Of a stretch of DNA of 64,000 bases, positions 1-64,000 are shown in pieces. Source of the stretch: Mesoplasma syrphidae. GTDB taxonomy: Bacteria; Bacillota_I; Bacilli_A; Mycoplasmatales; Mycoplasmataceae. A model generated the notes under the pieces. It saw only the letters and a list, made by a program, of their open reading frames with translations, had not been told where the DNA came from and ran no database searches. The stretch lies in the NCBI RefSeq assembly GCF_002843565.1, contig NZ_CP025257.1, positions 744,001-808,000 of the forward strand, given 5' to 3'. The translations under genes were made by a program, and so were the position numbers. The first letter of the stretch is position 1; each line of letters opens with the position of its first letter.

Positions 1-69
1 AATGTTGTAGCTCATATAAATATCTTTTTCACTACCATTGGCCTTTCAGTATAATATATATATTTTTTC

Positions 70-123
70 AAAAAAAAAAAAAAAAAGCAAGTAGTTTTAG
101 CTAAAAAAGCCAAAACTACTTGC
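70..123 (-). terminator. Rho-independent terminator of the tRNA cluster
   Basis: Reading the minus strand, a stem of about 15 bp (87-101 against 109-123) is followed by an uninterrupted run of about 17 T. It ends the transcript of the tRNA cluster that lies to its right. Confidence 0.85.
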
Positions 124-253
124 ATACCAACTAATATCTATTGTCTAAAGTAATTATTTACCCTATTTCTTTAAAAATACAACATAATGGTTTGTTTTTA
201 AAATTCAAATTGTTAAATAAAAAGTGACCTCAGTCACTAATTTTATATTTCAA

Positions 254-329
254 TGGTGGTCGTGGACGGAGTTGAACCGCCGACACGCAGAGCTTCAATC
301 TGCTGCTCTACCAACTGAGCTACACGACC
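254..329 (-). tRNA. tRNA-Phe (GAA)
   Basis: Full cloverleaf on the minus strand with a 7-bp acceptor stem, TTC arm and encoded CCA. The anticodon loop TTGAAGC gives GAA. It is the last gene of the ten-tRNA cluster. Confidence 0.95.
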
Positions 330-334
330 ATTAA

Positions 335-411
335 TGGCGACCCCAACGAGACTCGAACTCGTGATCTCCTCCGTGACAGGGAGGCGCGATAACCAACTTC
401 GCTATGGGGCC
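335..411 (-). tRNA. tRNA-Asp (GTC)
   Basis: Cloverleaf with anticodon loop CTGTCAC inside a CCTCC/GGAGG stem. CCA is encoded. It is 5 nt from tRNA-Phe, so the two are surely cotranscribed. Confidence 0.95.
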
Positions 412-414
412 AAA

Positions 415-490
<76 letters not shown>

Positions 491-511
491 TTACCTTGTT
501 TGTTTTTAAAA

Positions 512-604
512 TGGCGGAAGATGAGGGATTCGAACCCCCGCTCGGGTTTCCCCGACTCTCGGTTTTCAAGACCGATCCCTTCAGCCGGACTTGGGTAATC
601 TTCC
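512..604 (-). tRNA. tRNA-Ser (TGA)
   Basis: A class II tRNA of 93 nt with a long variable arm. The anticodon loop CTTGAAA gives TGA. CCA is encoded. Confidence 0.95.
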
Positions 605-654
605 GTGATTATTTTGTCCGGTATCCACATCACCAACATTTTTAATTTCAATGA

Positions 655-731
655 TGGTGGACCTTATTGGACTTGAACCAATGACCGTCCGGTTATGAGC
701 CGGATGCTCTAACCAACTGAGCTAAAGGTCC
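655..731 (-). tRNA. tRNA-Ile2 (CAT, presumed lysidine-modified)
   Basis: The CAT anticodon could suggest Met. However, the acceptor and D-arm (GGACCTTTAGCTCAG) match the Ile(CAU) tRNA of Bacillus and Mycoplasma as I remember them, and a true elongator Met lies beside it. C34 would be converted to lysidine by TilS to read AUA. Confidence 0.85.
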
Positions 732-741
732 TTATAAATAA

Positions 742-818
742 TGGTAGCGGGACCGAGACTTGAACTCGGGACCTTTCGGGTATGAACCGAACGCTCTAAC
801 CAACTGAGCTATCCCGCC
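742..818 (-). tRNA. elongator tRNA-Met (CAT)
   Basis: Cloverleaf with anticodon loop TTCATAC and a fully paired acceptor stem starting GGCGGGA. The loop matches elongator Met of Gram-positive bacteria. Confidence 0.9.
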
Positions 819-835
819 AAAAATAATAATAAAAA

Positions 836-911
836 TGGTGGACCCTAACGGGATCGAACCGTCGACCCCCTGCGTGCAAGGCAGGTGCTCTCCCAGCTGA
901 GCTAAGGGCCC
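836..911 (-). tRNA. tRNA-Ala (TGC)
   Basis: Cloverleaf with anticodon loop CTTGCAC in a CCTGC/GCAGG stem. CCA is encoded. Confidence 0.95.
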
Positions 912-918
912 ATTTAAA

Positions 919-995
919 TGGTCGGGAAGACAGGATTCGAACCTGCGACCCTTCGGTCCCAAACCGAATGCTCTACCAAGCTGAGCCACTTCCCG
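919..995 (-). tRNA. tRNA-Pro (TGG)
   Basis: Cloverleaf with anticodon loop TTTGGGA and acceptor CGGGAAG. CCA is encoded. It lies 7 nt from tRNA-Ala. Confidence 0.95.
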
Positions 996-1064
996 ATAAC
1001 AATGGTGTTATCATAAATATTTAAATCTTCAATAACAACATCAATTGGCGTTTCTAATAAAAAG

Positions 1065-1141
1065 TGGTGCGCCCGAAGGGACTCGAACCCCTAACCTTTT
1101 GATCCGTAGTCAAACGATCTATCCAATTGATCTACGGGCGC
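1065..1141 (-). tRNA. tRNA-Arg (ACG)
   Basis: Cloverleaf with anticodon loop CTACGGA, giving ACG (A34 normally becomes inosine). It is the first gene of the main nine-tRNA run, which reads Arg-Pro-Ala-Met-Ile-Ser-fMet-Asp-Phe on the minus strand. Confidence 0.95.
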
Positions 1142-1269
1142 GTGTATAATAAATGCCTTCATTGTTATTGGTCACCAAAGCCATTATTAGCGACTTTTAT
1201 ATTATAGCAAAACATTTGAATTAAATACAATAGTTTTTTACAAATTAATTAAAAAATATTAATGATTTT

Positions 1270-1296
1270 AAAAACAAAAATAGCACCGTAATGCTA
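1270..1296 (-). terminator. terminator after tRNA-Cys
   Basis: A short TAGCA/TGCTA hairpin at 1281-1296 is followed on the minus strand by a T-rich run. It separates tRNA-Cys from the nine-tRNA run. Confidence 0.6.
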
Positions 1297-1313
1297 TCTA
1301 TATTTTAACAAAT

Positions 1314-1388
1314 TGGAGGCACCAATCGGATTCGAACCGACGATCAGGGTGTTGCAGACCCACGCCTTAGCCACTTGGCCATGGTGCC
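1314..1388 (-). tRNA. tRNA-Cys (GCA)
   Basis: A 75-nt cloverleaf with anticodon loop CTGCAAC and encoded CCA. It has its own terminator, so it is probably transcribed separately from the other tRNAs. Confidence 0.95.
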
Positions 1389-1930
1389 ATATAATGTACT
1401 TTATAAGTATAAATAAATATTACTCATATTCCAAGTGTCTTAACCAAAAAACTTATATCCACGCTATTTTTACAAATTATTACGCTTGAATATTTTATAA
1501 TTAATTAAGAAGTGCAGTAATTTTTAATTTATTATCTATTGAAGCAAAACAAGGTTTTCTTATTTTTAAAGTACTTAAGAAAATTGACAAAAATTTTTAA
1601 AAAGTGTTTCGCCCATCTTCAATTAATATTCGTACATGAATTACAGCAGATTTTCGGCTTTTTAGCATAATAATATTTGCAAATTTGTGAGGTATTTTAG
1701 TATTTTATTGATTCCCATATTACATATTAAAATTTACTAAAAATTTAAGTATTTTTTAAAAATTAATGTAACTGTAATTTAACACAAGTTTTGAAAAATT
1801 GACAAAATAAAAACTAAATTAACACCCAACAAAATTTGCTAAACTATTTAACTTTAGTCTTTTTAATTCAAAGTATATTATTTAATCGCTCATTATATTA
1901 TATATAAGTTATCTTGAATTGTATTATGAA
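1389..1930. other. AT-rich intergenic stretch
   Basis: About 540 bases with no open frame that has a Shine-Dalgarno sequence on either strand, no tRNA-like fold and no direct repeat. It must hold the promoter of tRNA-Cys near its left edge. I see nothing else in it. Confidence 0.5.
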
Positions 1931-1970
1931 TATAAAAAAATTATGATTAGATAATCATAATTTTTTTATA
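1931..1970. terminator. bidirectional terminator after the surface-protein cluster
   Basis: Near-perfect palindrome with 18-bp arms ending in seven A and seven T and a 4-nt loop. It lies 9 nt past the stop codon of the large surface protein. Confidence 0.8.
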
Positions 1971-1979
1971 TTCATAGAG

Positions 1980-4900
1980 CTATATTTTTAACGTTATATT
2001 AGAATCTCTAATTCCAATATAATTGTCGCCAATGAAATATAACTCACCCATTACATTTTCAAATGAATTAAAGTTTTTGTTAACTGCAAAAGTTGCGCTT
2101 TGAACTTTTGAGAGTGCATCACCTTTTATCTGATAAATATTAGCAGAGTTTTCTGTGCTAAAAAATAGATTATTACCCAATTGAACAAATTTTGTAGCAG
2201 GTACATTAATTTTATTTATAATTGGTGAGTTGCTTACTTCTTTCGCTGAACTAGCACCATTAACAATTGATCTAACACCATCATTTCCTATACCAGTTGA
2301 GTAAAAAGTGACATCTTTAAATGTTTCGCTTACTGCAAACTGTTTTCTAATAGAACCAAAATTTTGACTAGTTATATTTCTAATAGTTCCTGTGTTTGGT
2401 GAGTTATTTTTGTCCTCATAAAACATTGGATATGTGTCGGTATTTATTGTATTAAATCAAATAGCATCTTCGGTAGCTAACATATTGTAGATAGTTCTTG
2501 TATAACTACCCCCTCAACTTTTTTCTTGAACCTTATTTGTTGAATCAATTGTATAAGCTTTTCTATTTAAACTTAAAAAGTATAACTTGTTATTGAATAT
2601 CTGCATACTTACAATCTTGTTATTACTTGTCCCTTGATCAAGAGCTTTTATCTCATTGTCCTTATCCATTGAGTACACTTTTCCATTTGCTGCTCCAATG
2701 TAAATTTTATTGTTATATACTTTTGCAATGTTTGTTGTTTCGCTCAATGTGCCGATTTCTTTATATTCTCGGTTTGAATTATAAGTATGAATGACCGTTT
2801 TTCCATCCTCATTTGAAAAGATATAAAGCTGATTATTGTATGATACGGAAAAATCATTTTTTACATCTGTTGTCTGAATGTCTTTATATTCATAATTTAT
2901 ATTTGTAGCAATTTGGAAAGAATTTTTTTGGTTACTTAAAAGTTCAAAACCTGGCTTAGTTTCAAATACAATTTCAAAATTTGTTTCACTTTCCTCATTA
3001 ATTTTAATGTCAGTTATTTTGTACATTGGATCATCAATTTTCATTAAGAAATCAAAGAATATGCTTCGGCCTTTAAAACTTTGTTCGCCTATTTTTGATT
3101 TTACAGAGTTAGAAACAGTGTCAGTTCCAATACGTTTTACATAACTCTTATCAACAGTGAAACTATTTAAGTTTCCCTTTAAAAGAGCATATCCATTTGC
3201 TGTATCGAATGTCACTGCAAATGTTTTTGTAACAGCTGCTTTTGAGTAAGTCGCTTTGAGATTTTCGATTCCCTTATACTTAAATTCTGTTTCAATTGCT
3301 GCGACAATTTGTTCAGCTGTTTCGTAGCTTTTGTTGGCCAAATAATCTTTTAAACTTGTTTCAATTTTTGAAGTTTCCAACAAAATCGCATATTCTTTTT
3401 CAATAACAAATTTGTTCTCGCTGCCCTTTTCAGTTGTATAGCCAGTTTCAGTTTCAATTGTGACTAAAAATTGCTTGTTTATTGATGACGTTGATTCAAT
3501 TACAGTAAACTTTTTAATTCCCGTATATTTAAATTCTGTTTCAATTTTATTAACTATTGCATTTGAAGTTTCAAATTGAAAACCACTTAAGTAGTTATCC
3601 AGATCTGCCTTAATTTTTGCAATTTCTAATATAACAGCATATTCTTTTTCAACTGTAATTTCTTTCAAATTATTTTTATTCATTTGGTATCCGGCTGTTG
3701 TATCAAAAGTTACTGTTAAACTTTTTGCAACCGCACTACGAGAATTTGTAACTTTAAAATTTTCAAGTCCTTGATATACAAATCTTGTCTCAATTTCATT
3801 TATAATGTCGACTTCTCTTTCAAAGTTAAGTTGATTCAAATGATCTTGTAATTTTGCTTGTACATCTGCTGTATTAATTATTTTTGCATAATTTTGATTT
3901 ACTTCAATTTCAGCTATATTTTTCATATCACTAAACAAATACCCTTCATCAGCTGTTAGTTGTACTTTGAATGTAGCATTAATAACTGATTTACTATTTG
4001 AAACTTCTTTTACTTCAATTTGCTTGACACCTGTTATACTTGTAAGCTGAATTTGCTCAATAACTTCTTCAGGCGTTTCATAAAATTCTTTTAGTTTAAG
4101 ATTTGAAATAAGTTCTGCTTCAGCATTTTTTAAATCAATTAATTGAGCATAACTAAAGGTACTGTAAAATGTTGGTTCTTCATTATCATTTAACTTATAG
4201 TCAAAATCAAGATCAAAAGTGATTTTAAAAGTATTTGCTGTCAATTCTCTTTGATGTATTTTAGAAACTTCTGCTCTAATATTTTTAATTCCACTATATT
4301 CGAATTTTTTGATCACACTAATCACTTCTTCTGAACTGCTCAAATGTCCTTTAGATTTTACAAATATATTTAAGCTGCTTTCAATATTTGCTAGGCTAAT
4401 TACAGTTCTTTCATCAATCGAAGCTGTAATTTTATATGTCTTATCCTCAGTTTTACCGTCTTTTCACTTATAGTCATCCTCAATTGAAACTGTGACTGCA
4501 AAAATAACATCGCCATATATTGTTTTTGATTCGCCTTCGTAAACGGATTTAATATTCTTAACTCCAAGTGCTTTTGCGGAATTTTCAATTGCTTGTTGAG
4601 CATTAGCAACAGAATTAAAAGTTTCCGCTACACTTTTTTGAAGGTTATTATAAACTTCTTCAGAATCTACATAATCTCTACTATCAATTTGAACTACAAC
4701 GCTTATTTTAATCATGCTCGTGTCTGATGCTCATTTATATCCATCCATGGCTATAATTGTTAGCTCATATTTTTGCTTATAAACTTTATCAGATTCCACA
4801 GAAATTTTTTCTTCAGGAACAATATTCGTAATCAAAGTGTCACTAGTTCTACTTTTATTGTATTTTAAAATATGTTTTTTGGCTTCAAGAGGACTTTTGA

Positions 4901-5375
4901 AAAAGTCTTGTTCTTTGGTTATATATTCGTTTAAATTTTTTTCATAATCTTTTTCATTAATCAGATGGCGATTATCAACGTAAGTAGTTAGTGTAAAAGT
5001 TTGTTCATAACCAGGAACATCTCAAGTTGTTGTTATTTTATCAACCAAACTTAGTTTTACATCAAATGCTACATAGTTGTTAATAATAGATGAATTGCTA
5101 AAAATTGGATTAACAGATTCAACAATAACCGTATTGATCATTGCCAGTTTTGGAAAGTCAGTGATTGCTTTAATTGCCTGATCTATATTCGCATAACTTT
5201 TAGTGTCATTGAAATTTTCAATAAACTGATTTCGAATATCTGTAAAACTGACTTTTTGAAGTTGTTTCTCAGTAGATGTACCTTCATTTTGCTGTTCCAT
5301 CTGTGTGCTAAACAAACTTAGTGATGCCGGGGCGATAATAATACTCGAATATAAAATTTTTAATATATATTTCAC
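1980..5375 (-). CDS. large repeat-containing surface protein (1131 aa)
   Basis: GTG start behind an AAAAGGA ribosome site, TAG stop, with several UGA(Trp) codons and no TAA/TAG between. The N-terminus has a short basic start and one hydrophobic segment (about residues 4-20), a signal or anchor without a lipobox Cys. From about residue 345 to 790 there are at least five tandem modules of about 85 residues. Each has a helix-forming part (pattern like IETxFxYxGIxN) followed by beta-type sequence ending in a GY motif. The last 250 residues contain short repeated NN(K/Q)LY(I/F) strands like beta-propeller blades. It is the last and longest of four related genes in one cluster. No named family recognised; adhesin or other surface role is an inference from architecture only. 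Confidence 0.85.
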
Positions 5376-5390
5376 TTTATTTTTTCCTTT

Positions 5391-7001
5391 TTACTTTGAT
5401 AAAAGCTTTGTAATATCAATTTGATTTCCAGTTTGCGTACCCTCAGTTCATTTAAATTCATCTCGCAATTTAAATGAAACTGAAAGAATAACTTCCAACT
5501 CTTTTTCAAAGTCGCCTTCTATATTAATACTATTTTCTACTAAATCTAATTGCTCTTTAAATTTAGAATTTTCTAAATATGTTTTAACTTTTGCTTCAAT
5601 GTCATTATTATTTTCAATGTTACTCATCTCGTTCATATATGTTGAAAACTCTTCCAATAAAGCTGTCGGATTCACACTCTTATTAATAAAAGTTATATTG
5701 TTGATTTCAAAAGAGGCAGTATTTGATGTTCCATTAATAAGTTCTGGCTCGGCATTAGTTCACTTATTCATTTGGTTCAATATAACGAACATTTTTAGAG
5801 TATTGGTTTTTTCATCATATTCCAAAGTTGTAATTATTGCACCTTTATCATCAAAATTTAAATTTTTGTTAATGTCATTGTATAGTTCTGGAGCAGACTC
5901 ATACTGCTTATTACTATTAAGTATGAAATCATTTATTTGTTTTTGAATTTCTTTGTAAGATGTCTCAACTCGATTATCAATTTTGACTGAATTTAGCTTG
6001 AACTCCTTATTTCCATTATCATCAGGTTCTCCCAATCATCTATATTTTTTAGCATCTATTGTTGCTTCAATTGTTGAATCAATTAATGCTATCGGAACAG
6101 AAGTATTATTGTCAGAGTTTTCCTTTAACAAATAGCTAATTCCATTATTGTTTAAAGATTTATGAGCAGCGATTTCTTTTTTAAACTCATCAACTGAATT
6201 GTACTGTCCTTCAAGAAATTTCACTTTGATTTCTTCAACTTCTTTAGAAAAATCAATATCTTCTCTACCGTCAACTCGTTGTTCAATTTCTAATACTTTT
6301 ACGGCTCCATTTTTAGTATCTTCTCATTTAAAGTCATCTTTTAAAGAAACACTAATACTAAAATTAACTACTTCATTTACTGGCAGATTTATATCTTGCT
6401 CGTTTAAGTCACCACTCACAATTTTATTTATAATGATGTCTTTTGAAGGCAAAATATCATTTGTTGAGTTAGCAATTCTCAAAAGTGTTTTTTTAACATC
6501 CAATACTGTTTTAGGTCCACTTTTCGCAAAGCTATTTTGCAAATATAAACTAATTGTTTCCTTAACCTCAGATTCTGTATAAACATTTCTTTCATCAACT
6601 TTTACTGCTGTTGTAAATTTTATTGTTGATTTTTCATCATTTTCTCAAGAGCTTTCGCTTATGGGAGTGACGTTAATGTCAAAAATGTAATAACCATTCG
6701 CTTTTGAGTTTTCCTTAATTGTGGTTTCGTTAATTTGAGCTTCTACCTTCATGAAATTATTGCTAAGATTTTCAAAGGCACTTTTGGCTAAATCAAAACT
6801 GTTGTATGTCATATTTGATAAATTGTTAATTTGTTTTTTAACTTCTGAAAATGTCAATGTGTTTTTTTCATTTGCTTTTGATATTTCACTTTGCTCATTA
6901 TTATTTTGCAAAATGTCAATTTTTTTTGCTACTTTTGGAGCTGCGATTGCTGTTCCTGCAACAATTGAAGCGGCCCCCATTAATGTTAATATTTTTTTCA
7001 T
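5391..7001 (-). CDS. repeat-containing surface protein (536 aa)
   Basis: ATG start behind AAAGGA, TAA stop, 15 nt before the next gene. Residues 5-22 form a hydrophobic, Ala-rich signal or anchor segment, followed by a Lys/Asn/Gln-rich linker. The rest is a series of modules, each closing with a motif like LxDDFKW or LRDEFKW in which Trp is usually UGA, then a short beta strand with IDxR. The same closing motif occurs in the neighbouring surface proteins, so the four genes are a tandem paralogous family. No catalytic motif seen. Presumed to be anchored in the membrane and exposed outside; function unknown. Confidence 0.85.
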
Positions 7002-7018
7002 TTTTATCCTTTATATAC

Positions 7019-8212
7019 TTAGTAAAACTGGTAATTCTTTTCCAATTCCACTTTGTTATTTTGCCCATTTTTTCATTTATATTCTTCACTTAAAGTAAAT
7101 CCTATTTGAATTGTATTTTCTTCATTAATCAAAACTGTAATTGATGAATGAACAAGATACTCTTTTTGATAAAGAGTCTGCTCTATTTCAAATATAGTTT
7201 GATCAGCTGACAATTTTTGATTTGTAATTTCATTTATTTCTTTGTCTAAACTTTCAAATGATACTGTAAAAGATTTTACGATTACTTCGATATTGAAAAT
7301 CTTTATTAGCTCATCAGGGTTGATATTTCACTTGTGATTTTTGTCTAATATAATTGACAGATTCATAAGGAATATTTCTTTATCTTGTTTTATGTTGTAT
7401 TCAACTTTTGTAACAAATGCCTTGTTATCAAATAAAGTTATATCGCTGAAGAACTTTATAGCTTCTTCAACAGATTCAAATTGTTTTTGATCAAATTTTT
7501 GTAACTCTTTTTCAATATCATCAACAGCAATTTCTTTACGATTATCAAACTTTATTAATAAATCAAAAACATAATTATCGTAGAGACCATCATCTCAAAC
7601 GTAGCGTTGTTTGTCTTTAATTGCAGCTTCAATCGTTACTAAAGATTCTTCTCTCTTTGTAGAGTTCTTGTTAACATGATATTTGTACGAAATTTTTTCA
7701 TCACTATTGTTTTTTAATAAAATGAAGTCATCAAATTTATTATCTTGCAAATCAAAGACAACATTATTGGTGTCTTGCTTAAAGCTTTCTAAAACTTCTT
7801 CCTTAAACATAACTTTTCGCTCATCGATTTTGATGCTAATACTAAAAGTCAATGTGTCATAAGGATTGTTTGTATCGTTTCACGCATAATAGTTATTTGG
7901 TGTTGCCTCTATTAGAACATCGTAGATTAAAATAGGCTCATCTTTTTGTGTAAACTTTTCTACAAATGTGTCACTATACTTTGCGTTTAATGAGGCTTCT
8001 TTTCAGTTACTTTTTTCAATATCGTATATTGGAGAATTCTTTCCGGTTTTTGCTTTATAAGTTTTTTTACCAAAACTATCTACCAATTTAATTTTAAAGT
8101 TTTCAATATTAATCTTTGTATCGGCTTGATTTTTTAGTCCATAAAAAATCACTAACCCATATACTCCAATGAAAATGAAAACTGCCAAAATACATAATTT
8201 CAAACTTTTCAT
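7019..8212 (-). CDS. repeat-containing surface protein (397 aa)
   Basis: ATG start with AAAGGA 8 nt upstream, TAA stop 17 nt before the next gene. Residues 4-27 form one strongly hydrophobic segment after MKS, followed by a polar extracellular-type domain. It carries the family module: a Y-x-W motif, a beta stretch FSISIKIDER, then a helical part. No TAA or TAG in frame, with UGA(Trp) codons at 7595 and 8003. Third of four paralogues. Function unknown. Confidence 0.85.
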
Positions 8213-8258
8213 TTTTGTTTCCTTTTTATATTAGTTATTTCTAATACAAATTAAATAA

Positions 8259-8456
8259 CTAAGCTTTCTTTTTGTTAAGAGATTTTTTTTCTTCTCTTTT
8301 GAAAATATATACATTTTTTGTATCGTGTTTTCTGTATTCTTTTTTAAAACATTTTCAGCATAGAACCATCTCTGTTTTTATATACAAATCTTCAGTTCCT
8401 ACGGATATATTAATTAGACCCACATTTTCTATTGAGCATTTAGAGCATTTCGGCAT
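8259..8456 (-). CDS. small zinc-ribbon-like protein (65 aa)
   Basis: ATG at 8456 behind AAAGGA, TAG stop at 8259; it overlaps the end of the upstream surface-protein gene by 17 nt in another frame. The protein begins MPKCSKC and has a second CWKC knuckle at residues 33-36 (Trp encoded by UGA). The CxxC-x25-CxxC spacing suits a zinc ribbon. The C-terminal 25 residues are very basic (Lys/Arg). This fills what would otherwise be a gap between two surface-protein genes. Family not recognised. A nucleic-acid-binding or metal-binding role is inference. Confidence 0.65.
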
Positions 8457-9507
8457 GTTTACTTTTTCCTTTTTCTATAATAATTTCAAAACTTTGGTTT
8501 GAAACTATATTATTTTCGTATTGATAATTTTCTTGTAGTTTTGGGATTACCTCAAAACTAAAAACTTCATTATTAGTTTCCAAATCTTTTATCCTAACTT
8601 CTGATACAGCTTCATTATTGTATCTACTACTTAGTCTCGTTTCCAAGTCATCAGCACTTAATATTGGCGACTCTGAATTTAAATATTCTATTAAGTTTTC
8701 TAGTTCATTTTTAATAATGCTAAAATGTATTTTTTTAAATATTTTAAAATCTTTGTTCTGATAGAAAATATAAGTTTTTATACTTTCAGAACTCTTATCT
8801 AGCCAATAATAATTTTTTTCTTTGAGCAAATTTACATATATTTCTTGATCATTTTTGAAGTATGATATTTCTCCAAATGATACTCCCGATGGTAAACTTA
8901 TTTGCGAAATTTTTCGAACGACTGTTTCTATTGAATCAAAGTATTGGTTATCTAAAACTTCTTTTATATTTTCAAAAACTAAGTCACTGTCAATTAATAC
9001 ATCTGTATTAAAAAAAACAAAAACTGAAAAACTTTTTTTTGCTGGAGAATTATCAGATCACTCGTAACCATTATTTAACTCAAAAATGGCTTCGTATTCC
9101 ACTAATTTATTGCTTACTTCATTTTGACTTTTTTTGAGAACTTCAAATTGCTTAATACTTTCATTTTCAGAAAATTTGCTTTCAAATTCTTTCAAAAAAT
9201 CTTCTTCGAAAATGTAAGTTTGATTGTTGAATGTACTAACTTCTTTTTCAAAATTAATAGCATCTACTATTTTGATTTGAACTTTTTTAGAGGCATTCAC
9301 TTGGTAAACAAAATATCCGGATATGGCAGCTATGCTAATACATAATAAAAATAGAATTGGTATAACGATTTTCCTTTTTCGAGTATTTATGAAATCGTTT
9401 TTAAGATATCAGGCCCTTATTTTTATTCTTTTATATCTGGTCCTAAAAAGTTTTAGCTTATGTTTTCACGCATTTTTTATGCGCTCGACACTATAATTTT
9501 TTTTCAT
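8440..9507 (-). CDS. membrane-anchored surface protein (about 355 aa)
   Basis: First gene of the surface cluster, TAA stop. The start is uncertain: ATG at 9507 gives MKKNYS and ATG at 9534 adds nine residues. An AGGAG lies between them, about 15 nt before 9507. A basic cytoplasmic tail of about 40 residues precedes one transmembrane segment (about residues 46-66), then an extracellular domain. That domain has the family motif GYEW followed by a beta strand and a second NYYW motif. The basic tail is longer than in its three paralogues. Function unknown. Confidence 0.75.
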
Positions 9508-9582
9508 AATTCATAAGCTAAACTCCTTTGCCATTAAAACTTTGTATTTTTTATAAAAAACAAGGTTCAAAATAGATGTTAA

Positions 9583-9630
9583 CAAAAAAAAAAAAAAAAC
9601 AAGTGTGTAGTAAAAATACTACTCCCTTGC
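9583..9630 (-). terminator. terminator of the pot operon
   Basis: On the minus strand an imperfect hairpin (CAAG plus AGTAGT/ACTACA core, 9600-9629) is followed by 17 consecutive T. It lies about 75 nt past the stop of potCD. Confidence 0.8.
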
Positions 9631-9705
9631 TTTTTTAAAAATTTTTTCGTGCTATAAAATGTTTAGCGGTTTTGTCTTTTAAAAAGACCATTGTTTAAAA
9701 AGTTT

Positions 9706-12700
9706 TTATCTTTTACCAGCAACAATACTATTATATTTGTCGACTAAATAATCGTCAACGCGTCCATGATACTGAAAGGCTAATTTTTTATCAGCGGGAT
9801 CATAACCAGCATCTTTTTGCACAGTAATTGGCTTATATAAATTTTCATAATTGCGATATGTGCCTTCCTCACTAACCATTTCTTCCATTGATTCAACAAA
9901 GGGTGAAGTGATTCCAGCGTAATCTGTCAAGTGCGTTGATTTTTCAAATAAGAAATTTAAAAACTTGTACGATAATTCAACATTTCTTGTATCTGTTGAA
10001 ATTACAACATTATCTGAGAAAACATTAGTTCCTTCTTTACGACCATTAGTTTCTGCATTTGGGCGTCCGTAAATATAACTTACAAATTCGTTATCTTTTT
10101 GACTATCTTTTTGTTCTTTAAGAGTTTCTTCATCGTCAAGTTCAGCATCTCCATTATAAACAGCGTTGGCAAATGCTGCATCTCCATTATACATCATTGC
10201 AAAATCAAAAAATCCTAAGGCCACTTTATTAATTAAGTCATCTCCATTTAAAGATACTGATTTAGATTGAACCAACTCAGTAACCTTATCTTTAACTTGA
10301 TCAATTTCAGCATTAGTATCTAAGTTGACTTTTTGAAATTGTACTTGCGCTGCTGCTGCAAAAATATTTTTGGGATCACTATTTAACGCTACACGTTTTT
10401 TAGCAGCTGCAGCTTTTCATAAAATATCTCACGATAATGTATTATTATCAATTTGCCCTTTGTCGTTTAGCTGTACTCCATTATCTTTCAAGAAATTCAC
10501 ATTGTCTGGAGTTGGATTAACAACAATCACCAAATCTCCTCAAAAGTAAGGTAATGCATACTCCAAAATTGATCCTGCAATTGCTTCATTTTTTTCTAAA
10601 TTATTTACTCATGTTGCTTGATTATGTTCAGTTTCTTTAACTTTTGACTGATACATAACATCTAATAATGAACTTTCAATTTCACGACGTTTAGACTCTT
10701 CTTTAGTACTTTCAGGTGTTGGGTTAAGTTCTCCATTATTAACAGTTCCGCGAACATTTAACTTCGAATAATCCAGTTTCATCAAACGACCTTCTTCACT
10801 CATTTTTTGAACCATATAGTCACTTGGAACCATCACATCATAGTTGAAAGTATACAGTTTGTTGTACAAAGTTTCATTTGAATCATACTCCTGATAATTA
10901 ATTTTAACATTGTTAGCTTTTTCAAATTCTCCGATCAAAGCTGGGTCAATATATTCACCTCAATTGGCAACAACCAAATCATAAATATTATTCATCACAT
11001 AAGCAACAGTCAATCCAGCAAATGCTGAAGTTCCAATAAAGGCTACCAAAATTATTTTTCAACTTCGTGCTAAAAATCCTTTTGAATGTGAAATGGTATC
11101 AGGATTTGACGGAAAGAATTTTTCTTTGGTTTGCTCAATATGAGCTTGAACTTTTTGAATGTACACTTCCTTATTCAAAATACGTTGTTCATATTTGGTC
11201 GTTTTCATTTCCAAATAAGCGGCTCTTTTTTCAAGCAAAAAATTTTCCTTTTCTTGTGAATTGGCATGTCTAATTTGCTTATCAAACTTCGCTGTTATTG
11301 ACTTGCGAGAATAAACAACTGCATGAAAAATTTGTAACTTATCGTTTAGTTCCAAAATATATGAAGCATTTTTCTGTTTCAGTTCTTTTAATTGCTCAAC
11401 AACCATGCGCAAGCGATAATGATTTTTACCCTCTTCAACTTCAATTTTTCAATCTTCAAGTTCTTTGATTTTTTTAGCGTATCATGCTAAGGTTTTTTTA
11501 CTTGGATTAATTTCGGCTTTTAAATCCTTTTGATATGCCCTAATTTCTTTAGTAATTTTTGCAGCCTTTTTTTCGGCTACTTCATCACGATGTTCAATTC
11601 ATTCAATTTCATCACGTAAAAATGCAATTTTAATTTCTAGCTTTTCAATTTGAATTGTTAATTTTGCAGCCTTTTTAACATCGGCTTTTGTTAACAACAA
11701 TTGTTTTTCCAAATTTTGAGCTTTTTTTTCGGCTTTAGTCAATCTTGAATAATAACGCTTTTCTTTATTGATTTCGGATCTTAGCTTATATTGTTTTCAT
11801 TCCAATCGTGAAATGCGTTTATCATATTGTTGACTTGAAGCTAATCATATTTTGAATTTTAAAAAATAATAGCGTGCTCAAAGAGAAATCCTTCAAGTTC
11901 GAGTAATCTCAGTTTGAGTTTCAGTATTAATAATCAGCTCATTTAAACTTTTTCTTAGTTTTTGAATTTTTGAATTTTTATATGAGCCATTTTTAATTTT
12001 TTGTTTAACTTCTAAACGATGTTGTTTTGTCATTGTGACAGCATTTCATCCAATAATTGCCAAAACAATTACCAACACTAAAATAGTTCCAAAAGCAAAA
12101 ACATAGGGCTTAATTTTTTTGGCAGTATAAATAAATGATGAAACATTTATTTGATCTCCCCCAGTAAAGTAAGAAATAATAAAGTCATCAAAACTCATTG
12201 CAAATGCGATTGCAGTTGCTGTAATAATTGCTGGTTTTAAAATTGGCAAAATAACTTTAAATAGTACTTGAGTATTTTTAGCTCCTAAATCATATGACGC
12301 TTCAATCAAAGATTTATCTATTTTTCGTAAGCGAGGCATAACAGTTATTAATACATATGGTACGTTAAATGAAATATGCGCTAATATTAAAGTTACAATT
12401 CCAAATTTAAGTCCTGCCATTAAAAACACAATCATTAATGATACAGCGGTTACTACATCAGCATTAATCAGAGGAAGATTGGCAATCCCAAATCAGCTCT
12501 TTTGTGTAACCTTTTTTGTTCTACTTAATCCAATAGCTGCCATAGTCCCAATCACTACAGAAATAACTGTTGAAACAACAGCTACAAAAAGTGATGTAAT
12601 AATTGATTTAATAAACGGTGAGTTATTAAAAAACTTTGAGTATCAGTCAAAACTGAAATTTACTCATGAAGCAGTTGTTTCCCCACTATTAAATGAGAAA

Positions 12701-12777
12701 CCAATCATTACTAAAATTGGAATATATATAAAGGCAATAACTATTGCGAAGTAGCTACTCTTGAAGAATCTTTTCAT
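9706..12777 (-). CDS. potCD: polyamine ABC importer, fused permease and substrate-binding protein PotC-PotD (1023 aa)
   Basis: One frame, ATG start behind GGGAAG, no TAA/TAG. Residues 1 to about 250 are a PotC-type permease with six membrane segments and the coupling-loop region EASYDLGAKN. Residues about 250-570 are a Lys/Glu-rich coiled coil. A further membrane segment lies at about 574-592. Residues about 593-1023 are a PotD-type polyamine-binding domain (VPSDYMVQKM early, substrate-site stretch near the end). Fusion of PotC and PotD occurs in this bacterial group, so the binding protein is tethered outside the membrane and needs no lipid anchor. The coiled coil must lie in the cytoplasm. 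It overlaps potB by 37 nt. Confidence 0.9.
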
Positions 12778-13754
12778 TTTTTCTTCCCTTTCATTTCAAA
12801 TTTGCTACTAATTCCACGAATAATCAGCATCAGAGCAAAAATCATAATTGCTAAGACAACTGAAATTGCAGCTCCATATCCAAAATCATTTCCTTTTAAG
12901 AAATAAGATTCAATGACTGAGGAAATTAATTGAATTTTTCCATCTCCAATATAATGTACAATGATCAACGAAGTTGAAGCTTGAACAATTACTAAAGAAA
13001 ATCCCGTTAATACACCAGGCATTGAAGATCTAACCGTAATTGTTCAAAAAGTTTTCATTGGTGATGAACCCAAATCTAAAGAAGCCTCTTCTAAATCAAT
13101 TTGACGTGATTCCAACGAATCGTAAATTGGAGTAACTGCGAATGGCAAAAACATATAAACCATTCCTATGATAATTGCAATTGGTGTCCCAATTGCATTA
13201 GGCATTAATAAATAAAATAATGTTTGCAATCCTAATACTTTTAACAACATCGAAATTCAAATCGGCATTGTTATTAAAACTCACATGTTTTTAGCCAAAA
13301 TTTGCGAGCGAATTTGGGCCATCATTAAAGCAATTGGATATCCAATGAACACGCATAATAAAGCTGCTACTAAGGCATAAGCAATTGACATTAATAAGGC
13401 AATCATAATATTACTATCAGTAAACATTTTTAAGAATTTGGCAATTGTGATTTTAAACATAATTGCATCACCAGTTGGCTGAACAATTGCATAAATCACA
13501 ATTGATATTAAAGGTAAAATTACCAATGCTGTCATAACAATAAAGAACGGTAACAATATTGGTCAAATCTTTCCTTTGCTAAAATTGAAAAGCTTGGTTT
13601 TACCAAGAGACTTATTAAATTCAGCAACTTTAGATTTAATTTTACTGCGTTTTGCAGCAACAATTTGATCATCAATTGCTTCATCTAAATCTTCTTGATT
13701 AAAAACTGTTTTTTCAGCAGTAATTTCAAGTTCAAGATTTTTTTCTTGTTTCAT
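12741..13754 (-). CDS. potB: polyamine ABC importer permease PotB (337 aa)
   Basis: ATG start with AGGAG, TAG stop at 12741; the UGA at 12774 is read as Trp. About 65 N-terminal residues are polar and charged, an extension beyond usual PotB. Six hydrophobic segments follow, with the permease coupling motif EEASLDLGSSPMKTF. It works with PotC in the membrane to pass spermidine or putrescine, driven by PotA. It lies 24 nt after potA and overlaps potCD, so translation is probably coupled. Confidence 0.92.
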
Positions 13755-13778
13755 TAAGTTTTCTCCTATCTACTGGTG

Positions 13779-14837
13779 CTAATTGTCAATTTCTTTTCAC
13801 ATAACATGAATATCTTGAATTCCTCATTTAATTGAAACCTCTTCACCAACTTCGTGATTAGCTGTTGTATGAACTTTTCACAAACGGCCCTTTTTAGTTT
13901 CAATAAGAACTTCAGAGTATACTCCTTTAAATGTTGTGTTAACAACTGTTCCATTGAAGAAACCATTATTTGGTTTCTTAATTTTAATATCTTCTGAGCG
14001 AATTACAATATCAATATTTTCTTCATCTTCTCCAAAGTTAGTATCAACACAATCAAAAACTTTACTATCAAATTTGACTTTCTTATCTTCTAAAAATTTT
14101 CCATCTTGAATAACATTTGAAGAACCTACAAACTTTGCCACTCATAAATTTTCAGGCTCATTATAAATCTCTTCTGGTGTTCCAATTTGTTGAATATTTC
14201 CATTATTTAATACAACAATTCGGTCACTCATTGACAAAGCCTCTTCTTGATCATGAGAGACCATAATAAAAGTAATTCCAATTTCACGTTGTAAACGCTT
14301 TAATTCTTCTTGCATTGTTTTACGTAGCTGAACATCCAGTGCTGCCATTGGCTCATCTAAAAGCAAGACTTTTGGTTTCATAACCAATGCACGAGCAATT
14401 GCCACACGTTGCTTTTGACCACCCGATAAGTCCATAATTTTTTTGTTTTCAAAGCCTTCCAAACCAACTTGACGAATTTGCTTCATGACTTCACGTTCAA
14501 CCATGTCATTTTTAGTCTTTTTGTTGCGCAACCCAAACGCAATATTTTCAAAAACATCTAAATGTGGAAATAAAGCATATGATTGAAAAATTGTATTGAA
14601 TTGACGTTTATTAATTGGAATAGCCAAAAGGTCTTTTCCTTCAAAAAGAATCTGTCCACTATTAGGCTTTTCAAATCCTCCAATAATTCTTAAAGTCGTG
14701 GTTTTCCCACATCCAGATGGTCCTAAAAGAGTAATAAATTCTCCCTCATGAACATTAAAATTTATTCCTTTTAATACCACTTTTCCATCATAGTCTTTTG
14801 TGATATTTCTAATTTCCAAAATATTATTTTTTTCCAT
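13779..14837 (-). CDS. potA: polyamine ABC importer ATPase PotA (352 aa)
   Basis: ATG with AAGGAG. Walker [10 protein letters not shown] at residues 39-47, signature LSGGQKQR at 137-144, Walker B LLLDEP at 158-163. A C-terminal regulatory (TOBE-like) domain follows from about residue 235. Length matches PotA. It powers the PotB/PotC permease from the cytoplasmic face. First main gene of the potA-potB-potCD operon; preceded by a short leader ORF and hairpin. Confidence 0.95.
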
Positions 14838-14894
14838 TTCACTCTCTCCTTTTTAAATCTAAGTACATATTTAAAATCGTTAAGCACGACAAAA

Positions 14895-14919
14895 TAGAAG
14901 TCTATTAAATTGACTTCTA
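14895..14919 (-). promoter_or_regulatory. hairpin between leader ORF and potA
   Basis: An 8-bp inverted repeat TAGAAGTC/GACTTCTA with a 9-nt loop, followed on the minus strand by TTTT. Its first three bases are the stop codon of the leader ORF, so a ribosome ending there would block the stem. It could be an attenuator or a weak terminator. Confidence 0.5.
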
Positions 14920-15051
14920 CTTAAGGGAGAGACTTTCAGTTTCCAAGACTATTTCATGTCTTTTAGAACGAGCGATTACTATGTCTAATCATTTAAAAAT
15001 TAAGTATTGTTCTGTATTTGACAGTTGTTCTAATTTAATCATCTTTTTCAT
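14917..15051 (-). CDS. 44-codon leader ORF upstream of potA
   Basis: ATG at 15051 behind AAAGGGG, TAG stop at 14917, with one UGA(Trp). It begins MKKMIKLEQLSN and is charged, soluble and without a membrane segment. It ends 79 nt before potA, with the stop codon forming the base of a hairpin. The good ribosome site argues for translation. Either a leader peptide that senses polyamines through ribosome position, or a small protein of unknown function. Confidence 0.55.
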
Positions 15052-15106
15052 AGCAATCAGCCCCTTTCTTTTTCTAAATAATTGTATAACATTTTTTTAG
15101 AAAAAG

Positions 15107-15135
15107 AAAAAAATAGCGCTTTATGCGCTATTTTT
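15107..15135. terminator. bidirectional terminator
   Basis: TAGCGC/GCGCTA hairpin (15114-15130) flanked by seven A and five T. It ends the minus-strand secreted-protein gene and shields the pot promoter region. Confidence 0.85.
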
Positions 15136-15150
15136 AAAATATATTAAAAC

Positions 15151-15813
15151 CTATTCGTCAATGAAGCCACTTATAGTCACTCTATTTCCAATATTAACGT
15201 AATAATTTGATGGTACATATACATTAGAAGTTTCTAAATCTGTCATAAAGATAAATTGAAAAACTACTTTATCATTTTTGTTATAATAAGATATTCCTGA
15301 TCTAAGATTAAAACGAATCACAGCAGGATCACTTGGTCAAGCATGCTCAAAATTCATTACTTCTTTTGTAGCAAAACTTGCATTACCAAACTCTTCACGT
15401 ACTTCGCCATCATATGGTTTTATAAATTCACGAGATTCAGCAAAATAAGACCTATTATAAAAGTCTATTCCATTTAAAGTATATCTATCATAAATATTAA
15501 CTGGATTGAAATCATTATGAACATTAACTCATTCCACATTAGTATATTTAATATTTGTTTCAATGTCATAGATAAAGGTTTTTTTACTTGGCATTTGAGG
15601 AGATGCCGAAGTAACTTTCATAACATTTTCTCCCTCTTGTCCATTTGGAGTAAAATATTTTGATGCAGAGAATCATGCTGGATGATCCGGACTATTTTTT
15701 TCTTTTATTTGATTAACTTTTTCATTTGGATTATTTGCACTTCCCATTAATGCAACAGGAATAACTGAACCACTAACTAGTGCTCCAGTAACTAAACTTA
15801 ATAATAGTTTCAT
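15151..15813 (-). CDS. secreted protein with signal peptide (220 aa)
   Basis: ATG at 15813 behind AAAGGA, TAG at 15151. Residues 1-24 form a signal peptide (MKLLLSLVTGALVSG then a hydrophobic stretch) without a lipobox Cys. The mature part is polar and rich in aromatic residues and beta-type sequence. Several Trp are UGA, so the frame looks broken under the standard code. It has its own terminator 16 nt downstream and stands alone. No family recognised. Confidence 0.8.
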
Positions 15814-15875
15814 ATCAATATTCCTTTCGTCCAACCACACCCACCCGATAATTTCATTATATGCTTTTAAAAAAT

Positions 15876-15900
15876 AAAAAGTCTCTTTTTGAGACTTTTT
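15876..15900. terminator. terminator after the 82-aa gene
   Basis: AAAAAGTCTC/GAGACTTTTT palindrome, 18 nt past the TAA of the small acidic protein gene. It can work in both directions. Confidence 0.8.
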
Positions 15901-15917
15901 ATTTTTTAAAATTTTTA

Positions 15918-16166
15918 TTAATCAATATTCTTCATATATATTAATTTTTTAAAAACAGTTGAATAAATTAATAACATATTGGTTGTTTTCGATGCCAATG
16001 TTACATTAGCCATCGCGTGAACTAACTCACTATCCTTAGCACCCATTAGATTAAATGAATTAATTTCGCTGACCTCTTCTTCAGCACAATTACAAGTTAA
16101 TAGTACTTCCTTAATTTCTTCTTCTAATTTTTGCAAATCTACTTCAAATTCATTAACTTTTGTCAT
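15918..16166 (-). CDS. small acidic helical protein (82 aa)
   Basis: ATG behind AAAGGAG, TAA stop. It has an acidic N-terminal helix (about residues 8-24), a CNCAEEE stretch, then a helical C-terminal half. No membrane segment. It overlaps the end of the HAD phosphatase gene by 14 nt, so the two are cotranscribed and translation is probably coupled. Family not recognised. Confidence 0.75.
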   Translation of the reverse strand: MTKVNEFEVDLQKLEEEIKEVLLTCNCAEEEVSEINSFNLMGAKDSELVHAMANVTLASKTTNMLLIYSTVFKKLIYMKNID

Positions 16167-17004
16167 TGTTTGACTCCTTTAAATTAAATACATTATCAAA
16201 TAAATATTGACCAACACCACCATCAGTACATTGCGAAGTTATTGCATTGGCACATGATTTAATATGCTGATTAGCGTTTCCCATAGCTACTCCATGACCA
16301 GCTCATTTAATTGCATCAAGATCATTTTCCCCATCACCAAAGTAAATAACTTCATCGGCTGTAATGCCAAGTTCTTCAATAACTTTTTTTAATCCTTCTG
16401 CTTTATTAACTCCAATTGGATTAATCTCAATATTTTGTTTTGCATCATTAACATAGCTAAAAGCAAATACTGAATAACCCTTAGTCTCAGCTTCCGCACG
16501 CATTTTTATCATATGCTCATTTCGCCCAAAAACAATAAATTTAGTAATCGGTGAAACAAACCCTTCACTTTTTTTATATCGCAGCATTTTGCGACGACTA
16601 CGGATTCACATGAAAATATTAAAAGCAGAAAATCGTACATTTTTATATGCAACTTTTTCATTTTCTGAATATGCAAAAACTTTTGCTTTATATTTTTTAG
16701 CAATTTCAAAAATTCAACGAGACTCTTCATCTTTAAAAATTTTAGTATATTCAATGGTAATTTGTCCATCAGCTTCAAACCTAAAAACTTGGCCACCATT
16801 TTGTGCTACAAATGGAAGTCCCGTATTCATAATGCCAAGTTCTTTAGCAATATTTCCAATTGTCGAAATGTTTCTTCCTGTTGCAATAACAACTGGTATA
16901 TTTAATTCCTTTGCTTTGGCAATTGCTGCTTTGGTCAATGGATGAATTCCCCGACTATGACGATATACTGTACCATCAACATCTACTACAATTAATTTAT
17001 ACAT
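16153..17004 (-). CDS. Cof-type HAD-IIB phosphatase (283 aa)
   Basis: Motif I DVDGT at residues 8-12 (nucleophile Asp8, acid Asp10), motif II in VVIATGRN, conserved Lys before the cap return, and motif IV GDGENDLDAIKWAG, with the usual VAMGNA tail. Length matches the family. Such cytoplasmic enzymes dephosphorylate sugar phosphates or other small phosphates; the substrate cannot be told from sequence. One of three paralogues in the window (also near 18.5-19.3 kb and 49.3-50.2 kb). Confidence 0.92.
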
Positions 17005-17103
17005 TGAATTACCTCATTTCTTTATATTATTAATTATAACAAATTAAAAATATACAATTTATCTATTATTTAGTATCATTTATATATGACTAGGAGATAC
17101 ATA

Positions 17104-17466
17104 ATGGAATTTATGGAGCTAATTGCCGCAGCTCAAAGTTGCGAAACCAGTATTATTGAAATTATTAACAGTGATGAGCAAAGTGAAACTGAATTTAAGG
17201 AATTTGCAATTGAAGAGGTCCAACATTTAGCGACACTGTTTAAAACTTTTTTAGTTGAATTGGACAAAAAAGAAGAAAGTGTCGATACTTTATGATTTAG
17301 TGCAAGTAAATTGGTCTATGAGTATATTGAATTTGAAACAAAATACGAATTAGAAGAAGATGTTGAATTAGAGACTATTGAGGATGTAAAAATTTTTCGC
17401 TTTCAGGTATTAGAATTCTTTTCATCATTTTTTGATGAAAGTGAAGATTTGGATCAGAATGTGTAA
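17104..17466 (+). CDS. acidic protein of unknown function (120 aa)
   Basis: One of only two intact plus-strand genes. The ATG at 17104 is chosen because AGGAG lies 9 nt upstream; an upstream in-frame ATG at 17086 has no such site. Strongly acidic and helical, with many Glu and Asp and no membrane segment. TAA stop, followed at once by a terminator. Divergent from the HAD phosphatase gene. No family recognised. Confidence 0.8.
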
Positions 17467-17470
17467 CACA

Positions 17471-17497
17471 AAAAAGAGGTACTCATACCTCTTTTTT
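17471..17497 (+). terminator. terminator of the 120-aa protein gene
   Basis: AAAAAGAGGTA/TACCTCTTTTTT hairpin 5 nt after the stop, followed by T on the plus strand. Confidence 0.85.
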
Positions 17498-18123
17498 AAA
17501 CCATAATGTTGATTTAAATACGGTTTAACCGTTATATGAATATTCAGTTTTGTTTTTTAATATTAAATATTTACTTTATTCAATACCTTTACCGTGTTCG
17601 ATTTCACAAAGGCAATATGTTTATCATGATATTTTTCATAATATATTACCTATTCTTTCCAGACAATAAATTTAGAAGTTTTGAATGGCTAATAAATAGC
17701 TTACGAAACTATTTTTGGACTGACTACCGTGATTAGTCTTCATCTATATGCCGTAGCAATCTACTAAATTATATTTATCGCTGATTAGACTTAATGAATG
17801 TAAGTCTTTTAAATCGTTGGATCACTCCATTTGGCAATTACAGCAATTAAAATATTCTTTATAAACAAATTATGTGTTTTTAAAACCATTTCTAACAACC
17901 TCATTTCTGCGGCTAATCTTTATTCAGTTTTAATAAGCCCTAAGGCTTGAAAGTGTACATTGGTATATTTCTCCTAACTTAAAATTTTATACTAATATAT
18001 AATTTTAAATTCCCGCAATTTCGTAATTAATAATAGGACAAATGTCATACTATCAACTCCTTTCGGAAGAAAACCTCTTCTCACTTTTATTTAATCACTT
18101 TAAAAAAATAAATCAAGATTAAT
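17498..18123. other. intergenic stretch with possible gene remnant
   Basis: About 625 bases with no intact gene. On the minus strand, two very short ORFs (18 and 6 codons; starts near 18044 and 17960) each follow a good ribosome site (AAAGGAG and TTAGGAG). After them come coding-like patches in shifting frames, for example one containing RLAAEMRLLEMVLKTHN and one containing HIAFVKSNTVKVLNK, broken by stops and frame changes. This looks like a decayed gene; I cannot name it. Confidence 0.35.
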
Positions 18124-18159
18124 AATTAAAAAAACTTCCACAAAGAAGTTTTTTTAATT
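18124..18159. terminator. terminator of trxA
   Basis: 15-bp palindrome (arms end AAAAACTTC/GAAGTTTTT) with a CACAAA loop. It overlaps the trxA stop codon and is flanked by A and T runs, so it can act in both directions. Confidence 0.85.
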
Positions 18160-18469
18160 ATTTTACAAATTCTTCCAACTGATTTTTTGCCATAAACCCT
18201 GTGTGTTTTTTAGCAGCTTTTCCTTCTTTAAAAGTCATTAATGCCGGAATTGACATAATTTGATATTCTAACGCAAGGTCGGAATTAGAATCAACATCAA
18301 CATCCAAAAATGTTACACCTTGAGTCTCCTCAGCTAATTGGTGAACGAATGGAGCCAACATTTTACATGGTCCACATCATTGGGCATTAAAGTCTACAAA
18401 TACATTTTTTTCAGTAGCGATAATTTTATCGAACTGTTCTTTTGATGTAATTTTAATAATATTTGACAT
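18158..18469 (-). CDS. trxA: thioredoxin (103 aa)
   Basis: ATG behind AAAGGAG, TAA stop. The active site WCGPC is at residues 31-35 with its Trp encoded by UGA, direct evidence for code 4. The cis-Pro region MSIPALMTF follows at about residue 76. Full length for thioredoxin. Cytoplasmic disulfide reductase. It lies 17 nt after a HAD phosphatase gene with no terminator between them, so they are probably cotranscribed. Confidence 0.96.
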
Positions 18470-18486
18470 AATATCTCCTTTTTTAA

Positions 18487-19320
18487 TTATTTTAATACGT
18501 TTTTATAAATATAATTAGCAACTCCATCATCATCGTTACTATCTTCAGTAACATCTTGAGCAATATCTTTTAATGAACTAATTGCATTGCTAAGAGCTAC
18601 TCCCATATCAACTGCTTCAAACATTGGAAAATCATTTGGACCATCACCAAATGCATACGTTTTGACAGTATCATCTAGTTTAAGATAATCTTTAATTTTT
18701 TTAACAGCATAGCCTTTGCTAATATTTTTAGGACATATTTCAATAACTCTTTCCGTATATACATGAATATCTGAGTTTTTGCCAAACCTAGTTTTAATGT
18801 CTTTAATAGCAGATTCGGATTCTGCTGTTGTTGTTCCTTTTTTTAACACAATTGTCAAATGCGAAATTGGCTTATTAATTTCTTCAGCACTTGCAGCAAC
18901 GACATAATCAGTTGCCATCATTTGTGCTCAATACATTGACATTTTTCCTTCATTAAAAACATAAGTTGTGTCATCTCCATAAAAATGAACTTTGGCTTTG
19001 TATGTTTCATAGAATGTATCAAAAACTGCCTTAACTAATTCTTTAGATAAAAACTCATTAACTATTCATTTTTTATTTCTAAAGTCAAAAATTTGTGAAC
19101 CATTATTACCAGCACAAATTCCACCAATTTCTTCTAAACCCAAACGTTTACCTTGATCTAAAATATCTTTTGTAGATCTTGCTGTGATTGGAACTAACAA
19201 AATACCTTGCTCATGCAGATCTTTAACAACCTGTTTAGTCTTTTTAGAAAAATAATGATTATTTCGTAATAAAGTTGAATCTAAATCAGAAAATATAATT
19301 GTTTTCCCCTTATAGTTCAT
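18487..19320 (-). CDS. Cof-type HAD-IIB phosphatase (277 aa)
   Basis: ATG behind AGGGG, UGA(Trp) codons inside, TAA stop. Motif I is SDLDST (residues 11-16, Asp12/Asp14), motif II is VPITARS, motif IV is FGDGPNDFPMFEA, and the tail has VALSNA. Full length. Cytoplasmic small-molecule phosphatase, substrate unknown. It lies in front of trxA. Confidence 0.92.
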
Positions 19321-19427
19321 AAATTCACCCCTTCTGACTTATATTGATTATACATTATCATAAAGAAAAATATCATCACTTACAATTATTAAAATAATGT
19401 ATATTTAAAATCTGCGAAAACTCTAGT

Positions 19428-20258
19428 TTAATAATTTTTGATTAAAACTTCTTCGACTTTACCTCGCTCAGCACCTTTAGAATTAATACTTCTACGTGCA
19501 TAAATTACATCAATTTTATAGTTTTTATATATCTCCCTTATTAGTTCAGTATTGTGATTAGAAACCATAAAAAATGCACCCTTACGATCAATTTCTTCAC
19601 ATACTAATGCTAATTTTTTTTGATGATAAGTTCCAAAACTTTCTTTATTATATTCAACGAACGTATCCTTTTTTATTTTATCGTACGGTGGGTCAATATA
19701 TACAAAATCTCTAGGTTTTATTTTGTTCAAAATACTTTCAAAGTCACTACATTCAACTTTAGAAGATTTTAAAAATTTCGATACCTGTCTTAAATTATCA
19801 TTATCAACAACATTTGGCGCATTAAGTTCTTGATTCCAGGGAACATTAAATTCGCCCTTGGAATTAACACGATGCATCCCATTGAAACATGTTTTATTAA
19901 TAAAAAGTGTTCTAGCAGCTCTTCAAACTTTTGTAGTATTCTTTTTGTAATCAAAGTCTCTATCAGCATTTCTAAGTTCATAATAAAAGAATTCTGGAGA
20001 CTCATTATAACTTTTTTTAAACTCATCAATTTGTTTAATTAAGGCGGAAGGCCTATTTCTAACTACAGCATAAAAATCTACAAGTTCCTTATTCAAATCA
20101 GATAAGAACATCACTTTAGGTTTATTAGCTATTTCAAATGCTAAAGCTCCACCACCAAAAAAAGGTTCAAAATAGTTGTTAAAACTTTCTGGTATATTAT
20201 GTTTCAATTCCTCTAATAGTTGAGATTTACCTCCAACTCATTTCAATATTGGTTTCAT
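19428..20258 (-). CDS. GATC-type DNA adenine N6-methyltransferase of a type II R-M system (276 aa)
   Basis: It begins MKPILKWVGGKSQLL, the class-typical start. The AdoMet motif FEPFFGGG is at residues 30-37 and the catalytic DPPY at 189-192, the order of alpha-group (Dam/DpnM) enzymes. ATG overlaps the stop of the endonuclease gene (TAATG), so the pair is translationally coupled. Together with the DpnII-like partner it should methylate adenine in GATC and protect the chromosome. UGA(Trp) codons show that it is adapted to code 4. Confidence 0.92.
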
Positions 20259-21100
20259 TATTTTAAAAGTCCTTCTATTAAATGATTTTCTAAATCACTC
20301 AAGTTAAATAAATTTTCTATTTCTTCGTATGCCTCTCTAATTTGATTTTTAGCTGTTCTTCATCCAATGCCATCTGTAAATCAAATGAATCTCATTTTTG
20401 AAGAACAATTAATTTTTTGGTTTAAATAAATATATGACTTGCACACTTCATTCAATTTACTTCCGCCAGCAGTATAGGCATTAATTTCACCCAAATATAA
20501 AATACCTTTTCTTTCAAAAGCAAAATCAAAAACCTTCTTTGCATCTTTTTCTTTGAAAATTAAATCTATTTCAGATTTAGGAATATTATATAAATTTTCC
20601 AACAATTTGGAGTTTACTTCAATTTTATAATTTATGTTTTCTTCATTGAGATAATCAATAACTTTTTTGACCATTTGAGTACCTGTTCTATTTTTCCTTG
20701 CATTGGTATCTAAACCAACTTCAATACCCAATTGAAAATCATTAAAATTAGTTAGTAATTTTTGCTCAATAAGTTTGATAAGCCCTGTATCATTTACAAA
20801 CTCTTGAGCATCCATATCACTAATATTCAAAAAATTATACTGTTTCTTTTCTGTTAATATGTTTTTTTCTCTCTTAGCAATGAAGATTGGCAAAACAGCT
20901 TTCAAATCGGGATTATTTTCCAACAAATCATATAATCTTTTTTTGGAATCTTGTGTCCCCAAAATTGTATTCAAAATATCAAGTTTGTTTCTAACTTTTT
21001 TATTATTATTAATAACCTTATCAAAATCAGTGTAATACTCTAAATCAACTATACTAGTTTTTAATTCATCCATAAATTTATCAAAATTTTTTGTGTACAT
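20258..21100 (-). CDS. DpnII/MboI-type restriction endonuclease (280 aa)
   Basis: The start at 21100 (MYTKNFDKF) is chosen because AGGA lies 6 nt upstream and the N-terminus then aligns with DpnII as I recall it; an in-frame ATG at 21148 would add 16 residues behind a weaker site. Family hallmarks are VGLDTNARKNRTG at about 128-140, Asp192 and E-I-N at 205-207 (nuclease core), GGSKLNE at about 212-218, and FIWFTDGIGW with both Trp as UGA. It cuts unmethylated GATC. Next to its methylase; together a complete type II system just downstream of the rRNA operon. Confidence 0.9.
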
Positions 21101-21177
21101 CTTTTTCCTCAATATTTTCATTATAATTTTATCATTTCCTGCAGCCATCTCTTCTTTTTATAAGCAAACTTCATATT

Positions 21178-21203
21178 AAAAAAGAAACCTTTCGGTTTCT
21201 TTT
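21178..21203 (-). terminator. terminator of the rRNA operon
   Basis: AAAGAAACC/GGTTTCTTT hairpin with a 4-nt loop directly after 5S, followed by A/T runs on both sides. Confidence 0.85.
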
Positions 21204-21210
21204 ATTAGAA

Positions 21211-21317
21211 CTGGCAACTCGCTATCTTCTCACAAATGCAATATTGTCGCCGTAATAGAGCTTAACTTCTGTGTTCGGTATGGGAACAGGTGTGACCTCT
21301 ATGCTATTATCACCAGA
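21211..21317 (-). rRNA. rrf: 5S ribosomal RNA
   Basis: About 107 nt with paired ends (TCTGGTGATAATAGC at the 5' end, GAGTTGCCAG at the 3' end) and the conserved core ACACCTGTTCCCATACCGAA. Last gene of the 16S-23S-5S operon. Ends are estimated to within a few bases. Confidence 0.95.
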
Positions 21318-21329
21318 TCTTAATTTTGA

Positions 21330-21356
21330 TTGTTCTTTGAAAACTGAATACTAGAT
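21330..21356 (-). other. 3' half of the pre-23S processing stem
   Basis: This segment is the reverse complement of 24417-24443 with only one or two mismatches. The pair brackets 23S and would form the long stem cut by RNase III. Confidence 0.75.
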
Positions 21357-21409
21357 TGAAAAATTTATTGTTTTTATATAAATGTGCGTTGAGTAATAGA
21401 TTTTATTCT

Positions 21410-24312
<2,903 letters not shown>

Positions 24313-24416
24313 TTAGAAAAAATCTATTTGCAATTTATAACATTAATTTTAGTTTTTTTATAACTGATGTCAAATTTGATAATTGAATATAATTCAATTA
24401 AGAAAATTGTTTTTTC

Positions 24417-24443
24417 ATCTAATATTCAGTTTTCAAAGAACAA
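24417..24443 (-). other. 5' half of the pre-23S processing stem
   Basis: Pairs with 21330-21356. It includes TTCTTTGAAAACTGAATA, a boxA-like sequence common in rRNA leaders and spacers of low-GC Gram-positives. No tRNA lies in this 16S-23S spacer. Confidence 0.75.
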
Positions 24444-24470
24444 TTCTTTTCAGAGATTAAATTAATAACC

Positions 24471-24500
24471 TCTGAAAACTAAATAGAACAGAAACAGTCA
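24471..24500 (-). other. 3' half of the pre-16S processing stem
   Basis: Two blocks pair with the 16S leader: TGTTCTATTTAGTTTTCAGA with 26163-26184, and TGACTGTTTC with 26084-26093. They bracket 16S. Confidence 0.75.
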
Positions 24501-24536
24501 AAGCAGTTTCACGCTGCTTTTTAAAATTTACTCCAT

Positions 24537-26066
<1,530 letters not shown>

Positions 26067-26162
26067 AAAATGTGAATTGATTCTGACTGTTTCTTTTTTT
26101 ATTGTATATATAATATTGTCTACTCAAATTAAATTGATATTGATCAAGATTTGTACAATTGT

Positions 26163-26184
26163 TGTTCTATTTAGTTTTCAAAGA
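26163..26184 (-). other. 5' half of the pre-16S processing stem with boxA-like element
   Basis: The leader sequence TCTTTGAAAACTAAATAGAACA is complementary to the 16S trailer at 24471-24490. A second short block at 26084-26093 pairs with 24491-24500. A candidate -10 (TATTAT) for the operon lies at about 26213-26218, with only a weak -35. Confidence 0.7.
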
Positions 26185-26393
26185 TCATTGTGTTGTCAAA
26201 CGACGACTTTTTGATAATAGCATAGTAAAAATAAAAATGGAATAGTTTTTTTAAATATTTTTATTAAATTATTTCTTTAAATTTCTGCAAGATATGTTCA
26301 CAAAAGTCTTAAATATATTTTATGCTATTTTCATGACTATGTAAAGGCATTTTTGAGAGAATATCAAGAAACTTTTGACTCAATTTTTCAAAT

Positions 26394-26418
26394 AAAAAAT
26401 ACTTCGAAAAGTATTTTT
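26394..26418 (-). terminator. terminator after tRNA-Leu
   Basis: AATACTT/AAGTATT hairpin with a CGAA loop, followed by T on the minus strand. It separates the Lys-Leu tRNA pair from the rRNA promoter region. Confidence 0.8.
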
Positions 26419-26434
26419 GTATATTTATCTACAA

Positions 26435-26518
26435 TGGTGCGGGATAAGGGACTCGAACCCTTACGTCGAAGACGCTAGATCCTAAGTCTAGTGCGTCTGC
26501 CAATTCCGCCAATCCCGC
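26435..26518 (-). tRNA. tRNA-Leu (TAG)
   Basis: Class II tRNA of 84 nt with variable arm. The anticodon loop CTTAGGA gives TAG. CCA is encoded. Confidence 0.95.
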
Positions 26519-26524
26519 ATATAA

Positions 26525-26600
<76 letters not shown>

Positions 26601-26664
26601 AAATAATTTGTGGCCATGTTTGGACTTTTAAATAATATCACTTGATTAAAAATTATTCAATTAA

Positions 26665-26693
26665 AAATAAAAAAGATAAGGAAAACCTTATCT
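26665..26693 (-). terminator. terminator of the 293-aa lipoprotein gene
   Basis: AGATAAGG/CCTTATCT hairpin that contains the stop codon, followed on the minus strand by a T run. Confidence 0.8.
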
Positions 26694-27569
26694 ACGTCAT
26701 GATTGGATTCCAATATTAAATGAAACCATCAATCCCGGATATTCAAATTTTTCTTCTTCGGTTTGCTTTTCCGTTTCAACTTTGACTTTTTTATTAATTG
26801 TTCATCCTAAATTGACAAACTTATCAAATCCTCTAAAGATATCCCAAATTCCATTTGCTATTTGCTCAGTAGTTTGATTTAAAGTTTCTGGCTCAATCAA
26901 ATATATTCTCAATTCTCTAATTTTTGAAAGTGAACTACTAATACCTTCACTAACTAATTCATTGTTGCGATCAAGAATTCCATTAGCTTGTAAAATCAAA
27001 TACATTCCTGGTTCCTGATTAAAGTCATTAAAAGTTTTTCAAGGCGTTCAGGGGTGTTGTTCAGACCCTAATGTCTCACTAAAAGCCTGATTTAGTTTGT
27101 TTGCAAAATTACTTTTATTATCAATTCCCAAAAATAAGTTTTCCATTAACTTTTTGTTATTGTCGTCTGCACTTAAATCCAAGCTCAAGACTGCTCGATT
27201 GTTAATTAAAACTGGTTGACCCTCTTTAGGCTTTAATGTTTCAATCATTGCATCTAAGTTATAAGAAAGTAACTTAAATAAGGTCATTATATTGTTAAGT
27301 TTTGCTTCAGCAATTAAATTACGCTGAATACCAATTGCTTCATTATTAGGATCGCTTGGTTTAATATCGACTCCTAATTTTGCTGTATAGCGTAAATAAC
27401 TTACCAAATCAGCAAATGTTAGCTCAGCATTATAATCTCATCCATACCTTGTGTCACTAGGAGTTCAGTTCCCTTGTTGAGGATCTAATTGAACTCCACA
27501 ACTGACAACTGTTGTACTAGCAGTCGCTGTTAAAGTAATTGCCCCAAATATCGCCAAAAGTTTTTTCAT
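26688..27569 (-). CDS. lipoprotein of unknown function (293 aa)
   Basis: ATG behind AAAGGAG, TAA stop. It begins MKKLLAIFGAITLTATAST and has the lipobox VVSC with Cys24. This is the stereotyped lipoprotein signal of the Spiroplasma/Entomoplasma/Mesoplasma group. The mature part is soluble, mostly helical and rich in Leu and Asn, with several UGA(Trp). It is expected on the outer face of the membrane. It sits between two tRNA groups with its own terminator. No functional family recognised. Confidence 0.88.
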
Positions 27570-27603
27570 ATAACTCCTTTAGTATTGTTTAGATTATACT
27601 TTA

Positions 27604-27631
27604 AAAATAAAAAAAGACACCAAAGTGTCTT
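27604..27631 (-). terminator. terminator of the Asn-Glu-Val-Thr tRNA cluster
   Basis: AAGACAC/GTGTCTT hairpin with a CAAA loop, followed by T on the minus strand. Confidence 0.85.
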
Positions 27632-27645
27632 CTTAGTTTCTTTAA

Positions 27646-27721
<76 letters not shown>

Positions 27722-27736
27722 ATTAAAAAATAAAAA

Positions 27737-27812
27737 TGGTGGGATGCAACGGGCTCGAACCGCTGACCGCCTGCTTGTAAGGCAGGAGCTCTCCCAACTG
27801 AGCTAGCATCCC
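27737..27812 (-). tRNA. tRNA-Val (TAC)
   Basis: Cloverleaf with anticodon loop CTTACAA in a CCTGC/GCAGG stem. CCA encoded. Confidence 0.95.
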
Positions 27813-27832
27813 AATATAAAGATAATAATAAA

Positions 27833-27908
27833 TGGTAGCCTGTACGGGGTTCGAACCCGTGTATCCACGGATGAAAACCGTGTGTGTTTACCGCTTCACC
27901 AACAGGCC
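27833..27908 (-). tRNA. tRNA-Glu (TTC)
   Basis: Cloverleaf with anticodon loop TTTTCAT in a CACGG/CCGTG stem. CCA encoded. Confidence 0.95.
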
Positions 27909-27918
27909 AAATATAAAA

Positions 27919-27994
27919 TGGCGGCTTTTACAGGACTTGAACCTGTGACAAACCGGTTAACAGCCGGTTGCTCTACCAACTGAGCTAAAAAGCC
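27919..27994 (-). tRNA. tRNA-Asn (GTT)
   Basis: Cloverleaf with anticodon loop CTGTTAA. CCA encoded. First gene of this four-tRNA cluster. Confidence 0.95.
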
Positions 27995-28134
27995 AAGTAA
28001 TATTTGTGCGAATCTTCAATTTTTTGTCTTTTATCAAGACAATAAAAATATTATCATGAGAAAAAATAAATGTCTATATCTTTTTTTATTTTTTACGAAA
28101 ATTTTTAAAACTTTTGACTTTTCAAATTTTCCAA

Positions 28135-28174
28135 ATAAAAAAGCGACATTTTGACTGTTCGCCCGCTTTTTTTT
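28135..28174. terminator. second terminator upstream of the tRNA cluster
   Basis: A GCGACA/TGTTCGC hairpin between A and T runs. With the hairpin at 28240 it forms two terminators in series between the membrane-protein gene and the tRNAs. Confidence 0.6.
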
Positions 28175-28239
28175 GATGTCAACGACATCGGCTCATCCCT
28201 TTTATATTATAACCTAAATTACTTTAAATTGAAACTAAT

Positions 28240-28270
28240 AAAAATCGCAAACCTAAGCTTGCAATTTTTT
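28240..28270 (-). terminator. terminator of the 276-aa membrane protein gene
   Basis: Imperfect AATCGCAA/TTGCAATT hairpin about 35 nt after the stop, with T following on the minus strand. Confidence 0.65.
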
Positions 28271-28304
28271 TGTGGTTTATTCGATATTATATTAACTAAA
28301 TCTT

Positions 28305-29135
28305 TTAGCTATTTGTTTTTTCGTCATTCGCTTCTTGAGTCCATTCTGAATCATCAATTTTATCCAAAACATTATCTGAAATTTCTTTATTAATAACAAT
28401 TAAATTTTCATTTTGTTCATGAGCCAATTGTTGAGCCAATTCTTCATTATATGTTTTATCCTGAATTTTTCCTTCAACAATCATATCGCGCTTAGCTTGT
28501 AAGAAAATTACTTTGAAATCACTTGAAAATTTTTCAACTAACTTTTCTTCGTCAATCTCTTTATTTTCAATTTGCTCTAAAAATTCCACTGCTTTAGCAT
28601 ACTTTGCTTCATAAATACGTTGTTCTCTTTCATCACGATTATGAACTTGCTCCTTATTTAAAGTTTGTTCAACAACTTCTTCTAAAATTCGAACTTCATT
28701 ATTTAATTCAATTGCCTCAACTTCTTTTACATCAGTATGTGGAGTCAATAACATTACGATTCCTCCCAACATACAAATACCAGACCCAATCGCAACAATG
28801 GCTAAAATCATTTTAGTACTTGTTGTTTGATTTGAAAGCGTAAATGAAGCCATTGTTAATGAGACAGCTGTTAAAGTAAAAATGTAAGCCCCAAAAAATG
28901 CTAAAATAATCGCTGATGTCATTGACAAATTAATTGATGAGGTATTTCCATTTTGTAATGAATTTTGAATCACAATTCCCACAAGTCCCATAAAAAACAT
29001 TAATGCTGATCCCATTAATCCAATTCCTGAAAAAATCAAAATCAGTACAATTCCTGTTTTAAATGTTCCATTAAATTGTCATTTACGTTGATCATGTCTG
29101 GCAATCTGACGTTGCTCTTTTTTTGTTAAAGCCAT
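28305..29135 (-). CDS. membrane protein with acidic coiled-coil tail (276 aa)
   Basis: ATG behind AGGAG, TAA stop. A basic, Gln-rich N-terminus (MALTKKEQRQIARH) is followed by three or four hydrophobic segments between about residues 24 and 135. A charged, Glu-rich, probably coiled-coil cytoplasmic tail makes up the last 140 residues. UGA(Trp) inside. It is upstream of two terminators and follows folD by about 95 nt. Family not recognised. Confidence 0.8.
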
Positions 29136-29231
29136 ATTTTTCTCCTATATTTTATTTAATTAAATGATACACCTATAATCTTTTTTGTAGAACCGCTTTC
29201 TCAAAAAACTCTTGCAAAATTTTAAACACAC

Positions 29232-30086
29232 TTATAAATTTAAATGTTTTTGATAAAGTTTAAAAGTATTTTCCATTAAGGTAATTACTGTCATCGGTCC
29301 GACTCCTCCTGGAACTGGAGTAATAGCACTTGTAATTGGAGCGACGTTTATATAATCAACGTCACCTACCAATTTGTTAGTTTTCAAATCTCGAGTAATT
29401 CCAATATCAATCACTGTTGCTTGAGGTTTTACCATATCTTTAGTAATAATAAATTGTTTACCTGTTGCTGATATCAAAATATCAGCTGCTTTAGTATGCA
29501 TTTTAATGTCTTGAGTATTTTGATTACACATTGTAACTGTAGCGCCTAAGTTTAATAACATGACCGCTAATGGTTTTCCAACAATATTTGAGGTTCCTAC
29601 CATCACAACATTTTTTTTATGAACAGAAATTTGATATTCAGCTAATAAGTTAATGACACCTAAAGGTGTACAAGGATAAATTGAATCATAACCCTGAAGC
29701 ATTTTCCCTTGATGAATATAATGAAAGCCGTCAACATCTTTATTGGGTTCAATTGCCTGAAGATAATCTTCTTCAACAAATCGCTTTGGCAATGGCAATT
29801 GAAGCAAAATCCCATCAATATTTTTATCAAGATTGAGTTTGTCAATAGTGCCATATAACTGTTCATGACTGACATTTTTATCCAAATGAATTGTTAATGG
29901 TTCGATTCCAACTGCTTGGGCAATTTGAGTTTTATGCTTAACATAAACTTGCGAAGCTTCATCATTTCCTACAAGAATTACTGCCAATGTTGGTCGGCGA
30001 TTACCAGCGCTAACTTCTCTAGAGATTAATTGTGCAAGCTGTTGACGTCTTTTTAAAGCGACTGCTTTGCCATCAAGTATTTTCAT
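29232..30086 (-). CDS. folD: methylenetetrahydrofolate dehydrogenase/cyclohydrolase FolD (284 aa)
   Basis: Complete and of normal length. The active site YVKHK has Tyr48 and catalytic Lys52, followed by the conserved QLPLP and PNKDVDGF blocks, the NADP-site GTSNIVGKP, and the PVPGGVGPMT end. Bifunctional cytoplasmic enzyme that interconverts methylene- and formyl-tetrahydrofolate for formyl-Met-tRNA and thymidylate supply. ATG lies 8 nt after the ktrB stop behind AGGTG, so it is probably in the ktrB transcript. Confidence 0.97.
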   Translation of the reverse strand: MKILDGKAVALKRRQQLAQLISREVSAGNRRPTLAVILVGNDEASQVYVKHKTQIAQAVGIEPLTIHLDKNVSHEQLYGTIDKLNLDKNIDGILLQLPLPKRFVEEDYLQAIEPNKDVDGFHYIHQGKMLQGYDSIYPCTPLGVINLLAEYQISVHKKNVVMVGTSNIVGKPLAVMLLNLGATVTMCNQNTQDIKMHTKAADILISATGKQFIITKDMVKPQATVIDIGITRDLKTNKLVGDVDYINVAPITSAITPVPGGVGPMTVITLMENTFKLYQKHLNL

Positions 30087-30094
30087 TAGTTCAC

Positions 30095-31816
30095 CTATCC
30101 TATCGTTACATCTTCTTCAAGATACTGGTACGGACGTTTTCTTGAAGGCTTAATAAATACTAATAAAGTATTCGAAATCCCCAATTGTCCTAAAAACATT
30201 CCTATAATAATTACTATTTTTGTTAAAGTTCCAAAATGCATCATTTGATATTGAGTAAACGGATTAAGCCCAACTGTTCCAAAAGCACTGGTAATTAGCG
30301 TCATGATTTCAATAATTGAATTATTCCCATTTAGCTCTGGAGAATTTGAGGGCGAAAGAACATTTGAAGAATCACAATAAATAATAATAAGTGCTAAAAC
30401 AATTAAGGCAACTGAAATGAAAAATACCGCAAATGCTCGTTTAACGGTTTTATCAGGAATTGTTTTTTTAAAAGCCGAAGTCTGACTACGATTTTTAATA
30501 ATGGCTCAGTTTGCCAAAATAATAATTGCAAAAGTTGTTGTTCTAATTCCTCCAGCTGTTGAACTTGGCGCAGAGCCAATAAACATCATTACTGAAAGAA
30601 TTGTTTTTGAACCAGCATTAAAGTCATTTGTGTTAATTGTTGAAAAACCTGCATTTCGAGCCGAAGTTGTATTAAAGAATATATCCATTAAAGCTACTCC
30701 CACTGGTTTAGCATTAGTGATTGCAATGTTGCTTGGTTGTCCAGTCGTTGGGTCAACATCAAATGAATAGTTGTGGAATAGCAATGACTTATCATAGTTT
30801 CCCAATTCAGCTCCTAAAACAGACAGTGGTCCGACCACAAATAAGGTTATATAAACACAAAAGTTTAATTTAGTAAATAAGCTAAAGCGTACTGTCTGAC
30901 CTGAGCGACGAGCACGAATTTTACGTTTAATGTCATGGAAAGTTGGATATCCCAAGCCACCAATAACTCATTCTAGTAAGAAAATCATTTGCAATAAATA
31001 GGCATAATGATTCTCTACATTATATGGTTGTAACGATGCTTCAGAAATAATGTCAAAACCTGCATTATTAATTGCTGAAGTTGAGTGGAAAATCGCAAAT
31101 CATAAACTTTTACCAAAATTGTGAAATGGTGAAACAACATTCAAGGTTGCATCATTTGGGCCATTTACTGAATTTTGAGAATTATTAGTTACGATTCCCG
31201 GTTCTGTAAAAAAGAATACAAAAAATAAAAAAATCGCTGCAATAAATTGTACAATTGTTAACCAAATAAACCCATCACGGATCATTTCAATTGTTGAAGA
31301 TGTCACTGATGATCCACGTTCAGTTTGTGCGGTTACTGTATCGTTTAAAGAAATTTTTTTGTTAATTGCCAAAAATAACACAATCTTTAGTGTTAAAACC
31401 CCAAGTCCTCCAACCTCAATCATTATTAAAATCAGCAGTTGTCCTCAAAAAGTATAGTCATGTGAAGGATCAACAATATTAATTCCCGTATCACTAAATG
31501 CTGATGAGGCTGTAAAAATTCCAGTCAAAAAGTCTCAATGAAAAATATTTTTTGATTCATCTTCATAAATTGTTAAAACTCCCGGAATTGTTAGTAAAAA
31601 ACCACCCAACAAAACAATTAACGTATAAATTAAAAAGATTCTTCCACTAATCTTTGATAGTGGTCATCATTGCTTAACTTTTTTGAATAAATTTCGATTA
31701 AAACTTTGACGTTTTTCAGAACCATAATCTGGACGCTTATGTTCCTTAATTGGAGCTGTTTTAGTCTCGGACTCAGATGAGTTTATTCGAAAACTATTAT
31801 TTGGGGTTTTATTCAC
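30095..31816 (-). CDS. ktrB: Ktr potassium uptake membrane subunit KtrB (573 aa)
   Basis: TrkH/KtrB family. Four P-loop/filter repeats are visible: TASSAFSDTGIN, TSAINNAGFD, TTSARNAGFST and TSAFGTVGL. GTG at 31816 is preferred because AAGGTGAG lies 5 nt before it; ATG at 31831 in the same frame has no good site. About 50 polar N-terminal residues precede the first membrane segment. Some Trp are UGA. It forms the K+ pore gated by KtrA, encoded divergently next door. Two extracellular-type loops (about residues 195-225 and 350-375) are longer than usual. Confidence 0.93.
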
Positions 31817-31871
31817 TAAACTCACCTTCATTTCATAAAATCTAATTTATATTATATCTTATACTTAGTTA

Positions 31872-31904
31872 TTGGACTATAATTTACACTATATTATGTA
31901 TAAT
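31872..31904 (+). promoter_or_regulatory. possible ktrA promoter
   Basis: TTGGAC at 31872-31877 and TATAAT at 31899-31904 in the divergent ktrB-ktrA gap. The spacing (21 nt) is longer than ideal, so only the -10 is convincing. Confidence 0.35.
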
Positions 31905-31930
31905 TAAAGTGCAAAAGAGGTTTATATTTT

Positions 31931-32794
31931 ATGGCAAAAAAGAAAAGTTTCGCGATTATTGGAGCATCAAATTTTAGTTTAGCAGTCTTAACAACTCTTG
32001 TTGATAAACGCCAATCAATTACAATGTTTGATATTGATCAAGATCGTTTGAATTTGTATTTGGCTGAATTTGATTCTGTTGATGCAATTGTTTTAGATTC
32101 AACTAACAAAATGGGTTTAGCAAAAGCGGGAGTCAACTCTTATGATGGAGTGATCGTCGGATTAGGTTCAAATATCGAAGCATCAATTATGACAGTTTTA
32201 AATTTGATTGATTTGGACTGTCATAACATTATTGCAAAAGCTCGTGATGAAAAACATAGACGAATTTTATTGGCCTTAGGTTTAAGTGAGAATCAAATTA
32301 TTATTCCAGATCGTTTGGCTGGAAAAATGATTGGAACTCGTGCTGTTTTTGATATTGACATTGATATTGATTTACATTCAATTGATGATGAGTTTATTTC
32401 AACAACTTTAACTGTTGCTAATCCCGACATTATTGGTAAGACTTTGCAAGATGCAGGATTATCATCAACAAAAGACTTTAATATTATTCAAATTCGTCGT
32501 AAAGGAAAGACACTGCTTCCTGATGACTACACTGAATTAAAAGAACAAGATGATGTTGTTGTTTTTGCTAAAATTACTGTGATTAATGGCTTAGCCGAAA
32601 AAATTCAGTCTAATAAAGAAAGCGAAGAAGATGTTATTCCAACTTTATTTGATTTTGATGAACTGAATAATGGTGAAAACTCTAACGTTGATGAGAATTT
32701 ATTTGACAATTTAGTGTTTGAAGAAGATGCAACTCAAGGTATGACAAATTCAGCACCAAAAACACGTCGCAATAAAACAAAGTCTAATACTTAA
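31931..32794 (+). CDS. ktrA: Ktr potassium uptake regulatory subunit KtrA (287 aa)
   Basis: ATG behind AAAGAGG. RCK-N (Rossmann) domain at about residues 5-140 and RCK-C domain at about 145-220, with the typical PDRLAGKMIGTR hinge. It is a soluble ring that binds nucleotide and opens KtrB. Two oddities: the nucleotide loop reads G-A-S-N-F-S, with Ser at both positions normally Gly in GxGxxG, and there is an acidic extension of about 65 residues after the RCK-C domain. No UGA in frame. Divergent from ktrB. Confidence 0.9.
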   Translation: MAKKKSFAIIGASNFSLAVLTTLVDKRQSITMFDIDQDRLNLYLAEFDSVDAIVLDSTNKMGLAKAGVNSYDGVIVGLGSNIEASIMTVLNLIDLDCHNIIAKARDEKHRRILLALGLSENQIIIPDRLAGKMIGTRAVFDIDIDIDLHSIDDEFISTTLTVANPDIIGKTLQDAGLSSTKDFNIIQIRRKGKTLLPDDYTELKEQDDVVVFAKITVINGLAEKIQSNKESEEDVIPTLFDFDELNNGENSNVDENLFDNLVFEEDATQGMTNSAPKTRRNKTKSNT

Positions 32795-32831
32795 TAAACA
32801 TTGATTTTGAAAATAATTAACTCAATAATTC

Positions 32832-32863
32832 AAAAAACTCCCAATCTTTTTGGGAGTTTTTAT
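32832..32863 (+). terminator. terminator of ktrA
   Basis: AAAAAACTCCCA/TGGGAGTTTTT hairpin 38 nt after the stop, with T on the plus strand. Confidence 0.9.
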
Positions 32864-33269
32864 TAAAATATTTAAATGGATTTTGGTAATAAATGAGCAA
32901 TTTACCAAGTATTCTCAAATTCTAGTAAAGAATTCAAAAATACTCCATAACAGCTTATATGAATAAATTTATTAAGTCCTAAGCATGAACTTTACAGTAA
33001 GTAAAAATATACCGATTAGTTGAATATATTAATAGTCAAAAATATTGTGTGGGACAATAATCAACTTTCAACAAGAAAAAGAAAACTAATAAGTATTATA
33101 AAAAAATAATATTGGCAACCGCGACTTAATAAATTTAATTATTATTGCTAGTCAGAAATGAGTAAACGAACATTCGCGATTTCTTTTAGACTAAATTTTT
33201 ACTTTAGTGGGCCTATCTAAAAGCTCAAATTTATTTTATTTTTTCATTACCAAAAAACAACCATAATAT
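32864..33269. other. intergenic stretch without recognisable content
   Basis: About 400 bases between the ends of ktrA and gatB, which converge. No ORF with a ribosome site, no tRNA-like fold and no clear terminator for gatB. It may be eroded former coding sequence, but I cannot show that. Confidence 0.4.
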
Positions 33270-34706
33270 TTAGTTATGTTTCACCAACCCAATTATGATT
33301 TTCATTGCAACGTCTGGATTAACATTCCCTTGTGAAACCTTCATTAACTGACCCATAATTGTCTTTGTTACACGTTCAGGACGTTCATTATATTGAGCAA
33401 TTAATTCGCTGTTACTTGCAATAATTGGTTTCAACATTTTTGCAATCGCTATTTCATCTGAAATCAATTTTAAATTTAAGCGATCCACAATTTGCTTTGG
33501 AGTTTCAATTGAATTATTTAAAATTAATGGCAAAATCGTTTTAGTGTGCTTAGAAGATATGATTCCTTGTTCAACTAAATTTATCATTTCAGCTAAATTA
33601 GCTGGAGTTAGTGCAATTTCATCGATGGCTTTATTTTCTCTATTTAACTCTGACTGAACATCACTAATTAAAAAATTAGCAATTTTATTAGCAGCCGTTG
33701 TTAATTTCAGTGCTTCTTCAAAAAACATTGTCATTTCCAAGCTAGATAAAATAATGTCCACATCTTCAATTGTTAATCCATATTGACTAGTGTATCTGAC
33801 ACGTTTTTGATCAGGCAATTCTGGTGACTTGGCGATAATATCTGCAACTCAGCTTTCATTTAATTGAATTGGAGCAATGTTTGGTTCGCGGAAATATTTA
33901 TAATCCAAAGCATCAGATTTAGAGCGCATGCTAACTGTTTCTTGAGTGGTATCATCAAAGCGACGAGTTTCTTGTTCAACAATTTTATTTTTTAGCAAAA
34001 TTTTTGTTTGACGCTTTACTTCAAATTCAATAGCCTTACGCATGTTTGAAATTGAATTCAAGTTTTTGACTTCAACTTTATTAGAATAAGTTGTTGCTCC
34101 AAATGGACGTAAGGAAATATTCAAATCTGTTCTTAAAGAACCCTCATTCATTTTGACATCTGATACTCCCAAAAATAGCAAAATCTCACGTAATTTTTCG
34201 ACATAAGCAACAGCTTCATCAGCACTGCGCATAACTGGACGAGTGACAATTTCAATTAACCCAATCCCACTACGATTATAGTCAATGTATGTTAAATTGT
34301 CTTTATGAATTTGCTTCGCCGTGTCTTCTTCCATATGCAGTCTTTCAATATCAATAACTTTTGTTGTTTGATCTGAAAGACTAATATCTAAAGAACCGTT
34401 TTTACCAATTGGATTAAACTGCTGTGTAATTTGAAAGCCTTTTGCTAAATCTGGGTAGAAATAGTTCTTACGATCAAATTTTAATAGCGTATCAAGCTCC
34501 ATGTTTAAAGCATTAACTGCTAAAATTGCTAATTCAACTCCCTTTTTATTAAGAGTTGGCATTGCTCCCGGATATCCTAAGCAAACTTCGTTAACCATTG
34601 AGTTTGGAACTGCTCCATAGCTAACTTGAGCTGCAGAAAACATTTTTGTTTGAGTTTTCAATTCAACGTGATTTTCGATTCCAATAATAATTTCAAAATT
34701 AACCAT
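33270..34706 (-). CDS. gatB: Asp-tRNA(Asn)/Glu-tRNA(Gln) amidotransferase subunit B (478 aa)
   Basis: Conserved GIENHVELKT start, GYPGAMPTLN, the DFDRKNYFYPDL-type block and RSGIGLIEIVTRP, then the YqeY-like helical tail. ATG overlaps the gatA stop by 1 nt (TAATG). One UGA(Trp) at 33819. GatB carries the kinase site that activates Glu-tRNA(Gln) before amidation by GatA. As AsnRS is present in the window, the complex probably serves Gln-tRNA(Gln). Confidence 0.97.
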
Positions 34707-36163
34707 TACTCAACCACCTCATTTTTTCTCCCAATAATAGTTTCACATGTTTTAGCAGCTTGCAAAACTTTTAAATCTTCTGCAACTTGAGCAGTTAAAT
34801 TAATTCCCACTGGCATTCCCTCTATTTCAATAAACGGAATTGTAATTGAAGGCAATCCTGCAAAATTGGCAACAATTAAAATATCGTCTAAATATTCTTT
34901 GATTGGACTATTATGTTGGTCAAACTCTTGAGCTGCTTCAATTAATGGGGCAGGTCCTGGAGCAGGAGGAATAATTAGAATATCTAGTTTGGCAAAAATA
35001 TTTGAAATTTCTTCAACAATTAAGCGACGAACTTGTTTGGCTTTTAACAAAAACTCAATTTGATTTTGTCGACGTAAATTTAGTGCTCCAATAATGAAAC
35101 GACGTTTAACAACTTCTCCAAAATTTTTAGAACGGGTTCTTGTCATAATTTCATTAAAATCTTTCCCTACTTCGCGGGCTCCAAAATTAATCCCATCCAA
35201 GTTGGCATTTGTTGAAACTGCCTCACTAAATGAAATCATCATATAGACTGGTGCTAGTGCCTCCAATAAGTCTTCACGAAAACTAATTTCTTGAACCTCA
35301 TAACCTTGCTGTTTTAGTTTTTCATAAAACTGATTGTATTCTTTTTGCATATTATCATCTAAAGCTTGATGAACTTCTTTAATAAAACCAAATTTAGTAG
35401 TTGATGGTAGGTTATCAATATTTTTGAGGAAATTTTGATAATTAACATCAATCGAGGTAAAGTCTTTTTTGTCATATCCAAAACTAGCCTCTGCCAATAT
35501 TGCCATATCATCAACATTGCGAGTAAAAAATCCTACAGTATCTAAACTTGGTGCATATGGTAAAACTCCATAACGAGAAATTGCTCCGTATGTTGGCTTA
35601 AATCCCACAACTGCATTATAAGATGCCGGCTTACGAATTGAATCTCCAGTATCTGTTCCGGTTGCAAAAGGGACATACCCTTTTGCCACAACATATGCAG
35701 ATCCAGATGAAGAACCACCAACTAAACGCTTTGAATCACGGGGATTAAAAATTTTCCCATAGGCAGAATGTAATCCAGTTCCACCCATTCCCAATTCATC
35801 AAGCGCCGTTTTTCCGACCATCACTGTACTTACTTTATTAAGTTTTTCTATAACGGTTGCATCAAAAACTGGTCGATATTTATCCAGAATTTTTGATGAT
35901 GAAGTTGTTCGAATCCCTTTTGTTGAAAAATTATCTTTTGCCAAATAAGGAACTCCGTATAACAAATTGTCATCTTCAAAATTTTGGTCCAATTTTTTGG
36001 CCATTTCCAAAGATTCAGCTTTAGCTAATGTTAAAACAGCATTTGATTCTCAATCTTTCTCTAAATTATTAAATACTTGTGTAGTTAATTCTGTTACTGA
36101 TAAAGTTTTGTTTTTCAAGGCCTCATGAATCTCACTAATTGTCATTTTTTTATAATTCATCAT
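34706..36163 (-). CDS. gatA: Asp-tRNA(Asn)/Glu-tRNA(Gln) amidotransferase subunit A (485 aa)
   Basis: Amidase-family protein with the catalytic Lys at about 76 (PYLAKDNF), the Gly/Ser block GGSSSGSA at about 150-156, and the acyl Ser at about 175 (DTGDSIRKPAS). ATG overlaps the gatC stop (TAATG). Several ATG codons lie together (36163, 36160, 36145); the first fits AAAGGTGG best. It releases ammonia from glutamine or asparagine for transfer in the GatB site. Confidence 0.97.
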
Positions 36164-36451
36164 TATTTAACCACCTTTACAATTGTAATATATTCTCCAT
36201 CAGCTGAGGGAGCATTTGCCAAAACTGCTGCTTGATCAACATTATATGGTTCATCATCTTCTCTTAAGAAATCGTGATTTTTATCAAATGGATAAAATAA
36301 CGGTTCTACATTGTCAGTATTAACACTTGTAACTTTCTCAAACTTAGTTTTAAGAGATTTATCAGTTGCTAAAATTACTTGAATTTCTGCTTCTGACAAT
36401 TCCAGCATAATATCTTCAGCTAACTCCAAAACTGTTTTATAATTGATTTGT

Positions 36452-36459
<8 letters not shown>
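36163..36459 (-). CDS. gatC: Asp-tRNA(Asn)/Glu-tRNA(Gln) amidotransferase subunit C (98 aa)
   Basis: Short GatC-type protein: N-terminal helices (ELAEDIMLELSEAE), then the DNVEPLFYPF belt motif and the LREDDEPYNVDQAAVLANAP segment that wraps between GatA and GatB. ATG behind AAAGGAG within the end of ligA (8 nt overlap). It stabilises the GatA-GatB contact. Confidence 0.95.
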
Positions 36460-38464
<2,005 letters not shown>

Positions 38465-38524
38465 AAATTGCCTCCTCTACATTTTAATAATTATATCTTT
38501 TTTATAAATGTCTTTTGAATAAAA

Positions 38525-38549
38525 AAATAAAACACTTTGTGTTTTATTT
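38525..38549. terminator. terminator of the flippase-like gene
   Basis: AAATAAAACAC/GTGTTTTATTT palindrome with a TTT loop. It overlaps the stop codon of the upstream minus-strand gene and is followed by seven T on that strand. Confidence 0.8.
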
Positions 38550-40559
38550 AGCTTTTGAGCCTTTAATTTTATAAACTTTTGGCTTTTCCTTAAACTTATA
38601 TTTTTTCATGAAATCTTCTTCATCTAATTCTTTTTCTTTCACAGAAAATCCATTAATAGCACGAAGGATAATTTCTTTTTGATCCTCAATTGCTGAAATA
38701 TTGATATTTTCATTAGCCAATAATTTAACTTTTGATTCCTCTTTTTGTTTTTCAGCAATTTGCTTAATAATTGGCAAATTTAAAACAATACTAATCGCCA
38801 CTTTTGGACGAATGATCAGCGGCACAATCATTGTTGTAACAAATCCAACAATAGATGAAATAACTGAGACTGAAGCAATTATTGGAAGAGTAACTTTAGT
38901 CGTTAATTCATAAAGACCGTTTTGAGTATTAAGAACTACTCCTAGTGGTACTGTTTTTCACTGTAAGAAAATAATTACAATAACTGACACAAAAATTGGA
39001 ATAATTAGTGCAATAAAATTGGGAATAATGTTTCTAAGTGATGAATTATAAGTAACTCGTCTAAATGTAAATAGCCATAGATATAAATATCCAACTACCA
39101 AAAACAAGGTTTTAATTGAATAAAACAAAATAAGTACAATGTTAATTGATTGTCCACTGATATGTCCACTGACAACGGAAACTAATCCCGTTGAAAGCGC
39201 GACAACTGATATGTATACTCCAGCAATAATATTTGACGCCTTAGATACTTCAGAGTTAACTCCTTTAGCTTGAATCAAGGTCATTTGTCCTTGATATAGC
39301 AAAGTAGCAGCAACTGTTCCAGCATAAAGTAATGAAAACCATGGAGTTGTAAAAATAAATTTGAAAGCTGACAGCTGATTTGATAATGCTTCATTTGTTA
39401 AGGTTTTACCTACTTGCTCAGTTGCCAAATTAATATCTTTTAAAACCAATTCTCCATATAATCCAGTCACTAAATATGGTGACAATGAACCCATTAAAAT
39501 AAAGGTCAAAGCTGCAATAACAAATGTGTACAGTTCATACTTAGAATAAGCATCTCACGATAAGCGGCCTTCTTTAATTGTTACAGCCAAGAAATATTCC
39601 CTAAATGAAGTAATTAAATTAGTCATAACCAATCTTAGATTGACTCCAATAACCATATATAATGAAAGCATAGAAGTAATTCTAAGTCCTGAAGTTCCTA
39701 AAACGACAAGCAAAATTACTATATCGGCATTAATCATAATATTTTGTCCTAAATTAGCTCAAAATAACTTGGCAGCTCTACGCTTTAGTTTAAAGTTATT
39801 CATGTCTCCATAAAACTTAAGCCAACTATAGTATCGTTTAATATATATTTTAATCATTCATCCTCTTATAAAAGGATAAGCTAGCAAAAATAAAAACGGA
39901 ATTATTGGTGAAATATTTTCGGTCCTTGTGATTGAGACATTTAATAATGCAAACAAACTTCCATAAACGACAACATCGGCAAACAAGATAATGATCCGAC
40001 GAACTCCATTTTTTTGGTCAGCTTGTAAAATATTTTCATAAACACCAAAAAATCCCATGGTAACAACTTGCTTAAAACCAAAGATTAAAATAATCAATGA
40101 CATATGTCAAAACTGAATAAAATTAACAGTTCCATCAGTATTGGTTCCTGCTTGAATTCCTCACTCTGAAAATGGCGGAATTTTCTGCCCATTAACAATA
40201 TATGGAAATATGACAACTTCTAGAGGATATAAAATTGAAATTAATCCGATAATAATAATTCCTCTTGTAACGTTATTATGATACTTTTGTTTGGCAGTTG
40301 AATATATTTCGTTAGCCGCAATATAATCATGATTAGCAATTGGCTTCATCAATAAGATTACTGTCGAAATTCCCATTGCTCCTTCAGCTGTTCCACCTAG
40401 AACTGCTAATGCTGTGGTAATTTTGATAAATCCGTTGAACTCAGTTCCATAGGCATTCAAAATTCAATAAATCATTAAAAACTGGATGACAGTATTAGTA
40501 AGTGAGATTAAAACACCCACAAGAGCACTAAAGACTCCATTTTTTGCATATGTACGCAT
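38544..40559 (-). CDS. polytopic membrane protein, MOP/flippase-like (671 aa)
   Basis: ATG behind AAGGAGGGG, TAA stop. About 13 hydrophobic segments. The first (GVLISLTNTVIQFLMIYWIL) with a following TALAVLGGTAEGAMG stretch resembles the start of polysaccharide-exporter and MATE-type flippases. A charged cytoplasmic tail of about 85 residues follows the last membrane segment. Trp residues are often UGA. Assignment to the MOP superfamily is from overall layout, not from a signature motif. It could move a lipid-linked glycan. A glycosyltransferase gene lies 7 kb away. Confidence 0.7.
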
Positions 40560-40598
40560 TTTATCCCCTCCTTGTCCAATAATTTATTTTAAAGCAAA

Positions 40599-41507
40599 CT
40601 ATTCTTCTAAAAATAAGTTCAGTTCAATAATCTCTTCATTTAAATATGCCAAAGGCTCTGGCAATTTTTTAAACACTAATTTTGATGCTGATAAAAAAAT
40701 CATGCGCTCACTGTTAATTTTAATTCCCTTATATCTATAATCGTTAACGATTGGATAACCATAATAAGCTAATGTCGCTCTAATTTGGTGTTTTCTACCA
40801 GTTAATAGTTGAGCTTCAATGACATTAAATTCATCCTGCTCTAAAACAACTTCAAATTTTGTTTCACAATATTTGTAACCAGGCTTCTCTTCTTCAGAGA
40901 AGATTGAAATTTGTTGATCTTGGTCATATCAGATTCACCCCTTTGCAGTAAAACTTTTTTTAAAGTGATTTGATACTTTGGCAATATAATATTTTTCAAT
41001 GTCATTTTTATTTTGTACTGCTGTTAATAAAATATCTAAGGCAACTTTATTTTTAGCATACATCACTAATCCTGAAGTTAATTTATCTAAACGATGTACA
41101 TGAGATACAACAAATGAATTTTCTTGCTCAGGGTCATACTCTTCATGATCATACAAATACGATTTAACCATATCGTCTAATGAGACATTAATTGGGGAAT
41201 GCATTTCAATATTTGCTTCCTTATTGATAATGATGATATTTTCATCCTCATATGCAACCATCATTCCCTGTCATTCAACATACTTAAATTCATCACGAAC
41301 CGCTGGTTTATTAGTATCATAAACTTCAATAATATCGTTTTCATGAATTAAATATTTTTGATCTTTGATTCGCTTTCCATTAAGTTTAACATCGCCTTTA
41401 CGAAATCACTTATAAATAACTGATAATGGTGTTGTTGAATAACTTTTTTTAACAAACTTAAATAGCGTTTGCTGACTGTCATTTTTATTTACTGTAAATT
41501 TTGTCAT
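40599..41507 (-). CDS. RluA-family pseudouridine synthase (302 aa)
   Basis: ATG behind AGGAG, TAG stop. An S4-type RNA-binding domain at about residues 15-65 is followed by the catalytic block HRLDKLTSGL with Asp141, then LLTGRKHQIRAT and the C-terminal VND block. Layout and length match RluC/RluD-type enzymes that modify 23S rRNA; which uridines is not decidable here. It starts 10 nt before the stop of the upstream CPBP gene. Confidence 0.93.
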
Positions 41508-41516
41508 TTTTTTCTC

Positions 41517-42536
41517 CTATTTGGCCACAATCAGCATTAATGCAGTAAAGTTATACCCCATATGCACTAATCAGGTGTAAGTAACATTTCCTCTTGAAAT
41601 GCTAAAAGTTATTGCTAAAATAAATCCCGCAATTAAATAATTAAGTAAATTTTCTATATCGCCATTTGATACATGCATTATTCCAAAATAAAATGCACTA
41701 ATGAAAATAGCAATTCCTCGATTACCCACTCCGACAAAAATTGCATGACGGCAGGCAAGTTCTTCAGCAATTGGTGCTGCCAAGACCGTAAAGATAATTA
41801 AAGTAAAAATATAAATTCCCTTAAAGGTTGAATTTGCATCTTTTAACGGTCCTGTTATTGTATTTTGATTTTCAGACTCTTCCAATCCGATTTGACTGGC
41901 AAATGCTGCATAACCAAAAATACAAATACCCACCATTATTAATATTCCAATTGCAACTGTAATTGATAGCAGCCTCCAGTTTTTTTTAAAAGTTTCTAAA
42001 ACACGACTTTTTAAATCAGTTGTAGATTTGAAAGCTATTCAGATCACTACTAACTCTCCAATGATTTGAAATCAAGTAACAAGCAAGGTTCCCCAGTTAT
42101 TTAATTGGCTCGTCCCTTCTTCATTAACATTAACAAATGTTGGAATAACCGAAATTATCATCATACCAATCATTGCTACAATAAAGGGAATTAATAAGAA
42201 GGTATAAAATGTCAACAAACCCGTCTTAACAAATAATTTGGTATTACGATTATATAAAACATAACCACCGATAAGGGCTGACAAGATTACGACTCCTTGA
42301 TTTGCCATTGGCAACCATGCATTGACATCTTTAACCGCTGGATTCATTCCAAAAGCAAAGCGAAAAATGAATAAAGAAATAAACGGAATTAGCAAAATAG
42401 TTACTATAAAAATAATGCCATCTGTTTTTGGATTATAAATTTTAAATAAGAACCCATACTGACGATCAACATTTGTTTCTGGTAATTGAACTTTGTTTCA
42501 AAAATTCACTTTTGTACTTGAAATTGTTGAGTCCAT
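41517..42536 (-). CDS. CPBP-family intramembrane metalloprotease-like protein (339 aa)
   Basis: ATG behind AAAGGA. Eight or so membrane segments. The CPBP (Abi) motifs are all visible near the C-terminus: EELACRH (EExxxR), FGIMH, and a third His in LVHMGYN. UGA(Trp) codons inside. Family members are prenyl-protein proteases, bacteriocin-immunity proteins or membrane proteins of unknown substrate; no partner gene points to one role. Confidence 0.85.
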
Positions 42537-42577
42537 ATTTTCCTTTCTAAAAACAGCAAAGAATGCCTTTATATTCT

Positions 42578-43423
42578 TTAGTTTTGTTTACTTCAATTTT
42601 CACTTTTAAAATCAACAAAAGTTTTTGTTGTCATAATTATAAATTTGTCGTTGATGCTTGCCAATATCTGAACTTCTTGTGTTGGTTTTGTACGAACTAC
42701 AAATCCTTTTACCTGATCATTTAAAATTAGCCCACGATCTTTAATCGATAATGTTGGTGCATAAATTGCCAACGGCCCATCATAAACTGATTCAGTTTTA
42801 TAACCTCGTGTTTCCAAATCTGATAAAATCAAGTTCATTGTATACTTTATATTACTTGCTGTTTTTGTAGATTCCTCTGAGCGCATAACTTTGTAGGAAT
42901 TGTAAAACTTATTGTAAATCATAAATACAGAAAACATAGCATTATAACGCTTACTATTAATGACATTTTTAATTTCATTAATTAATGTTTGATTTTCTAA
43001 TACACGTAAAACTGCGATTGCCTCATCAGCGTCTTTCTCAAATTCTTTTGAAGTTTTAATTTGATTTTTAACCGCATTAATGCTCTGACTTAAATTATAA
43101 ATCTCGTTAGACAAATCTGCTTCAGAAATTTTATTTTGAGGAATTGCAACTTTTTTATTTGTGCCTTCAACTAAAGTGATTTCTTCAAAAGAAATTCCCA
43201 GTTTTTCTTCAAAATTAGCTATTTCCTGCTTAACAGAAAAACTGCTGCTTTCTTGTGCCTCAGCAATACGCTTCAATATATTTTTTTTGGCTTTTTCAAG
43301 TTTGTTCAAGCTTGACGGGGAGTTGTTTTCTCCATTTGCAATTTTTTCAAGTTCTGCAACAATTTTAAAATCAACATTTGTCAAATATTGTTTTAAACGA
43401 TCAAGATATGGATTTTCAAACAT
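42578..43423 (-). CDS. helical protein of unknown function (281 aa)
   Basis: The ATG at 43423 (MFENPYLDRLK) is chosen because AAAGGA lies 9 nt upstream. TAA at 42578 after a UGA(Trp). Largely alpha-helical and charged with heptad-like stretches (about residues 30-170), then a mixed beta domain. No membrane segment and no signal peptide, so cytoplasmic. It lies between the HPr and CPBP genes. Family not recognised. Confidence 0.8.
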
Positions 43424-43481
43424 TATAATTTTTCCTTTCTTTCCTTTCAATATATTTATTGTTCTTATTATTTTATCATTT

Positions 43482-43518
43482 CTAAAAAAATAAAAACAAT
43501 CTACAAAATAGATTGTTC
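43482..43518 (-). terminator. terminator of ptsH
   Basis: AACAATCTA/TAGATTGTT hairpin followed on the minus strand by TTTATTTTTTT. Confidence 0.9.
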
Positions 43519-43543
43519 TTTAATATGTCAATAATCGTTATAA

Positions 43544-43810
43544 TTATCCAATTAATCCTGAATCAACCATTGCTTGTTTAACTCCAGCAATTGCAGCTTC
43601 TGCATCAGTTCCATCTGCTTCGATAGTTACTTCAACTCCATTTTTAATAGCCATTGCCATAACGTTCATAATTGATTTTAAATTACCTGATTTATCACCA
43701 GCAATAATTTTAATTTCTGATTCATATTTTGAAGCTTCTTTTGCTAATACTGAAGCTGGTCTAGCATGTAAACCAACTTTATCAGTAATGATGGCTGTAA
43801 ATTGTGCCAT
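43544..43810 (-). CDS. ptsH: phosphocarrier protein HPr (88 aa)
   Basis: ATG behind AGGAGG. GLHARPAS carries the phosphorylated His15, and Ser46 lies in GNLKSIMNVMAM, the site used by HPr kinase in Gram-positive-type bacteria. Full length. It passes phosphate from enzyme I to the sugar-specific PTS components. Monocistronic by its terminator. Confidence 0.98.
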   Translation of the reverse strand: MAQFTAIITDKVGLHARPASVLAKEASKYESEIKIIAGDKSGNLKSIMNVMAMAIKNGVEVTIEADGTDAEAAIAGVKQAMVDSGLIG

Positions 43811-43885
43811 ATTATTTCCTCCTATTTTACAATAACTAAATTATATCTATATTCCGAGCTTAAAGCAATTAAATAGAAGTTTTTT

Positions 43886-46066
43886 CTACTTCTTTGAAAG
43901 GGCTTTATTGCCAATTGGAATAACCATAACACCATACATAGGGTTGTTAAAAGCAACTTGCAATTGAGTTCCAATTATTTTAATAACAATCCCTTCTCCA
44001 AAAATGACGTGTTCAACAAGATCACCTGAAGCATAATCATTTTCATGCTGCTCATCAAATTTTTCAGACCACAAATCTTTTTCAGTTTTTACAACCTTTG
44101 TTGATGTAATTGTCCCATTTGCATGAGCAAAAAGTCCACTCTCAAACTCATAAAGTTCTTTGTTAAGCTCAGTAATAAATTTTGACGGTGATAACTCTCC
44201 TTGGGAAATATATGATCATTCTCCGCGAATATACGAAATATATAACTTCTCTTGTGCTCTAGTCAAAGCAACGTACAATGCACGGCGCTCTTCTTCTAAT
44301 TCTTCAGTTGAAAACATTGAACGTTTGCCAGGAAAAACATCACGATTTAATCCCGCAACAAATACAACTTTATTTTCTAGGCCTTTTGCAGAATGAATTG
44401 TTAGTAGTGTTACCTTATTTGGGTGAGTTTCATCATCTTCTTCACTAGCTAAAGATTCTTCTTGTAGAAATGCAATAAAACGATCTTCTTCATTATATTC
44501 AAGAGGATCAAAACTTTCATCAAAATGACTTAATTGATCATATAAAGCCTTAATGTTTTGTAATGCATCTTCATCTTCTAAAATTTCCAAGCGTTTTTCA
44601 TATCCTGAAGCAGCCAACAAGTATTTAATTAATCCTGCAATTGATATATTTTTTTCATAAATTCGTCGTCCTTCAATTAGTGTCAAGCGTAAGTCTTTTA
44701 AATTTTTTGTAGCTAAATTAATAAGCGATTCATTCTCATGTGTTATTAAATCAAAAATATTCATTGCCTTGTCACGGCTAAGTTCAAAAATTCTTTGAAT
44801 TGTTATATTCCCAATTTTGGGAGTAAAATTTAAAACTCGCTCTGCAGACAAGTTATCTTTAACAACAACCATTTTTAACATTGAAATAGCATCTTTAATG
44901 ACTTTGCGGTCGCGAAATTTGATTCCTCCAATTAGCTGAAACGGAATTTTTGAATTATCCAAAACTTTTTCAATTTCTCGAGATCAAGCATTCATTCGGT
45001 ATAAAACATAAACATCACCATACTTATAACCTTCTTTAACCAAATTCTTAATTTCGCTGGCAATAAACTTAGCCTCGGTATACATCGAAGCGCACTCCTT
45101 AACTTGAACTTTATTTCCACTACTATTGTTAGTAAAAATATCCTTTTTCTCGCGATTTTGATTATTATTAATAAAATCATTAGCAATATCTAAAATTTGC
45201 TGAGTTGAACGATAATTCTCATTCAAAACTACACTTTTGGCATCTTTATATGTTTTTTCAAAATTCAAAATAATATTGACTCTTGCTCCTCTTCATGAAT
45301 AAATTGTTTGGTCCGGATCACCCACAACAGTTAAATTTGTTTTACCACGTGTCAAAAATTTGATCAAATCAAATTGAACATCATTAGTATCTTGAAACTC
45401 ATCAACCATTACATAATCATATCGATCCCTTCATTTATTAACAGTCTCGGGATTTTGGTTAAATAGTTGATGAACTTTAATTTGTAGGTCATTGAAATCA
45501 ACTGAATTATTTTCTAGCAGTTTTTGTTCATAAATTCTATAAACTGCTGCTAAATTTTTTTCTAGCAGAGAATAACTTTCATCCATTACTTCTTTTGGTG
45601 AAACAAAATTATTTTTTCAATTAGAGATTTGATTGACAGCTTGCTTATTTAGATCACGAATTAAAGGCTCGTCAAACAAATCTAGCTCTCTAACAATTTT
45701 TTTAATCATCTGTTTTTGATCATTCTGGTCAATAATTAGAAAGCCTTTTTGCAGTCCAACTAAGTTAAATTCTTCACGCAAAATTCTTGAACACCATGCA
45801 TGAAACGTTGATATAAAAGGCTTTGATTGCAAATTACCTGTTAATAACTCTACACGCTCTTTCATTTCTCTTGCTGCCTTATTTGTGAAAGTAACTGCCA
45901 ATATTTTTCAGGGAGCAATATGCTCTTCTTGAATTAGGTAAGCAATTTTAGTTGTAATTACTTTAGTTTTTCCCGAACCTGCTCCAGCAATAATTCTTAA
46001 AGGCTGTTTGGTTGTTACAACAGCTTCTAATTGCTTTAAATTTAATTCATCTAATAAGTTACTCAT
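43886..46066 (-). CDS. pcrA: ATP-dependent DNA helicase PcrA/UvrD (726 aa)
   Basis: SF1A helicase. Walker A GAGSGKT at residues 28-34, motif Ia [10 protein letters not shown], motif II DEFQDT, motif [16 protein letters not shown] (Trp as UGA), motif [10 protein letters not shown], and motif [12 protein letters not shown]. Full length with UGA codons only. A short Tudor-like C-terminal domain ([13 protein letters not shown]) is typical of PcrA. It unwinds DNA in repair and replication-conflict resolution. Start overlaps the RDD gene stop by 8 nt. Confidence 0.97.
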
Positions 46067-46910
46067 CGAAATTTTCCTTTCTTGTTTCTAATTGTTTTTT
46101 CTTTTCAGATTCAACCTTCAAATTTTCTAAAAGATTCTTCTTGTCAAGACTAATTGATTGATTAAATTCAGACAATTCATCAACTGCAATTTCTTTAAGA
46201 ACATTTTCATCAAAATTTCCTGGTTGATCACTTAAAGCAATATGCTCTTCACTTCTTTTTAGAATCCTTGTAAACTCTTTTTTTGCTTTAGCTATTTTAG
46301 GTTTTGATTCTACAACATAAAGTCCAAATTTAATGTCAACAAAAGAGCGTTGTTGTTCTTGTAATTTAATTTCAAGGCATAAAAATAATAATCATAATGT
46401 ATAAAATAAATAACTCAAATTCACAATTATTTTGGCCAAATTGAAAATGCTATTATTAATAGGCTTGTCTTCGTTATAAGGTCCCATAAGTAAAATTGCA
46501 GTAATTTGAGCAACTAGCATTACAACTCAGGGAATAAACAAGAAAAAAGCCTCACGACTAATTAAAGCCTTCATTGAAACTTTATGTTCGTAATTTACCA
46601 GTCGAATTTTAAATAAAAATTTGCCTATTGTGTTACCTTTTAACAAAAATGGTACCAGCACAAAATAAACTGCCATAATTAGCAATGATGCAAAAAGCAT
46701 TCCCAAAGCCAATGCTCATTGCGCCGGTTCAATTTTGAAAACAAATGTTAAAACAAATCCGGGAGTGGATGCCAAAAATAAATCAAAAAGTCTAGCAAAT
46801 AACACCTTATAGATGCTTGCTAGACGATAAGCATTTTCCTGGTTTAAAGAAATTTCATGGTCTTTGTCTTCTAATTTAACCATATCATATTGCAAATTAT
46901 CAGAGTTCAT
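46059..46910 (-). CDS. RDD-family membrane protein (283 aa)
   Basis: ATG behind AGAGGAAAG. The motif ARLFDLFLA near residue 40 and [14 protein letters not shown] near residue 93 define the RDD family. Four membrane segments between about residues 38 and 185 are followed by a charged tail of about 100 residues. It sits between the glycosyltransferase and pcrA genes with overlaps or short gaps, so it is in one transcript. Function of the family is unclear. Confidence 0.82.
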
Positions 46911-46920
46911 GTTCTTTCCT

Positions 46921-47883
46921 CTATTTTCCGATTTTTCTTAGTTCAGAAGAAACAAATCCTTCAAATTCTTTAATACGCTTTGTAAAATCTGGATTACGAT
47001 CTTCTAAATATACTGAGTTAGTTTTCATAAAAGATCTAATTTTATTTTCCATTTTAGTATCAGCATATTTTAGAGCTTTTTTATAAAGTTGTTTATTTCC
47101 AAATTCCTTAACCAAATTTAAAAAATCATAAGTCATTTGATAATAATATGCGTAGTTCAATTCGTCTTTTAATTCTTTATAAGCACCAATACGGCGGTAA
47201 TAATTTAAAATATGCGGTCATTGATTGACTAAGTCAAAGGCAGAATATTTTAAAACTGTTGAACGATGATTACATAAAACTTTTGAAGTAAAGTAAAAAG
47301 TTCTTGCTTGCCCCAATGCTTTATACAAAAATAAGGTATCAAAACGAACGCTTCTTCTAAAATTAATTCTAAAGTCTTTTAAGTACTTAAGACGAAAAAT
47401 TTTTCCATAAATCATTTGGTTAAAATGAGCAAAAACTTCTGTTGATTTAGGAAGTTCGTAAACTTTATCCATTTGCAAAGCAGTTGTCGAAGTAGCTTCA
47501 AATAAACCACTAAAGTTTAAACGATACTCCAAAATATCAATTTTAGGTTTTTTTCCTTGAGTTATTTTTTTAATTTCTTCAATAAAATTAGACTCCAAAA
47601 TATCTCCTTCTTTAATAAATGAAACATATTCTCCTGAAGCTAATTGCAAACCAGTATTTCAGTTAGTTGCTGAACCCTGTCCCTTATTATTAAATGCTAC
47701 TATTATTTTTTCGTTTTCTCTAAATTGATCTTTTAAAAATTCAATAGACTCTTTTTCAATTGAAGGATCATCATTAACAATTATTAACTCATAATCATCA
47801 ATTGTTTGTCTTTTTAAAGAATTAATAGTTTTAAACAATTTGTTTTCTTTTCCTTGTGCAGAAATAACAAATGATAACAACAT
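46921..47883 (-). CDS. family 2 glycosyltransferase (320 aa)
   Basis: ATG behind ATGGAGG, TAG stop. GT-A fold start LLSFVISAQ, nucleotide-sugar site YELIIVNDDPS and the GQGSATNWNTGLQLASGEYVSF block (the last part equals the usual AxNxGxxxAxGEYI). The DxD-like position reads KEGD, which is atypical. The C-terminal part is helical. Cytoplasmic or membrane-associated sugar transfer, perhaps for glycolipid or capsule; no partner set is present here. Confidence 0.85.
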
Positions 47884-47951
47884 GATGATTCCTCCATTTT
47901 TCTATATCATTATTATTTTACACCAAAAATATCGGGTTTTTATAATGGTAT

Positions 47952-47973
47952 AAAAAAATGCCAAAAGGCATTT
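47952..47973. terminator. terminator of asnS
   Basis: AAATGCC/GGCATTT hairpin with an AAAA loop directly after the stop, with T following on the minus strand. Confidence 0.8.
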
Positions 47974-47974
47974 C

Positions 47975-49339
47975 TTAAAATAATAAGTTTTTAGGTGTTC
48001 GGGGAAAGGGTATAACATCACGAATGTTTGATGCTCCCGTAATGTACATTAACAGTCTTTCAAAGCCTAAACCAAAGCCAGCTGATTTATAATATCCATA
48101 GTCACGAAGACTAATATATCACTCTAAGTCGTTAGGATTAATTCCAATTTCAATGCAGCGTTCTTTAATTTTATCTGTATTGTCTTCTCTTTGACTTCCA
48201 CCAATTAATTCTCCAATTCCTGGAACCAGTAAATCGACTGCTGCAACCGTCTTACCATCAGAATTTTGCTTCATATAAAATGCCTTAATTTCTTTTGGAT
48301 AATCAATTACGAAAGTTGGACATTTGTTGACAACTTCACAAATATAGCGCTCATGTTCTGTTCCCAAGTCTAAACCAAAGTAAATATTATTGTCTTCAAA
48401 TTGATGACCATTATCGATAGCTTTTTGTAGCACTTTTAATACTTCTTCGTATTTCATTGTCTTAAACTCTGAATTAACAATTTTAGAAATTTTATCAATT
48501 AATCCAGCTTCCAAATTTGATTCCAAAAATTTTAACTCTTCAATATTTTTCTCCATTACATACGAAACTGTCGATTTAAGCATATCTTCAATCAAAATAA
48601 TATTTTTAGCTAAATCATTAAATGCAACTTCAGGTTCCAACATTCAAAATTCAGAAGCATGACGATTTGTATGTGAATTTTCGGCTCTAAAAGTTGGGCC
48701 AAATGTGTAGGTATTTTTGAAAGCCTGTGCAAATGCTTCAGCATTCAATTGTCCAGAAACAGTTAAAGCCGCTTTTTTAGCAAAAAAATCATTAGCATAA
48801 TCTTTGTCTTCATTAACAGTCACTACAAATTGTTCTCCTGCTCCTTCGGCATCATTGCTTGTAATAATTGGAGTTTGCACGTAAATAAAGTCTTTTTCTT
48901 GAAAAAATTTATGCAAAGCAAATGCTGCTGTTGAACGAATTCTAAAAATAGCATTAAACGTTTTTGTTCTTGCTCTCAAATGAGCAATTTCTCTTAAGAA
49001 TTCTGAAGAATGTTCTTTTTTTTGCAGTGGGTAGTCCTCTATTGCCTGATCCAGCAATTCAATTTTTGTAGCTTGCATTTCAAAAGGCTGTTGTTTTCCT
49101 GGTGTCAAAACAATTGTTCCCGTTACTTCGACAATCGAGCTAACTCGAGCTTTTAAACCTTCTTCAAAACCATTAGTCGTTGTTTTATAAACAACTTGCA
49201 AATCATTAATTGTTGTTCCATCATTTAGAATCATAAATGACACTACTTTTCCTTGACGATTTGATCTTACACGGCCTAAAAAAACCAACTCCTTATGTTC
49301 TAAAGTTCCTTGACTTTTAAAAATTTGCGCTAATTCCAT
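47975..49339 (-). CDS. asnS: asparaginyl-tRNA synthetase (454 aa)
   Basis: Class II enzyme. N-terminal OB anticodon domain ([22 protein letters not shown]), motif 2 region [20 protein letters not shown] (Trp as UGA), and motif 3 [17 protein letters not shown]. Length and the NRHASEFWMLEPE order fit AsnRS rather than AspRS. It charges tRNA-Asn, which is encoded at 27919. Its presence implies that GatCAB in this genome is needed for Gln-tRNA(Gln). Confidence 0.96.
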
Positions 49340-49340
49340 T

Positions 49341-50195
49341 TTATTTCTCCTCTTTTAAAATATGTTGAGTTATAAATTTTCCTACTCCACCGTTTTTATT
49401 TGTATCAGTTATATATTTTGCAATTTCTTTAATTGGTTCAACAGCATTTCCCATTGCTACAGAATTAGGAATTTCTGTAAACATTGAAATATCATTCATG
49501 TTGTCTCCAAAAATTATAATTTCATTCAGATTAATATTAATCATCTTTGCTAATTTTTTAATTGCATTTCCTTTGCTAGCATTGATATTAATAAATTCAT
49601 ATATTGGCATACTTTCAATGTTACTTTTCATTGAGTTAATATAATTAAAAAGTTGCTCACTTTTTAGTCAATAATCAAATTCTATTTCTTGTTCCTCAGG
49701 AACAAAAATCATTAGTTGAATTACATCTGTATATTCAAAATCTTTTTCATCTGATAAATCTTCAACAACGAACTTATCAATTCAGTTACGTTCAATCAGT
49801 GATTGCGCTCTTAACGGAATTCCGTTTCAATAAACATGCTGATTTTTTAAATAAAAGCCCAAAACACAAACATTCATTTCAATCATTTTTTCAAAAACCT
49901 TTTTAACGATGTCAGCATCAATTGCTGAATAATACAAAGGCTCATATTTACTGGCCTTTGATATCATTGCTCCATTGGCAACTATTACCAAATCCAAATG
50001 ATCTTCAATATCAAAAAAATCAGCACGTGGTTTTGCACTATGCCATGATTGTCCAGTTGCAATTGTTACTCCAATATTTTGTTTTGCTGCGTTTAGTAAA
50101 ACTTCCTGATCAACGTCATTGGCTAATTGACCATGCTCTAAGACTGTTCCATCCAAATCAGTTACTATTAATTTAATATTTGCTAATTTACTCAT
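49341..50195 (-). CDS. Cof-type HAD-IIB phosphatase (284 aa)
   Basis: Motif I DLDGT at residues 13-17, motif II VTIATGQS, motif IV FGDNMNDISMF, and tail VAMGNA. UGA(Trp) codons inside. Full length. One base separates its stop from the asnS ATG and it overlaps the upstream hydrolase gene by 8 nt, so all three are in one transcript. Substrate unknown. Confidence 0.92.
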
Positions 50196-51318
50196 TTTTA
50201 CCCCTACTTTTGACTAATACTTTTGTGCTTGGTTTTTCTGATCAGTATGTTGACAGCTCTTTTGCTTCATAAAAATTACTATCAAGCATCTCTTGGTCAA
50301 TTCCAAAATACTTCATTGCCTTAGCAGTTGCATCATCATCTTTAACAATTTTATTTTCAAATTTTAATCAGTGATAAGTCGTTTGATAAAAATGAGTCAT
50401 TAAAGAAAAGCAATGTTGTGAATAATCGTAAATTAAAATTTCATCATTTGGCGAATTTGGTTTTCGATCCATGTACATTCTAATACTGTCATATGGTGGA
50501 GTTATTAAATCATTTTTCCCATGCGAGTAAAAAATAGGAAAATTTGGCATTACATTTTTATTTTCATAATAGTCAAAAACGTTCAAATCTTCTCAATCTA
50601 ATTTCGTATCCTTAATTTGCGAAGCCAAAATTTTATCAATAACTTTTTTTGTGCTTTTTTTGCGAATAAATTTGCTCAGTCAAGAACTTCTTGTGTGTGC
50701 TAATAAAGTTCTAATTGAACCATAAGAAATTTCACTAATGGCAAATTTGACTTTGTATTTTTTCATAAGTTCAGTGTCTTTAACACTTGTATAGTTTATT
50801 GTAAAAGCTCCCATACTTGCACCTGTTAAACCCAAAATTTCATATTCATGGTTTTCATAAAGTCATTTCATAGCTGCTAATAAATCTTCACGCTCTAAAA
50901 TTCCCATTGTGGTATATTGTTCTTTTTCACTATCTCCATGATTACGAAAATCATACGCCAAAATATTATATCCTAATTCAATAAATGGTCTTGCTCAATA
51001 AAGACCTCAATATTTATGTCCCCCAAATCAATGGTTAGCAATAATTCATTTTTTAGAGTTGGGATTTGTAATGTATTGAACTCCTGTTAGAATAACTCCA
51101 TCACTAGTTTCAAATTTAACTGGAAGTAGATTTGATGAAACATCAATTTGTAGCTGAGGACGTTTATAAAATTTGCGCATAATTTTGTTCATTTTTTTAA
51201 TTTCTGGATATAAGTAAACATTACTTCGTTTTTTGAAACCTGAAAATAAAATGTTTTCTAAATCTGCATAAACGCGACTTGTAATCCGATTAACTCGGCT
51301 AAATAATTTGTTTCCCAT
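50188..51318 (-). CDS. alpha/beta hydrolase (376 aa)
   Basis: Nucleophile elbow GASMG at about residue 165, oxyanion-side HWFGGHKY and YDFRNHG blocks before it, acid Asp in HGKNDLITPP, and catalytic His in SQHCF. The layout is that of serine hydrolases of the YqkD type. A long N-terminal region (about 60 basic residues) precedes the core and has no signal peptide. Many Trp as UGA. Likely cytoplasmic esterase or peptidase; substrate unknown. Confidence 0.88.
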
Positions 51319-51360
51319 TTAATAGTTCACCTCTACTTAATATCACTTATTTCTATTATA

Positions 51361-51394
51361 AAACAAATAACCCTATTTCTAAGGTTATTTGTTT
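51361..51394. terminator. terminator of the RpiR-type regulator
   Basis: AAACAAATAACC/GGTTATTTGTTT palindrome across the stop codon, followed by a weak T-rich stretch on the minus strand. Confidence 0.65.
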
Positions 51395-52170
51395 TCTTTC
51401 GTATTTAAAAAATGATAAATTAATAAGTCATTGAAATAATGAAATGGGACAGATTTGGAAATAAAAACATGATTGTCTTCCATTTCAACTCCATCAACTA
51501 TTAACGTATGAATTGAATCAACAGTTCTTGAAATTGCTACTGATGGCATTCTCCCTGAAATGAAAATAACTTTTCCGCCACTTTGATTAATTTTCAAGAT
51601 AATTTTTTCTAAGTGCTTTGATGTTCCATACTTTGTAAAAAAAATAAATAAATCACCACTCTTAACAGATTCAACACGCTTATTAATTGTGTCTCAATCA
51701 GAATCTAGCAATGTTACTTTCAACTCTTGATCAAATAAGAAATTTTCTAAATCCATTGCAGGACCTTTTAAAACACTTTCTCAATAAGATACAAATACTC
51801 TCGGGGCATTTTGAATTAATTGCAAAGTTTCAAATAATGTTCGTTTTTCAATTAATGAGTAATTCTGCTTAATTAAATTAACATAGCCATTTACAACATT
51901 TTCATCATCTTTGGCAATTTCAATTTCTGCCGAATCAGCATCATTCGCTAATGATATCGAAAAATCACGATAACCCTTAATATTTAATTTGTTTAATAAT
52001 CCGTAAATAGCACTATATCCAGTTCCCACTTCCTGAGCAAGTTGTTCGATTTTCATATTATTTGATACAATAGTTTGTAAATTATTTTTTATATACTCAA
52101 CAATTTGCAGTTCTCTAGTTGTTAAGTTCTTATCATCAACAGTTGACAATTTAGCAAGAAACGATCTCAT
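51385..52170 (-). CDS. MurR/RpiR-family transcriptional regulator (261 aa)
   Basis: N-terminal helix-turn-helix at about residues 20-80 (IVEYIKNNLQTI, then IEQLAQEVGTGYSAIYGLLNKLN) and a C-terminal SIS sugar-phosphate-binding domain (VFVSYW, later GDLFIFFTKYG, GGKVIFISG). Family members sense sugar phosphates and control sugar-use genes. The target is not apparent: the gene stands alone between the hydrolase and tsaD. Confidence 0.88.
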
Positions 52171-52289
52171 TTTTACTTATTCTCCATTCTTTGTTTCAAT
52201 AATTTTATCATTTTAAATACTGTTTGATAATTTTTTCCAAAGTATTTCCAAAATTTCCAAAACAAAACTTTTGATTATTTGCCAAAGTT

Positions 52290-53234
52290 TTATTTAAATT
52301 TTTCGTATGCTAATTTTGCCATCATTGCTGCGTTATCTGTACAATATTCTGATTTCGGTACAAATGTATTATTAATATTATACTTTTGACCTAATTCTAA
52401 AATGACTTTTTGAATTTGAGAATTGGCACTAACCCCTCCGGCTGCAGTTAAAGTTTTCGGATTATAGTTTTGAATTGCTCTTTCCAATTTATGTTCAATT
52501 GCAGTTACTGCAGCTAGTTGAAAACTAGCAGCAAAATCAACTAAAATAATTGGTTCACTTTTTTGATTAAGATTATGAATTAAATTAATTGCAGCTGTTT
52601 TTAATCCTGAGTATGAAAAATCATAACTGATATCATCTTTTGGAACAGGCAATTGATAAGTTTGAGAATTTCCTTGCTGAGCAAGTTTATCTATAATTGG
52701 TCCACCAGGATAATCTAATCCTAAAACTCTAGCAACTTTATCATAACATTCTCCAATAGCATCATCATTAGTTGCGCCAACAATTTCGAATTGACTTGGT
52801 GAGTGTACAATTTCAATTTGTGTGTGGCCGCCGCTAACGACCATTGCCAAAACTGGATAAATAAATTCATGATCAATTGCTGCTCCAAAAATATGTCCCT
52901 CAATATGATCAAGACCAATAATTGGCTTATCCAAATATAATGCAATTGTTTCAGCAACAACTTTTCCAACAATTAGCGATCCGATTAAGCCCGGTTTTGC
53001 TGTATAAACAATATAGTCAATTTCATCTGTATTAATTTGGCTTTCTGCAATTGCCTGTTTAATTACTCAATACATATTTTGTAAATGCAATCGAGCTGCT
53101 AGTTCTGGGACCACTCCCCCAAATTCTTTATGCTGATCAATTTGTGATGAAATCACATTGGTTAAAATTTTTCCATTATCAATTATTGATAGCGAAAATT
53201 CATCACAACTAGATTCAATTGCGAGTATCTTCAT
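52290..53234 (-). CDS. tsaD: tRNA N6-threonylcarbamoyladenosine synthase subunit TsaD (314 aa)
   Basis: It begins [12 protein letters not shown]. The metal-binding pair His110 and His114 lies in [22 protein letters not shown] and the end block CTDNAAMMA are all present. Full length. It transfers threonylcarbamoyl to A37 of ANN-decoding tRNAs together with TsaB and TsaE (not in this window). Confidence 0.97.
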
Positions 53235-53270
53235 GTTATTCCTCATATTTTCTATATATAATTTTAAAAC

Positions 53271-53305
53271 AAAAAAAATCTAAAACAAAATGTTTTAGAT
53301 TTTTT
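53271..53305. terminator. terminator of the nucleoside importer operon
   Basis: AATCTAAAACA/TGTTTTAGATT hairpin flanked by eight A and six T. It ends the minus-strand ABC operon. Confidence 0.88.
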
Positions 53306-53321
53306 ATTGGGTATTAATTAT

Positions 53322-54251
53322 TTATCGTTTAGACTTATCAAATGGAACCCCATTTGCTGCTGGCGCCCTCGATGATTTTGAAAAGATTACCATTGTAATA
53401 ATTGTAATTACAAAGGGTAATACTTTAAAGATTGTCGAACCAGTAATTAGTCAACTTCCTTCAGGAATAAATGACAAAGTTCCCAATCGTGATCCAAGTG
53501 TAAATAAGAAGGCAAAGATAACAACTCCCAATGAAATTCAATGAATTTTTCATTGTCCAAAAATCATAATTGCCATTGCTAAAAATCCCATTCCCATTGT
53601 TGTTCCGCCGAAGTTACCTCCCATAACAACTGTTGTTATCATAACTCCACCAGCTAAACCAGCTAAAACTCCAGAACAAAAGACTGCAATATAACGGTAC
53701 TTATTTACATTAACTCCTGCTGCATCAACCGCATTTGGGTTTTCCCCAACCATAGCATAACGCATTCCTTGTTTTGAAAACTTAAAGAATAACATTAAAC
53801 CAACTGCAATTAAAATTGCAAATATTAACCAAATTGGAATTACTGAACCAATGTAGATTGGAATGTAAAATGTTGAAATAACAGAACCTTGATCTCCAAA
53901 TATTCTTGATGTTGCAAAAAACATTCCTAAACCAAGAGCTAAAATGTTAATTGCAGTTCCAGAAATGATTTGATTTGATCTTAACGTTATTGACGGGAAG
54001 GCATGTAACATTGCAAAGATTCCTGTCATAAGTCCTGCAACTAGCACAACTCAAATTTGTGATCCATTATGTACATTTGATGAATCTTTATTAATTGATG
54101 ACCCAATCATAGCTACAATTAGCGCTCCAATTGTCATCATTCCCTCAATTCCAATATTAACAACTCCAGCTTTTTCACAAACGAGACCTGCTAGCGACGC
54201 TAATAATAAAATGGCACATAATGCTAAAGTATATTGTGTAAATCCACTCAT
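53322..54251 (-). CDS. BMP-type nucleoside ABC importer, second permease (309 aa)
   Basis: About nine membrane segments. Family blocks GVVNIGIEGMM near residue 30, GTAINILALG, and the cytoplasmic VGENPNAVDAAGVNVNKYR coupling region at about 175-195. Typical of NupQ/YufQ-type permeases that pair with a BMP lipoprotein. ATG overlaps the preceding permease stop (TAATG). Last gene of the four-gene operon under the riboswitch at 60.1 kb. Confidence 0.92.
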
Positions 54252-56983
54252 TACTGAACCTCCTTAATGTTTGGCATAAATTTAGCTGAAATTGTTTTAA
54301 TATAATTTTCCACTTTTTGGTTATAATCTTTTTCCAGTTTTAAGTATCTATCAAAGGTTTCCTGACCTGCATTTTGTTTTTGCTTAATTTCTTTGATTTT
54401 ATTTCTATAAGTTTTTTTGATTCTTATAATATCTGCTTTTGATTCATTATTGCCTTTATTTTCTGTCAGTTTTGCTGCTTTTTCTTTCTCCAATTTAATA
54501 ATATCTGCTTTTGATGTCAATGACATTGCTTGTTTAAGTTCTGCCAATCGAGATTTATAATCTGATTTATAGTCTAATAAATTCAATTTAGCTTCCTTTA
54601 AAATATTATTGTTAATATCATTGTTTATTGAAATTAAAATTTTGTCGACTTTCATTATTTTTTCAATTGCCACTTTCATTTTAATTTTCTGAATTTCCAA
54701 AGCAATTTTTACTTTTTTCATAACATACTGATTGTTATCATAACTGGCAAAAACTTTTTCTCCAAAAATTTTAACCAACTCCAAATATTGTTGTTCAGCT
54801 AAATTTATTAAATCATCAAAACTTTCTTCAATTTTTGATAGCTCACTAATTTCAGAAACCTCAGAACTTTTTATATCTATCAATTTATTTTCAGTTTTTA
54901 ATTTTAGCTCTTCAAGCAAATCAATTGCCGCTTTTAAATCTTGTTCCGATTTTGCTAAATCATATTTGGCTTGATGTTCAAGAACTGATTTATGCAACGC
55001 TTTAGTTTGTCTTTCAAACTGAGCATTCGCTTGAACAATTTTTTGCTCAAATTCTTTTTCAATTGCTATGATTTGGGTTTGCTCTTCTTTCAATACAGCT
55101 ACTTTATCTAAATGCTCTCTTTTTAAATGAGCAATTTGCTCCATAGCCTTGTTTTTTACTTCTTGCCTACTTGCCTTTAAGTTTTTAATTTGAACTTCGC
55201 TATGAGACTTGACCTCAATAATTTGATTTGACTTGTCAGTTTCGCTTAAACTGTCATTAAGTTTTATCAAATCAATTTGCAATTTAAGATCAGTTCTTAA
55301 AGAAACAATTTTATCTTTGATTTGACCAAGTTCTTTTGCCTGATCACCTTTAATTTGAACTTTTCCATTAATATATGCGTACTCAAGACTTAGTTCCCCA
55401 ATGGCTCCTTGTTTTCAAACTTTGGCAGCTGTGATTTGTTGATTTCTAATCTTTTTGACATTTCTTATTTGCGTTTTTTCAAACGCCACATAGTTTTTTG
55501 CTCGTTCTATTAAACTATCTTTAAATGATAAGTAATCCAATTTAATATCGGTGTACCCTTCTAAACTATTTGAATTAATTTTATTCATTTCAGTGTGTTT
55601 ACGATATTTTAGACCTCTTAATCCAGAAGTAATCTCTTTTTCAAGAACACCTTTTTTGAAAAGGTTGATTTGATTTTCAATTCTATGAATTTCCATTCGA
55701 CATGTTTCTTTAAAATCTTGGCTGTACAATTTAATTTCTTCATGCTTCATTGCCTCAATTGTTTTCGCATACTCAGGAGACTTTTTAGGAAACGCTATTC
55801 AATGACGATATTTTGCTTGTTGAGCGTTATACCCATTTAAAGTTATTTTGCGTGTTTTAGATTTCATTGTGTAATATTTCATTCGAACTCATAATGTTGG
55901 TGCAAAATTCATAAAAATTATTGAAATTGCAGCAAAATAAATTATAACTCCAAAAATTAATCCGCTAATTTGTGTAGGCATTCCAAACAGCCCTGATGTC
56001 AATGGACCTGCTGATTGAATTACTCCTCATAATCCTCCAACAAAGATAATTCCAAACGGATTATTGAAAGCTACTAATGAAACCGCAATAGCTTCATATC
56101 CAATTGTTGGCAAATTGTCAACAGTGAATGAAGTGTTTGGAGAAATAGTATACATATTAATAAATGCTGCTACTCCTGCGAAAGCTCCTGAAATTGTCAT
56201 TGCTTGAATAATTTTTGTTTTAACATTAATTCCCGCATACTTAGAAGCACTTTGAGAACTTCCTACTGCTTTTAACTTAAATCCAAAAGTTGTTTTTGCA
56301 AATAGTATTGCTACTATCAAAATACATCCTCCAGAAATTAATAACGGAATTAAAATATTACTTCCATTAATTGTAAAAATATCTGTTGGCATCATCTTAC
56401 TTGTTGATGGTACAGAATCATCAGCATACTGCTTAAATATTGAAAAGACAAATTTAAATAAATATCATACAATTCAATTCAGCATAATTGTTGAAACTAC
56501 TTCATGAATATTAAAGTAGGCCTTCAAAGCACCAGCAATAGCTGCTAGAAAAGAAGCTACCACCAAGCAAATTATAAAAGTTACAAATACCATGATTGGG
56601 GTTGCGGCAGTGTTTGTTCCAACAACACTCCAAAAAACAATTGTTGATATTGAACTCGCCGCTAACATTTGTCCAGCCATTCCAATATTGAATACTCCTG
56701 ATTTAAATCCAACCGCAATTCCAATACCAGCTATCATATAAACTGCAAATCAGTTCATTGTTTGTTCAACATATAATCCATTAAATGCTACTTTAAATAA
56801 CTGATAAAAATATTCAAACGGATTAACATTCTGCACCATTACGATAATTGCTGCAACCATTAAACCAGCCAAAATAGATAATAATGAGCCTTTAATTGAC
56901 TTTCCCTTTTGCTTAAACTCATTAGAAGTCAAAAACTCATTAGTTTTCTTCTTGGTTGATCAACTAAACTGCCTAAAATTCAT
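54251..56983 (-). CDS. BMP-type nucleoside ABC importer, first permease with very long coiled-coil tail (910 aa)
   Basis: One frame, ATG at 56983, only UGA(Trp) inside, TAA at 54251. Residues about 30-370 are an NupP/YufP-type permease (VFNIGMAGQML, HEVVSTIMLNW, coupling block VGSSQSASKYAGINVKTK). Residues about 375-910 are hydrophilic, Lys/Glu-rich and mostly coiled coil, with no further membrane segment. This makes the protein about 2.5 times the family's length. By the positive-inside pattern the tail is cytoplasmic. It overlaps the ATPase stop by 11 nt. The role of the tail is unknown. Confidence 0.9.
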
Positions 56984-58526
56984 TGCCAAGTACCTCTTCT
57001 TTCTTACCTGCCATTAATGCCCCAATATGTTCTCTACGAGCTCCCTTACCGGGAACTTGACCAACTAAGCGTCCATCATTAATAACAACAATTCTATCTG
57101 CTAGTGCCATAACCTCACTAAGCTCATAGGAAACCAATAAAATTGCTGAACCCGCTTCTTTTTCTTTTAATATTTCCGCATGAATGTATTCAATTGCTCC
57201 AATGTCTAGACCCCTAGTTGGCTGAACGACAACTAACAAATCGTGTTGTCTTCTAAGTTCTCGACCAACTACAGCTTTCTGTTGATTTCCTCCAGACAAT
57301 CCTCTTGCTATTGAAACTCCACCACGGGCACCGCGAACATCAAAATCTTTGATAATTTTTTGAGCATATTTTTTAATTTCAATTGTGCTTAATAAACCAA
57401 ATTTTGAAAATGGCTTTTTGCCGATTTCCTGAATAACAATGTTATCTTGTACGGTAAAGTCCAATAACATTCCGTATTTGTGACGGTCTTCAGGAATATG
57501 ACTCATTCCCAATTCGTAGCGCTTTGCAATTGAATATTTTAAAATATTTAGTTCCTTATAAACAACTCCACCTACTGCGGCTTTACTCAATCCTGTAATA
57601 ACCTCAACTAGCTCTTTTTGACCGTTTCCTTCAACTCCAGCAATAGCTACAATTTCTCCTGATTTGACTTGAACATTAAAATTTTCTAATGCATTAATTT
57701 TAGGATTATTTGATGACTTAACAGTTAAGTTAATAACATTCAAAATTGGTGTATCACTTTTTGGTTTTGAATATGAATTTTTGACTTCTACAAGTTTTCT
57801 ACCTACCATCGCTTCAGCAATTTCTGTTCCTTGAGATTGCTTTACATCAATTTCAGCAACTTTTTTTCCAGCACGAATAACTGTTGCAGTGTCAGCAATT
57901 TTTTTGATTTCCTCTAACTTATGTGAAATAAAAATAATTGTTTTCCCAGCAGCCTTCAGTTTTAACAAGATGTCCAGTAAACTATCAATTTGCTGAGGGG
58001 TTAGTACTGCCGTAGGCTCATCAAATACTAGAATATCGGCACTACGGTATAAAATTTTCAAGATTTCAACACGCTGCTGCATTCCAACAGAAATATTATG
58101 AATTTTCGCATCAAGGTCAACATATAATTCATATTCTTTCATAATTTTTGTTATTTTAGCTTTGATTTTTGTTTTATTTAAAAGCATATTATATGACGTA
58201 TCTTCAACGCCCAAAGCAATATTTTCTCATACAGTATTAACTTCAACTAATTTAAAATGTTGGTGAACCATACCAATTCCCAAACGGTTTGCCTTAATTG
58301 GATTAGTGATATTTTCAATTTTTCCATTAATAAATATTTCACCACTAGTTGGTTGATATAAACCAAATAAAATACTCATCAGTGTCGATTTACCGGCTCC
58401 ATTTTCACCCACAAGAGCATGAATTTCACCTTTTTTAACATTGAAATCAATGTTGTCATTTGCTACTAATGTTTCAAAAAAAACTTTTGTAATGTTTTTC
58501 ATTTGAATTGCATACTCATTTGCCAT
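56973..58526 (-). CDS. BMP-type nucleoside ABC importer ATPase (517 aa)
   Basis: Two ABC domains. The first has Walker A GENGAGKS (residues 40-47) and LVFDEPTAVL. Its signature reads ISVGMQQR. The second has GVEGNGQKE in place of a normal Walker A (no Lys-Ser/Thr) and an LSGGNQQK signature, the usual asymmetry of the NupO/YufO and RbsA type. The start at 58526 is chosen for GGAGG 6 nt upstream. UGA(Trp) between 58214 and 58227. It follows the lipoprotein gene by 23 nt. Confidence 0.93.
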
Positions 58527-58549
58527 TTTTTCCTCCGCCTTCATATTTA

Positions 58550-59971
58550 TTATTCAAATCCCTCATCGTCAACAGTCTGTAATCAACTTTTATCTTTATC
58601 ATAGAGCTCTTTAATTTTTAAAGCTGTTTGATAAATTTTTTGTCCTTGCATGTAATCATTGATATTTTCACCAGCACTTGCAAATGCCTGTATAATAATT
58701 TCAGCCACATCTAGATCTTCTTCTAAGCTTAAAATTTTTGCCTTGTCTTGATATTTAACATAAGTATGCTTTGATAAATTTTTTCCACCATAAGTGTCGA
58801 CAGATCAGTTAGAACGCGGTTTTGCAATTGTTCCATCGTCAATTGGAAATTCTTGCTCATTGTCAATGTCTTTTTTGTTAATCTCTATTAAATTATTATT
58901 TTTGTCGACAACCTTTTTTAGTGATCTTGAGCGTCGTAATTCATCAGTAATGGCTTGCTCTAAGTTTTTAACAGCACTTGTTATGAAGCGACCTTCATAA
59001 CTTGGAAATGATTCAACTTGGTCTACATCAACTCCAATTATATAAGGATTATAACTTGCCCCTGAAAAACTTAACACATCAGAAATTTGAGGACCAGCAA
59101 CCGGGAAAATAATATCTGCTCCATTTTGTGTTATCAGACGATCCAAAATTCCTGATGAGGTTGCTCCTCCTAATGCAAATGATTGTGAAAACCATCTTGC
59201 ATCTGTTGTACCTTGAACATTTGTTGCGGAAATTGGTTGATATTTATTTTCCTTAGCGTCATAGTTATTTGCCAAAACAATTTCCTTTACTTTGCCGCTA
59301 TCAATTTGTTCTTTGTGAACCAAATTAAAAACTTCCATTCCTAAAATTAATCCTCACATGTAATTATCTACTGAGTATTTTGATGACATTCCAGCAAATG
59401 TCCCAATAGCAATTTTTCCATCCTTATTTGAATCACCTTGAAACTCATTTTGATTTGCTCAAATCGATGCATCATACCCAGCAGCAAAACCGGCCAATTC
59501 AGAATTGAACTGAATGCTAATAACATTTTGATTTTTCCCATTTGAATAATCAGCAACTCCATCTGCTAAAACTATTGTTTTACCATTCATCAATTTCGAA
59601 GCTGCATCAATTGTCCCAACATGAATAAATCCCGATAATACCATTGCATCTGTTTCTTTAAAAGCAGCCATTTTATATCCGCTAATCAAATCAGCAGCTG
59701 TATGACCTGAAGATTCAACATAGTTCCCAGTGCCATCATATGATATATCATTAACTTCATTTCAGTCATCAAGCTCATTTGCATATTTTTTAATTGAATT
59801 GTATGACCCTTGATTAAAGGATTTATCGCTTACATTCCCGCCATCTGTTACTAACAAAACTCTTTGCCCATTAGGTCCCTTTGCGTAGCTTGCTGGTATA
59901 CAAGAAATAACACTAGTAGATGTCACAATGATAGCTGACGCAGTGTATAAAGATAACATAAGTTTTTTCAT
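58550..59971 (-). CDS. BMP-family nucleoside-binding lipoprotein (473 aa)
   Basis: ATG behind AAAGGGAAG. Signal MKKLMLSLYTASAI and lipobox VISC with Cys24, followed by the BMP/PnrA fold: VLLVTDGGNVSDKSFNQGSY, GFIHVGT, GTFAGM and PYIIGVDVDQVESF. Two inserts rich in charged residues (about 380-400) and a C-terminal extension make it longer than usual. It captures nucleosides outside the membrane for the ATPase and two permeases encoded downstream. Directly behind a purine-type riboswitch, which supports the nucleoside assignment. Confidence 0.93.
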
Positions 59972-60014
59972 ATACTTCCCTTTCTTCCTTTCAAAGAAAA
60001 CAAAGGGTTTTGCG

Positions 60015-60124
60015 CAAAAAAAGTTTTCTGTTGTTAGACAGAAAACTTATAAGCTTATACTTACAGTCCCTTCTTTGGCAAGGGGTGGAGTCAGTAGCCC
60101 ATTTGCTACCCTATGTAAGTTTTC
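60015..60124 (-). promoter_or_regulatory. purine-family riboswitch, 2'-deoxyguanosine (2'-dG-I)-like, with terminator switch
   Basis: Aptamer at 60059-60120 on the minus strand. P1 is a 7-bp pairing of ACTTACA with TGTAAGT. P2 is GTAGC/GCTAC with loop AAATGG. The junction reads TGACTCCACC. P3 is CCCTT/AAGGG with loop GCCAAAG, and GACT closes back to P1. The loop TGG can pair with CCA of the other loop, as in purine aptamers. The core from GGGTAGC to GGGCTACTGAC matches, from memory, the Mesoplasma florum 2'-dG-I aptamer, including C in place of the conserved U51. The expression platform is an 11-bp terminator (60021-60031 with 60038-60048) followed by U. Its 5' arm (GAAAACTTA on the plus strand, 60041-60049) can instead pair with 60116-60124, which includes the P1 5' strand. 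Ligand would therefore turn the importer operon off. Confidence 0.85.
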
Positions 60125-60142
60125 TCATATTAAGTTATTTTT

Positions 60143-60148
60143 AGTATA
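60143..60148 (-). promoter_or_regulatory. candidate -10 box of the nucleoside importer operon
   Basis: TATACT on the minus strand, about 22 nt before the riboswitch P1. No clear -35. A start just upstream of the aptamer would suit the switch. Confidence 0.4.
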
Positions 60149-60323
60149 TAGTTTTCTTAATTGAAAATGTTGGTTTTTTTTCGTTAATAAAAAATTCCAT
60201 TTTTCCTTTTCAATTTCTAATCCAAGAAATGTGGAAAACTATAAAAATAACACATTTTTCTGCCCTCATAATAATTATTAGACCTATTGCAAAAAAAGAG
60301 TTTCCATTTTAATTAATTGTTTG

Positions 60324-60354
60324 AAAAAAAGAAAAAGGGTTTTAAACCCTTTTT
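60324..60354 (-). terminator. terminator of the Cys-rich mini-gene
   Basis: AAAAAGGG/CCCTTTTT hairpin about 20 nt after the stop, with T following on the minus strand. Confidence 0.8.
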
Positions 60355-60371
60355 GCTCTTTGATATTATTT

Positions 60372-60524
60372 TTAGCAATCCTTTGAACATGTAGATTTAC
60401 ATTCGACACATGTGTCACATGAATTAGCGCAAGTACATACAGAATTTGCATTTTGTTTGCACATACAGTTCTCACATTTCATATTTTGATTATTACAGCA
60501 TGCAGAGCTCATATCTTTACTCAT
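60372..60524 (-). CDS. Cys-rich metallothionein-like mini-protein (50 aa)
   Basis: The ATG at 60524 follows AGGAGG by 9 nt; an upstream in-frame ATG has no such site. 12 of 50 residues are Cys (9, 10, 17, 20, 22, 30, 32, 36, 39, 42, 46, 50), in CxxC, CxC and CC patterns, with no aromatic residue in the mature core. Not a signal peptide or membrane protein. The composition is that of metal-thiolate proteins such as metallothioneins. No named family recognised. Own strong ribosome site and terminator indicate a real single-gene unit. Confidence 0.75.
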   Translation of the reverse strand: MSKDMSSACCNNQNMKCENCMCKQNANSVCTCANSCDTCVECKSTCSKDC

Positions 60525-60823
60525 GATGTTTTTCCTCCTCATTAAAGAATCATAATAATATGTTACGTAGAATAAATTCAAACTGAAATACTCTACATTT
60601 TCATATTATCACTTATTTTTGCTTTTATGATTAAAGGCAAATAAAAAAACAAATATATGAAAAAACCAAAACAGTAAATATTAAAAATAGTTTTGTACTT
60701 TTGCGTATTTTTTTAACCAACAAGCTATAACATCTTATTCAGGCTTTTCATTTTTAAAATTTAAAAAATTTATTGTAGTTGATTTGGCTACGATGATTGA
60801 TAACAAAAAAACAAAATCCTAAA

Positions 60824-61280
60824 ATGAAAATTTCTTTAGCATATAATAAGCGTCACAAAGTCAGAAACTTTAAATACTTTTTGAAATATAGTTTATGAAT
60901 GTGATTTTGCTTATAAGAATGTTCAGAAAACGAGTTCAAATTATATTATCAATATTCGTTGTGTGGGCTTTAAATTCTTGATATATTAGTTCCTATATCC
61001 TATAATTTCATTGCCTTTTGCGGTCGCATGTTTGGCAGTCAATGCAGCTTTATTATTTGCCATTGAGATTCTGTTAATAACGGCACTCGCAAAGGAGTAT
61101 ATAGTATTTTTGTTTTGTACCTACTTGGTAAAACAGTAAAATCAAAATAAGATAAAAAGTCATGTTAAGTATAATTTTTCAAAGTGCCACAATAATTTGA
61201 CTTCAACTGCATTGTTTTTTAATGATGTGGCAGTAGTTTGTTCAACGCCTGTTAATTTTAGTTTTGTCTATACATTGTAA
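60824..61280 (+). pseudogene. decayed membrane-protein gene, possibly an ABC sugar permease
   Basis: Plus strand. It begins MKISLAYNKRHKVRNFKYF followed by a hydrophobic start, then a stop. Further hydrophobic coding-like patches continue in other frames (one contains RVQIILSIFVVWALN, another AVNAALLFAIEILLITAL) until TAA at 61278. The basic N-terminus plus membrane segment is reminiscent of MalG-type permeases. A good terminator lies downstream in the right orientation. Identity is a guess; decay by frameshifts and stops is what I see. Confidence 0.35.
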
Positions 61281-61340
61281 AAATAAATAAAATATAAATG
61301 TAAATATTTGAATAACTACTTGCTTCTAAAACGAAGACTT

Positions 61341-61375
61341 AAAAAACACAGAAAAACAAGTTCTGTGCTTTTTTT
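61341..61375. terminator. bidirectional terminator after the decayed gene
   Basis: CACAGAA/TTCTGTG hairpin between six A and seven T. It could serve the plus-strand remnant and the minus-strand trmB. Confidence 0.75.
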
Positions 61376-61428
61376 ATATTAAGACTTTTCAATTGGTAGT
61401 TAGTATTTTGGTGCCTCTATAAATGACT

Positions 61429-62091
61429 TTATTTTTTATTTCTCAAAATTAATTTATTAATATTTTTACCCAAATTATGAAATTTAGTTTCATATTCAGT
61501 AGCAATATTATTTTGTAGTAACGTTTGTTCATTATATAGGTCTGTTGTTTGGCTAATAATTTCTCATTTATTTGTCAACTTTAAGTTTTCCAAAGTAGAT
61601 TCAAATAATCCATCATTATCAGTTTTAAAATGCAACTCACCATTTTCTTTTAAAATTTTTGAATACATATTTAAAAACTCAATGTAAGTTAAACGTTTCT
61701 TTGCATGACGCGATTTTGGTCAAGGATCTGAAAAATTTAAAAAAATTTGATCAACAGAATCATCTGAGAACATTTGACTTAAATCTTCAGCAAAATTATT
61801 AAAGTACTTTAGGTTGAATAACGGAGTTTTTCCAAACGTAGCTAGAGTTTTTTTAAGAGCAACTCCAGTAACGGTTTTTTCTTTTTCCATTCCAATAAAA
61901 TTAAATGTAGGATTTAATAATGCATGCTGAGTTATAAAAGTTCCTTTACCACAACCGATTTCCAAGTAAACAGGAAAATTATTCTTAAACTCTCTTGCAA
62001 AATCAACTTTTGCTGTTTTATCTCAGGTAATTAAATACTCCTTATTAACTTCTAAAAAATCGTCAGTTCATGATTTCTTTCTTAATCTCAT
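61429..62091 (-). CDS. trmB: tRNA (guanine-46-N7)-methyltransferase TrmB (220 aa)
   Basis: ATG behind GGGAG, TAA stop. AdoMet motif EIGCGKGTF at residues 44-52, FIGMEKE (motif II), and the family hallmark [16 protein letters not shown] (Trp as UGA). Full length. It methylates G46 in the variable loop of tRNAs. It starts 14 nt after the mgtE stop, so it is cotranscribed. Confidence 0.95.
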
Positions 62092-62105
62092 ATTTCTCCC
62101 TTATT

Positions 62106-63512
62106 TTATAAAAATGCAGTTCCAACTCCTAAGAAAATTGCAACAGCCGCAATATCTACTAAAGTTGTAACTAACGGCGATGACGCCAATGTCGGATCTA
62201 GTTTAAAAGTTTTTGCCAGCAATGGCAACATGCATCCCAAAATATTCGCAAAAATTATGCTCAGAATTAATCCTAACGAACTTGTCCCAATTGCAATTCA
62301 AACATTTGAAGAAGACAAGTCACCCTTATATTGAACCAAATAAATTAAAATTAATCTAACAATATTAATTAATACTAGCGGCAGGGTTATTAAAATTGAA
62401 ACAGTAAACTCTTTTAAAATAATTTCTTTGACTTCTTTTTTGTGAATTTGGCGTAGCGATAGCGAACGTACCATCATTAAAGCTGACTGATTACCACTGC
62501 TTCCAGCAATTCCAGCAACAATCAAAATCATTGGTAACAATAACAATAAGAGTTGATCGCTGTTACTTTGAGAAGCCTCTTTATTGTAAATTCCAAAAAA
62601 CACCACCAATAAAATTTGAGTAATTGTTCCCAAGACTAACATAGCCATTAATCAAATTGAACGTGATTTAAACATTTTAAAAATAGTTGTTTCAAAATAG
62701 TCTGATTTGGCATCATTAATGCCGGCAAATTTTTGCAAATCTTCTGTAGCTTCTTCAACTAATACATCAATAACATCATCAACAGTAATAATTCCAACCA
62801 ATTTTTCTTGCTTATCAACAACTGGCAATGTATTAAGGTCATAGCGCTTGAAAATAATTCCTACTTCTTCTTGATCCAACTCACTTGCAACTGACACAAT
62901 TTTTGAATCCATGATTTCCGACATTTTTTGACTTGGTTGATTTAAAATCAAATCCTTAATCTCAATATGACCAAGAAGTTTTCCGATGCTATCAGTTACA
63001 TATAAATCATCAATTTCATCATAATCCTCATGACGACGACGAATAATTTTAATAGCTTTTTCTACGGTATCATCAGCTTTTAATTCAGTAAAGTTAACTG
63101 ACATAATGCCTCCAGCCGTTTCCTCATCATATTTTAAAATGCTATTAATTTCTTTGCGTTGCTCCTTAGTCGCAGCTTTTAAAATTTTTTTTACGACCTG
63201 AGCTGGCATATCATCAATTACATCAATAATGTCATCAGTATATAATTCATCTACAATTTCTTGAACTTCTGCTGAAGTAAATGAACTAATGATAAACTCT
63301 TGATGTTCTGAAGACAAGTAAGTAAAAATTTCAGCAGCTTCCTCAATTTCAAGCATACGAAAAATTCTTAGAACAGCTTTTTCATCAGTTTGCTCTAAAG
63401 CTTCTGCAAAATCAACATATTGACATTGTTTTGAAATTTCTCTTACTTGTTTAATATTTTTTGATTCACTAGCTTCAATTAAAAGTTTTTCAAGTTCTGA
63501 AATATTTAGCAT
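62106..63512 (-). CDS. mgtE: magnesium transporter MgtE (468 aa)
   Basis: ATG behind TAGGAG. N-terminal helical domain (residues about 1-130, with LEIEEAAEIFTYL and EIVDELYTDDIIDVIDDMP), two CBS domains (about 135-255), plug helix, then five membrane segments with GSSGNQSALMMVRSL and the final LDPTLASSPLVTTLVD. UGA(Trp) between them. Mg2+-gated channel whose cytoplasmic domain closes the pore at high Mg2+. Followed by trmB. Confidence 0.97.
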
Positions 63513-63625
63513 CCAATTCTCCTATTTTATTTTTAAAGATAATATTATTATATTAACAAAAAATGAGGTATTATGGTTCAGTACAAGTAAATTACTTTTA
63601 TGAATGAATTGATAAAAATTAATGA

Positions 63626-63664
63626 AACAAAAATACCTGCAAGGATATCAGTACCTTTGCAAGT
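63626..63664 (-). terminator. terminator of the gene at the right edge
   Basis: ACTTGCAAAGG/CCTTGCAGGT hairpin with a loop of about 9 nt, followed by ATTTTTG on the minus strand. It lies about 60 nt beyond the stop of the partial gene. Confidence 0.65.
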
Positions 63665-63723
63665 ATTATCAGTTAAATTTTACTTAACGTGTTGCTGGTC
63701 AGTTTTGATGACCACACTATCTT

Positions 63724-64000
63724 TTAAAAATACATCGCTCCATTTGCATAAATAAATTTGCAATCCAATTTAGCATTTTTTTCCAAATATTCTTTGTTAT
63801 GAGTATCCAAGAATTTTTCATAGTTTTTAATCATTTCAATTGCTTCGCTGTGTGACTTTGCTAATCAAAGACGATTTTCACTATTTAATTGAGTATCGAA
63901 AATTGCTCCAAAAACAAAGTGATTAATTGAAAATTCATTAAGCTGTTTTGTAGATGACTTTTGATGATAACGAAAATCTGATATCACTGGAATCAAAACT
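63724..64000 (-). CDS. 3' end of an unidentified gene (last 91 aa seen)
   Basis: Open frame entering from the right edge and ending with TAA at 63724. It contains one UGA(Trp). The visible part is soluble and mixed helical, with a segment HFVFGAIFDTQ and a run rich in Lys/Glu. No family can be named from this fragment. Confidence 0.65.

Follow-up and report, generated by a model that had tools for sequence, protein, structure and literature searches.

The window analyzed here is the whole 64,000-nucleotide stretch, and all coordinates are positions within it; the host genome (G000) has 908,214 bases, and its genes were read with TGA as tryptophan. On the minus strand an aptamer (60059-60120) and an intrinsic terminator with an 11-bp hairpin and a U tract (60015-60048) precede an importer operon. 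The first gene encodes a Bmp/PnrA-like nucleoside-binding lipoprotein of 473 aa (58550-59971; Pfam PF02608, E 2.9e-14), and it is followed by an ABC importer ATPase containing two ATPase regions (56973-58535, with a provisional start codon; PF00005, E 1.4e-44), a 912-aa permease with a long C-terminal extension (54251-56989; PF02653 at residues 74-353, E 1.9e-36) and a second permease of 309 aa (53322-54251; PF02653, E 6.3e-33), all on the minus strand. A preliminary description of this DNA had named a BMP lipoprotein, an ATPase and two permeases at this place, and the Pfam matches confirm these assignments. The roughly 550 extra residues that follow the permease domain of the 912-aa protein are apparently a long, charged helical sequence.

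In the model of the related JCVI-syn3A, the corresponding importer is taken to transport ribonucleosides as well as deoxyribonucleosides (PMC6609329). The host genome contains three deoxynucleoside-kinase family genes and two purine nucleoside phosphorylase family matches, so that imported 2'-deoxyguanosine could be either used or split. At the second BMP gene of this genome (297 kb) no aptamer was detected.

Just upstream of the leader is a small cysteine-rich open reading frame (60372-60581, minus) with its own terminator at its end. Read from an internal ATG it would encode about 50 aa, and the product is metallothionein-like in look, with no Pfam match. Elsewhere in the window, sub-threshold Rfam Plastid-ycf2 matches at 657-731 and 27648-27721 on the plus strand lie antisense to tRNA genes and are artefacts of tRNA-like sequence.

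A conserved aptamer of the 2'-dG-I type

The 2'-dG-I covariance model, RF01510, matches positions 60120-60059 of the minus strand over its full length (1-63) with 50.1 bits (cmscan; E 1.5e-7 for 64 kb), bearing out the earlier proposal of a 2'-dG-I-like aptamer; this score is 0.9 bits below the gathering score of 51. The generic Purine model, RF00167, does not return the locus in a search of its own genome even at E<=10, although that search places four other sites above the cut-off. The 2'-dG-II model (RF03165) finds nothing in the host genome at E<=10, which rules out membership of that class.

The minimum free energy fold (-19 kcal/mol) is the three-way junction with complementary loops that had been described, with P1 at 60120-60114/60065-60059, P2 at 60110-60105/60098-60093 and P3 at 60084-60080/60072-60068. 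The P2 and P3 loops (L2 AAAUGG and L3 GCCAAAG) are shortened and can make a kissing contact of GG (60100-60099) with CC (60078-60077), as in 2'-dG-I; most relatives have one more nucleotide in L2. The stability of the aptamer fold is unremarkable alone (z -1.1), but reaches z -2.8 with the terminator included and z -4.0 for the terminator by itself. In M. seiffertii, a member of the same genus (G055), the aptamer is identical at 62 of 62 positions and the terminator stretch at 42 of 45; the promoter and leader (60177-60121) are 86% identical and the start of the coding region 85%, compared with 71% for the DNA further upstream.

The aptamer belongs to a set that we refer to as class B, defined by U22/C51/A52/C74 (in guanine-riboswitch numbering) on the 2'-dG-I scaffold. 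In an alignment of 14 distinct class B sequences, eleven pairs are changed on both sides and 92% of cells are paired, a covariation that exceeds 500 of 500 shuffles and every slid version. The score just under the gathering threshold and the short L2 might be taken as signs of a decayed or accidental purine-riboswitch look-alike without function, but we give this reading almost no weight in view of the identity with M. seiffertii, the class B covariation, an intact terminator and antiterminator, and the recurrence of class B before the BMP operon in seven genomes. A chance match is ruled out by the E-value, covariation and conservation, and the aptamer is real and conserved.

The ligand-binding pocket

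The pocket residues are U22 (60113), C51 (60087), A52 (60086) and C74 (60066) on the minus strand, and the preliminary description was right that C stands at the position equivalent to U51 and that C74 is kept. Its further statement that the core is almost the same as that of the M. florum aptamer holds for the scaffold, with 52 identities in 68 alignment columns, but not for the pocket: the M. florum nrdF aptamer (taken from G010) has C22/C51/G52/C74, and C22 is replaced here by U and G52 by A. Positions 22 and 52 exclude a plain copy of that aptamer and make this a distinct variant rather than a near-copy. Measured against the 2'-dG-I pocket, C31(22)/C58(51)/G59(52)/C80(74), it has the expected residues at 51 and 74 and U and A at 22 and 52; it departs from the guanine-I pocket (U22, U51, C74) at position 51.

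All of the residues of the 2'-dG-II pocket (U22/C51/A52 and the ligand-pairing C) are present, so that the window aptamer resembles 2'-dG-II in its pocket and 2'-dG-I in its scaffold. The reported first shell comprises C31, C58 and C80 (equal to 22, 51 and 74) in 2'-dG-I and U22, C51 and C74 in 2'-dG-II; A52 accompanies U22 and C51 in the latter, and C at 51/58 is critical for recognition of the nucleoside over the base (PMC8872408).

Class B among related genomes

RF01510 and RF00167 were used to search 60 genomes of the family; 134 aptamers were extracted along with the genes that follow them and sorted by positions 22, 51, 52 and 74 using a strict J2/3 pattern. These comprise 26 of the 2'-dG-I proper type (C22/C51/G52/C74), 17 with C22/U51/G52/C74, 16 of class B, 55 of the guanine type, 18 with U74 (adenine-type and odd relatives) and two with an ambiguous pocket; the guanine- and adenine-type counts are incomplete because the RF00167 set was sampled. 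Of 298 sampled genomes of the order, 33 had an RF01510 match, and all 33 belong to the family.

The class B aptamers are distributed over eight genomes in four genera and score 46-72 bits with RF01510. Seven precede a BMP importer and four a ribonucleotide reductase, and the remainder are found ahead of ABC importers of other kinds or of DHH or nuclease genes; one (L073, G001 5783) precedes a possible PD-(D/E)XK nuclease followed by ABC importer genes. A terminator filter found none in six of these 16 leaders, among them one (G053 10480) with a plain hairpin and then a broken U run, and the nrd leader of the window genome.

The survey also revealed clusters of 2'-dG-I-type aptamers (L101, L102 and L106 in G008 at 36-61 kb, L045 in M. 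florum at 30-36 kb, and L123), in which each aptamer precedes a lipoprotein gene and the end is formed by a solute-binding protein and an ABC ATPase. Other 2'-dG-I-type aptamers (L043, L107, L113 and L086), in three Mesoplasma genomes and G059, precede an importer with a phosphonate-binding-like protein (PF12974), the substrate of which may be nucleotide-related.

Association with ribonucleotide reductase

For several kinds of operon the residue at position 51 goes with gene context, and BMP operons have both C51 and U51. C51 is present at all 12 aptamer-bearing reductase operons, eight with aptamers of the M. florum type and four of class B, whereas U51 is found at 13/13 guaA and 5/5 hpt-like leaders and U74 at 6/6 purA leaders; the guaA, hpt and purA labels come from reading the protein sequences, and Pfam was applied to the proteins labelled reductase, BMP, DHH or importer. 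The association of C51 with reductase has a hypergeometric probability of 1.6e-6, a value that ignores shared ancestry, though the association is seen both in class B and in the M. florum type.

The window genome has just one further class B aptamer, at 228805, which precedes NrdF (PF00268, E 9.8e-80), NrdI (PF07972) and NrdE (PF02867). It shares 56 identities in 64 columns with the window aptamer, and J2/3 is identical. Class B also precedes reductase genes in G053, G055 and G059, and its placement before nrdFIE of the same genome is the strongest pointer to what would be a deoxynucleoside ligand. The leaders of nrdFIE in the window genome (L049, G000 228805) and in M. seiffertii (L063, G055 35212) have 13-15 nt of antiterminator-like pairing and no clear terminator within the stretch examined, and their gene starts are more than 200 nt downstream. 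In G059 the class B aptamer (L087, 95227) precedes a single reductase large subunit of 823 aa, which looks like a class II (cobalamin-type) enzyme.

These contexts also bear on whether the aptamer could be a more general G-nucleoside sensor on a general nucleoside importer, responding to guanosine and 2'-deoxyguanosine about equally in the manner of 2'-dG-III. The 2'-dG-III aptamer binds the two with similar affinity (PMC9295807), U22 and A52 are as in guanine riboswitches, and the importer is likely to be broad for nucleosides; moreover, the ability of 2'-dG-I to disfavour guanosine may depend on C56 (PMC8872408), which is U49 here. We nonetheless consider such a sensor unlikely, as a DNA-precursor signal fits better with class B aptamers before ribonucleotide reductase in four genomes.

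BMP operons and their paralogues

The preliminary description regarded a nucleoside importer as a new gene context for this class, a claim that is weakened for the scaffold as a whole, because M. florum and relatives have U51 scaffold aptamers before BMP operons. The leaders of BMP genes carry class B aptamers in seven instances, 2'-dG-I proper in one (the Mesoplasma genome G013, with C51), C22/U51/G52 in seven (including M. florum) and guanine-type aptamers in nine. What appears to be new is the C51 pocket at a BMP importer.

In three genomes two BMP paralogues differ in their leaders, one having a class B aptamer and the other an aptamer of the guanine type (L072 in G001, L076 in G002, and L061 and L062 in G054), and in G001 and G002 the aptamers are in tandem, with the second between two BMP genes. 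In a tree of 24 BMP lipoproteins, which has some long branches, the class B and U51 copies group within species (M. lactucae G001, G002 and G054), a pattern that gene conversion between paralogues could also give.

These sister paralogues, together with Spiroplasma-like relatives that have guanine-type aptamers before BMP genes, invite the reading that the window aptamer is an ordinary guanine-sensing switch in which C51 is neutral, and U22, A52 and C74 are indeed those of guanine riboswitches. However, C51 is common to all 16 class B aptamers and absent from the guaA and hpt-like leaders. In guanine riboswitches U51 is in contact with N3/N9 of the nucleobase (PMC9295807), and the single change U51C is enough to shift the preference of such a riboswitch to dG (PMC8872408). 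An ordinary guanine switch is therefore quite improbable.

The expression platform

A likely promoter -10 hexamer, TATACT, lies at 60143-60148 on the minus strand, and transcription is expected to start near 60136. The hexamer is inferred from sequence reading and conservation, since a promoter scan gave no consensus match on the minus strand. The antiterminator is formed by a 5' segment, AGAAAACUUA (60116-60125, minus), which overlaps the 5' side of P1, and a 3' segment, UAAGUUUUCU (60040-60049, minus), which is mostly within the 5' arm of the terminator. The exact pairing described earlier between P1 and the terminator is present, with none of 200 shuffles equalling it, but it is 10 nt long rather than nine (60125-60116 with 60049-60040). 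The M. florum nrdF leader has a like arrangement with 11 nt.

In folds of the growing transcript, computed with thermodynamic models that take no account of ligand, tertiary contacts or kinetics, P1 is favoured between 60058 and 60043, the antiterminator between 60040 and 60028 (-25.3 kcal/mol, compared with -22.2 when P1 is imposed) and the terminator between 60025 and about 60004; RNAs longer than this fold otherwise. The order of P1, antiterminator and terminator is shared with the M. florum switch, in which the full-length RNA is locked OFF and the ligand decides within a brief phase of transcription (PMC12268651, PMC5838219). The start codon (59971) comes after the terminator, so termination offers the simplest account of the control, and the terminator and antiterminator architecture agrees with the plain off-switch that had been proposed, in which ligand would presumably lower expression.

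Discussion

We propose that the importer operon is probably controlled by a transcription-terminating OFF riboswitch that has U22/C51/A52/C74 on a 2'-dG-I scaffold and would sense 2'-deoxyguanosine or G nucleosides. It is most likely an OFF switch, and its pocket would be a new one for the 2'-dG-I scaffold; elsewhere in the same genome this variant is also associated with ribonucleotide reductase. This explanation draws on the RF01510 match, the class B covariation, the aptamer at nrdFIE of the same genome, the C51/U51 split between contexts, the published effects of position 51 on ligand choice, the stepwise folding order as in the M. florum switch, the kinase and phosphorylase genes and the JCVI-syn3A importer analogy. 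Confidence is lowered by the score 0.9 bits under the cut-off, by the guanine-type aptamers at homologous BMP operons and by the nrd leader of the same genome with its lack of a clear terminator. It is lowered too because the class B ligand and the importer substrate, like the direction of control, are deduced from computed features (aptamer, covariation, terminator, antiterminator and gene context).

In the proposed mechanism, ample 2'-deoxyguanosine, or the G-nucleoside pool, would bind in the junction, with C74 pairing the guanine face of the ligand and C51 its sugar edge. P1 would thereby be stabilised and the antiterminator prevented from forming, so that the terminator would form and the nucleoside importer operon would not be made. 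With little ligand present, the segment overlying P1 would pair with the 5' arm of the terminator and transcription would go on. The aptamer would be a member of a regulon that also holds nrdFIE, and we propose that uptake and synthesis of DNA precursors would thus be turned down together.

A broader interpretation, to which we would give an even chance, is that class B forms a natural deoxyguanosine-sensing variant in its own right, in control of a regulon for DNA precursors that comprises reductase, the nucleoside importer, ABC importers of other kinds, and genes for a DHH phosphodiesterase or nuclease. Where nucleoside-binding lipoproteins are duplicated, position 51 would in some species be C for one copy and U for the other, such that one paralogue answers a deoxynucleoside and its sister a nucleobase, sometimes within one operon.

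Riboswitches for DNA nucleosides have been described as few and narrowly distributed (PMC9971707). If these assignments are correct, the class B set would carry a class best known from M. florum into more Mesoplasma-like genera, provide a naturally occurring pocket that is intermediate between those of guanine and 2'-dG aptamers, and link the sensing of a DNA building block to uptake as well as synthesis. The C51/U51 pairs of BMP paralogues would amount to a natural experiment on one base and ligand choice.

Comparison with known systems places the window aptamer closest in scaffold to 2'-dG-I (RF01510) of the M. florum nrdF leader, with which it shares the short GG/CC kissing loops, C51 and C74, the terminator and antiterminator layout and, elsewhere in the window genome, the reductase context. 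It differs in having U22/A52 where the M. florum aptamer has the C22/G52 pair and U49 where that aptamer has C, as well as a nucleoside importer operon downstream and a score just under the family cut-off. With 2'-dG-II of the Bacteroidetes (RF03165) it shares first-shell U22, C51 and A52 and the ligand-pairing C (PMC8872408), but the loops, phylum and genes are different and RF03165 has no match at E<=10. Guanine-I riboswitches (RF00167) before nucleoside transporters, such as B. subtilis yxjA, have the same architecture and U22/A52/C74 and the same OFF control of nucleoside uptake as is proposed here (PMC9756952); the window aptamer has C51 rather than U51 and short loops of the 2'-dG-I type, and RF00167 misses the locus. 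Finally, the C22/U51/G52 aptamers of the M. florum BMP and guaA leaders share the scaffold, and one of them precedes the homologous BMP operon, but they carry U51 instead of C51, and a nucleobase would accordingly be the expected ligand for these relatives.
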